DNA of 37,760 nucleotides. It comes from Sulfobacillus sp. GTDB taxonomy: Bacteria; Bacillota; Sulfobacillia; Sulfobacillales; Sulfobacillaceae. The notes beneath the pieces are model-generated. The model was not told the DNA's origin, did no database searches, and saw only the letters and a list, made by a program, of their open reading frames with translations. Below, in pieces: positions 1 to 37,760 of the stretch. The DNA lies in NCBI GenBank assembly GCA_027309085.1, contig DAIDDL010000041.1, positions 1-37,760 of the forward strand, read 5' to 3'. The translations under genes and the position numbers were made by a program. Position 1 is the stretch's first letter. Each line of letters starts with the position of its first letter.

Positions 1-91
1 ATTGAAGTTTTTGCGCAATCAATCCGGGCTTCCACCCTTGGGCCTGCAGTAGTTTAATCTGTCGTATCTGGTCGATGGATACCATCTCCAT
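1..91 (-). CDS. istA: IS21-family transposase IstA, N-terminal fragment (continues off the window)
   Basis: Only the first 30 residues are visible. They begin MEMVSIDQIRQIKLLQAQGW, the start of an N-terminal helix-turn-helix domain resembling the one that IS21 IstA proteins use to bind the terminal repeats. The ATG at 91 is preceded by GAGAGGAGACAAAC, a good ribosome site. IstA is the DDE transposase and normally acts with the IstB helper ATPase, which would lie further left. The family call rests on this short stretch and on the repeats upstream; another HTH-type transposase is possible. Confidence 0.6.
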   Translation of the reverse strand, partial: MEMVSIDQIRQIKLLQAQGWKPGLIAQKLQ

Positions 92-144
92 GTTTGTCTC
101 CTCTCGCAAGCTTCTAAACTCTATCGAGAGGAGAAGAATTGGGC

Positions 145-211
145 AAATTCCTCATGATGAAAATGGGGAATTCCGCATGATGAAAATGAGGAATTCTCCT
201 GATGAATTTGG
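145..211. repeat. Three tandem 23 bp repeats in the IS end
   Basis: Two nearly identical 23-base units (146-168 and 169-191, core CATGATGAAAATGRGG) are followed by a shorter, diverged third unit (192-211). They lie between the IstA start and the element end at about 234. IS21 elements carry several copies of a transposase-binding site near each end, so these are the probable IstA sites. A short inverted pair, GTCTA...TAGAC, sits at 211-226. Confidence 0.6.
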
Positions 212-233
212 TCTATTTTATTAGACTACAAAC

Positions 234-893
234 ACGGGAGATTGTGGGGTCGGCAAAACGACGGCGATTCGGCGCTTTGCGGCCACGTTGGATACCGCCC
301 GCTATCAGGTGCTCTATGTGGCGGATTCGCGGCTGACTCCCCGGATTTTTTATAAAGGGCTCTTAGAGCAACTCGGCTGTGAGGCGTCCTTCTACCGGGG
401 CGACGCCAAACGTCAACTGCAACACGAAGTGGAGCGCCTGCGCGCGATTCACCACATTCAGCCGGTCGTGATTGTCGATGAAGCCCATTTATTGGACCGG
501 GAAATGCTGGAAGAGATTCGCTTCGTCTTGAATTTTCAGATGGACTCCCAAAGTCCGATGGCCTTAATTTTGGTCGGCCAAACCGAACTCGGGGCCCGCA
601 TTCGGTTACAATCCTTCGCGGCCATTCATCAGCGGATGGATCTGCAATGCCGACTGGGCTATTGGGACCGCTCCCAAGTCGCGGCGTACATCGCCGCCCA
701 GCTTCAATATGCGGGCGTCTCCCATGCGCTCTTTTCGGAGGGGGCCATCGACAGCCTCTATCGCTACTCGAGTGGCGCCGCCCGCTTAATCAACAAAGCC
801 TGTACCCACTGTTTGCTCTACGGCGCACAAAATGGACAGCGCGTCATTGATGAACCGATTGTCACGCGCGTCATTCAAGGGGAACTCGCCTGA
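234..893 (+). pseudogene. ExeA/TniB-like AAA+ ATPase of a transposon, 5' end removed by the IS21 insertion
   Basis: The open frame begins at the IS junction with TGDCGVGKTTAIRRF, a Walker A motif, and has an in-frame TAG just upstream inside the IS. Walker B is PVVIVDEAHLLD, followed by the sensor-like LILVGQTEL. These features match the ExeA/TniB/IstB-like ATPases that serve as transposition helpers. Relatives usually carry about 40-50 residues before Walker A, and those are missing here. A TTG at 288 could start translation, but the product would lack the P-loop and should not bind ATP. The partner transposase would have been to the left. The gene is therefore called broken. Confidence 0.75.
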
Positions 894-946
894 GCGCCCG
901 GCACGGCGGTGCCGGCAAGCTGATCGGGCAAAAGGAGGAATCGACG

Positions 947-1411
947 ATGTCATTTTATTCGGTACCCCGCTTCACCGCGTCCGCCTATCAGAGTTATGGG
1001 TTGCAGCGTCGCCCATGGGCCATCGTCCGCGATGCGGACGGATTTCCCGCCGAGGCCATTAATGGCTATCTGCAGTACGCCGCCTGGCAAGATGAACCCC
1101 CCAGGCGTGTCCGCAATGATGCGCGGGGACTCGCCGCCGCGGCGGCGTGGCTAGAGACGATCAGGCGCCCATGGGCCACGGCCGACCTCGATATCTGGGC
1201 CACTTACTGCGAAGACCTGGTGTATGAACGATGGGAATTATCGCCCCAACGCGCCTACCACGTGGTCGAAACCCTGCATCGTGTCTATGCGTTTTGGCAC
1301 TGGCAAGATCCGCACGCGATACCCTGGCAACCCTTTCCCGCCACGCAACCGGATCGGGTGGCCTGGGTCCAATCGATTCTCACCCGGACGGATCGTGAAC
1401 CGTACCGATGA
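947..1411 (+). CDS. Unrecognised 154-residue protein downstream of the transposon ATPase
   Basis: An ATG with a strong site (AAAGGAGGAATCGACG) begins a soluble, Trp- and Arg-rich protein. Segments such as INGYLQYAAW, AAAAAWLETIRRPWATADL and YHVVETLHRVYAFWHW are helical and loosely resemble the core-binding (SAM-like) domain of tyrosine recombinases. No catalytic residues are present. It starts 53 bases after the ATPase fragment in the same direction, so it was probably part of the same mobile element. A resolvase-like accessory factor or a free-standing DNA-binding domain are the likeliest roles, but the family is not identified. Confidence 0.55.
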   Translation: MSFYSVPRFTASAYQSYGLQRRPWAIVRDADGFPAEAINGYLQYAAWQDEPPRRVRNDARGLAAAAAWLETIRRPWATADLDIWATYCEDLVYERWELSPQRAYHVVETLHRVYAFWHWQDPHAIPWQPFPATQPDRVAWVQSILTRTDREPYR

Positions 1412-1450
1412 GGGATGATGCGAGAAGGTCCTGAGCCGGAGACCCTCTGC

Positions 1451-1498
1451 ACTCGGGGAAAACGTTCGCCCCAAAAACGGCGAACGTTTTCCCCGAGT
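1451..1498. terminator. Perfect 20 bp hairpin after the 947-1411 gene
   Basis: Arms ACTCGGGGAAAACGTTCGCC (1451-1470) and its exact reverse complement (1479-1498) flank an 8-base loop. There is no run of T on either side, so it is not a textbook intrinsic terminator. It may still end transcription, protect an mRNA end, or be a recombination or transposon-end palindrome. It lies 40 bases after the stop codon. Confidence 0.5.
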
Positions 1499-1594
1499 CC
1501 CGGCCCAAAGGGCCGAAATCTGTGAATTCCTCAATTCGTGCTCCAACGAAGACAGAGGGTGCATCAATGCGACGAAAGCGACCGAAATGCTCAG

Positions 1595-1621
1595 CGGGCT
1601 GATTGCCAGCCCGGTTTTTTT
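1595..1621 (+). terminator. Intrinsic terminator
   Basis: A 7 bp stem (CGGGCTG/CAGCCCG) with a 5-base loop is followed by GG and seven T. The form is classical for rho-independent termination on the plus strand. It ends transcription coming from the mobile-element genes to the left. Confidence 0.65.
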
Positions 1622-2303
1622 CGTAAAAGGGCTCCTCCGGAAAACCAGCCCGAACGCAACTCCCCCCGACCATTATTGCTATGGGACACGGATCATGGCA
1701 TCGGGTACGGTTGGTCACTCGTACCAGCAAAAGCCGGACAGCGGAACGCATCAATTTCTAGACACTATTGCCAAGCAGCAACATTCTGCAAAATCCTCAC
1801 ATCCCGAAAGGTCTGCCGACACTGCGGGAAATTCGAACAGCCTAATAACGACTGAGTCCCCCGCTTGCGCAGAATTAAGTGCCCTGTCTGGCAGCGTGGA
1901 CAGGGAGGACCATTCTGGGACACTGTCAAGGCCACAAATACTGGACCATTCAGCGGTCCGCGGACCGCTCCCCTCTATGAATGTACCCAGTGCCATCATC
2001 AAACATCGGTCATTGGGGACACAAAAATCCCTCAGGCCACCGTTGTTGAAAGAGATATTCCCAGGCAGGCCTCGTCAGTTGGAAATTCGTCCTGCCAATC
2101 CAAGATTGTCATCACGACACCATCCAGCAAAGGAAATCACCTATATTATAGAAAGTTCCCTCCACTTTCCGGTCTAAACCTGAGTTATCGGAGGATGTGT
2201 GTTCCAGATTTAGACCTCCAACGAATCACGAACGGATGCACCGGGATCCCAATCGATTCGCGAAACTTTAGACAGCATTCCTCGACTTGTTTCGCCACAT
2301 TTC
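1622..2303 (+). pseudogene. Decayed DNA with a relic of an IS1595/ISXO2-type transposase
   Basis: No intact gene is present. Around 1865-2030 one frame reads IKCPVW, then PLYECTQCHHQTSV at about 1970-2010. This resembles the N-terminal zinc-ribbon of IS1595-type transposases (CPxC ... YxCxxCxxQTS). The first CxxC has lost its second cysteine (CPVW), and the similarity stops soon after 2020. The DDE-type core cannot be found in any frame. The stretch looks like an old, degraded insertion; the rest of it shows nothing recognisable. Confidence 0.4.
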
Positions 2304-2349
2304 TTGACAGAAGTCAATAGTTGAAGTTACACTTTACTGTGTTTAATAT
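2304..2349 (+). promoter_or_regulatory. Promoter of the diguanylate cyclase gene with an adjacent inverted repeat
   Basis: TTGAAG (2321-2326) and TAATAT (2344-2349) are separated by exactly 17 bases, a good sigma-A type promoter. Directly upstream lies TTGACAGAAGTCAA (2304-2317), an inverted repeat with 5 bp arms that could bind a regulator. Transcription would start only a few bases before the coding region, giving a very short leader. Confidence 0.5.
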
Positions 2350-2363
2350 GGGGGAATGTACCG

Positions 2364-3320
2364 ATGGGTGAGGACACATCTCCAGTCAACAAGGGGCAAG
2401 CGGAACTTTTTGGTGATGGAGAGATCTATCGATTGATTGTGGAACATACCCGCGATCTGATACGCGTGATTGACGTCAACTTTAACTTCTTATACGTCTC
2501 GCCTTCTCACGAACCGTTATTAGGCTACACGGCGGATGAACTGATGCATACCTCCGGACTAAACATCTTACACCCCGATGATAGAGAGCTCGCCGTATCA
2601 ATGCAGCGAGAAATGGTATCCAAAGATATATCTATGGATGGATTGTTTCGCTTTAGGTGCAAAAATGGACAGTGGGTTACGCTGGAAACTCGGGGCAAGT
2701 CCCTGGTTAAAGACGGGAAAATCGTAGGCGTGGTCACGATTGGCCGGGATGTTACCGAACGACTGCGGATGGAGCAGGAGTTAAGAGCCTACCAAGAGCA
2801 ATTACGATTTCTAGCGTTTCACGATTCACTCACAGGCCTGCCAAACCGCGCCCTATTTTTTGACCGCACCACCCAAGCCATGGAAGATGCGAAACGCAAC
2901 GGACATGGCATCTCGACGATGTTTATCGATTGTGATGACTTCAAGCAGTTTAACGATGCATACGGTCATGACGTTGGGGATGAGGTGGTAAAGGAGTTGG
3001 GCTGGCGGCTTTCCAATTCTATCCGCCGCAGTGACACTGTGGCTCGTTTGGGCGGTGATGAGTTTATTGTACTGTTGCCCTATCTTACGTCTCAAGACGA
3101 TGTTCACGAAGTGGTACAACGGATCCTGCAAGCTACCAGGACTATGTGGAAAATAAAAGGCTATGAACTCCAACTAACGGTAAGCATAGGGATTGCCACC
3201 TTCCCCACGGATGGAATGGACGCGAGGACTTTGATCAGGCACGCAGATAAAGCATTATACGACGCAAAACAACAGGGGAAAAACACCTATATGTTTTATG
3301 ATGCCTTGGCAGAAGTTTAA
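2364..3320 (+). CDS. PAS-GGDEF diguanylate cyclase
   Basis: This 318-residue cytosolic protein should make cyclic di-GMP from two GTP. A PAS sensor domain covers about residues 20-135 (DLIRVIDVNFNFLYVSPS ... GRDVTERLRMEQEL). A short coiled linker leads to a GGDEF domain from DSLTGLPNR (154-162) to the end. The signature is intact as GGDEF (230-234), and an RxxD inhibitory site (RRSD, 221-224) lies five residues before it, so product inhibition is expected. No EAL domain or membrane segment is present. The PAS ligand is unknown. The gene has its own promoter and stands alone among mobile-element debris. Its base composition is less GC-rich than the genes further right, which suggests transfer. 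Confidence 0.9.
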   Translation: MGEDTSPVNKGQAELFGDGEIYRLIVEHTRDLIRVIDVNFNFLYVSPSHEPLLGYTADELMHTSGLNILHPDDRELAVSMQREMVSKDISMDGLFRFRCKNGQWVTLETRGKSLVKDGKIVGVVTIGRDVTERLRMEQELRAYQEQLRFLAFHDSLTGLPNRALFFDRTTQAMEDAKRNGHGISTMFIDCDDFKQFNDAYGHDVGDEVVKELGWRLSNSIRRSDTVARLGGDEFIVLLPYLTSQDDVHEVVQRILQATRTMWKIKGYELQLTVSIGIATFPTDGMDARTLIRHADKALYDAKQQGKNTYMFYDALAEV

Positions 3321-3625
3321 GGGGTTATTGTCACAGAGATCATCTGCTCAATCTTCCAGCGCTGTGCGGCTTTGCGCTTAGAGGAACATAAAATGTGCAG
3401 AAGCAACCTCCTCGGTGGCCGAGTGCATATCGCTCGTTTAACACCAAGACTTATACCAGGGCAGAGCCTCCCCCGCAAGTGCCTGCGAAATCCCCCTCTT
3501 TGTACGAGCGCCATTTTGTCGATATTCAACAACATGCATCCCCAGATAAGTCAGGTGTGCGCCTGTAAGCAACGCCGCTCGGCGTACGCAGGCCATACGT
3601 AACCGGGCCGTTTCCCCTGGGAAAC
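3321..3625. other. Gap without a gene
   Basis: About 300 bases with no coding frame that could be supported on either strand. The last part runs into the recombinase fragment that follows and may be its decayed upstream half, but no recombinase motif is readable there. Confidence 0.4.
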
Positions 3626-4015
3626 TTGGCGCGTAAACACCTCTTAGTCTGGAAAGAACGGGCGACGGCCGAGGGTTGGGTGGGGCCGGGCCAACCGGTT
3701 CTCGTCAGTCAAAAAGGCCGGCCCCTAAGTGTGCGGTCGGTGCAGCGCGTGAGGACAGAATGGGGACAGCGGCTGAATTGGCCCGTTCTCACTTATCACA
3801 CGCTGCGGCATACCTATGGGTCACGGCTCGTGAATGACTTGGGCGTGCCGCTTCCCACGGTGGCGCGGATGATGGGCCATCTTCGGAAAAACGGCGACCC
3901 CAATATCGCCACCACGGCCCGGTATGCTCTCCCCCATACGGAAGCCTTACACCAAGCGGCCGATGCGATCGACTACGATGATGAGAGTTCGGACACCCCA
4001 TTATTGCAGGAATGA
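3626..4015 (+). pseudogene. Tyrosine recombinase (phage integrase family), C-terminal fragment
   Basis: The readable part is the C-terminal half of an integrase catalytic domain. It contains LTYHTLRHTYGSRLV (the H-x-x-R box), then VPLPTVARMMGHLRKNGDPNIATTARYA with the conserved GH and the tyrosine nucleophile region. The N-terminal core-binding domain and the first catalytic Arg are missing, and the only start is a TTG with no clear ribosome site. An isolated 129-residue product would not be an active recombinase. It is best read as a remnant. The gene at 947 may be a piece of a related protein, but the two cannot be joined by sequence here. Confidence 0.7.
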
Positions 4016-4037
4016 TGATGCTTATGAATGGCAGAGC

Positions 4038-4073
4038 AAAAGGGGACCATCGTGACAACCGAAAAGGGGACCA
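4038..4073. repeat. Two copies of AAAAGGGGACCA, an IS-end-like motif
   Basis: The 12-base motif occurs at 4038-4049 and 4062-4073, a spacing of 24 bases. Repeats of this kind are seen at ends of IS21-type elements, and a larger repeat begins just after. No transposase gene accompanies it here, so it may be a leftover end. Confidence 0.35.
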
Positions 4074-4084
4074 GGGACAGGGTA

Positions 4085-4418
4085 TCATATTTGCCTTTTC
4101 TGTAGGGTATCCTCTGAAAAAAATGTAGCGGGGCCGGTGCCTGAGGAACCGATTCCGAGGCCTAGCGAGGTTCTGACATGGAGAATGGTCACGCATCGGA
4201 GCCGCAAGAGACTCATGTCGGCGAGGAAATGTCCCACATTCCGGTATGAGAGGCGGTGTCGCGTCGCGGATTGTCCCACTTGTGGGCCAATCTGACCAAA
4301 GTTCCTCGAATTTGGAGGCGATTTCCCGCATCTACTGCACTCGGAATCCGTGGGGGCGGATTCCGCCGAGATGCACTGGGCCCCGCCCCACGCGCTCCGT
4401 CTCCCCTGGGCACTTTCG
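4085..4418. repeat. Direct repeat, copy 1 (~335 bp unit)
   Basis: The stretch from TCATATTTGCCTTTTCTGTA to CACTTTCG is repeated directly behind itself at 4421-4755 with only scattered substitutions. Internal marks include GTAGCGGGGCCGGTGCCTGA and a near-palindrome around GATTGTCCCACTTGTGGG, imperfect in this copy. No plausible gene is encoded: open frames on both strands are a by-product of high GC and are not shared in frame between the copies. Its origin is unknown; remnants of IS21-like non-coding ends are one option. Confidence 0.8.
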
Positions 4419-4420
4419 AC

Positions 4421-4755
4421 TCATATTGGCTTTTTCTGTAGGGTATCCTCTGAAAAAAATGTAGCGGGGCCGGTGCCTGAGGAACCGATTCCGAGGCCTA
4501 GCGAGGTTCTGGCCTGGAGAATGGTCACGCATCGGAGCCGCAGGGGACTCATGTCGGCGAGGAGATGTCCCACATTCCGGTATGAGAGGCGGTGTCGCGT
4601 CGCGGATTGTCCCACTTGTGGGACAATCTGACCAAAGTTCCTCGAATTTGGAGGCGATTTCCGGCATCCCCTGCACTCGGAACCCGTGGGGGGCGGATTC
4701 CGCCGAGATGCACTGGGCCCCGCCCCACGCGCTCCCTCTCCCCTGAGCACTTTCG
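4421..4755. repeat. Direct repeat, copy 2 (~335 bp unit)
   Basis: This is the second copy of the tandem repeat, offset by 336 bases from the first. It holds the perfect palindrome GATTGTCCCAC-TT-GTGGGACAATC. The motif GTCCCAC also occurs twice nearby, at about 4568 and 4914. The copies differ by point changes and by a one-base length difference in a G run, so the duplication is recent but not new. Confidence 0.8.
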
Positions 4756-5285
4756 GCCATGGGGCCCCTGCGAAGATCCTGCGGAAAATTTCGTGGCCCT
4801 TCAAGTGCCCGGGGTCTTCGTGTTCCGAGGCATTGATGAGGATGCCGCCGGGCACAGGTTCCTGTTCCTGCGCGCCCTCGAGACCTCCGAGAGCCATGGG
4901 GGGCGCCGCGGTGTCCCACTTTGCGGAGGGATGACGGTCGCCGGGGGATTTCGTTGTCCCCCCAGGGAGACAAAGCGAGGGGAGGATCACGATCTGCGCG
5001 ACGAAACGCGCACGAGTCCCAGGCGTGTGTGGCACCAGCGGAGTGGGACGGGCCGGGATCCGCAAAAGAATCCCCCCCTTCCCTCGGGGTTTCGTGACGC
5101 CGCGTTCGGGGCGGCGACATCAAAACCCCGAGGCCCAGCCCGCAGGGCTGTTCCCGATGTCGATCCCTCCTCGGCTGGCCACCTCGAGCCTTCCCGGCGA
5201 GATCCACGCACCATGGCGCTCACGGCCCTGATGAGGGATAATCGAGAGAGATCGAAACCACGCGGCTCCGGCCTCGGGGAAGAGG
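4756..5285. other. GC-rich stretch without a supported gene
   Basis: About 530 bases following the tandem repeats. Long open frames exist on both strands, but they overlap one another, lack ribosome sites and resemble no family. One further GTCCCACTTTGCGGAGGGAT segment at about 4913 suggests that this is more of the same repeat-associated, possibly IS-derived, non-coding DNA. Confidence 0.4.
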
Positions 5286-5630
5286 TCAGAGCCGCGTGAG
5301 GAGATCAGGATACGTGCCGAGGCGGACGCGGTTAAGGCGTCTTCCGATCGGGTGGGGGCGATCCGCTTGACCCCAGTGACCAATCATTTGGTGTAATTGC
5401 TGGACCGCCTGTTGCTCCGCCAACGTGAGCATCGTGCCGCCGTTCCGGAGCAACTCGGCGGCATCAGGTCGACCCGGGACGGTCGTCCCGGCTTGCGCAT
5501 CGATCGCCTGGGCAATGGCCGAAATCCAGGTGGCAATCACGCGGGCGGGAGTCGTCTGCGTCAGAAAGGACAGATACCGCAGATCCTCGACCACCGTTTC
5601 GGGGAGCCGATAGGTCACATGCTGGCTCAT
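5286..5630 (-). CDS. Small ribbon-helix-helix-like protein
   Basis: The 114-residue protein begins MSQHVTYRLPETVVEDLRYL, a strand followed by a helix, then TPARVIATWISAIAQAIDAQ. This pattern fits the CopG/Arc ribbon-helix-helix fold, in which dimers bind DNA. The start at 5630 is preferred over an upstream start at 5753 because GAGGAGGTGCCGTC precedes it and the extra 41 residues are low-complexity. Such proteins are often antitoxins or plasmid/element copy regulators, but no toxin partner adjoins. The C-terminal half is not recognised. Confidence 0.55.
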   Translation of the reverse strand: MSQHVTYRLPETVVEDLRYLSFLTQTTPARVIATWISAIAQAIDAQAGTTVPGRPDAAELLRNGGTMLTLAEQQAVQQLHQMIGHWGQADRPHPIGRRLNRVRLGTYPDLLTRL

Positions 5631-5825
5631 GACGGCACCTCCTCGGGCGGGCGGCCTGCTCCCCGCGGAGCGGTGTGCCGCGCGTGGGCTTCCCGGAACC
5701 GGTAGCACAGCACCATTCAGTGTGCGAAGTGCTTGACTGCTTAGCTTCACCATCGTTACCCTGTTGTCGCTTCTGTGTCAATGTCAGGGCTCTTCGCGTT
5801 TCTCAGTGCAGATGGGGGCACACAT

Positions 5826-5848
5826 TATAATTCATGGGTGCCCCCATG
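5826..5848 (+). promoter_or_regulatory. Perfect -10 box followed by a short palindrome
   Basis: TATAAT (5826-5831) lies directly before CATGGG-TGCC-CCCATG (5833-5848). The -35 region is weak, so an activator or an alternative element may be required. The palindrome would overlap the transcription start and could be an operator. The next gene starts about 120 bases downstream. Confidence 0.35.
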
Positions 5849-5968
5849 GTAAAATGCTGGTAGCGGCAATTCATGCGTGCTCATCGGGGTGGCCGATCTG
5901 CCTCCCGTTGTGCGACTGTGAATCTTGCCGGAAGATATCGTAAATTCGGGTACTCAGGGAGGCGGGTT

Positions 5969-6517
5969 ATGCCGTTTGATGATGGCAGTGCCAGTGAAAA
6001 GTACGAAGCCCTTCGCGCGGCAGGATATTTATTTCTCGATGAGTTGTTTGATGCCGTGAATGAGGTGATAGCCACTACTAGCCATGAGCCGCTCCTGTCC
6101 TGGCTCCCGGGCCAGTTCTCCCAGCACTACACTCCCTTTTTCGCCAAACGATTTCTGGTGTGTGCCATCTCCGTCACCGGCATGATTGACCAGTGGGATG
6201 GGGAGTCCGTGGTGGCTAGCTGCACGGCCGAAGCCCTCGTCGTGCGAGCGCTGATCCAGACAGCGCAAAGTCTTGTGGCGCTCGAGGCCGAGGCCAACGG
6301 GCGCAAGCCTACTGCTGATGCCGACGCACTTGATTTTTCTCTATTTGAGGAACTCATGCTGCCTGACACCGACGTGGAGTGGCTGTTTGATCCCGCCTAC
6401 GACGGAATCGAAGACACGGAAATCGCACAGAGCCAAGGCATGATGCTGCGGCCCGAAGACTGGTTCACACCGTACATCGGGCCCGGATGGATTCATCCCT
6501 ATTGCCGCCTATCGTAA
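5969..6517 (+). CDS. Unrecognised acidic 182-residue protein
   Basis: The ATG at 5969 follows AGGGAGGCGGGTT; an earlier in-frame start at 5873 adds an Arg-rich stretch without a ribosome site. The product MPFDDGSASEKYEALRAAGY is soluble and acidic, mostly helical up to residue 130, with a tail rich in Asp, Glu, Trp and Pro (EDWFTPYIGPGWIHPYCRLS). No transmembrane segment or catalytic motif is seen. It stands alone, with a TATAAT promoter element upstream. The function is unknown. Confidence 0.6.
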   Translation: MPFDDGSASEKYEALRAAGYLFLDELFDAVNEVIATTSHEPLLSWLPGQFSQHYTPFFAKRFLVCAISVTGMIDQWDGESVVASCTAEALVVRALIQTAQSLVALEAEANGRKPTADADALDFSLFEELMLPDTDVEWLFDPAYDGIEDTEIAQSQGMMLRPEDWFTPYIGPGWIHPYCRLS

Positions 6518-6668
6518 GCAATACCGCCGACCGCTGGCACATGTCAACCCGGTTTCGCTGAATAACCCCCGGGGCCGGCACCCACTGGCTGCTTGCTGCC
6601 GACCCCGCCAGAGGGCTTGCCATGGATCTTGCCCTCCATCCAAGTACCGGGAGTGGCATTAGTGGCAT

Positions 6669-7195
6669 CTATTCCGGCCTCTCCAGGATTTTCGCCATCA
6701 GATATTCATCCGCAAACCCGCCACCGCTGTAGCCAATGGATTTCCGGTGAAGGCCCTCCACCACAAAACCCATTTTATGATATAAGCCGACCGCCCGCCG
6801 ACCGCCCGCCGATTGCCCACCATGACGGTAAGTTCGAGCCGGATAATTTCGCGCTGGAGCGCCCACTCTTCCATCCCTTGGAACAGCCGCGTTCCTAACT
6901 TCTGGTTCCAATAAGCCTGGCGGATGCCAACCACCACTAGGGCCGAATGGGACAACCGTCTGGCGTGGTTTCCCTTAATACGCAGAAACCCTACCAGTTG
7001 GGTCTCGTCTTCCACTACCCAGAACTCACTCTGATGTTGATCTATAAAAGGGGCTATCCTCTTCTCCCAGTCGGAAACCGCTCCGGACAGTTCTCCCGGC
7101 TCCATCAGCATGAATGGCGTTTCCCGATCGAGCTGATCTTGCAGGTCACGGAATTTCTCGGCATCTGTCAGGCGGACCGGACGAATCTCAGCCAT
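6669..7195 (-). pseudogene. GNAT N-acetyltransferase, frameshifted by an 11 bp duplication
   Basis: Two overlapping frames together form one complete GNAT protein of about 170 residues. The first (from 7195) reads MAEIRPVRLTDAEKFRDLQ ... LVVVGIRQAYWNQKLGTRLF ... LELTVMVGNRRAVG. The second continues VGLYHKMGFVVEGLHRKS ... DEYLMAKILERPE. The frame is lost where the 11-base unit GACCGCCCGCC is present twice (6789-6810). Removing one copy restores GNRRAVGLYHKMGF, the normal end of the acetyl-CoA fold. The family resembles RimI/RimL-like acetyltransferases with unknown substrate. As written, the product would carry a wrong C-terminus and probably be inactive. Confidence 0.85.
6789..6810. repeat. 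11 bp tandem duplication inside the GNAT gene
   Basis: GACCGCCCGCC occurs twice back to back (6789-6799, 6800-6810). Because 11 is not a multiple of three, the extra copy shifts the reading frame. Slipped-strand pairing at such a unit could also remove it again. Confidence 0.9.
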
Positions 7196-7301
7196 CCCCC
7201 TCGCACCTCCCTATTTGGTCCGTCAGCCGGTCCGCAATCCTCAACAGGTCGCAGCAACAGTACAGCAAGCAGACACTTCTCGCTGCGCCTGGCCCCACGA
7301 A

Positions 7302-7532
7302 TTAAAGTGACTCCAGTTTGTCTGGTGATGCCGGAACACTAAATTTCCCTTGGTAACGCTGGATTCCGCAACCGCCCCCGCTGGCTGATACATGTCCAGC
7401 GAAGCTGGTGGCCAATGACAGCATAGTCACCGGAAGCGCTGCAAGCGCCACTGGAATCAGCAGCGGCCCCAAGATCTTGATTTCTGTTCCATGAGGCCGG
7501 CCCTGCCGTATACAGGATGGGACATTCATCAT
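7302..7532 (-). CDS. Possible small membrane protein, perhaps a fragment
   Basis: A 76-residue frame begins ATG ATG after GAAAGGGCGGAATGCG. It has one hydrophobic segment (ILGPLLIPVALAALPVTMLS) followed by a short Gly/Cys-containing tail. The length and the abrupt end suggest either a tiny anchored peptide or the N-terminus of a truncated cell-wall hydrolase. The rest of the gap 7196-7684 shows no gene or clear signal. Confidence 0.3.
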   Translation of the reverse strand: MMNVPSCIRQGRPHGTEIKILGPLLIPVALAALPVTMLSLATSFAGHVSASGGGCGIQRYQGKFSVPASPDKLESL

Positions 7533-7684
7533 CGCATTCCGCCCTTTCGCAGCCGTTGCAATCCCATTAGCAGCACGGACTCCCTGGTGAGATAAAGAGG
7601 GCGCCCACTTTCATTCTTCAAACTACGCCATTTTCATCAACCCGTCTACAGGCAGGACTGTGTCTTGACGGGCATGCCTAGCGG

Positions 7685-8770
7685 TCAACGGTCTGTGTGG
7701 TACCCCGCATGCAACGCAATGACTTTAGGACGCTCGGCCGGAGCCGGCGCCAACGTCGGCCAGGCAATCGACTGCAGCAGAGACAGGGGCAGCCCGGCCT
7801 CAGTCAAGGGACGGCGAAAATTATCCGCGGTTCCATATACGGCTTGGATTAACTGCGTGAGTGCCTGCGGCTGCTCACGGGGCACATCAATCGGCTCCTT
7901 GGTCCTCCAGCCCTGCTTTCCAATTTGCTCAAACACGTAGCGATATTGCCTGTCAGTAATAATCTCCAGTTCTCTGGCGCGCCGCACCAGGGCCTGGATG
8001 GACACGTGCCAGCGCACCTTAAGCGCGGCCAGTCCTGTCAGTGTCACCGGTGCGACCAATTCGCGCCGCATGGCGTTCTCCGGCAGGAGAAACTGGGCCG
8101 CAAACGCATCAGCTTCGCGCTCGGCAGCGTCCCCACCACCTCTGACCGTCCGGTGAAGCACTAGGTGCCCTAATTCGTGGGCAGCACTCCAGCGCATCCG
8201 GTCTCCTGGCGTTGCCGAGTCCAAGACCATAACCGGACGCTGAGCATTCGTTCCCGCCCATGCGCAGAACCCATCGAGTCCGGGCCCCGCCGTCAAAATT
8301 GCTGTGACCAGCACCCCGGCACGCTCCAGGGCAGGAACGAGGGAATTGACGGGATCCTCGGCGGGCAGCCCGAGCCCGATTCGCACCGCATCCGCCGCTT
8401 GCGAGACCGGAATCCCGGTGCATTGAGGCAGCCGCACGGGCCATTCCTTGACGCGGCCCAGCAAATACCGTGCCAGTTCCCACGCCACGCGGGCCTTGGC
8501 ATGCGCATCCTCGCGCGTGGCCATGGGCACTTTAGCGCGGGCACGGAATAACAGGGAGCCCAGCGGAAACGGATCGAGGTCGCCCTTATGAAAAAACGGC
8601 AGGGGAAAACCCGTAGTGCCCGCAATCTTGCGCAGCAGTGCATCGGAAGGTACGACTCGTTCGCGTTCAATATAGGCAACCGTGGACTGACTCACGGCCA
8701 TCTGGTTTGCTAACTGGGCCTGGCTCAACCCTGTATAGTCTCGCGCCAGACGCACCCGTTCACCGATCAT
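7685..8770 (-). CDS. XRE-family regulator with ImmA/IrrE metallopeptidase domain
   Basis: The 361-residue protein has an N-terminal XRE helix-turn-helix (about 1-55; LSQAQLANQMAVSQSTVAYIER) and a zinc peptidase domain of the ImmA/IrrE type (about 100-240). The zinc motif is HELGH at 198-202, and EREADAFAAQFLLP (217-230) supplies the third ligand. Such proteins cleave a repressor or a partner to switch on stress or mobile-element genes, and many form two-gene units with a short neighbour. Here the neighbour is the 8767-9369 gene, whose stop overlaps this start by four bases (ATGA), so the pair is co-translated. The last 100 residues are not recognised. Confidence 0.85.
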   Translation of the reverse strand: MIGERVRLARDYTGLSQAQLANQMAVSQSTVAYIERERVVPSDALLRKIAGTTGFPLPFFHKGDLDPFPLGSLLFRARAKVPMATREDAHAKARVAWELARYLLGRVKEWPVRLPQCTGIPVSQAADAVRIGLGLPAEDPVNSLVPALERAGVLVTAILTAGPGLDGFCAWAGTNAQRPVMVLDSATPGDRMRWSAAHELGHLVLHRTVRGGGDAAEREADAFAAQFLLPENAMRRELVAPVTLTGLAALKVRWHVSIQALVRRARELEIITDRQYRYVFEQIGKQGWRTKEPIDVPREQPQALTQLIQAVYGTADNFRRPLTEAGLPLSLLQSIAWPTLAPAPAERPKVIALHAGYHTDR

Positions 8771-9369
8771 GAAGTGCCCTTCTCCTGTTCGCCCGTTTCC
8801 AGAGATTCAAATCCCAAAGAAGCTTGGTCCGTGTCCACGCTGCAAGTTTCCATCGCCACAGCGGGGTGAGGAATCTCATAGGCCCAGTCCACCTGTATGG
8901 GCGCCGATTCGGCAACATCCGCTTTAGTGCAGACCAATTTCAACGGGTCCATGCGCTGCTCCTGGTCGACTGACCACAATATCGCCAGATTGAGTGCCAC
9001 TGGCAAAGGCTCCTCCATAAATCCGAACATCACCTGTTTTTGACGCAGGAAGGCATCACGCGTCAGCGACTGTCCAGAATCGGGCAGCTGCCCGTCAGGC
9101 GTCTTCCAGATGCGCAGCCTAAACTGCCGGTAGACCAGGCTGAGCCCGTTATTGGCCAGATCTTCGACTGCCATGTCACCCAGTATCGGCTGCAAACGGG
9201 TAAATTCTTGTTTAGCCCACCAGCGGAGGAGACCGGGAGCCAGAAACACATCAAAGGGCCTGGATTCATGGTCGAAGAAATCCAATGTGGATTGCCATGC
9301 CGATTCCAGAGTCTCATACACTACCGGGAAAAACGGCGCCAACCCCTCCAACACCTCATCCTGAGTCAT
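8767..9369 (-). CDS. Unknown partner of the XRE-ImmA protein
   Basis: A 200-residue soluble protein lies directly upstream of, and overlaps, the XRE-ImmA gene. It begins MTQDEVLEGLAPFFPVVYET and has acidic helices and several Trp residues. A start at 9390 is possible, but the -10-like sequence lies right against it, and a G-rich site (GGGTGTGGGGGG) precedes 9369. No family is recognised. Its position in front of a repressor-peptidase gene, under an operator-like palindrome, makes it a candidate substrate, antitoxin or effector of that regulator; this is inference from context only. Confidence 0.6.
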   Translation of the reverse strand: MTQDEVLEGLAPFFPVVYETLESAWQSTLDFFDHESRPFDVFLAPGLLRWWAKQEFTRLQPILGDMAVEDLANNGLSLVYRQFRLRIWKTPDGQLPDSGQSLTRDAFLRQKQVMFGFMEEPLPVALNLAILWSVDQEQRMDPLKLVCTKADVAESAPIQVDWAYEIPHPAVAMETCSVDTDQASLGFESLETGEQEKGTS

Positions 9370-9396
9370 CCCCCCACACCCTTCCGGCATATTTTA

Positions 9397-9409
9397 GTCA
9401 TATTATGAC
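9397..9409. promoter_or_regulatory. Perfect palindrome at the promoter of the XRE-ImmA operon
   Basis: GTCATA-T-TATGAC is a perfect inverted repeat and includes CATAAT, a -10-like box, on the minus strand. It lies about 27 bases before the first gene of the XRE-ImmA pair. Repressor binding here would block the operon, so autoregulation by the XRE domain is likely. Confidence 0.5.
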
Positions 9410-9514
9410 CAACTGGCCGCCGACTTGCAAAGCCCGGGACGAGCGTTCTGCTGGGAGCAAAGCTCGCGGCACTGCCGGCCTGGCAAGCCAAGAGTTATGT
9501 TCAAGCGTAGCAGT

Positions 9515-9544
9515 TTGACAGCACATGTGCGCCAGGAACACTAT
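9515..9544 (+). promoter_or_regulatory. Putative promoter of the S9 peptidase gene
   Basis: TTGACA (9515-9520) and CACTAT (9539-9544) are 18 bases apart, with the 10 bp palindrome GCACATGTGC immediately after the -35. The -10 is poor. If used, transcription would start near 9551, after the ATG at 9543, which supports the later TTG start of the peptidase. Confidence 0.4.
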
Positions 9545-9590
9545 GAAGAAGCAACACCCCGCACAACATATTCAGGAAGGAGAAATTCTA

Positions 9591-11384
9591 TTGCAGGAAG
9601 GCACGATTGAACAGTTTCTGCGCATCCGCCAGGCTTTTGGGGCGCGGTTTACGGGTGATGGCGGCCACGTCGCCTTTTTAATGAATCTAACAGGCACCGC
9701 GCAGGTGTACCGCATTCAGCCCGAGGGCGGATGGCCCGAATTGCTGACGGATTCCGAGAATCGGGTGATGGAAGTCTGGGGCATCCCCCACAGTTCCCAT
9801 CTCATCTTTGCGATGGATGAGGGCGGTAATGAGAATGCTCAGCTGTATATGGTTGAGGGGAACGGGAAAGGGATCACAGCCATTACCGACAATCCCCAGG
9901 CAATGTACAGCCTCGGCGCCATCAGCGCCGACGGACGCTGGATGGCTATTGCCACCAATGCACGCAACGGTCAGGATTATGACATTTGCCTTCTTGAAAC
10001 CGGCCAGACTTTCGCAGAGGCTAAACTTGTGCACAAAAACCAGGGTTGGTGGCGGGCTCTGGACTTTTCCCAGGATAACCGCCGCCTGCTTGTCGTCACC
10101 CATACCGCCAACGTGAACCACGATCTCTATGAACTCGATCTCGAGACAGGTGCGCTGGATCACCTCACCCCTCATCACGGGCAGGCTCAATATCTTTTCG
10201 CCCGCTATTGGGGACCGGAAGAAGACATCCTTATGGCTACCGACGAAGACACCGAATTCCTTGAATTAGCCCAGTGGCGGCGGAAGAGCCGCACGCTCGA
10301 GCATCTGGCATCCGAGAACCACGATCTCGACTTGCTCGAAGTCGACCGGATCTCACAGCAATATGCCTATTGCGTGAACCAAGAAGGCTATTCCGCGCTG
10401 TACATACACCGTAATGGCTCCACCCGCCATATTGCCGGTTTGGATGATGGGGTGATTGCCAGCCTGGCCTGGTCACCGGACGGTTCGAGGCTGGCGCTAA
10501 CCTACCACAGCGCGACCAAAAACCCCAACGTGTACTGTCTCTGGCCGGAAACCTCCAAGCTGGTGGCTCTCACTCATGCTCCACAGGCTGGCCTCGATTT
10601 CAGCCGCTTTATCCGTCCAGAGTTGAGAGCGTTTCCATCGTTTGACGGTCTGTCCATCCCGGTATGGCTATACCGGCCCCAGAGAGCCTCGGCAGAGCAG
10701 GTGCCCGTTGTCATCTCCGTGCACGGGGGCCCGGAGTCCCAGGAGCGTCCTGGCTTCAATCCGGTGTTTCAATATCTGTTGGGACAGGGCTTCGCAATTG
10801 CCGCGCCCAATGTGCGGGGCAGTTCCGGCTACGGTAAGAGTTATGTCCATTTGGATGATGTCAGGCTGCGGATGAATTCCGTAAGAGATCTGGCTGCTCT
10901 AGTGGCATGGATCCACGATCAGCCCGGGCTCGACAGCAGCCGCACTGCTTTGATGGGGGGATCCTATGGCGGGTTCATGGTTCTCGCCGGCCTGACTAGT
11001 TTTCCCGAGCTCTTCGCCGCCGGAGTCGACATCGTCGGCATTGCCAACCTCGAAACTTTTTTGGAAAACACCAGCCCCTACCGCCGCCAGCTGCGAGAAG
11101 CCGAATATGGTTCACTGGCAGAGGACCGGGAGTTTTTTCGAGAAATCTCACCGGTCCACCACATCGACAAGATTCAGGCGCCGCTCTTAGTCGTGCATGG
11201 ACGGAACGACCCGAGAGTGCCGGTAGGCGAAGCAGAGCAAATGGTACAGAAACTTCAGGCCCGGAAGCATCCAGTGGAGTACCTCTTGTTCGACGATGAA
11301 GGACATGGGGTGGTCAAACTGAAGAACCGCCTCATTCTCTATCCCCAGATCGCTGCCTTTCTGGAACAGCATCTCTCGAATTAG
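9591..11384 (+). CDS. S9 family serine peptidase (prolyl oligopeptidase / acylaminoacyl-peptidase type)
   Basis: This is a cytosolic peptidase of 597 residues. An N-terminal beta-propeller (TIEQFLRIRQAFGARFTGDG...) gates a C-terminal alpha/beta-hydrolase domain. The catalytic triad is intact: Ser458 in GGSYGGF, Asp540 in GRNDPRVPV and His572 in DEGHG. The HGGP oxyanion motif is also present. The TTG at 9591 is chosen because AAGGAG lies eight bases before it; an in-frame ATG at 9543 falls inside the putative -10 and has no good site. These enzymes trim short peptides or N-acylated residues. The gene is monocistronic and ends at a strong hairpin. Confidence 0.9.
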   Translation: MQEGTIEQFLRIRQAFGARFTGDGGHVAFLMNLTGTAQVYRIQPEGGWPELLTDSENRVMEVWGIPHSSHLIFAMDEGGNENAQLYMVEGNGKGITAITDNPQAMYSLGAISADGRWMAIATNARNGQDYDICLLETGQTFAEAKLVHKNQGWWRALDFSQDNRRLLVVTHTANVNHDLYELDLETGALDHLTPHHGQAQYLFARYWGPEEDILMATDEDTEFLELAQWRRKSRTLEHLASENHDLDLLEVDRISQQYAYCVNQEGYSALYIHRNGSTRHIAGLDDGVIASLAWSPDGSRLALTYHSATKNPNVYCLWPETSKLVALTHAPQAGLDFSRFIRPELRAFPSFDGLSIPVWLYRPQRASAEQVPVVISVHGGPESQERPGFNPVFQYLLGQGFAIAAPNVRGSSGYGKSYVHLDDVRLRMNSVRDLAALVAWIHDQPGLDSSRTALMGGSYGGFMVLAGLTSFPELFAAGVDIVGIANLETFLENTSPYRRQLREAEYGSLAEDREFFREISPVHHIDKIQAPLLVVHGRNDPRVPVGEAEQMVQKLQARKHPVEYLLFDDEGHGVVKLKNRLILYPQIAAFLEQHLSN

Positions 11385-11390
11385 GCATGG

Positions 11391-11442
11391 ATTGGCTAGG
11401 ACAAGGGCGCAGGATATGCTCTGCGCCCTTGTCCTAGCCAAT
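11391..11442. terminator. Perfect 22 bp hairpin after the S9 peptidase gene
   Basis: A 22 bp arm (11391-11412, starting ATTGGCTAGGACAAGGGCGC) and its exact complement (11421-11442) enclose an 8-base loop seven bases after the stop codon. There is no T run. It very probably ends or stabilises the transcript. Confidence 0.6.
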
Positions 11443-11844
11443 AGGCTTACTCCTCCTCCCCAAGGGTTCCCTGTCGGTTGAAATCCCTTCACCCTCAGGA
11501 TGTCGCTTAAGCCGTGTCCGGGACGGGACGTCATACGCTGCTAAGCCAGACGATATTCCTGTCTGGCATCCCATAGGTTCCGCCCGCGCGAGCATTCCGG
11601 TTTAGCCTACGACGCCTCCTTTCAAGGCCGTGCTTCGGTTCCCACACCGGGCAATTTCCCATAGGGTCGAAACCTTTGCGCCAGTCGGGTGGCGCCGGCA
11701 ATTTCCCCGTGTTACGATAAACAAAAAGGGGGCGGAGAAGAAATGACGCGCAAGAGCCTGCACCCTGCTTCTCCTTCCCGCCTCAGCCCGCCTTAATACG
11801 CCCTCCAGCACGCGTCTCAACCTAACACACTGGAGGGATCTGTT
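11443..11844. other. Gap without a gene
   Basis: About 400 bases between the peptidase hairpin and the MFS gene. No supported coding frame is present. It probably holds the promoter of the MFS gene, but no convincing -35/-10 pair was found. Confidence 0.4.
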
Positions 11845-13092
11845 ATGCGCACCTGGCGCATTCTCACTCTCCCAGCATTTGCCCGCTACTGGACCGGCGA
11901 CACAGCCGTTCGCCTGGTGGATGAACTGACCGCCGTGGCAATTCTGTGGTATCTCGCTGCCTACGGCCACTCAGCGCGCGAACTGGGATGGTATGCATTT
12001 TGGACGGCCGCTCCGGTTTTGGCGGGCGGCCCTCTTATGGCGGTACTGTTCCGGAGATTTCCGGTCCGGACTATCATGGTTGGGGACTTTGCCATCCGCT
12101 CCCTCAGGTACGGCGTTCTGGCGGGCGCTCTAGCGGTAGCCCGCACAGGAACCGTGCACTGGATCTGGTTTGATATGGCTGCCACCGCACACTCCTTAGT
12201 CTTTATGGCGACCTCTGCCGGCGGTCCCGGCCTGTGGCCGCAGGTAGTGCCCGGGTCCCTACTCAAACACGCCATGCAGGCGGAGCAGATAGGATGGAAT
12301 ATTGCAGCGGTACTGGGCCCGCTCGCCGCTGGCTTAGTGATGCAGCGAGTGGGCCTGTGGATAATTCTGGCAACGGCGAGCGCGCTCTTGGCACTTGCCG
12401 CATGGAACCTGGCCCAGGTTCCCCTGAGCGCTGGAACAAGAACCCCCGTGGCGCCTCTGCAGACTTCCCGGCCTGTAAATGCCCGAGAAGTCTCAAGGAT
12501 AATGCGGGCGCATCCGCCACTGTGGCAGAGCACGGCCTTATTCTGGTCTCTCAACTTCGTTCAGGGCTTCTTGTGGGTATTGTGGCCCTTGCTTGCCCAT
12601 GCTTTTTGGAATTCTCCGGGCATGCTTTATACTGCGCTCTTGACCACACAAGCCGTGGGAACCCTCTCGGGCAGTGTGCTTCTCCCCATCGTGGTCAGGC
12701 GCCCAAGCCTGCTGCAGCGCATTCTCTTGACAGAATCTCTGGCGGGAATGGCCATGATTCTGGTTTTGCTGGGTCTGCGCCACCCGCAATGGGCATTTAT
12801 AGCGGTGTTCGTCTCGGCTTGTTTGGGAGGCTCGTCGCCATTTTGGGCCATGCAAATACGATTTCACGCCACCACTGCAGAAGAGCGACCCGTAGTGATG
12901 ACGTATATCCGCACAGCCCTACAAACTGCCGGTCCTTTAGGCGGCCTTCTGGCTGGTTTTGCTTGGCATTCGCAGCGGGCCGGGATGTTAGTGTCGGGAG
13001 CCGCGCTCACCCTGACTCTTCCGCCTCTGATCGGCGCCATGCTTGCCGTGCGCCGCCCCCTGGCGCCACCGCCCGCCGCCGACCGTTTTTAG
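11845..13092 (+). CDS. Major facilitator superfamily transporter
   Basis: A 415-residue integral membrane protein with about 12 hydrophobic segments. The start follows CTGGAGGGATCTGTT. The first loop contains FRRFPVRTIMVGDFAIRSLRYG, the position of the MFS motif A region in a diverged form. Overall it resembles MFS efflux proteins of the ENTS/macrolide-export type (MFS_3), in which two six-helix halves rock to expel small molecules. The substrate cannot be told. It stands alone and is followed by a hairpin. Confidence 0.85.
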   Translation: MRTWRILTLPAFARYWTGDTAVRLVDELTAVAILWYLAAYGHSARELGWYAFWTAAPVLAGGPLMAVLFRRFPVRTIMVGDFAIRSLRYGVLAGALAVARTGTVHWIWFDMAATAHSLVFMATSAGGPGLWPQVVPGSLLKHAMQAEQIGWNIAAVLGPLAAGLVMQRVGLWIILATASALLALAAWNLAQVPLSAGTRTPVAPLQTSRPVNAREVSRIMRAHPPLWQSTALFWSLNFVQGFLWVLWPLLAHAFWNSPGMLYTALLTTQAVGTLSGSVLLPIVVRRPSLLQRILLTESLAGMAMILVLLGLRHPQWAFIAVFVSACLGGSSPFWAMQIRFHATTAEERPVVMTYIRTALQTAGPLGGLLAGFAWHSQRAGMLVSGAALTLTLPPLIGAMLAVRRPLAPPPAADRF

Positions 13093-13121
13093 TCCGCAGC
13101 AGAGGAGCCCATCGAGAGAAG

Positions 13122-13151
13122 GTGAGGGCGCCGCATTTTTGGCGCCCTCAC
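13122..13151. terminator. Hairpin after the MFS gene
   Basis: GTGAGGGCGCC and GGCGCCCTCAC surround an 8-base T-rich loop (GCATTTTT). It sits between the MFS gene and the oppositely directed transporter fragment, so it could act on both strands. Confidence 0.55.
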
Positions 13152-13196
13152 TTCTTTCGCTCTCTATCTGACACTAGCGGCCATTAGTGGCTGCCA

Positions 13197-13691
13197 TCAC
13201 CCTTTCGAATGAAATAGGCGTCCTGTCACCAACCCCACTACCGTGCCTGTCAGGACAATCACAAAGAACAGGAACATCATCACGATGAAGGCATCACTCC
13301 AACCATCCAGCCAGCCAATATGCCCTGCCGCTGCCAGTTGGCGCGAGTCCAGCACATAAGCGCTGATGGGGAAAACAAACGCCCACCAAGATAAGGTAAA
13401 ATGCAGCTGTCCCATGAACCACACGCGCAAGGTCATGACGAGCCCCAAAAGAAAACTCCATCCGGCCAGGCCCCACAAACTGAGCGCCAGCAGGAGGGAA
13501 AAAGAAGTCGGTGCCATAAGCCCCACCCGCTCGCTGCTCGCGGCAATACCCCACACGCCAAGACTTAACACCGCCGCTGCACCCAACAGCAGCCACGAAG
13601 TCGGCGTCACCCCAGAAGGCGGCTGCGGAGCGCTAAAATATCTGCTGAAGAGAAACGACGTCAGAAAGATGAAGAGAAAGAGCGCAAACAG
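13197..13691 (-). pseudogene. C-terminal fragment of a TDT/SLAC1-type transporter
   Basis: The open frame from 13691 encodes about four to five hydrophobic helices (ALFLFIFLTSFLFSRYF, SWLLLGAAAVLSLGVWGIAA, and SWWAFVFPISAYVLDSRQLA followed by DAFIVMMFLFFVIVLTGTVV). The SWWAFxFPxxAY segment is typical of the tellurite-resistance/dicarboxylate transporter (TDT) fold. Full-length relatives have about ten helices; the N-terminal half is missing. An in-frame TGA at 13692-13694 precedes the frame and no ATG is near. Only a GTG at 13610 could start it. It is taken as a truncated relic. Confidence 0.6.
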
Positions 13692-13821
13692 TCAAGATCT
13701 TTTGCAAAGGTACAAAGCGCCTAGACTACAGCACGGGCACAGTTCCCATAGCGCTTGACTGAAGCCGATGCAAATCTTTGGACACATCATGGGGCAGCAG
13801 CCATTGCTCCCCTGCATTCAC

Positions 13822-14561
13822 TCACTCCATCGAGGACCCGCCATTGACAGGAATATAGGTGCCGGTGATGAAACCACTGTCGCGGGAGGCGTACATTACA
13901 ATGGCGCGGGCGACGTCGTCAGGTTCCGCGATGCGGCCCAGTGGCGTCATGGCCGCAACACGGTCCAGAAAATTCTGCGGTTGGAAGGCCGTCGCCTCGG
14001 TATGGACCATGCCGGGAGAGACGACATTGGCCGTAATACCCACCGGCCCATATTCGGCGGCAACGTAGCGGGCGAATTGGGTGAGCGCCGCCTTGGCCGT
14101 GCCATGAGCAGCCATATCGGGAGCCGTGTGCTTGGACAGCCCGCTGCCGACATACACAATGCGCCCATAGTGGTGCCGGGCCATAACCGGAGTCACCGCC
14201 TGGGTCAGTACAAACGCGGCCTTCATTTCATCATCCAGTTTTTGCTGGAACTCCGCCCACGCCATATCCCGCAGCGGCTTCCGGACAAAAGGCATGCCTG
14301 CGTTATTGATGAGAATATCGAGGCGACCCCACCGCCCGTCAATCTTAGCGATAATGTCCTCCACCTGCTCGCGGCTGCGCACGTCTCCCTGCATGACCAC
14401 GGCCTGTCCCCCATCTGCACGGATCGCACGGGCGGCATCCTCGGCAGCATCCTGGCGCGCCACAAAATTAATGACTACTACGGCTCCCTGCTTGGCCAAA
14501 AGAGACGCGGTCGCCCGGCCTATGCCCCGCCGGTCACCAAAGCGAGTTGCCCCGTAAACAT
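13822..14561 (-). pseudogene. SDR-family oxidoreductase, frameshifted in the Rossmann glycine motif
   Basis: Translation from ATG 14561 (site AAGGTGGAGATGGC) gives MFTGQLALVTGGA and then stops. A second frame continues GIGRATASLLAKQGAVVVINF ... ILINNAG ... SPGMVHTEATAF ... YIPVNGG to 13822. Comparison with the paralogue at 14659-15399 (LALVTGGGRGIGRATALALA) shows about four bases missing at 14523-14530, inside TGxxxGIG. The gene should be non-functional. The active-site region reads GSGLSK ... AHGTAK, so the catalytic Ser is kept but the catalytic Tyr is His. The two copies arose by duplication and lie 97 bases apart. Confidence 0.85.
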
Positions 14562-14658
14562 GCCATCTCCACCTTTCTCCACCTGGCTTTCGCATCTGGA
14601 AGCCCAATCCCGGCCCCCAGTGATCCTGTGTGCGACGTACCTTATGCAGCCGCACCCG

Positions 14659-15399
14659 CTATATAATTCCCCCATTGACGGGAATCGACGCACCGGAAAT
14701 AAACGCACTGTCTTCTCCAACCAGCATCAGCACCGCCCCGGCAATATCTTCCGTACGCGCGATTCTCCCAAGAGGTGTTTGCTCAATCACCCGCTGGCGG
14801 TACTCCTGCGGCTGAAATGCCGATGCATCCGTCTGAACCAATCCGGGTATGACCACGTTAGCGGTGATTCCCCAAGGCCCGTACTCTGTGGCCACATACT
14901 TTGCAAACTGCTCTAGAGCCGCTTTCGCCACACCGTGGGCCGACCACCCGGGCGCAGCATGGTGGGCAAGTCCCGCTCCTATGTAAACCAACCGCCCGTA
15001 ATGGCGCGGTTTCATGATCGCGCAGGCCCCCTGGGTGAGCAGGAAAGCGGCTTCCAGTTCCCATGTGACCTTTTGGGAAAACTCGGACCACGTTAAGTCG
15101 GGCAGCGGTTTAAGCACGAAGGGAATATTCGCATTATTAACGACAATGCTCAAGGGAACCTCTTCCGTGCAGAGACGCTCCATCATTCGCTGCACATCGG
15201 CTTCCCGGCGCACATCCGCCTGGACAGCGAAAGCCCGGCCGCCGCCAGACTCAATCAGCGTCACCACCTCCAGTGCCGCACGGTGGTCCGACAAATAGTT
15301 CACAGCAACAGCCGCGCCGCGGCTGGCCAGAGCCAGCGCCGTAGCGCGGCCAATCCCGCGGCCCCCTCCGGTCACCAGGGCAAGTTGGCCATTTAACAT
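14659..15399 (-). CDS. SDR-family oxidoreductase with altered catalytic residues
   Basis: The 246-residue protein starts at ATG 15399 after GGAGGAATTCGGTG. It has the NAD(P)-binding TGGGRGIG (about 9-16) and a structural VNNAN in place of NNAG. At the active site the usual Ser-x12-Tyr-x3-Lys is replaced: the Ser position is Ala (YIGAGLA), the Tyr position is His (SAHGVAK), and only the Lys is kept. SDR enzymes with HGxxK are known in FabG-like lineages, but loss of both Ser and Tyr suggests an unusual or non-catalytic role. It lies upstream of the broken paralogue in the same direction. Confidence 0.85.
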   Translation of the reverse strand: MLNGQLALVTGGGRGIGRATALALASRGAAVAVNYLSDHRAALEVVTLIESGGGRAFAVQADVRREADVQRMMERLCTEEVPLSIVVNNANIPFVLKPLPDLTWSEFSQKVTWELEAAFLLTQGACAIMKPRHYGRLVYIGAGLAHHAAPGWSAHGVAKAALEQFAKYVATEYGPWGITANVVIPGLVQTDASAFQPQEYRQRVIEQTPLGRIARTEDIAGAVLMLVGEDSAFISGASIPVNGGII

Positions 15400-15472
15400 C
15401 ACCGAATTCCTCCTCACATTAAGTTTGGCTGCGGAATGCTGCGGCAATTGTCACCGCTGATGCCCCGCGCCT

Positions 15473-16828
15473 TCAGGGACTTCCCTTGATAACAAAATGC
15501 TGTATCCGCTCCACGGTATTTCGCGCGGGGTCTTCGTCCACCCAGTCCTGAATTCTGCGCATCCACTGGCCAACCTCAGGCCCTGGTGGCAAATGCGTCC
15601 ATTCCATCACGTGCTTGCCGCTGGCAACCGGCTTCAGCCCCCTTAATTCTGCCGGGGCAACTGCCGCCTCCCACCGTGCCCTAACTTCCGGCTGGCGCGC
15701 CCACGCCTTCTGGGTCCCGCTTCCCACGATGTCCATGCGCCGGAGTTCCCACAGCTGCTCTATATGGTCTAATCCCCATTCCCGCGTCACACGCCGCAGA
15801 GATTTCGCTCCAGCTTCTTCCCATGGGTACATATGATGGGCTACCAAGTCCCGTATGGCTCTCACGGTATGGGCATCGAATTTTAGACGCTGCAGCATGC
15901 GTTCGGCATATAGGGCCCCAACGGCGTCATGTCCGTAAAAATGTCCCGTTCCGCAGGCATCTTGGGTAAAGCATTCCGGTTTGCCGATGTCATGCAGCAG
16001 ACCGGCCAGCCGCAGCAGAGGTGTCGTTCCTTGAGCAGCGGTCGCCAGCAAGTGGGTGTGCACAGGAAAGGCGTGATGCGCGTTATGCTGGGCAAATCCC
16101 CTGGCAGCCGCCCATTCCGGCCACACTATCCCGAGCAGCCCCTCCGCGTCCGCTGCCTCAAGAGCCTCGGCAAAGTGCACAGACGCCAACAGCTTCATCA
16201 GCTCATCGCGCTGCCTCTCCCCGCTGACACTGAGAATCAGAGGGCGGGAAGCAGTCATTCCGGCCGAGGTTTCTGGAGCGAGCCTGAAAGGCAAGCCCCC
16301 GTGATCCTTTCCTACAAACCGCACAGCGCGCCACATGCGCAGAGGGTCCTCCGCAAAACGCTGCCGCGCGCGCCCCACCGTGACGATAAGACCCCGGTCC
16401 AGGTCATCTTGTCCCCCAAAAGGATCTATCAGCGTGCCGCTGAATGCCAGAGCCAGCGCATTCATCGTGAAGTCGCGCCGACCCAGGTCGTCCTCGATCC
16501 GGTCACTGAAATGGACTTCAGCTGGGTGGCGCCCGTCTTTGTAGCGGCCGTCCTTGCGGAAAGTCGTCACTTCAACGGGCCAGTCTTGGTAGGAAGGGTG
16601 CCGCAAGGTGACCGTGCCAAAATCCACCCCCGTAGGAATGGCCTGCCAACCCTGCAGCTTGGCCCACTGTGCCACATCACCGGGCGGCAGGGCGGAAGCA
16701 AAATCGTAATCATGGGGCCGCTCATGCAAGAGCCAGTCACGTACCGCTCCTCCCACCAAGAAGGTGGGGCTGGCCTGGTTCAGGGCCTGCCAGATTATGC
16801 GCACAGGCTCGGGAATCCCGTTAAGCAC
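15473..16828 (-). CDS. cca: CCA tRNA nucleotidyltransferase with HD domain
   Basis: A 451-residue class II polymerase of the CCA-adding/poly(A) polymerase family, which builds or repairs the CCA end of tRNAs. The head domain has LVGGAVRDWLL (24-34), the metal-binding DYD (40-42), and RRDFTMNA (117-124), then RMWRAVRF in the neck. An HD phosphohydrolase motif lies at LLHDIGKP (278-284). It starts inside the end of the upstream RlaP-like gene (8-base overlap), so the two are translationally coupled. A-only adding or poly(A) activity cannot be ruled out from sequence alone. Confidence 0.9.
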   Translation of the reverse strand: MLNGIPEPVRIIWQALNQASPTFLVGGAVRDWLLHERPHDYDFASALPPGDVAQWAKLQGWQAIPTGVDFGTVTLRHPSYQDWPVEVTTFRKDGRYKDGRHPAEVHFSDRIEDDLGRRDFTMNALALAFSGTLIDPFGGQDDLDRGLIVTVGRARQRFAEDPLRMWRAVRFVGKDHGGLPFRLAPETSAGMTASRPLILSVSGERQRDELMKLLASVHFAEALEAADAEGLLGIVWPEWAAARGFAQHNAHHAFPVHTHLLATAAQGTTPLLRLAGLLHDIGKPECFTQDACGTGHFYGHDAVGALYAERMLQRLKFDAHTVRAIRDLVAHHMYPWEEAGAKSLRRVTREWGLDHIEQLWELRRMDIVGSGTQKAWARQPEVRARWEAAVAPAELRGLKPVASGKHVMEWTHLPPGPEVGQWMRRIQDWVDEDPARNTVERIQHFVIKGSP

Positions 16829-17570
16829 GGCTCATCTCCTCATCCCAGAAAGACGCGTCCCGGCAGATCCACCGGGTCTGTCTGCGCTCCAGCCACCGCT
16901 GGACCCGGACAAAATCCGGTCCGTCCGGCAACTGGCTGGAAAGCGCCAGCCTGCCGCACTCAGCATCCCACTCGAGGGCCCATTGCTGAATCTCGCTCGC
17001 AGTATACTCTCCCCGGCGCACAGCCCGCAAGAAGGTCCGGTCCTCGGTAGGCAGGCAAATCTGAAGATCTCCTGTGACAAAAAGCTGGCGGGCGGTCAGG
17101 AGCAGGCGCAGCAAGTGCATCGCATTTTTGGGGTCATAGCCGTATTCCTGGACAGCGCGGCCCCGGCTTCCCTGTGCGGTATTATGGCTGCGCATGCGCT
17201 TCAGCTGCGCGGAAGCATAGCCCGCATACGCGGCGTACAGGCGCTTCGACAGGAATGCTGCGCGCATCTCCCGCAGTTCTTTTCCCGGGACTGTCAGGAC
17301 CCGGATGCTCGTCTCGGCGCAAAAGAGGATATCGAGCATGTTGGGATTCCCATTCAGCGCCAGATGCAAAAACTTTGGCAGCGCGTGCACCACCCGGTCA
17401 GCCTCTTGGCTCGCATGGGTATGTTGCCGGACCGGAGGGGCAAATCCCACCAGCCATTCCCGCGGAGGCAGCGCCACCCCGCGCACATCCTCGTCGCTCT
17501 CGTCCTCCTCCAATCCGTACGCCCGCGAACCGGCCACAATTTCAATAATCAGCCCCTCATCCCGCCACAT
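16821..17570 (-). CDS. RlaP-like nucleotidyltransferase
   Basis: The 249-residue protein begins near GSRAYGL (14-20) followed by SDEDVRG (25-31), the signature of a DNA-polymerase-beta-type nucleotidyltransferase of the RlaP/YcgL group (PF10127). The two acids D26 and D28 would bind metal. The rest is helical, with a central segment QLKRMRSHNTAQGSRGRAVQ typical of the family. RlaP relatives are linked with RNA repair; here the close coupling with a CCA-adding enzyme suggests a tRNA-end or RNA-repair role, but this is context only. The start has little ribosome-site support. Confidence 0.75.
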   Translation of the reverse strand: MWRDEGLIIEIVAGSRAYGLEEDESDEDVRGVALPPREWLVGFAPPVRQHTHASQEADRVVHALPKFLHLALNGNPNMLDILFCAETSIRVLTVPGKELREMRAAFLSKRLYAAYAGYASAQLKRMRSHNTAQGSRGRAVQEYGYDPKNAMHLLRLLLTARQLFVTGDLQICLPTEDRTFLRAVRRGEYTASEIQQWALEWDAECGRLALSSQLPDGPDFVRVQRWLERRQTRWICRDASFWDEEMSRA

Positions 17571-17710
17571 CGCGCGCCCCCTTAATATGTCGCGACTTCG
17601 CCCGCATAATTTTATTATACCGTCCCTTCACCACTCCCCCTAAAGCTTCTCGCCTCCCCTTCTGCGGTGTCTGACTCACAGACTGAACTGCACGAGCGGC
17701 TCGGCTAGGT

Positions 17711-17752
17711 GAAAAAAAGAAGACAGCCCCCAGACTCTGAGGCCGTCTTCTA
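17711..17752 (-). terminator. Intrinsic terminator of clpP
   Basis: Read on the minus strand, the stem AGAAGAC-GGCC ... GGC-TGTCTTCT is followed by seven T. It begins about 20 bases after the ClpP stop codon. Confidence 0.75.
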
Positions 17753-17772
17753 GTTTCTGTGTCTTAGGAGGA

Positions 17773-18381
17773 CTAGGCGGGATTTTCGGCGGTTTTCGTT
17801 CGGGGCACAGTCACATCATCAATGATGCCGTATGCCTTGGCTTCGTCGGCCGACATCCAGTAATCCCGCTCCAATTCACGCATAATCTTCTCCAAGGGCT
17901 GTCCTGTGTGTTTGGCGAGAACCCCCGAGAGCTGCTCGCGGGTTTTGATCAGTTCACGCATGGAAATTTCCACGTCCGTAACTTTTCCTCCCATACGCTG
18001 CACTGACGGTTCATGCACCATAATTTCAGCATGCGGCAACGCGTAGCGCTTGCCGGCAGTCCCGCCGGCCAGCAGCACAGCTGCCATGCTCGCGGCCATT
18101 CCCACACACAGCGTAGAGACATCTGGCTTGATGTACTGCATGGTATCGTAAATTCCCATGCCGGCGGTCGTTGAGCCGCCAGGCGAGTTGATATAGAGAT
18201 GAATGTCCTTATCAGGGTCATCGCTCTCCAGAAACAAAAGCTGGGCCACCACTAAATTGGCCATATCGTCGTCAACAACACCGGCGAGAAAAATAATGCG
18301 CTCTTTGAGAAGACGCGAATAGATGTCATAAGAGCGCTCTCCCCGGTTGGTCTGCTCTACTACCATTGGTATGAGCGGCAA
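17773..18381 (-). CDS. clpP: ATP-dependent Clp protease proteolytic subunit
   Basis: ClpP forms a 14-subunit barrel that degrades proteins delivered by ClpX, ClpC or ClpA. Starting at TTG 18381 (AGGGGG seven bases before) gives a 202-residue protein beginning [20 protein letters not shown], the usual ClpP start. The catalytic triad is Ser98 (GMAAS), His123 (MVHEP) and Asp173 ([11 protein letters not shown]), matching standard ClpP numbering. In-frame ATG codons further upstream (18474, 18417) add residues without similarity. The gene is single, with no clpX beside it; a terminator follows. Confidence 0.95.
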
Positions 18382-18562
18382 GTGAATACCCCCTTCGGTC
18401 AAAACTTTCCCGTGCATCACTGGGCTCCACATCGCCCGTGCAAATTTTTGGTTGCCCCACGCGGTCGGTCCCATGCACTATCCCTTCTCAGGAGAACATA
18501 TCCCCCGGTCAGCAGTCAATAGGGGCACCACCTTCTCCACCCGGCACGGGGAAAAGGACCGC

Positions 18563-19027
18563 TTACAGCATGCGCTCGAGATGGCGGACGTCCGCACGGG
18601 GATTGTTGTTGTATGGCGGGATATCGTAGAATCCCAAAGTTTTGTACAATCGCACCGCCGCCCGTAAAGATTGCAGTGTATCCAGCCGCATGACCCGGAA
18701 CCCCGCCGTGCGCGCCTCCACCATGACGGTCTCGGCCAAAAACCTCCCGGCATGCTGGCCCCGGCAGGATTCCCTCACGTAGAGCCGTTTCATTTCACAC
18801 ACGCCTGTCTCCAGTTCTTTGAACGCCACACACCCACAGTACCCTTCATTGTCGGAAGCGAGAAACGCCGCCCCCACAGGATGTCCATAAACCTCCGGCA
18901 ACCGGCTCAACTCATCTTCCAAGTGCTGGAATTCCAGGGAAAAGCCCAAGGTTGCCGCATACTCTTGAATCAGCTCATGAAGCACCTTCCACTGTTCGGG
19001 TGTCCTCACCCTTTCAACCTCTATCAC
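18563..19027 (-). CDS. GNAT-family N-acetyltransferase
   Basis: A complete 154-residue GNAT. The acetyl-CoA binding motif A is MKRLYVRESCRGQHAGRFLA (the R-x-x-x-x-G/A pattern), followed by a last strand and helix in RAAVRLYKTLGFYDIPPYNN. The tail YNNNP is seen in GNATs of the small-molecule or peptide acetylating type. The substrate is unknown. It lies between clpP and a hydroxyacid dehydrogenase, all on the minus strand, with gaps of 180 and 63 bases, so an operon is not certain. Confidence 0.85.
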   Translation of the reverse strand: MIEVERVRTPEQWKVLHELIQEYAATLGFSLEFQHLEDELSRLPEVYGHPVGAAFLASDNEGYCGCVAFKELETGVCEMKRLYVRESCRGQHAGRFLAETVMVEARTAGFRVMRLDTLQSLRAAVRLYKTLGFYDIPPYNNNPRADVRHLERML

Positions 19028-19090
19028 CTTGCCACCCCCACGAGATATTGCGGCAAAATTATACGCGTGTTGGGCATATGCACCCTGGCG

Positions 19091-20032
19091 CTAATACCCC
19101 AGAGTCCTGTCCACAGCTCCGTGCAAGAATTGTCCTTGCAAAAACCGGGTGAGGTTGCCAAGAAAAAACTCCCCAATTTCAGCATCCACGCTCGGCCCGG
19201 AAATATGGGGCGTCACCACAACCCCCGGCAAATTCCACAGCGGACTGTCTGGCGGTAGCGGTTCCTCCTCAAAGACATCAAGCACAGCCCCCGCAATCTG
19301 CCCGGACCGCACGGCGTGAATCAGGTCATGTTGATCAATCACCCGGCCCCGGCCCACATTCATGACCACAGCAGTGGGCTTCATGGCGCTGAATACCGTA
19401 CCGTTTACCACGCCCTCGGTCCGCGCGCTCAAGGGCAGTGTCACCACCAGGTAATCCAGATCCCGCACGAAAATTCCCCACTCGGTCCCATCATAGGCGC
19501 AATCCACCTCCTCAGTCCCATGCCGGTGGCGGCTGAGTCCCACGATGTGCATGTCGAAAGCGCGTGCCCTGCGCACAATTTCCAGACCGATTGACCCGAG
19601 CCCAGCCACCCCGATCACCTGGCCTTTCAGAGATCCAAACGGGAAGCGCTGCCACATCCGGGCTTGCTGCAGCCTGCGGGCTTCAGCCAGGTTGCGCTGC
19701 CGGTAAAGAATTTCCGCAAAGACATACTCGGCAATGGGCGCCCCAAACTGCCCGACAATGCGGGTCATCACCACACTCGGCGCAATGCGCGCGTTGACGA
19801 CCAAATCCTCGACCCCCGCCCCCATGCTCTGAATCCAGCGCAGATTGCTAGCTTGGGCATAGACTTCTGGAGGCAGCTTCCACGCGAATACAATCTCAAC
19901 ATCTTTAATAAGCCTCCGCGCCGCATCCGGGGTCGACGCCGTGAGCAGGCGTCCCGGGCACTTTCTGCCCCGCAGATACTCCGCAATACTCTCTGGATTT
20001 TCGTTGTAGACCAAAATCACCGGCGTCTCCAC
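19091..20032 (-). CDS. D-2-hydroxyacid dehydrogenase
   Basis: The 313-residue enzyme interconverts 2-keto acids and D-2-hydroxy acids using NAD(P)H. The Rossmann motif is GLGSIG (144-149). Catalytic Arg228 (NVGRGRVID), Glu257 (FEEEPL) and His276 (TPHISG) are all present. The GTG at 20032 is chosen, since GGGGGAGG lies eight bases ahead; an ATG at 20101 only adds a low-complexity tail. It resembles glyoxylate/hydroxypyruvate reductases of the GyaR/PdxB-like superfamily, but the substrate is not determined by the sequence. Confidence 0.9.
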   Translation of the reverse strand: METPVILVYNENPESIAEYLRGRKCPGRLLTASTPDAARRLIKDVEIVFAWKLPPEVYAQASNLRWIQSMGAGVEDLVVNARIAPSVVMTRIVGQFGAPIAEYVFAEILYRQRNLAEARRLQQARMWQRFPFGSLKGQVIGVAGLGSIGLEIVRRARAFDMHIVGLSRHRHGTEEVDCAYDGTEWGIFVRDLDYLVVTLPLSARTEGVVNGTVFSAMKPTAVVMNVGRGRVIDQHDLIHAVRSGQIAGAVLDVFEEEPLPPDSPLWNLPGVVVTPHISGPSVDAEIGEFFLGNLTRFLQGQFLHGAVDRTLGY

Positions 20033-20248
20033 CGTATATGCCTCCCCCGTTTCACGACCGCTACTATCTCCTTTTGGCGCGCCGGTCCCCTGTGCGGCCA
20101 CTATATCAGAAAATGGCGCAAGGCGGAGTCAGCGAATCACCACGGCCGAAACTGCCGGGGATCAGGAACCTTTTGCCCGCCTGATCATATTGTACCAGCG
20201 AATGGGAAATCCCCCATTCTCAGGAAAAAACGAAAGGAAGGTGGCCTC

Positions 20249-20815
20249 ATGGCCAGCGTTACTCCGGGCCCGTGCCCGGATACAGGATGTCCTCCCACTA
20301 CTCAAGTTGATTGCATTGTAGTGGATAAGGTGTACGACTCATGCTCCCAGACCATCACAACGACTCAAACGTTCTGTGCCAAAGGCGAAAAAAAATGTTC
20401 CGTTTCATCGTGCGCGATTGACCTCGCCACATCGAGCTGCATGGTGGGCGCTATTACGCCCACCAGCGTGACAGACTACAACAACATCACCTTCATCATT
20501 TCGGCCAACTACTCCGTGACTTGCACCTCAGGGGACGTCCTGCCGGAAACCGTCGTGACCACACAAAACGTCACCCTGTATAGCCCGTCGGGGACGACGC
20601 CGTCTTGCACAATTCTTTCGGGCGCGTGTACGTGCGTGAATCTGCCCAACGGCGACATCAGCTGCACCATCACCTTGTGCATGCTCTTCCAGTCGACGGC
20701 TACTGTGCAGCTGCTGGTGCCTTCCTACGGCTTCTGCGTGCCGCCCGTCTGCCCACAGGTGGGACCGGTACTGCCGTGCCCGCCCAGCCCGCTGTTCCCG
20801 CCCCAAGCGAGCTGA
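20249..20815 (+). CDS. Cysteine-rich protein with 17 Cys
   Basis: A 188-residue protein starts at ATG 20249 after GGAAGGTGGCCTC. It carries 17 cysteines spread along the chain and a Pro/Cys-rich tail (VCPQVGPVLPCPPSPLFPPQ). No signal peptide is evident. The opening VDCIVVDKVYDSCSQT resembles cysteine-rich spore-coat or spore-associated proteins of Firmicutes, which cross-link through disulfides; this is a loose resemblance. It has no functional neighbour and ends in a hairpin. Confidence 0.7.
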   Translation: MASVTPGPCPDTGCPPTTQVDCIVVDKVYDSCSQTITTTQTFCAKGEKKCSVSSCAIDLATSSCMVGAITPTSVTDYNNITFIISANYSVTCTSGDVLPETVVTTQNVTLYSPSGTTPSCTILSGACTCVNLPNGDISCTITLCMLFQSTATVQLLVPSYGFCVPPVCPQVGPVLPCPPSPLFPPQAS

Positions 20816-20829
20816 GGCGCACCGATTTT

Positions 20830-20852
20830 GGGGGCCCTTAAGTCAGGGCCCC
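20830..20852 (+). terminator. Hairpin after the cysteine-rich gene
   Basis: GGGGCCCT and AGGGCCCC (20831-20838, 20845-20852) surround six bases. It starts 15 bases after the stop codon. The T run is short (TTCCT). Confidence 0.55.
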
Positions 20853-20870
20853 TTCCTAAATACTGGTAAT

Positions 20871-20916
20871 GCGGGGATACTTGCCAAATAGAGTGGCTAT
20901 CTGGCAAATATCCCGC
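20871..20916. repeat. Long imperfect inverted repeat upstream of the CAP-domain gene
   Basis: A 21-base arm starting GCGGGGATACTTGCCAAATA and a right arm CTATCTGGCAAATATCCCGC pair with one bulge and two mismatches around AGTGG. It lies about 115 bases before the secreted-protein gene, and may be a second terminator or a regulatory RNA hairpin. Confidence 0.5.
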
Positions 20917-21030
20917 TTATTTCCTTACCCGCGCCGCTTAGCTGAAAATGCCCGCATTGTCCCATAAGTTGCCATCGGATACGCTATGTTATGCATTGCT
21001 ATCTGATTACTGAGACGGAGGTTGCGATTC

Positions 21031-21672
21031 ATGAACTATTTCACGGCCCTGCTGCTGGCCGCAGGATTGCCAGTCACAGCAGCTTTGCCTACCGCTCCTG
21101 TTACCCCCCCGGCAAGCATATCATCTGCCGTTTCCAATGTTCCGCAGACCACTACGATGTCAGCAGCCTACCAGACCATGGCCGCCCAGACGCAGGCCGC
21201 ACCATCCATCAGCGCCAGCCAGGCCGCCAGCGCGTCTGCATCTACACCGGCAGTCACCGCGCTCGGGTCCTCTCCGGTCACCAGCAGCTCAGGGCAGGCC
21301 ACTCAAATGATTGACCTGATTAATCAGGCACGCGGACAAGCTGGCTTGGCCCCCTATTCGGTGAGTCCGCAGCTCATGAATCTGGCGCAAGAACGCGCGC
21401 AGGCTCTGGCCAACGGCCCGTTTACCAGTGATATGGCTCCTTACGGGTGGCCCGTGCAGATGGAGCAGGCAGCTGGTCTCGACGCACAGGGGATGGGCGC
21501 CGAAAACATCGCGGAAGCAGGCTCCGTGAGTCAGGCATTCGCGTTGCTAATGGCCTCGCCCCCCCACCGCTCCAATATTTTGAATCCGGACGAGACACAG
21601 ATAGGCGTCGGTGTCGTGCCATGGGGATCAGGGGTAGCAATTTCCGAACTGTTTATGGGGCCCAACCTGTAG
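21031..21672 (+). CDS. Secreted CAP-domain (SCP/YkwD-like) protein
   Basis: The 213-residue protein has a signal peptide (MNYFTALLLAAGLPVTAALP), a Ser/Ala/Thr-rich linker to about residue 90, and a CAP domain (92-210). The CAP signatures are GAENI (156-160) and HRSNIL (179-184). Bacterial CAP proteins are extracellular and common in spore formers (YkwD-like); their activity is poorly defined. The start at ATG 21031 follows GGAGG at nine bases. It stands alone, 358 bases before the next stop-free gene pair. Confidence 0.85.
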   Translation: MNYFTALLLAAGLPVTAALPTAPVTPPASISSAVSNVPQTTTMSAAYQTMAAQTQAAPSISASQAASASASTPAVTALGSSPVTSSSGQATQMIDLINQARGQAGLAPYSVSPQLMNLAQERAQALANGPFTSDMAPYGWPVQMEQAAGLDAQGMGAENIAEAGSVSQAFALLMASPPHRSNILNPDETQIGVGVVPWGSGVAISELFMGPNL

Positions 21673-21775
21673 CCGGGAGGAGGATTCCGGGCACCGCTTC
21701 AAATTTCAGGAAAACTTTGGGCAGCACCCCCGATTTTGGTAACCGCTGCAATACTGCGGCATACTGTAATTCCGG

Positions 21776-22348
21776 GTGAGAAATGTGAAACCATTTGGAG
21801 TCGATATTCAGTCGTCTACACCAGAACTGGACCAAGAGGCGAGAGCGCTGCAAGAAGCCTTGAAGCCTTGGCATGTGCTGCCGCCGGATGGCCGCGCGGA
21901 ACTCTCGGTCGTCCTCGTCCCGGGACATCCCGCGCTCGTTTCCGGCCTGGGCGGCGGTCAGGCTGTGCACCAGGCATGCCGTCTCCTGAGCACGATGACG
22001 GCATGGCCCTGCAAGCGGGTACTGGCTGGACAAGAGCCTAACACGCTAGAACTGTACGTGGCACCGGGATCACTGTCCGCCGAGTCAGCAGCCCGAATCG
22101 CCTGGGGGCTCTTTGTCTGGACCGCGCAGCGTCAGGCCGCGCATCCTGCCCTTGAGCAGCTGTATGTGCCTGAACGCCCACCGGCAGCAGAAATCCTGCC
22201 ACCGGCTGCGGCCGTGAATTCCCGCCAGCCCGCAGTCGCGTACTCGGCGACAGCCAGTCAGCCCCTGCAGCGGCCGGGTGCCCGCTTCCGCACGGCCGTC
22301 TCCCCGCCCGCTCCCGCGCCGGCTGCCGCCTCACCCCGCCGCGGGTGA
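21776..22348 (+). CDS. Unrecognised 190-residue protein with Pro/Ala-rich tail
   Basis: A GTG at 21776 (or 21785) starts MRNVKPFGVDIQSSTPELDQ. The first 130 residues form a mixed alpha/beta domain (LSVVLVPGHPALVSGLGGGQ). The last 60 are rich in Pro, Ala and Arg and look disordered. No signal peptide, transmembrane segment or known motif was seen. The ribosome site is weak, so the start is uncertain. A hairpin follows at 22405. Confidence 0.5.
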   Translation: MRNVKPFGVDIQSSTPELDQEARALQEALKPWHVLPPDGRAELSVVLVPGHPALVSGLGGGQAVHQACRLLSTMTAWPCKRVLAGQEPNTLELYVAPGSLSAESAARIAWGLFVWTAQRQAAHPALEQLYVPERPPAAEILPPAAAVNSRQPAVAYSATASQPLQRPGARFRTAVSPPAPAPAAASPRRG

Positions 22349-22404
22349 CACTGAATCTCATCTTGGCGTGGCCAAGAACCGTTTCCGCATCAAAGGTATT
22401 TCGC

Positions 22405-22442
22405 TTCAAGCCGCACCCTGCCCCGTCAGGATGCGGCTTGAA
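22405..22442 (+). terminator. Hairpin after the 21776 gene
   Basis: TTCAAGCCGCA and TGCGGCTTGAA (22405-22415, 22432-22442) form the outer stem and CCTG/CAGG an inner one. It lies about 60 bases after the stop codon. Confidence 0.5.
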
Positions 22443-22748
22443 CGCTCATGCTGGGACGGAACTTTCAGCGGGCAGCGAGCCTGCACAAATCGAAGTGGAG
22501 AATGTAATGGAACCCGCCGTTCCTCCTATACAAGAAGGTTGCCGAAATATCCGCGCGCAGTGTAACGGACGCATTGGTGAAGAATGAAGGTCGTCCAGTT
22601 GAGGCCGCAGCACCGGTGGGATGGGCGCAGACGACGGATCGTATCGGTACGATACGGTGTAGCGTCCGCATTTTTCACCACGCTGTGCCGTTCGGCACCT
22701 TACCGCCACCTTCAGGCCCCACTGCCCTCAGCCGCATGCGTCTTCATC
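22443..22748. other. Gap without a gene
   Basis: About 300 bases between two convergent genes. Two short palindromes stand out: CGTATCG-GTA-CGATACG (22640-22656) and GTGCCG-TT-CGGCAC (22685-22698). The second may end the minus-strand hydrolase transcript. No gene is supported. Confidence 0.4.
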
Positions 22749-24347
22749 TTACCGCTCGTAGCCATAATGCAAGTGCAGACCGGGCGCTGGGCTAATGGAA
22801 AAGTTCTCCATTTCCAAGTAGGGCTTTACATGCTGGCCAACCGGATCTTCCGCAAAATATCGCTGCAGGCCCCCGCTCATCAGCGCATCGTCAATTCCCG
22901 CCATAATCATTCCCTGGTCGAGAACCAAATACCGCGGCGCTACCTGACCCGTTAAGGGATCCACGGCGTCATAAAACCCGTAAGGACCATATACGTTGTA
23001 CGAATTGCGCAATTTCTCGATGTTTTGATAGGACTGCTGGGGCAAAAACGGCAGCGCCAGGAAAGAGGCATAGGGAGTCACAGCACTGTCGGCATAGGCG
23101 TTGCCCGAACCGCCCGACCCCATCGGGTAGGCGCCATACGCCATATATGCTCCAGATGTTCCCGGCACGCTGGCGGGCGACAGCCCCCACACCGGGTACT
23201 TCAGCGCTTGGGTTGCGTAGTCGATGGACGCTTGCGCATAGTTGATGTCATTGAGACCGAAACTGGTTCGGCCCCAGCTCGATTCCGGCACGACCAGGGG
23301 GGCCATCAATGCCTCAAACTCACTGCCGCCCCAACTGGGCACATAGGTAATGCCATCATAGGTGTAGTGTCCTTCAACAACGGGGAAGCTCTTACCTGAA
23401 TAAGGGTCGGTATAGGTGACCGTAGGGCCGGCGGGAGGCTGGGTTTGCCAGGTAAAGTCCGCCGGGAGAGTCCGCCACGTGCGCCACCAGACATCTCCGG
23501 GCAGGGTGCCGGTCCCCATTCCCATATACGCCGCGATGCGCGGGTCCGTATTGAGATTGCCGTATTCAAACGACGCCGGTCCCACGCCCGCATAGTACCC
23601 GCCGTACATTTGGCCCGCAGTAATGTTCGTGGCCTGGTTGCCGCTATCATAGAATCTTCCGAAATTCATGGCCTCCAGCAGCGCTGTGGCCTGCGGCCCG
23701 AGACCGGGAAAGGCGTTGCGGACGACAGCCAGCGATGATGCATACCACCCGTTGTCCACCGTCGAGATGAACTGCCCATTTAGTGATGCGATAGGCCCCT
23801 CACCCGGGCCGCTTATTGCCTTGCCGCTTTTTGTGCTATACCAGCTCAAGAGAAAGCCATGCCACTTTTCGAGATTCTGGATCGCCCCGAGCTCCCGGCT
23901 TGCCAGCACGTATCCCGCGTGCGGTGAAATAATCCGCATCTGCGCGGCCGCGGTAATGCTCCAGAGATACATCGCGATATCAGTGGGCGACGTGTACTGG
24001 CCTTGGGCAGGGGCGCCATGGAATCCTACATTGTCCATAGGCAAATCGGTTGCGGGGCTGACATCCACTGAAAAAAACTTCCAGGTGCGGGCAGCCATAC
24101 TCTTTAAAGACTGCCGTTGCTGAGCATTCAGCGCCTGCCCCGCATAGAGCATGTCCAGCGGCGGCGCAGGAGCCAGAGCCTCGGATGGCGGGCTGGAGAC
24201 TTTAGCTTTCACCGGCACGGGAGCGCTCGCCGCGGCCGAAAGAGGCGACCAGACCAATATGCCCGACAGGCCGACGGCCGCTCCCAAACCCGGCCAGAGA
24301 AATTTCTTGGGTTTTCGCTGTCCCGAGACAGAACCTGCAAAACGCAT
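22749..24347 (-). CDS. Secreted glucoamylase-family / GH144-like glycoside hydrolase
   Basis: The 532-residue protein has a signal peptide (PGLGAAVGLSGILVWSPLSA, cut after AAASA) and then a domain of the putative glucoamylase family (PF10091; GH144 endo-beta-1,2-glucanases belong here). Recognisable parts are AARTWKFFSVDVSPATDLPM, the YTSPTDIAMYLWSITAA helix, LEKWHGFLLSWYSTKSGK, and YGPYGFYDAVDPL near the end. The expected fold is an (alpha/alpha)6 barrel acting on an external beta-glucan. It is divergent to lacI, and a matching operator lies beneath its promoter, so it is probably induced with the sugar locus. The exact linkage is not shown by the sequence. Confidence 0.75.
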   Translation of the reverse strand: MRFAGSVSGQRKPKKFLWPGLGAAVGLSGILVWSPLSAAASAPVPVKAKVSSPPSEALAPAPPLDMLYAGQALNAQQRQSLKSMAARTWKFFSVDVSPATDLPMDNVGFHGAPAQGQYTSPTDIAMYLWSITAAAQMRIISPHAGYVLASRELGAIQNLEKWHGFLLSWYSTKSGKAISGPGEGPIASLNGQFISTVDNGWYASSLAVVRNAFPGLGPQATALLEAMNFGRFYDSGNQATNITAGQMYGGYYAGVGPASFEYGNLNTDPRIAAYMGMGTGTLPGDVWWRTWRTLPADFTWQTQPPAGPTVTYTDPYSGKSFPVVEGHYTYDGITYVPSWGGSEFEALMAPLVVPESSWGRTSFGLNDINYAQASIDYATQALKYPVWGLSPASVPGTSGAYMAYGAYPMGSGGSGNAYADSAVTPYASFLALPFLPQQSYQNIEKLRNSYNVYGPYGFYDAVDPLTGQVAPRYLVLDQGMIMAGIDDALMSGGLQRYFAEDPVGQHVKPYLEMENFSISPAPGLHLHYGYER

Positions 24348-24390
24348 GACTTTTCCCCCTTATGTACAATTATCAGCAGCGCTACTGCCG

Positions 24391-24406
24391 ATCGAATCAT
24401 TTCGAT
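24391..24406. promoter_or_regulatory. LacI-type operator 1 (hydrolase gene)
   Basis: ATCGAATCATTTCGAT is a palindrome (ATCGAA/TTCGAT, four-base centre) placed just downstream of the hydrolase promoter, at about +3 to +18. It shares 13 of 16 bases with the sites at 24656 and 28024. Confidence 0.65.
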
Positions 24407-24415
24407 CCGTTAGTT

Positions 24416-24445
24416 ATTATTTAAATACTGCCTTATTGCTGTCAA
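24416..24445 (-). promoter_or_regulatory. Promoter of the secreted hydrolase gene
   Basis: On the minus strand TTGACA (24440-24445) and AATAAT (24416-24421) are 18 bases apart. The predicted start of transcription falls at the edge of operator 1. Confidence 0.6.
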
Positions 24446-24622
24446 GTACTGAACCTTGAAAATTTTCAGCTCAAGATGATGGTGATGTTTCGCGGCACGC
24501 AGCAGCCGCCACGTTAAAAAATGGCGTAAAATCGGCGTTTTCTTGTATATGCGCACCTAAAACCACCGCGCTCGCGCATCATTGTCTGACTTAATTGGAT
24601 CTTTCTTTTAATTCCTAACCTA

Positions 24623-24651
24623 TTGACATCGTTCCCCTATTGCACGAAGAT
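24623..24651 (+). promoter_or_regulatory. Promoter of lacI
   Basis: TTGACA (24623-24628) is followed after 17 bases by GAAGAT (24646-24651), a weak -10. The operator-like site at 24656 lies directly after it. Confidence 0.45.
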
Positions 24652-24655
24652 ACTC

Positions 24656-24671
24656 ATTGAATCGTTTCGAA
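24656..24671. promoter_or_regulatory. LacI-type operator 2 (lacI gene)
   Basis: ATTGAATCGTTTCGAA lies between the promoter and the ribosome site of lacI and overlaps its first bases. Binding here would give autoregulation. It has the central CG pair that LacI-family operators usually show. Confidence 0.6.
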
Positions 24672-24682
24672 GGAGGGGTGTT

Positions 24683-25720
24683 GTGGCTACTATCCGTGAT
24701 GTTGCGCGGGCCGCAAATGTCTCCGTGTCGACGGTATCGCTATTCTTAAGCCAGCCTCACCGAGTGTCCGAGGCCACGCGGGAACGGGTTTCTTCGGCCG
24801 TAGACAAGCTGCACTATCGGCCCAACGGTACCGCACGCGACTTGAGGACTCGTCGGACGAACACTATTGGGGTATTTCTCCACAATCTGAGCGGTCCGTT
24901 CTATTCCGAACTGATAGCCGGGGTAGAGGAAATCACCGACACGCTAGGCCTGACCACTATTGTCTCAGGCGTCTCCAAAAACCAGCTGCAAGGTTCTCTG
25001 CGGCTGCTGCGCGAGGGGCGTGTCGATGGAGCGATTATCCTGGACCCCGATATCGAGTCAAGAGACCTCCGCCGGTATGCGTCCGCCAGCCTTCCGGTCG
25101 TGGTCCTTGACCGGGGACTGTCTGCTGCCTTGCAATCCGATTATGTGACGGCGGTCGCAGCCGACCACCAGGAAGGCGGGTATCTTGCTGGGCGTCACCT
25201 TCTTGATATGGGCTATTCCCGGTTTATCTTCATTGCCGGTCCCATTGACTCGGAGGACAGCCGTCTCCGCCACCGGGGATTCTTCAATGCGCTTCATGAA
25301 GCCGGTGTCGATACCATGACGGTTCCCGTTGTGCATGGGGATTTCAAGGAAAAAGGGGGAGCTCAGGCAATGTCCGCGCTGCTGAACAACGGCCTGGCTG
25401 CAGACGCAGTGTTTGCGGCCAACGACGAGATGGCTCTGGGCGTCATGCAAACCCTGTCCCTCAAAAACATCCGGGTTCCCGCAGATATCGCGGTCATGGG
25501 ATTTGATGACATCCGCCTGGCGCGCTATGTGAGCCCAAGCCTGTCAACCATCCACCAGCCCATGTACGAATTGGGAAGGGCCGCGATGACTCAGCTTGAC
25601 CGGGCGATGAGCGGCGAGACCCGCATTCCCCCGGTCACCCTGCCGACCACTCTGGTGGTGCGGGAATCCACAGCATCTCAGCAAAAGAAAGCAGGCGATA
25701 ATTATTATGCCGCGCCTTGA
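24683..25720 (+). CDS. LacI-family transcriptional repressor
   Basis: A 345-residue regulator. The N-terminal helix-turn-helix (ATIRDVARAANVSVSTVSLF) and hinge helix are followed by a periplasmic-binding-protein-like sugar-sensing domain (TNTIGVFLHNLSGPFYSELI ... AVMGFDDIRLARYVSPSLST). GTG 24683 is chosen: AAGGAGGGG lies seven bases ahead and MATIRDVA is the typical start. It probably binds the three palindromes in this locus and is released by a sugar from beta-glycan breakdown. Its end overlaps the start of the GH35 gene by 14 bases, so they are co-transcribed and coupled. Confidence 0.9.
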   Translation: MATIRDVARAANVSVSTVSLFLSQPHRVSEATRERVSSAVDKLHYRPNGTARDLRTRRTNTIGVFLHNLSGPFYSELIAGVEEITDTLGLTTIVSGVSKNQLQGSLRLLREGRVDGAIILDPDIESRDLRRYASASLPVVVLDRGLSAALQSDYVTAVAADHQEGGYLAGRHLLDMGYSRFIFIAGPIDSEDSRLRHRGFFNALHEAGVDTMTVPVVHGDFKEKGGAQAMSALLNNGLAADAVFAANDEMALGVMQTLSLKNIRVPADIAVMGFDDIRLARYVSPSLSTIHQPMYELGRAAMTQLDRAMSGETRIPPVTLPTTLVVRESTASQQKKAGDNYYAAP

Positions 25721-28094
25721 AATGAAGAACCAGGCGTTCCAGTTGGATGGTGACCCATTCTTCTTCTACGGTGGGGAAGTGCACTATTTTCGCACGGACC
25801 CATCCCAGTGGAATGACCGCCTGTCGTCCGTGAAAGACCTGGGAATCACTGTCGTCAGCACGTACGTCCCTTGGCTGTGGCATGAACCCCGACCGGGACA
25901 GTTTGATTTCACTGGAGCCACTGACCCGCGCCGCAATTTAACTCATTTTATAGAATTGGCCAACAGTTTAGGGCTTTTGGTTTTCGTGCGTCCGGGGCCC
26001 TACGTGATGTCAGAACTGCGGCAGGAAGGACTGCCCGCATGGCTCTTGGAGCAGCATCCCGAGATTATTGCCCAGGACGCCCGCGGCAACCCGCACCCGA
26101 CTCGCATGGTCTCCTATCTTCACCCGACATTCCTGCGGTTCGCGGACCGGTGGTATGATGCGGTCAGCCAAGCACTGACACCATATTTTGCGCAAAACGG
26201 CGGGCCCGTCATCCTCACTCAGCTCGACAATGAGGTGGGCATGCTGCACTGGGTCAGCACCTTGCCTGATCAGAGCGAAGATGCTGAAACCGAGTACCGG
26301 AAGTTTTCCACGGGGAACACAGCGAGCCTGTACGGATCCGGGGATTACTGGCAGCGCGGATTATTCTGGAGGCAGTACCGGGCCCGCTACTTAAAACATC
26401 TGGAACAAGAGGCCGCCCGCCATGCCTTCCCGGCTCCCTACATCATCAATGTCCATGGGTTCCGGGACTATTCCGTGTACAGCCGCGGAGTGGATTACCC
26501 AATCGGACTCTCGCAGCTCTTTGAAGCGGCGGATGTCCCCGGAGCATTCCTGGGAGGAGATTTTTATCCCGGCCACGTCGGCTATGACAATTTTCACGAT
26601 CTGGCGCTGGCTGTCACCTATACGGCAGCCACCAACTCTCCTGAGGCTCCCCTCTTCTCCCCGGAGTTTCAGTCAGGGCGGTTTCAAGACCGCCCTCATA
26701 TTGAACCATCCGACCTCGATCTGGCGGCCCGGGTCAGTGTATCCTACGGCTTAAACGGCCTGAACTGGTACATGCTGGCGGGCGGCGACAACCCCGGCGA
26801 CATCGGGCTGTTTGGACGCCGCCATGAATGGCAGGCCCCTATCGCCAGCGACGGCACACTGCGCGGGTCGGCCCCGGTTGTCGGACACTTAGGATCACTG
26901 TTCCGGACGTTTGGCAGCGCGCTGGCGAGCAGCAAGCCGGTCCCTGACATCCACATCGGATTCTATTCGGCCTACTACATGACGGAAAATCCAGCAGCAG
27001 GTCAGGACTCGGCCATCGTGCAGGAAATCGTAACCGAGCGGGACGCCTGGCACTTTGACGGCATCTACCGCATTCTGGTGGCTGCCAACTTGACAGCGCA
27101 AGCCGTCGCTGTGGACAAAGAGGCCGCCATCTTGGACCCCGTCACCACTCCCATACTGTGGATGGCGACATGCCGCTACATGGATAGGCGCACCCAGACC
27201 CGTCTTGCAGAATACGCGAACGCTGGGGGCACCCTGATTCTCGGACCCCGCATCCCCGAATGGGACCTTGAGGGGAATCCGTGCCGGGTGCTGGCCGACA
27301 GCCTTCATTTACCTGCCCCTGTGGCCTTTGGCCAACGCGGCCTGGCAACTATTTTGGATGTCGACTCCGTATTCTGTGCGAACTACACCACGTTTGCCGC
27401 GACAGACCAGAGCGAGGTGCTCGGACACGTTGACCGCGGCGGCATTCCCGGCGCCATCATCACGCGCCAGAAAACTGGCCGGGGCCGCACGGTTCTCGCT
27501 GGGTGCGCCCTGCCGGATCTGTACCAGTACTACCATGCTCTGGTTCGGACACTGGCAGAAACTCTGGGTTGCCAGCCCGGGCTTGCGGTCTCGAACCCGG
27601 CGGTGCATGCCACCCGCCGCGAAGGCGGCCAGGGCGGGTTTCTCTTCGTACACAACTTCGACGAGACTGAGCAGTTGACGCATCTCGCTCTTGCGCCAAA
27701 CTCCCGCCACGGCTCGCTGGAATGGGATCTAGCCCTGCCTCCCCGGTCAGGACTCATGCTGCCCTATGGGGAAGTCCCTTTGCAGCAGGGAGCGGCCAGT
27801 GTGGTGCATACGCTTGCAGAAGTCACATGCCAGGCAGACGGTGTGGTCATTCACCGCAGCCGCGCAGCCGGCCAAGCCATGTTCCGGATGGCAGACCAGG
27901 GAGGCGGCATTCCCGCCTTCGCGGTGCGATCTGGAAACGGTCTGCTAACGGGCGGGCCCAGCGGGGCAGTTACCGTCAGCTGGCCGCCTGAAGGCCATCC
28001 GCAGCCTATTGTCCTGGAGATTAACCGAAACGATTCGACTCGCCATAACGCGCCTAGCGCTGTGGCGTCCGGAATTTCTACCGACGGTCTTTAG
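25707..28094 (+). CDS. GH35 beta-galactosidase
   Basis: The 795-residue enzyme has no signal peptide and should act in the cytosol. The GH35 barrel opens with FFFYGGEVHYFRTDPSQWND. The acid/base is Glu176 in TQLDNEVGM and the nucleophile Glu320 in SPEFQSGRF. Beyond about residue 400 lie the beta-rich domains typical of long GH35 proteins. Family members remove terminal beta-galactose; some act on other beta-glycosides. It is translationally coupled to lacI (14-base overlap). The start has a weak site and depends on re-initiation. Confidence 0.9.
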   Translation: MPRLEMKNQAFQLDGDPFFFYGGEVHYFRTDPSQWNDRLSSVKDLGITVVSTYVPWLWHEPRPGQFDFTGATDPRRNLTHFIELANSLGLLVFVRPGPYVMSELRQEGLPAWLLEQHPEIIAQDARGNPHPTRMVSYLHPTFLRFADRWYDAVSQALTPYFAQNGGPVILTQLDNEVGMLHWVSTLPDQSEDAETEYRKFSTGNTASLYGSGDYWQRGLFWRQYRARYLKHLEQEAARHAFPAPYIINVHGFRDYSVYSRGVDYPIGLSQLFEAADVPGAFLGGDFYPGHVGYDNFHDLALAVTYTAATNSPEAPLFSPEFQSGRFQDRPHIEPSDLDLAARVSVSYGLNGLNWYMLAGGDNPGDIGLFGRRHEWQAPIASDGTLRGSAPVVGHLGSLFRTFGSALASSKPVPDIHIGFYSAYYMTENPAAGQDSAIVQEIVTERDAWHFDGIYRILVAANLTAQAVAVDKEAAILDPVTTPILWMATCRYMDRRTQTRLAEYANAGGTLILGPRIPEWDLEGNPCRVLADSLHLPAPVAFGQRGLATILDVDSVFCANYTTFAATDQSEVLGHVDRGGIPGAIITRQKTGRGRTVLAGCALPDLYQYYHALVRTLAETLGCQPGLAVSNPAVHATRREGGQGGFLFVHNFDETEQLTHLALAPNSRHGSLEWDLALPPRSGLMLPYGEVPLQQGAASVVHTLAEVTCQADGVVIHRSRAAGQAMFRMADQGGGIPAFAVRSGNGLLTGGPSGAVTVSWPPEGHPQPIVLEINRNDSTRHNAPSAVASGISTDGL
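28024..28039. promoter_or_regulatory. LacI-type operator 3 (importer operon)
   Basis: Reading on the minus strand, GTCGAATCGTTTCGGT matches the other two sites in 13 of 16 positions. It lies inside the last codons of the GH35 gene, about 100 bases before the binding-protein start, and could give the importer its own controlled promoter. No clear -35/-10 was found beside it. Confidence 0.5.
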
Positions 28095-28140
28095 TTTGGG
28101 CAAAACAGCCCGGATTAAAAAACAAGGAGGAACATTAAAC

Positions 28141-29790
28141 ATGAAACGTGTGAAATTTGGAGCGCTTGCCGCCTTATTGTCTGGCACCAGCATCTTAGCT
28201 CTTGCAGGTTGCGGGACAACGACCCCCACGACAACCGCGGCTCCGGTGAAAGCCCATACCCTGGTGGTCATTCCTGGCCTCAACGGCGCTTTTGCGGACA
28301 ACTTCAACCCATACTCTCCCAGTGCCCTGAGCGGAACTCTGGGTCTCATCTACCAGCCCCTGTTCTACTTCAACCTAGTCGGCCCGCAAGTGTATCCTCT
28401 CATCGGCAAATCGTATCAGTGGAGCAACAACAACCGAACCCTGACCGTCACCCTGCGCCCTGGCGTCAAATGGTCCAACGGCACTCCCGTGACTGTCAAC
28501 GATGTGGTATTCAGTTTTAACATTTTGAAGAAATTCCCCAGCCTTGACACCAGCGGAATTTGGACGCACCTGAGCTCCGTGGCGGCATCCGGCACAAACC
28601 AAGTCGTTTTCCAGTTCAACACGGCAGACGTCCCCTTCGGCAACTTCGTTCTCGGCGACACGTATATTGTGCCTGCCAAGATTTGGGGAGCCTACACCAA
28701 CCCGGCCACTGTCACCAATCCCGACCCGGTCGGCACAGGCCCCTATTTGACCGACACCTTCACATCGCAGGCTTACACCTACAAAGCCAACCCGCTTTAC
28801 TGGGGCGGAGAGCCTAAGGTGCAGAAACTGCAGTACCTCGACTATACGGGCAATGAAAGCGCCACCCTGGCCCTGGCGTCCGGCACCATCGACTGGACGG
28901 ACCTCTTTTTCCCGCACATCAACAAAGTGTACGTAAGCAAAGCGCCAAAATACAACCACTACTGGTTCTCAGTCGGCGGCACCAACATGCTCTACCCCAA
29001 TTTGAAAAACCCGCAGCTGTCGAAACTTGCTGTGCGTGAGGCTATCAGCGCCGCCATCAACCGCCCGCAGCTGGCTAAAGTGGGAGAGTACGGTTATGAA
29101 GCGCCAGCCACCCCAACGGCACTGATTCTGCCTCCTGAGAAGTCTTGGCTAGATCCCAACCTGCCGGCCAAGGACAGCGGATTCACCTATGACCCCAATA
29201 AGGCTGTGAAACTGCTCGAAGGCGCCGGATTCAAGCGCAATGCCCAAGGCATCTTCACCTCGCCTGGCGGCACCCCCCTCTCCTTTACCATTGAAGTGCC
29301 GACGGGGTGGACGGACTGGGATACCGACTGCGCACTGATAGCGCAAGATCTCAAGCAGGTGGGCATCAACGCCACTGTGCAAGAACTGAGCTACGGCGCC
29401 TACTACTCCAACATCACCACAGGCAATTACCAGTTGGCCATGTCCTGGAGCGGGAGCGGCCCAACCCCGTACTACCTCTATCAGAGCCTGCTGGAACCGA
29501 AGAATGCGGGCAACTTCGAACAGTGGTCGAACCCGACCACCACAGCGGCGCTGAACCAGTACCGGACATCGAGCAACCTGGGCGTCCAGAAGCAGGCCAT
29601 TTACACCCTGGAAAAGGCCGTCGCGGACAATCTCCCTGCGATTCCCTTGATCTACGGGGCCACCTGGTTTGAGTACAGCACCAAATACTTTACGGGATGG
29701 CCGACAGCACAAAACCCGTACGCGCAGCCTGCCCCATACAACTATCCTGCGGAGGGTATTGTGCTGGCCCATCTGACTCCACGATCTTAG
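28141..29790 (+). CDS. ABC importer substrate-binding lipoprotein (SBP family 5, Opp/Dpp type)
   Basis: The 549-residue protein starts after CAAGGAGGAACATTAAAC. The lipobox LAGC with Cys24 marks it as lipid-anchored outside the membrane. The chain belongs to extracellular solute-binding protein family 5 (ADNFNPYSPS ... KWSNGTPVTVNDVVFSFNIL ... AAINRPQL). This family is best known for peptides, but members also take up beta-oligosaccharides such as cellobiose in thermophiles. With the flanking GH35 and LacI genes, an oligosaccharide ligand is likelier than a peptide. Confidence 0.9.
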   Translation: MKRVKFGALAALLSGTSILALAGCGTTTPTTTAAPVKAHTLVVIPGLNGAFADNFNPYSPSALSGTLGLIYQPLFYFNLVGPQVYPLIGKSYQWSNNNRTLTVTLRPGVKWSNGTPVTVNDVVFSFNILKKFPSLDTSGIWTHLSSVAASGTNQVVFQFNTADVPFGNFVLGDTYIVPAKIWGAYTNPATVTNPDPVGTGPYLTDTFTSQAYTYKANPLYWGGEPKVQKLQYLDYTGNESATLALASGTIDWTDLFFPHINKVYVSKAPKYNHYWFSVGGTNMLYPNLKNPQLSKLAVREAISAAINRPQLAKVGEYGYEAPATPTALILPPEKSWLDPNLPAKDSGFTYDPNKAVKLLEGAGFKRNAQGIFTSPGGTPLSFTIEVPTGWTDWDTDCALIAQDLKQVGINATVQELSYGAYYSNITTGNYQLAMSWSGSGPTPYYLYQSLLEPKNAGNFEQWSNPTTTAALNQYRTSSNLGVQKQAIYTLEKAVADNLPAIPLIYGATWFEYSTKYFTGWPTAQNPYAQPAPYNYPAEGIVLAHLTPRS

Positions 29791-29808
29791 CAACGGGAGG
29801 CTTTCGTT

Positions 29809-30795
29809 ATGCGTTTTATTCTGAGGCGTCTCGGATTTTTACTGCTCTCGCTATGGGCTGCGGCAACCATTAACTTTGTGTTGCCCCGGCTCATGCCGGG
29901 CAATCCGGCTATTCTCATGATTGGCCGTTTCAAGGGGCAGATCAGCCCCAAGGCGCTGCATGCGTTGGAACTGCAGTTCGGAGTCACCAACACGCCCTTG
30001 TGGAGCCAGTATCTAACCTATCTGAATCACCTGGTTCACGGGCAGTGGGGCTTGTCCCTCACCTATTATCCCGTGCCGGTATCACGGATCATCGCGCAAA
30101 GCCTGCCGTGGACCCTGGGTCTGGTCGGGGTGGCCACGGTCCTCAGCGTCTTCATCGGGGTAATGCTGGGCATTTTTACCGCGTGGCACCGTGGGGGCAA
30201 ATGGGACGCCATATTGCCCACGATGTCCACTTTCACGGCCGCCCTCCCCTACTTCTGGCTGGCGCTGATTCTCTTGTATCTGCTCGGCTATTTGTGGCAC
30301 TGGTTTCCCATGGCCCATGCCTACTCGTCCACCTTGACCCCGGCATTCACGCTCCCCTTTATCAGCAACATGCTCTACCATGCCGTCCTGCCCGCCCTCA
30401 CTATCGTGATCAGCTCCATTGGCGGGTGGCTCTTGGGCATGCGCAACAATATGGTGCAGACTTTAGGGGAAGACTACGTGCTGTTTGGTGAAGCCAGAGG
30501 GTTGAAGTCAAACCGCCTGATGTTTCAATATGCGGCCCGCAATGCCATCCTGCCCAGTATGACAGGTTTCGCCATGGCCATCGGTTTCGTAGTCGGAGGC
30601 GCTCTGCTGACAGAAGTCGTCTTTTCTTATCCGGGCTTAGGGTATCAGCTTCTGGCGGCTGTCCAGAATGAGGACTACCCTCTCATGCAAGGGTTATTCC
30701 TGATTATTGCATTCTCGGTGCTCGTGGCCAACTTTTTGGTAGAGCTCCTGTATGGAAAACTGGATCCGCGGACACGGGGAGGTGCGTCCCAATGA
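29809..30795 (+). CDS. ABC importer permease, DppB/OppB type
   Basis: A 328-residue membrane protein of the BPD-transporter permease family with about six helices. It starts MRFILRRLGFLLLSLWAAAT and has the family's LPRLMPGNPA near the N-terminus. The EAA-type loop contacting the ATPases is at GEARGLKSNRLMFQYAARNA. It follows the binding protein after 18 bases and overlaps the next permease by four bases (ATGA). Confidence 0.9.
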   Translation: MRFILRRLGFLLLSLWAAATINFVLPRLMPGNPAILMIGRFKGQISPKALHALELQFGVTNTPLWSQYLTYLNHLVHGQWGLSLTYYPVPVSRIIAQSLPWTLGLVGVATVLSVFIGVMLGIFTAWHRGGKWDAILPTMSTFTAALPYFWLALILLYLLGYLWHWFPMAHAYSSTLTPAFTLPFISNMLYHAVLPALTIVISSIGGWLLGMRNNMVQTLGEDYVLFGEARGLKSNRLMFQYAARNAILPSMTGFAMAIGFVVGGALLTEVVFSYPGLGYQLLAAVQNEDYPLMQGLFLIIAFSVLVANFLVELLYGKLDPRTRGGASQ

Positions 30796-31742
30796 GCCAA
30801 GCGGCCCATACCGATGCAGAGCAGGCGGCTGTGCAGGCCCCTGTCAAGCGCAGCAGCCGGTGGAAAGAATGGAGCGGCATTCTCAAAAGAGACAAAAGGC
30901 CGCTGGTGGGCATTGTCATTCTGCTGCTGTTTATGCTGAGTGCGGCTTTTGCCCCCTTGCTCACCCCGTACAATCCTTCTGCGACCCAGTTTACGCCTCT
31001 GGCGGCACCGAGTTGGCATCACTGGCTGGGCACGACAGCCAGTGGCCAGGATGTCTGGAGCCAGTTTCTCTATGGCGGGCGGATTTCACTCTCTGTCGGT
31101 TTTTTTGCCGGCTTTATCGCCACGGCGCTCGCGGTCATCTTAGGGATGCTGCCCTCGTATCTTGGTGGCTGGATCGATACGACGATGGCCACTTTCACCA
31201 ACATTATGCTGGTCATTCCAGGGCTGCCCCTGCTAATCGTCATTACGGCTTATGTCCACCAGACCGGCCCGGTGACGATCGCGCTGGTGATTGGCCTGAC
31301 AGGATGGGCTTGGGGCGCACGCATTTTGCGCGCCCAAACCCTCTCCCTGTCCCGGCGCGACTTCGTCATCGCCTCGCGTCTTGCAGGGGAAACCCAATGG
31401 CGGGTGCTGATCGGGGAAATTCTTCCCAATATGCTGTCCCTGGTTGTAGCCAACCTGGTTTTCGCCACGATTGCCGCCATCTTAGCAGAAGCCAGTCTGG
31501 AATTTCTAGGACTGGGCAACCCGAGCGTGGTCACGTGGGGCACAATGCTGTACTGGGCTGACACCGGCCAGGCACTGCTCAACGGAGCATGGTGGTGGAT
31601 CGTTCCTCCCGGTCTGGCTATTGCCCTCGTCGGTTTGAGTCTGTCCCTGATCAACTTTGGCGTCGATCAGGTATCCAATCCCCGTTTGCGGCTGAACAAG
31701 GTCAAGGTAGCCCGCAAACCCCGCAAAGGAGCACCGTCATGA
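30792..31742 (+). CDS. ABC importer permease, DppC/OppC type
   Basis: The second permease, 316 residues, has a longer cytosolic N-terminus typical of DppC (LKRDKRPLVGIVILLLFMLS) followed by LLTPYNPSATQF, an extracytoplasmic loop. The EAA loop is in ASRLAGETQWRVLIGEILPN. It pairs with the DppB-type protein to form the channel. Start and stop overlap both neighbours by four bases, showing tight coupling. Confidence 0.9.
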   Translation: MSQAAHTDAEQAAVQAPVKRSSRWKEWSGILKRDKRPLVGIVILLLFMLSAAFAPLLTPYNPSATQFTPLAAPSWHHWLGTTASGQDVWSQFLYGGRISLSVGFFAGFIATALAVILGMLPSYLGGWIDTTMATFTNIMLVIPGLPLLIVITAYVHQTGPVTIALVIGLTGWAWGARILRAQTLSLSRRDFVIASRLAGETQWRVLIGEILPNMLSLVVANLVFATIAAILAEASLEFLGLGNPSVVTWGTMLYWADTGQALLNGAWWWIVPPGLAIALVGLSLSLINFGVDQVSNPRLRLNKVKVARKPRKGAPS

Positions 31743-32734
31743 CCGAGGCCCTGTCCGTAGACAGTCTCCACGTTTCCTACTTCACGCAAAACGGACTGGT
31801 TCCCGCTCTGCGCAATGTGTCATTAAGCATTTCCAGCAATGAGATTCTCGGCCTAGTCGGGGAATCCGGCAGCGGCAAGTCGACAATGGCGCAGGCTGTC
31901 ATGCGCTTATTGAAACCTGACACCGCTACGGTCGACGGGCGCATCCTGGTTGAAGGCCAGGATCTGTACCAGCTCACTCCGGAGCAGCTGAGACTGGCCC
32001 GGTGGCGCGATATTGCCATGGTGTTTCAGAGTTCGATGAATGCCCTGAATCCGGTCTTGTCCATTCAGGAACACTTTACGGACACCATGCGCGCCCACCT
32101 GCCCGACATCAGCGAGGCTGAGATCTTGAAGAGGACCGCAGATCTTTTGGGGCAGGTCCGGCTGGATCCGGCCGTTGCCCGCAATTATGCCCATGAACTG
32201 TCCGGGGGCATGCGCCAGCGGGTGGTCATTGCCCTGGCTTTGGCTCTCGATCCCCAGGTCTTGCTGATGGATGAGCCTACCACCGCGCTCGACGTGGTGG
32301 TGCAGCGCTCGATTCTGGATGAAATTGCGGCCCTGCAGCGCAGCCGCAAGCTGGCCGTGCTGTTCATCAGCCATGACTTCAGCCTCGTTTCAGGACTGGC
32401 CAACCGCATTGCCGTGATGTATGCCGGAGAAATTATGGAAATCACTGACCGGGGGATGGCTATTGAGGATGTCAGCGAACATCACCCCTATACCCAGGGG
32501 CTTATGCGCGCAGCCCCCCGCCTTATCGGCAGCAAAGTCAACATTGAAGGCATACCCGGCGAGCCCCCGGATATGAGTCAGGTGCCGCCAGGGTGCCCGT
32601 TCTATGACCGCTGCCCATTGCGCCTGCCGATGTGCCGGACGACTCCTTTGCCTGTCAAGACAGGGCGCGTGTACATTCGCTGCCATGCCATACCCGATCC
32701 GGTTTCCGAGAAGGCGGTGGCCCATGGCGTCTAA
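31739..32734 (+). CDS. ABC importer ATPase, DppD/OppD type
   Basis: The first of two ATPases, 331 residues. Walker A is GESGSGKST, the signature is LSGGMRQRV, and Walker B is VLLMDEPTTALD. The C-terminus carries the Opp/Dpp extension with GCPFYDRCPLRLPMC, a cysteine cluster known to bind an iron-sulfur centre in relatives. It overlaps the DppC-type gene by four bases and the next gene by 11. Confidence 0.9.
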   Translation: MTEALSVDSLHVSYFTQNGLVPALRNVSLSISSNEILGLVGESGSGKSTMAQAVMRLLKPDTATVDGRILVEGQDLYQLTPEQLRLARWRDIAMVFQSSMNALNPVLSIQEHFTDTMRAHLPDISEAEILKRTADLLGQVRLDPAVARNYAHELSGGMRQRVVIALALALDPQVLLMDEPTTALDVVVQRSILDEIAALQRSRKLAVLFISHDFSLVSGLANRIAVMYAGEIMEITDRGMAIEDVSEHHPYTQGLMRAAPRLIGSKVNIEGIPGEPPDMSQVPPGCPFYDRCPLRLPMCRTTPLPVKTGRVYIRCHAIPDPVSEKAVAHGV

Positions 32735-33677
32735 ATTTCTTGTATCGGCTGACCATCTGACCATCCGCTTCCCGCGGACTAACGCTCCTGACCTCATCGC
32801 GTCGCGGGCGGTGAATCTGGATATCGCCGCCAAAGAAACCGTGGCCCTTGTCGGGGAGTCGGGCAGCGGCAAGACGACCACCGGCCGCGCGCTGGTGCGC
32901 CTGCTGACGCCCAGTGCAGGGAACGTCTGGTTTGACGGCAAAGAGGTGACACACATTCGCGGGCAGGCTCTCATGCGTTATCACCGCAATGCCCAGATGA
33001 TCTTTCAGGACCCGTTTGCGTCGCTCAACCCGTTCCACACGGTGGCGCACCATCTCTCCAGGCCCTTGACCCGGCTGCGCCACCTCAAGGGACATGAGCG
33101 CGAGGAGGCACTCGATGAGATCCTCACTCTCGTCGGCCTGACCCCCACGGCCATTTACCGGGAAAAGTACCCCCACGAACTCTCGGGCGGTCAGCGCCAG
33201 CGGGTGGCCATTGCCCGGGCTTTAGCAGGAGGCCCCTCATTCATTGTGGCAGATGAGCCCGTATCCATGCTGGATGTATCCTTGCGGGCTGAAATTTTGA
33301 CCCTCTTGGAGTCTTTGCAGGAGCGGCGGGGTCTCAGCTACCTGTATATCACCCATGACCTGGCCTCCGCCCGCTACCTTGCGCACCGGATTGCCGTCAT
33401 GTACGGTGGGTCGCTGGTGGAGATCGCCCCGGCCGAAGATCTGATTCAGGCTCCGGCGCATCCCTACACCCGGCTCCTGCTGGCCGCGACGCCGGGGTCG
33501 GCCCACACCGGCCCGCTGCCGGAAACCATGCAGAGCGCGCCAGACCTGTCGGAAGACCGCCAGGGCTGCCCGTTTGCACCGCGGTGCCCAGCCGTCATGG
33601 ACCGCTGCACCAAGACCATGCCGGCAATGATTACGGTGGCGGACGGCCATCAGGCCGCCTGTTATCTCAATGAGTAG
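32724..33677 (+). CDS. ABC importer ATPase, DppF/OppF type
   Basis: The second ATPase, 317 residues. Walker A is GESGSGKTT, the signature is LSGGQRQRV, and Walker B reads FIVADEPVSMLD. The C-terminal Cys motif is GCPFAPRCPAVMDRC. It completes a five-gene importer. The ATG at 32724 lies inside the preceding gene, so translation is coupled; longer in-frame starts upstream lie wholly in that gene. A terminator follows. Confidence 0.9.
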   Translation: MASKFLVSADHLTIRFPRTNAPDLIASRAVNLDIAAKETVALVGESGSGKTTTGRALVRLLTPSAGNVWFDGKEVTHIRGQALMRYHRNAQMIFQDPFASLNPFHTVAHHLSRPLTRLRHLKGHEREEALDEILTLVGLTPTAIYREKYPHELSGGQRQRVAIARALAGGPSFIVADEPVSMLDVSLRAEILTLLESLQERRGLSYLYITHDLASARYLAHRIAVMYGGSLVEIAPAEDLIQAPAHPYTRLLLAATPGSAHTGPLPETMQSAPDLSEDRQGCPFAPRCPAVMDRCTKTMPAMITVADGHQAACYLNE

Positions 33678-33734
33678 GCGCCCATAGGCTATTCGGGACA
33701 GACTATCCAGATAGATCTTCTGTTATCACCTGAT

Positions 33735-33761
33735 GCGGCCGGTTCTTGGAGAACCGGCCGC
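33735..33761 (+). terminator. Terminator of the importer operon
   Basis: GCGGCCGGTTCT and AGAACCGGCCGC form a perfect 12 bp stem with loop TGG, followed by a pyrimidine-rich CCTCTTATCCC. It lies 57 bases after the stop codon. Confidence 0.75.
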
Positions 33762-34109
33762 CCTCTTATCCCTATTCCTTTGCACGGCGCTGTCCTTCAG
33801 AACCCCTCGTTGTCCTTGACACAAAAATGGCCAGCCGCGCGAGCTATCCTACAACCTTTCGCCGTGCATGGCGGCTGAGGACCTATGAGTAATTATGCAT
33901 TGCCGAGCTCAGCCCATAGCGCTTGCCAAGAGGCCAACTGGGTTACGAAGCCGCGCAGGAAAGGCTTTTGTTCTAATCTGTACAACCCCGCCATAAACCC
34001 TTATACTGCTTGGAAAGCCAGGCTAACTGTTCGGGCCCTGTGCTTCTTGCCTATTATCTTTAACAAGGGAAAGCGCATTGTCTATCCGCAAATCCCTGAA
34101 AGGAGCCTT
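33762..34109. promoter_or_regulatory. Leader of ilvD
   Basis: TTGACA at 33816-33821 is a probable -35; no well-spaced -10 was found. The leader of about 250 bases shows no T-box sequence (AGGGTGGNACCGCG) and no leader peptide rich in Ile, Val or Leu. Control is therefore unclear; a CodY-type or other regulator is possible. Confidence 0.4.
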
Positions 34110-35786
34110 ATGCGAAGCGATACGATAAAAAAGGGTCTGGACCGTGCACCGCACCGAAGTTTGCTGCGGGCTGCCGGCGTAAAAGAAAACGAATGGGACC
34201 GCCCATTTATTGCTATTGCCAACTCGTTTGTAGAAATTATCCCGGGTCATACCCACCTCGCGGCCGTCGGCCGCACGGTGGCCCAAGCTGTTAGAGATGC
34301 TGGCGGCGTGCCGTTTGAATTCAACACGATTGGCGTAGACGACGGCATTGCCATGGGCCACATCGGCATGCGTTATTCCCTTCCCAGCCGCGAATTGATT
34401 GCCGACAGCATCGAAACCATGGTGCGTGCGCACGCCTTTGACGGCATGATCTGCATTCCCAACTGCGACAAGATTGTTCCGGGGATGCTGATGGGCGCCT
34501 TGCGGGTCAACGTCCCCACTGTCTTCGTTTCTGGGGGACCTATGGCTGCGGGACGTTGGAACGGAAAGTCTGTCGACCTCATTTCTGTCTTCGAGGGCGT
34601 CGGCGCCGTCGCCACCGGCAAAATGGCTTCGGCTGAACTTTTAGAGCTGGAAACCGTAGCCTGTCCCAGCTGCGGCTCGTGTTCCGGCATGTTCACGGCC
34701 AACTCCATGAACTGTCTGTCTGAAGCGTTGGGTGTCGCCCTGCCGGGCAATGGCTCCATCCTCGCGACTGACCCCCGTCGGCAGGAACTGTTCAAGGCCG
34801 TAGGCCAGGCGATTGTCCGCCTCGTCAAAGACGAGGTGCCTATCCGCGACATCGTCACAGCCGACGCCATTGCTGACGCCTTCGCCCTGGACATGGCTAT
34901 GGGCGGTTCCACCAACACCGTTCTGCACACGCTGGCGCTAATCCACGAAGCCGGCCTCGACTTCCCACTGGAGCGCATCAACAAAATCTCCGCAAAAGTG
35001 CCTCACCTCTGCAAGGTCTCTCCAGCGTCATCCTGGCACATGGAAGACGTAGACAGGGCGGGGGGAATTTCCGCCATTTTAGGGGAACTGTCCAAGATTG
35101 ACGGTCTTCTGCACCCCGAGCGACCCACGGCCACCGGACAACAATTCGGCTCGTATTACGAAAATCGGGCCTCTCTCGACCAGGAGGTTATCCGCCCCCT
35201 GGCGAACGCCTACCGCCCGGATGGCGGGCTGGCAATCCTGAACGGATCTCTGGCGCCACGCGGGGCGGTCATTAAAACCGCTGCCATTGAAAGCGGCCAG
35301 AATATCCATGAAGGGCCGGCCCGCGTGTTTGACTCCGAGGAGGACGCCCTTGCCGGAATTCGCGCAGGCATTGAGCCAGGGTCCGTCGTCGTTATCCGCT
35401 ATGAAGGTCCCAAAGGCGGTCCGGGAATGCCCGAAATGCTGTCTCCCACCTCCCTTATCGTCGGCATGGGGCGGGGACAGGATGTCGCGCTGATTACTGA
35501 TGGCCGGTTCTCCGGAGGCACCCGCGGGTTCTGTGTCGGGCACGTCTCTCCAGAGGCGGCTTCCGGCGGTCCCATTGCCCTAGTGAAGGAGAATGACATC
35601 ATCCGCATCGACATTCCCAACCGGCGCATAGACCTTTTGGTGGACGAGGCGGAACTATCCCACCGCCGCGCTGCCTTAAAGCCGTTCACGCCGAAAATCA
35701 AAACCGGCTGGCTCCGGCGCTACAGCTGGTTTGTCACCTCCGCCGACACAGGCGCAGTCATGGCGGACGACCCGAATATCGATTAG
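34110..35786 (+). CDS. ilvD: Dihydroxyacid dehydratase
   Basis: IlvD performs the third step of valine and isoleucine synthesis, converting dihydroxyacids to 2-keto acids. The 558-residue length is exact for the family. The start at ATG 34110 follows AAAGGAGCCTT; an in-frame ATG at 33885 has no such site. Cysteines for the iron-sulfur cluster are C119 (PNCDKI) and the CPSCGSC group (185-191). The first Cys of the plant and mycobacterial 2Fe-2S type is Gly here (IIPGHTHL), as in E. coli, so an oxygen-labile 4Fe-4S cluster is likely. No other ilv or leu gene is next to it. Confidence 0.95.
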
Positions 35787-35837
35787 GGGGCGCGCAGCTG
35801 AGGATATCACCATTCCAGGGCTGCGCCCCGCTTTTTT
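35786..35837 (+). terminator. Intrinsic terminator of ilvD
   Basis: GGGG-CG-CGCAGC pairs with GCTGCGCCCC across a loop of about 20 bases and is followed by a run of six T. It begins at the stop codon. Confidence 0.8.
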
Positions 35838-35951
35838 CCCGAATTTCTGAAATATCCTTCTCATTTCCCAGTCTTATTCCGGGGCTGCCTGCGTCGAAAA
35901 GAGGAGTGTGAGGCCCTGCCCCAGCCATTCACACGACGCTAAGGGACAACC

Positions 35952-36020
35952 TCAATAGCGGGTAATCGCATAAAATAGGGAAGCGCCGATGGCCAAGCAC
36001 GCAAAGACAGCATTGATCAC
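35952..36020 (-). CDS. Possible 22-residue hydrophobic peptide
   Basis: GTG 36020 follows GGAG by eight bases and encodes a single hydrophobic helix beginning INAVFACLAIGASLFYAITR. Such tiny membrane peptides often accompany larger membrane proteins, but none is adjacent. A chance frame cannot be excluded. Confidence 0.3.
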   Translation of the reverse strand: MINAVFACLAIGASLFYAITRY

Positions 36021-36480
36021 ATGAATCACTCCACCACGTCTCCTCCCATAAAAGTCAAACACCGTACAACAACCCATTTGTTGCCACAATATCACACATT
36101 TGAGAAATGTCGCGGTTCTTACGCCGAATTAACGTGTGCAGAGACTCTTTCTGCGGCGTCAAGGGCACGCCGAATCACACGGGTGCCCGTAAACGTCCAT
36201 GGGCCCCGATACGCTGCTCTAACACCATTCCGGCAATGACTCGTGGCCTTCTGCGCAGCCTGGTGGGTTTTGCGGGAATTCCCTACGGTGCGCCGCCGGT
36301 TAGATTGGGGGGGACTTTGCGTGGTCAGCCCTCGGGTTTGCCACCTTGTTGGTCGCCCTCAGCAATGGACCTGCAGATGGATGGGGATCGCGGAAAATCG
36401 TCATGTTATTCATCACGTCCGGATCGTCCCTGTTATTGTTCGTACTATGGGAGGCCCGCCATAAGACACCACTTATGAAC
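36021..36480. other. Gap without a gene
   Basis: About 460 bases between the short peptide and the tnpB 3' end. No coding frame stands out and no RNA gene was recognised. Its right part should contain the right end of the IS200/IS605-type element. Confidence 0.4.
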
Positions 36481-36640
36481 TCTCCCACCACCTAACCCTG
36501 TCGGGTTGAGGTGGGGGTTTCTCGGATCACTCCGAGGTGTTCCTGGTTCCGCGACTTGTGCGTGGAAGCCGCAGGCTTCGCATGTCTTATGTAGGTCTCC
36601 CCAGGCGTGACTTCGGACCGTTCCGGCCCTAGTTTCTGAA
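36470..36640 (-). ncRNA. Possible omega (reRNA) guide RNA of TnpB
   Basis: TnpB nucleases use an RNA made from the 3' end of their own gene plus the element's right end; its 3' tail is the guide. Here the last 150 bases of tnpB and the hairpin at 36486 would form the scaffold, and the guide would be the sequence left of about 36470 on the minus strand. The boundaries are not visible from sequence and are inference by family. Confidence 0.3.
36486..36516. repeat. Right-end-like hairpin of the IS200/IS605 element, over the tnpB stop
   Basis: The stem CCACCT-AACCC/GGGTT-G-AGGTGG (loop TGTC) covers the tnpB stop codon. IS200/IS605 elements carry such imperfect hairpins near their ends, where they are recognised by TnpA and form part of the RNA guide of TnpB. 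Confidence 0.5.
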
Positions 36641-37682
36641 AAATCCGCGTAGTTTTGTGAGGTGTCGTGAGCGAATCACCGGAAAGAAGCTTTTTGATCC
36701 CTCGCTTTGCGATCACCACGGCTGCATTGTGGTCCGCATTATCGATGTGCCCGCAGCGTTGACAGACAAACTCGGCTTGGGTCAGCCGATTGTCCGGGGA
36801 AGTGAATGTGCACACGGCACATTCCTGCGAACTTGTCGCGAACGGCACCATAATGACGAGCTTGCCCTGTCGCAAGGCTTTATAGCGGGTGAATGTGACC
36901 ACCTGTCCCCATGCCGACGACAAGATGGCCCGATTGAGGCCCGCTTTGGCTTTCGCCCCGTTGGGCAGAAAATGACCTTGGGCGTCTTTCTTCGCCTTCG
37001 GACGTTTGGTCATATTTTTGATCGGCAAACCCTCAAACGCATACAAATCGTACGCCGCGTTGACCACGAGGGCATGGCTGGTCTGGTGCGCATACTCTTG
37101 CCGTACATTGACCTCATACCGCTGATAGCGGGCTGCCTTGCGATAGGCTTTCTTTTGATTCTGCGACCCTTTTTTTCGGCGCGCCGCCCGCCGCTGCCAG
37201 CGCTGGCGTTGGCGCCGCGTTTTCTGAATCCGTGGTTTCTGTACCGGCAGGAGATCAAAGACCTGCCCATCCGAAGTGGCCAAAGGCTTCGCGACGCCCC
37301 GATCCCCGCCGAGCGTGCGCTCAGCGAGTTGATCGGGGGACAAATGCCGCAAGTCCTCGGCGATCTGCTCTGTGGCGGCGTCGGCATCGCGTCCAGGCAT
37401 CGTCACATCCGGATCTTCTGACGCAAACGAGAGCCACCCATGGCCGCCCTCCACGGCAATATGAATCGACGCGGGCATCGCATGCGCCCGGTGCGCCACA
37501 TAAGGGATGACCCCCACGGGAAACTTATTCGTGCCCAAGGTGAGCTGATATGATCCGATTTCACCGGTCTGATCATCGATTTGCGGGAGGAACTCAAATA
37601 ACTCCTGGGTGATCCATACGGCCTGCCGCCCTGATTTTTTCTTGAGCTTCGGACGCCCACCTAATTTCTGAAAGAATCGCTG
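36492..37682 (-). CDS. tnpB: IS200/IS605-type RNA-guided nuclease TnpB, interrupted by a group II intron
   Basis: About 397 codons of tnpB are visible; the first part lies beyond the intron to the right. The frame reads RFFQKLGGRPKLKKKSGRQ immediately after the intron, the conserved N-terminal region of TnpB. The RuvC-type active site is complete: Asp in GGDRGVAKPLA, Glu in YAFEGLPIKN, Asp in DNADHNAA. The zinc-finger cysteines CAVC...CQRC are intact. TnpB cuts DNA under guidance of an RNA derived from its own 3' end. No tnpA is in the window. If the intron splices, the protein could still be made. Confidence 0.9.
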   Translation of the reverse strand, partial: QRFFQKLGGRPKLKKKSGRQAVWITQELFEFLPQIDDQTGEIGSYQLTLGTNKFPVGVIPYVAHRAHAMPASIHIAVEGGHGWLSFASEDPDVTMPGRDADAATEQIAEDLRHLSPDQLAERTLGGDRGVAKPLATSDGQVFDLLPVQKPRIQKTRRQRQRWQRRAARRKKGSQNQKKAYRKAARYQRYEVNVRQEYAHQTSHALVVNAAYDLYAFEGLPIKNMTKRPKAKKDAQGHFLPNGAKAKAGLNRAILSSAWGQVVTFTRYKALRQGKLVIMVPFATSSQECAVCTFTSPDNRLTQAEFVCQRCGHIDNADHNAAVVIAKRGIKKLLSGDSLTTPHKTTRIFQKLGPERSEVTPGETYIRHAKPAASTHKSRNQEHLGVIRETPTSTRQG

Positions 37683-37760
37683 ATAAGCGAGTAGCCCCGG
37701 GGGGTTACACCCCGAGGCCCTCCCAGAACCGGACGTGAGTCTCTCGACTCATCCGGCTCC
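37683..37760 (-). mobile_element. Group II intron, 3' end (domains V and VI)
   Basis: On the minus strand, 37726-37759 forms a 34-base domain V: GAGCCGGATG at one end, CGTCCGGTTC at the other, with a GAGA tetraloop. It closely follows the consensus of group II intron catalytic domain V. Domain VI follows as GAGGGCCTCGGGG ... CCCCGGGGC, with a likely branch-point A in CTACTC. The 3' splice site is placed at 37683 but might be 37691. The rest of the intron, including any reverse transcriptase, lies outside the window. It has the same direction as tnpB, as expected if splicing restores the mRNA. Confidence 0.85.

What the first reader, a model, noticed from the sequence alone, without database searches (positions are those of the whole stretch)
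36492..37760. Group II intron nested in an RNA-guided nuclease gene (tnpB)
The sequence shows a domain V of the right length and motifs directly joined to an open TnpB frame with complete catalytic residues and in the same orientation. Thus one selfish element has inserted in another, at a conserved coding site. Two RNA-based systems, a splicing ribozyme and a guide-RNA nuclease, are then coupled: TnpB can be made only if the intron splices.
Basis: partly seen in the sequence, partly recalled or inferred. Interest (0 to 1): 0.75.

Follow-up and report, generated by a model that had tools for sequence, protein, structure and literature searches.

The report
Group II intron homing into tnpB
A self-splicing, copy-and-paste intron has settled inside the gene of an RNA-guided DNA-cutting protein (TnpB), at one fixed spot, in two different copies of that gene in this bacterium and as relics in related genera, so one genetic parasite has specialised in living inside another.

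Summary
The window (a whole contig from a Sulfobacillus-family bacterium) ends with the last 75 nt of a group II intron (D5/D6, Rfam E=1.2e-6), joined directly and in frame to the 3' exon of an IS200/IS605 tnpB with its catalytic residues. The missing 5' half was found: two other contigs carry the tnpB 5' exon ending ..KFRQA| followed by the intron 5' end GUGUG. An uninterrupted tnpB in the same genome and more than 30 in the order place the insertion exactly between KFRQA and YQRFF, phase 0. Two copies share identical intron ends while their exons are only about 77% identical, so the intron moved by itself. Its EBS1 and EBS2 loops pair with the tnpB exon (6/6 and 5/5). In the closest full-length relatives, which sit in the YADD motif of other introns' reverse transcriptases, those loops fit YADD instead. 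tnpB-intron junctions also occur, decayed, in three other genera of the family. This is a group II intron lineage retargeted to tnpB: a known kind (introns in IS elements) with a host gene I did not find described. Not shown: splicing, the unassembled ~0.8 kb middle of the intron, and any regulatory coupling.

The parts
37686..37760 (-). 3' end (75 nt) of a group II intron: D5 (about 37726-37759), D6 with bulged branch-point A at 37692, last intron base 37686 (..CUACUCGCU|). The contig ends here, inside the intron.
   Evidence: Rfam RF00029 E=1.2e-6; fold z=-4.7; all 75 nt shared with the second copy on C117; same 3' end in YADD-inserted relatives
36492..37685 (-). 3' exon of tnpB (residues after ..KFRQA, beginning YQRFF), 397 codons plus stop; RuvC catalytic residues and zinc ribbon present
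   Evidence: contiguous with its 5' part in uninterrupted copies
36475..36631 (-). right end of the IS200/IS605-type element and conserved 3' tail of tnpB, probable omega-RNA region; repeated many times in the genome without the rest of tnpB
   Evidence: many places match query 176-250 or 176-332 (window 36475-36631) at about 75-97%; the omega-RNA role is inference

Best explanation
A mobile, ORF-containing group II intron of a lineage that nests in other mobile elements has been retargeted, through changes in its EBS1 and EBS2 guide loops, to a conserved coding site in tnpB (FRQ-A|Y-..RFF) of IS200/IS605 elements in the Sulfobacillus family. It inserts by retrohoming (intron RNA reverse-splices into the tnpB DNA and its reverse transcriptase copies it), travels with the IS, and when transcribed splices out so that full-length TnpB can be made. 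Shown here: both junctions, exact empty sites, two copies with identical intron ends in diverged tnpBs, matching EBS/IBS pairs, the RT/maturase fragment, a separate clade of tnpB-site introns in several genera. Inferred: retrohoming, splicing, translation of the spliced TnpB, any effect on IS or TnpB activity.
For: Both ends. 5' exon|GTGTGCCACGAAGG on contigs C5 and C119; intron end|exon on C108 (window) and C117, C117 with RT/maturase (PF08388, PF00078) upstream of D5. Empty sites: C87 in the same genome and congener copies run straight through; more than 30 uninterrupted copies in 42 genomes of the order. Geometry: C5 shares exactly 77 nt with C119, C108 exactly 77 nt with C117, as expected of one repeat (the intron) with two left and two right flanks. 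Exons are only 77% identical, so the intron moved independently. Targeting: EBS1 GGCUUG pairs 6/6 with IBS1 CAAGCC (C5) and EBS2 CGGAA 5/5 with UUCCG; no cross pairing exceeds 4 contiguous pairs with YADD exons; EBS1 lies in a 12-nt hairpin loop. Siblings in RT YADD motifs differ in exactly these loops. Recurrence: 5' junctions in G022 and G018, 3' junctions in G036 and G018, tnpB-type EBS loops in G040/G041; one clade, support 1.00 (5') and 0.995 (3', together with a few other-site introns).
Against: No contig holds a complete tnpB-intron; about 0.8 kb of the intron (nt 380 to RT residue about 209) is not in the assembly. The pairing C5-C108 and C119-C117 is inferred from exon similarity; a synteny test gave nothing. 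One of the two hosts looks decayed: C119 tnpB begins ATA and its tnpA has an in-frame TGA. All copies in other genera are truncated relics. The last two intron bases are CU rather than the common AY, though the same end is seen in the relatives.
Confidence: 0.88

Rival explanations
1. Inert relic: the intron inserted into tnpB but these copies no longer splice or move; tnpB is a pseudogene in two pieces.
For: Intron interior unassembled; C119 tnpB start codon ATA and tnpA TGA; all copies in other genera truncated.
Against: Intron ends identical in two loci with diverged exons imply recent movement; both 3' exons are open for 397 codons without a stop; C5 5' exon open with a GTG start; EBS/IBS pairs intact; D5/D6 intact. 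Low pairwise dN/dS (0.08-0.18 among intron-bearing copies and C87) shows constraint but mostly predates the insertion.
Confidence: 0.3
2. Composite mutualist element like an IStron: the intron is a stable, inherited part of the IS and serves it.
For: Association found in at least four genera and one intron clade.
Against: More than 30 copies of the same tnpB family lack the intron; intron and exon divergences do not match; an intron inside tnpB cannot remove the IS from a host transcript, as an IStron intron does.
Confidence: 0.07
3. Assembly artefact or chance joining of an intron fragment and a tnpB fragment.
For: The contig ends inside the intron.
Against: Same junction to the base on two contigs and in other genera; 5' junction at the homologous codon; canonical intron boundaries; exact empty sites.
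Confidence: 0.02

Closest known systems
Group II introns F4 of Thermosynechococcus elongatus in ISEL1, an IS200-family element (PMC2882425)
   Same: Group II introns, several copies at one conserved site of an IS200-type element; the same paper states as a general mechanism that introns evolve to insert at a conserved site of another mobile element, IS or intron
   Different: Those introns lack the ORF, and the passages read do not name tnpB as the site; here the lineage has an RT/maturase and the site is in tnpB of a different element and phylum
RmInt1 in ISRm2011-2 (Sinorhizobium meliloti; PMC4238363)
   Same: ORF-containing group II intron inside the transposase gene of an IS; stop codons in the intron make the host protein depend on splicing; poor splicing is proposed to limit the IS
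   Different: Host is an IS transposase, not an RNA-guided nuclease; splicing was measured there, not here
Twintrons: group II introns in the YADD motif of other introns' reverse transcriptases (Sulfobacillus acidophilus plasmid CP003180, S. harzensis, C151 and C44 of this genome)
   Same: Same intron lineage: IEP up to 73% identical, same 5' and 3' intron ends, nests in another mobile element's gene
   Different: EBS1/EBS2 loops and target: RT YADD instead of tnpB QA|Y
IStrons (group I intron plus an IS with TnpB; PMC4227781)
   Same: Self-splicing intron associated with a tnpB-bearing IS
   Different: Group I ribozyme, with the IS inside the intron so that the whole unit splices out; here a group II intron is inside tnpB

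Membership tests
Mobile group II intron | Domain V and VI with bulged branch A | tested here: met
   Rfam E=1.2e-6; fold
Mobile group II intron | 5' end GUGYG at the exon boundary | tested here: met
   GUGUG after ..CAAGCC/CAAGCU on C5 and C119
Mobile group II intron | EBS1-IBS1 and EBS2-IBS2 pairing | tested here: met
   6/6 and 5/5 with the tnpB exon
Mobile group II intron | Intron-encoded RT/maturase in D4 | tested here: inconclusive
   C-terminal half (RT end with YADD, maturase domain) present upstream of D5 on C117; N-terminal half not assembled
Mobile group II intron | 3' end AY (a common, not an obligatory, feature) | tested here: not met
   Ends ..GCU; lineage relatives end ..GCU or ..ACC; C-rich 3' splice sites are reported for class D introns
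Mobile group II intron | Splicing and retrohoming activity | not testable with these tools
   needs RT-PCR and a mobility assay
TnpB (IS200/IS605 RNA-guided nuclease) | RuvC catalytic residues D, E, D and zinc ribbon | tested here: met
   Alignment to 8bf8; NF040570 above its cut-off
TnpB (IS200/IS605 RNA-guided nuclease) | omega-RNA at the right end and guided cleavage | not testable with these tools
   Right-end region conserved in many copies; activity untested
IStron | Group I intron flanking the IS so that the whole unit splices | tested here: not met
   Group II D5; intron inside tnpB

The most novel reading that the evidence does not exclude
Splicing of a tnpB-specialised group II intron acts as a switch on an RNA-guided nuclease: guide RNA is made from the tail whether or not the intron is removed, but nuclease only when the intron (with its maturase) splices, and the intron in turn rides on TnpB-driven retention of the IS.
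Probability: 0.12. Interest if true: 0.75.

Novelty: new member of a known kind. Interest (0 to 1): 0.5.

Why it matters
It couples two RNA-guided systems in one gene and gives a natural retargeting series: siblings of one intron lineage in the same family sit in RT YADD motifs and in tnpB, and their guide loops differ accordingly. That makes target switching of group II introns, and splicing control of a TnpB nuclease, directly testable. The general arrangement (an intron hiding in an IS gene) is already known.

Tried and rejected
Rfam on 14 congener tnpB loci found no intron: the insertion is not general in the genus. A search for tnpB next to relatives of the intron protein in 80 genome and 12 viral loci found none, so tnpB is not the usual home of the wider family. 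A synteny test to pair the contigs C119-C117 gave no hit. dN/dS cannot date selection relative to the insertion. Eight literature searches found no description of a group II intron in tnpB; only open-access full texts are held. Rejected: IStron membership, chance junction.

Full report
What was claimed.

The observation. Rfam places Intron_gpII at 37686-37759 on the minus strand, E=1.2e-6, the only family found in the window. The 75 nt fold into a domain V hairpin and a domain VI with a single bulged A, z=-4.7. The next base, 37685, begins an open frame of 397 codons with TnpB domains above curated cut-offs; alignment to solved TnpB (8bf8) shows the catalytic Asp, Glu, Asp and the zinc ribbon. 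The window is a whole contig of a 4.49 Mb, 172-contig genome and ends inside the intron. The organism belongs to the Sulfobacillus family: one genome of the same family (G028) has a replicon of 84,933 bases, the length of the S. acidophilus DSM 10332 plasmid CP003180.1, and the same intron.

Finding the other half. A second contig, C117, has the same intron end, now preceded by the RT end and the maturase domain, and followed in frame by another tnpB 3' exon, 75% identical in protein. Contig C87 has an uninterrupted tnpB. With its 5' part as query, two further contigs, C5 and C119, carry the tnpB 5' exon on the strand leading into the contig end. There ..GTCAAATTCCGACAAGCC (C5) or ..CGGCAAGCT (C119) is followed by GTGTGCCACGAAGG, the GUGYG start of a group II intron. 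Reading on from the exon meets a stop about 20 codons into the intron. In C87 and in the congener loci that hold both parts, the two parts of tnpB join at this point without a gap, and more than 30 copies in 42 genomes of the order are uninterrupted there. The intron therefore sits between the codons of KFRQA and YQRFF, phase 0.

Two copies. C5 ends with exactly 77 bases shared with C119, and C108 begins (read on its minus strand) with exactly 77 bases shared with C117. This is the signature of a repeat with two left and two right flanks in a k=77 assembly graph (the assembler is inferred). All shared intron sequence is identical, while the exons are 77% identical. The intron has thus moved between diverged tnpBs. 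Which left flank goes with which right flank is inferred (C5 and C108 are the closer pair to C87); a synteny test gave nothing. About 0.8 kb of the intron interior is absent from the assembly. Intact relatives are 1827-1864 nt long, with a 414-residue protein of RT and maturase type that ends just before D5 in S. acidophilus.

Targeting. The intron's 5' 379 nt fold with GGCUUG in a 12-nt hairpin loop. GGCUUG pairs with all six bases of CAAGCC (one G-U in C119), and CGGAA pairs with UUCCG further upstream. The empty copy C87 reads CACGCC and would break EBS1 pairing after three bases; most congener copies keep CAAGCC. The closest full-length relatives sit elsewhere: in C151 of this genome, in the S. 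acidophilus plasmid and in MAG FK2.bin21 the 5' exon ends at the YADD (FADD) motif of a reverse transcriptase. At least 31 of 69 readable 3' exons of relatives of the intron protein are RT sequence following YADD. In C151_A and S. acidophilus the EBS2 loop is identical (AAAGCGTAGGG) and the EBS1 loop nearly so, fitting YADD; the tnpB intron differs in exactly these loops. The lineage has been retargeted between RT and tnpB; that RT was the earlier target is inferred from its wider spread.

Distribution. Across the order, 5' junctions ..KFRQA|intron occur in G022 and G018, and 3' junctions intron|YSRFF or YHRFF in G036 and G018. The tnpB-type EBS loops occur in G040 and G041, where the exon is not visible. 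Together with G000 that is junctions in four genera and guide loops in a fifth. All copies outside G000 are truncated. Among 154 genomes of the class no 5' tnpB junction was found outside this family. The tnpB-site introns form one clade (5' part, support 1.00; 3' part, 0.995 with a few introns at other sites; short alignments) apart from the YADD introns.

Mechanism. Best supported: retrohoming into the conserved tnpB site, carriage with the IS, and splicing that restores tnpB. The first two rest on sequence; splicing is inferred. The tail of tnpB that probably carries the omega-RNA is outside the intron, so guide RNA may be made whether or not the intron splices. One host (C119) has lost its start codon (ATA) and has a stop in tnpA; the other (C5 with C108, if paired) has a GTG start and an open frame.

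Known relatives. Introns at a conserved site of an IS200-family element (T. elongatus F4 in ISEL1, PMC2882425) and RmInt1 in an IS transposase, where splicing limits the IS (PMC4238363), are the same kind of arrangement. IStrons pair a group I intron with TnpB elements the other way round (PMC4227781, and general knowledge). I found no report of a group II intron in tnpB in the open-access library, which misses subscription papers.

Verdict. A real nested element and a lineage specialised on tnpB. New member of a known kind; interest 0.5 because the host is an RNA-guided nuclease and because the retargeting can be read in the guide loops.

Noticed in passing
L056 3449-4891 (G000:C151:12448-13890): Intron within intron: one relative sits in the FADD motif of a reverse transcriptase, and its own reverse transcriptase is interrupted at YADD by another copy of the lineage.
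   Followed up: partly
L011 5326-5399 (G000:C44): Another copy of the intron end (D5/D6 90.5% identical to the tnpB one) followed by reverse transcriptase sequence (VVVVKGTKAHAETIR..), i.e. at a YADD site.
   Followed up: partly
L331, L332, L335, L336, L339 (3' side of intron ends); L333, L334, L337: Introns of the lineage are followed in five loci by (C/T)ATCAGAACGG and in three by GACCATTCC.., then diverge: recurrent target sites of unknown nature; two of the first set fall in the tnpB-intron clade.
   Followed up: no
L296-L300, L305 (5' side of introns): Recurrent 5' exon like GGGTATYCGGATTTTG before introns of the lineage in genera g10 and g11, apparently not in an open gene.
   Followed up: no
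L081 620-1180 (G000:C119): The IS carrying one intron copy has a divergent Y1 transposase gene with an in-frame TGA (..YWKPYF*HRAYYVG..), and its tnpB begins with ATA.
   Followed up: partly
window 36475-36631 and many places in G000, e.g. L012 5640-5905: Short copies with both IS ends and the conserved tnpB tail but almost no tnpB: likely non-autonomous elements that could make omega-RNA in trans.
   Followed up: partly
window 36107-36478: Between ilvD and the IS right end lie short decayed pieces, one reading like a carboxylesterase start (GIPYGAPP).
   Followed up: no
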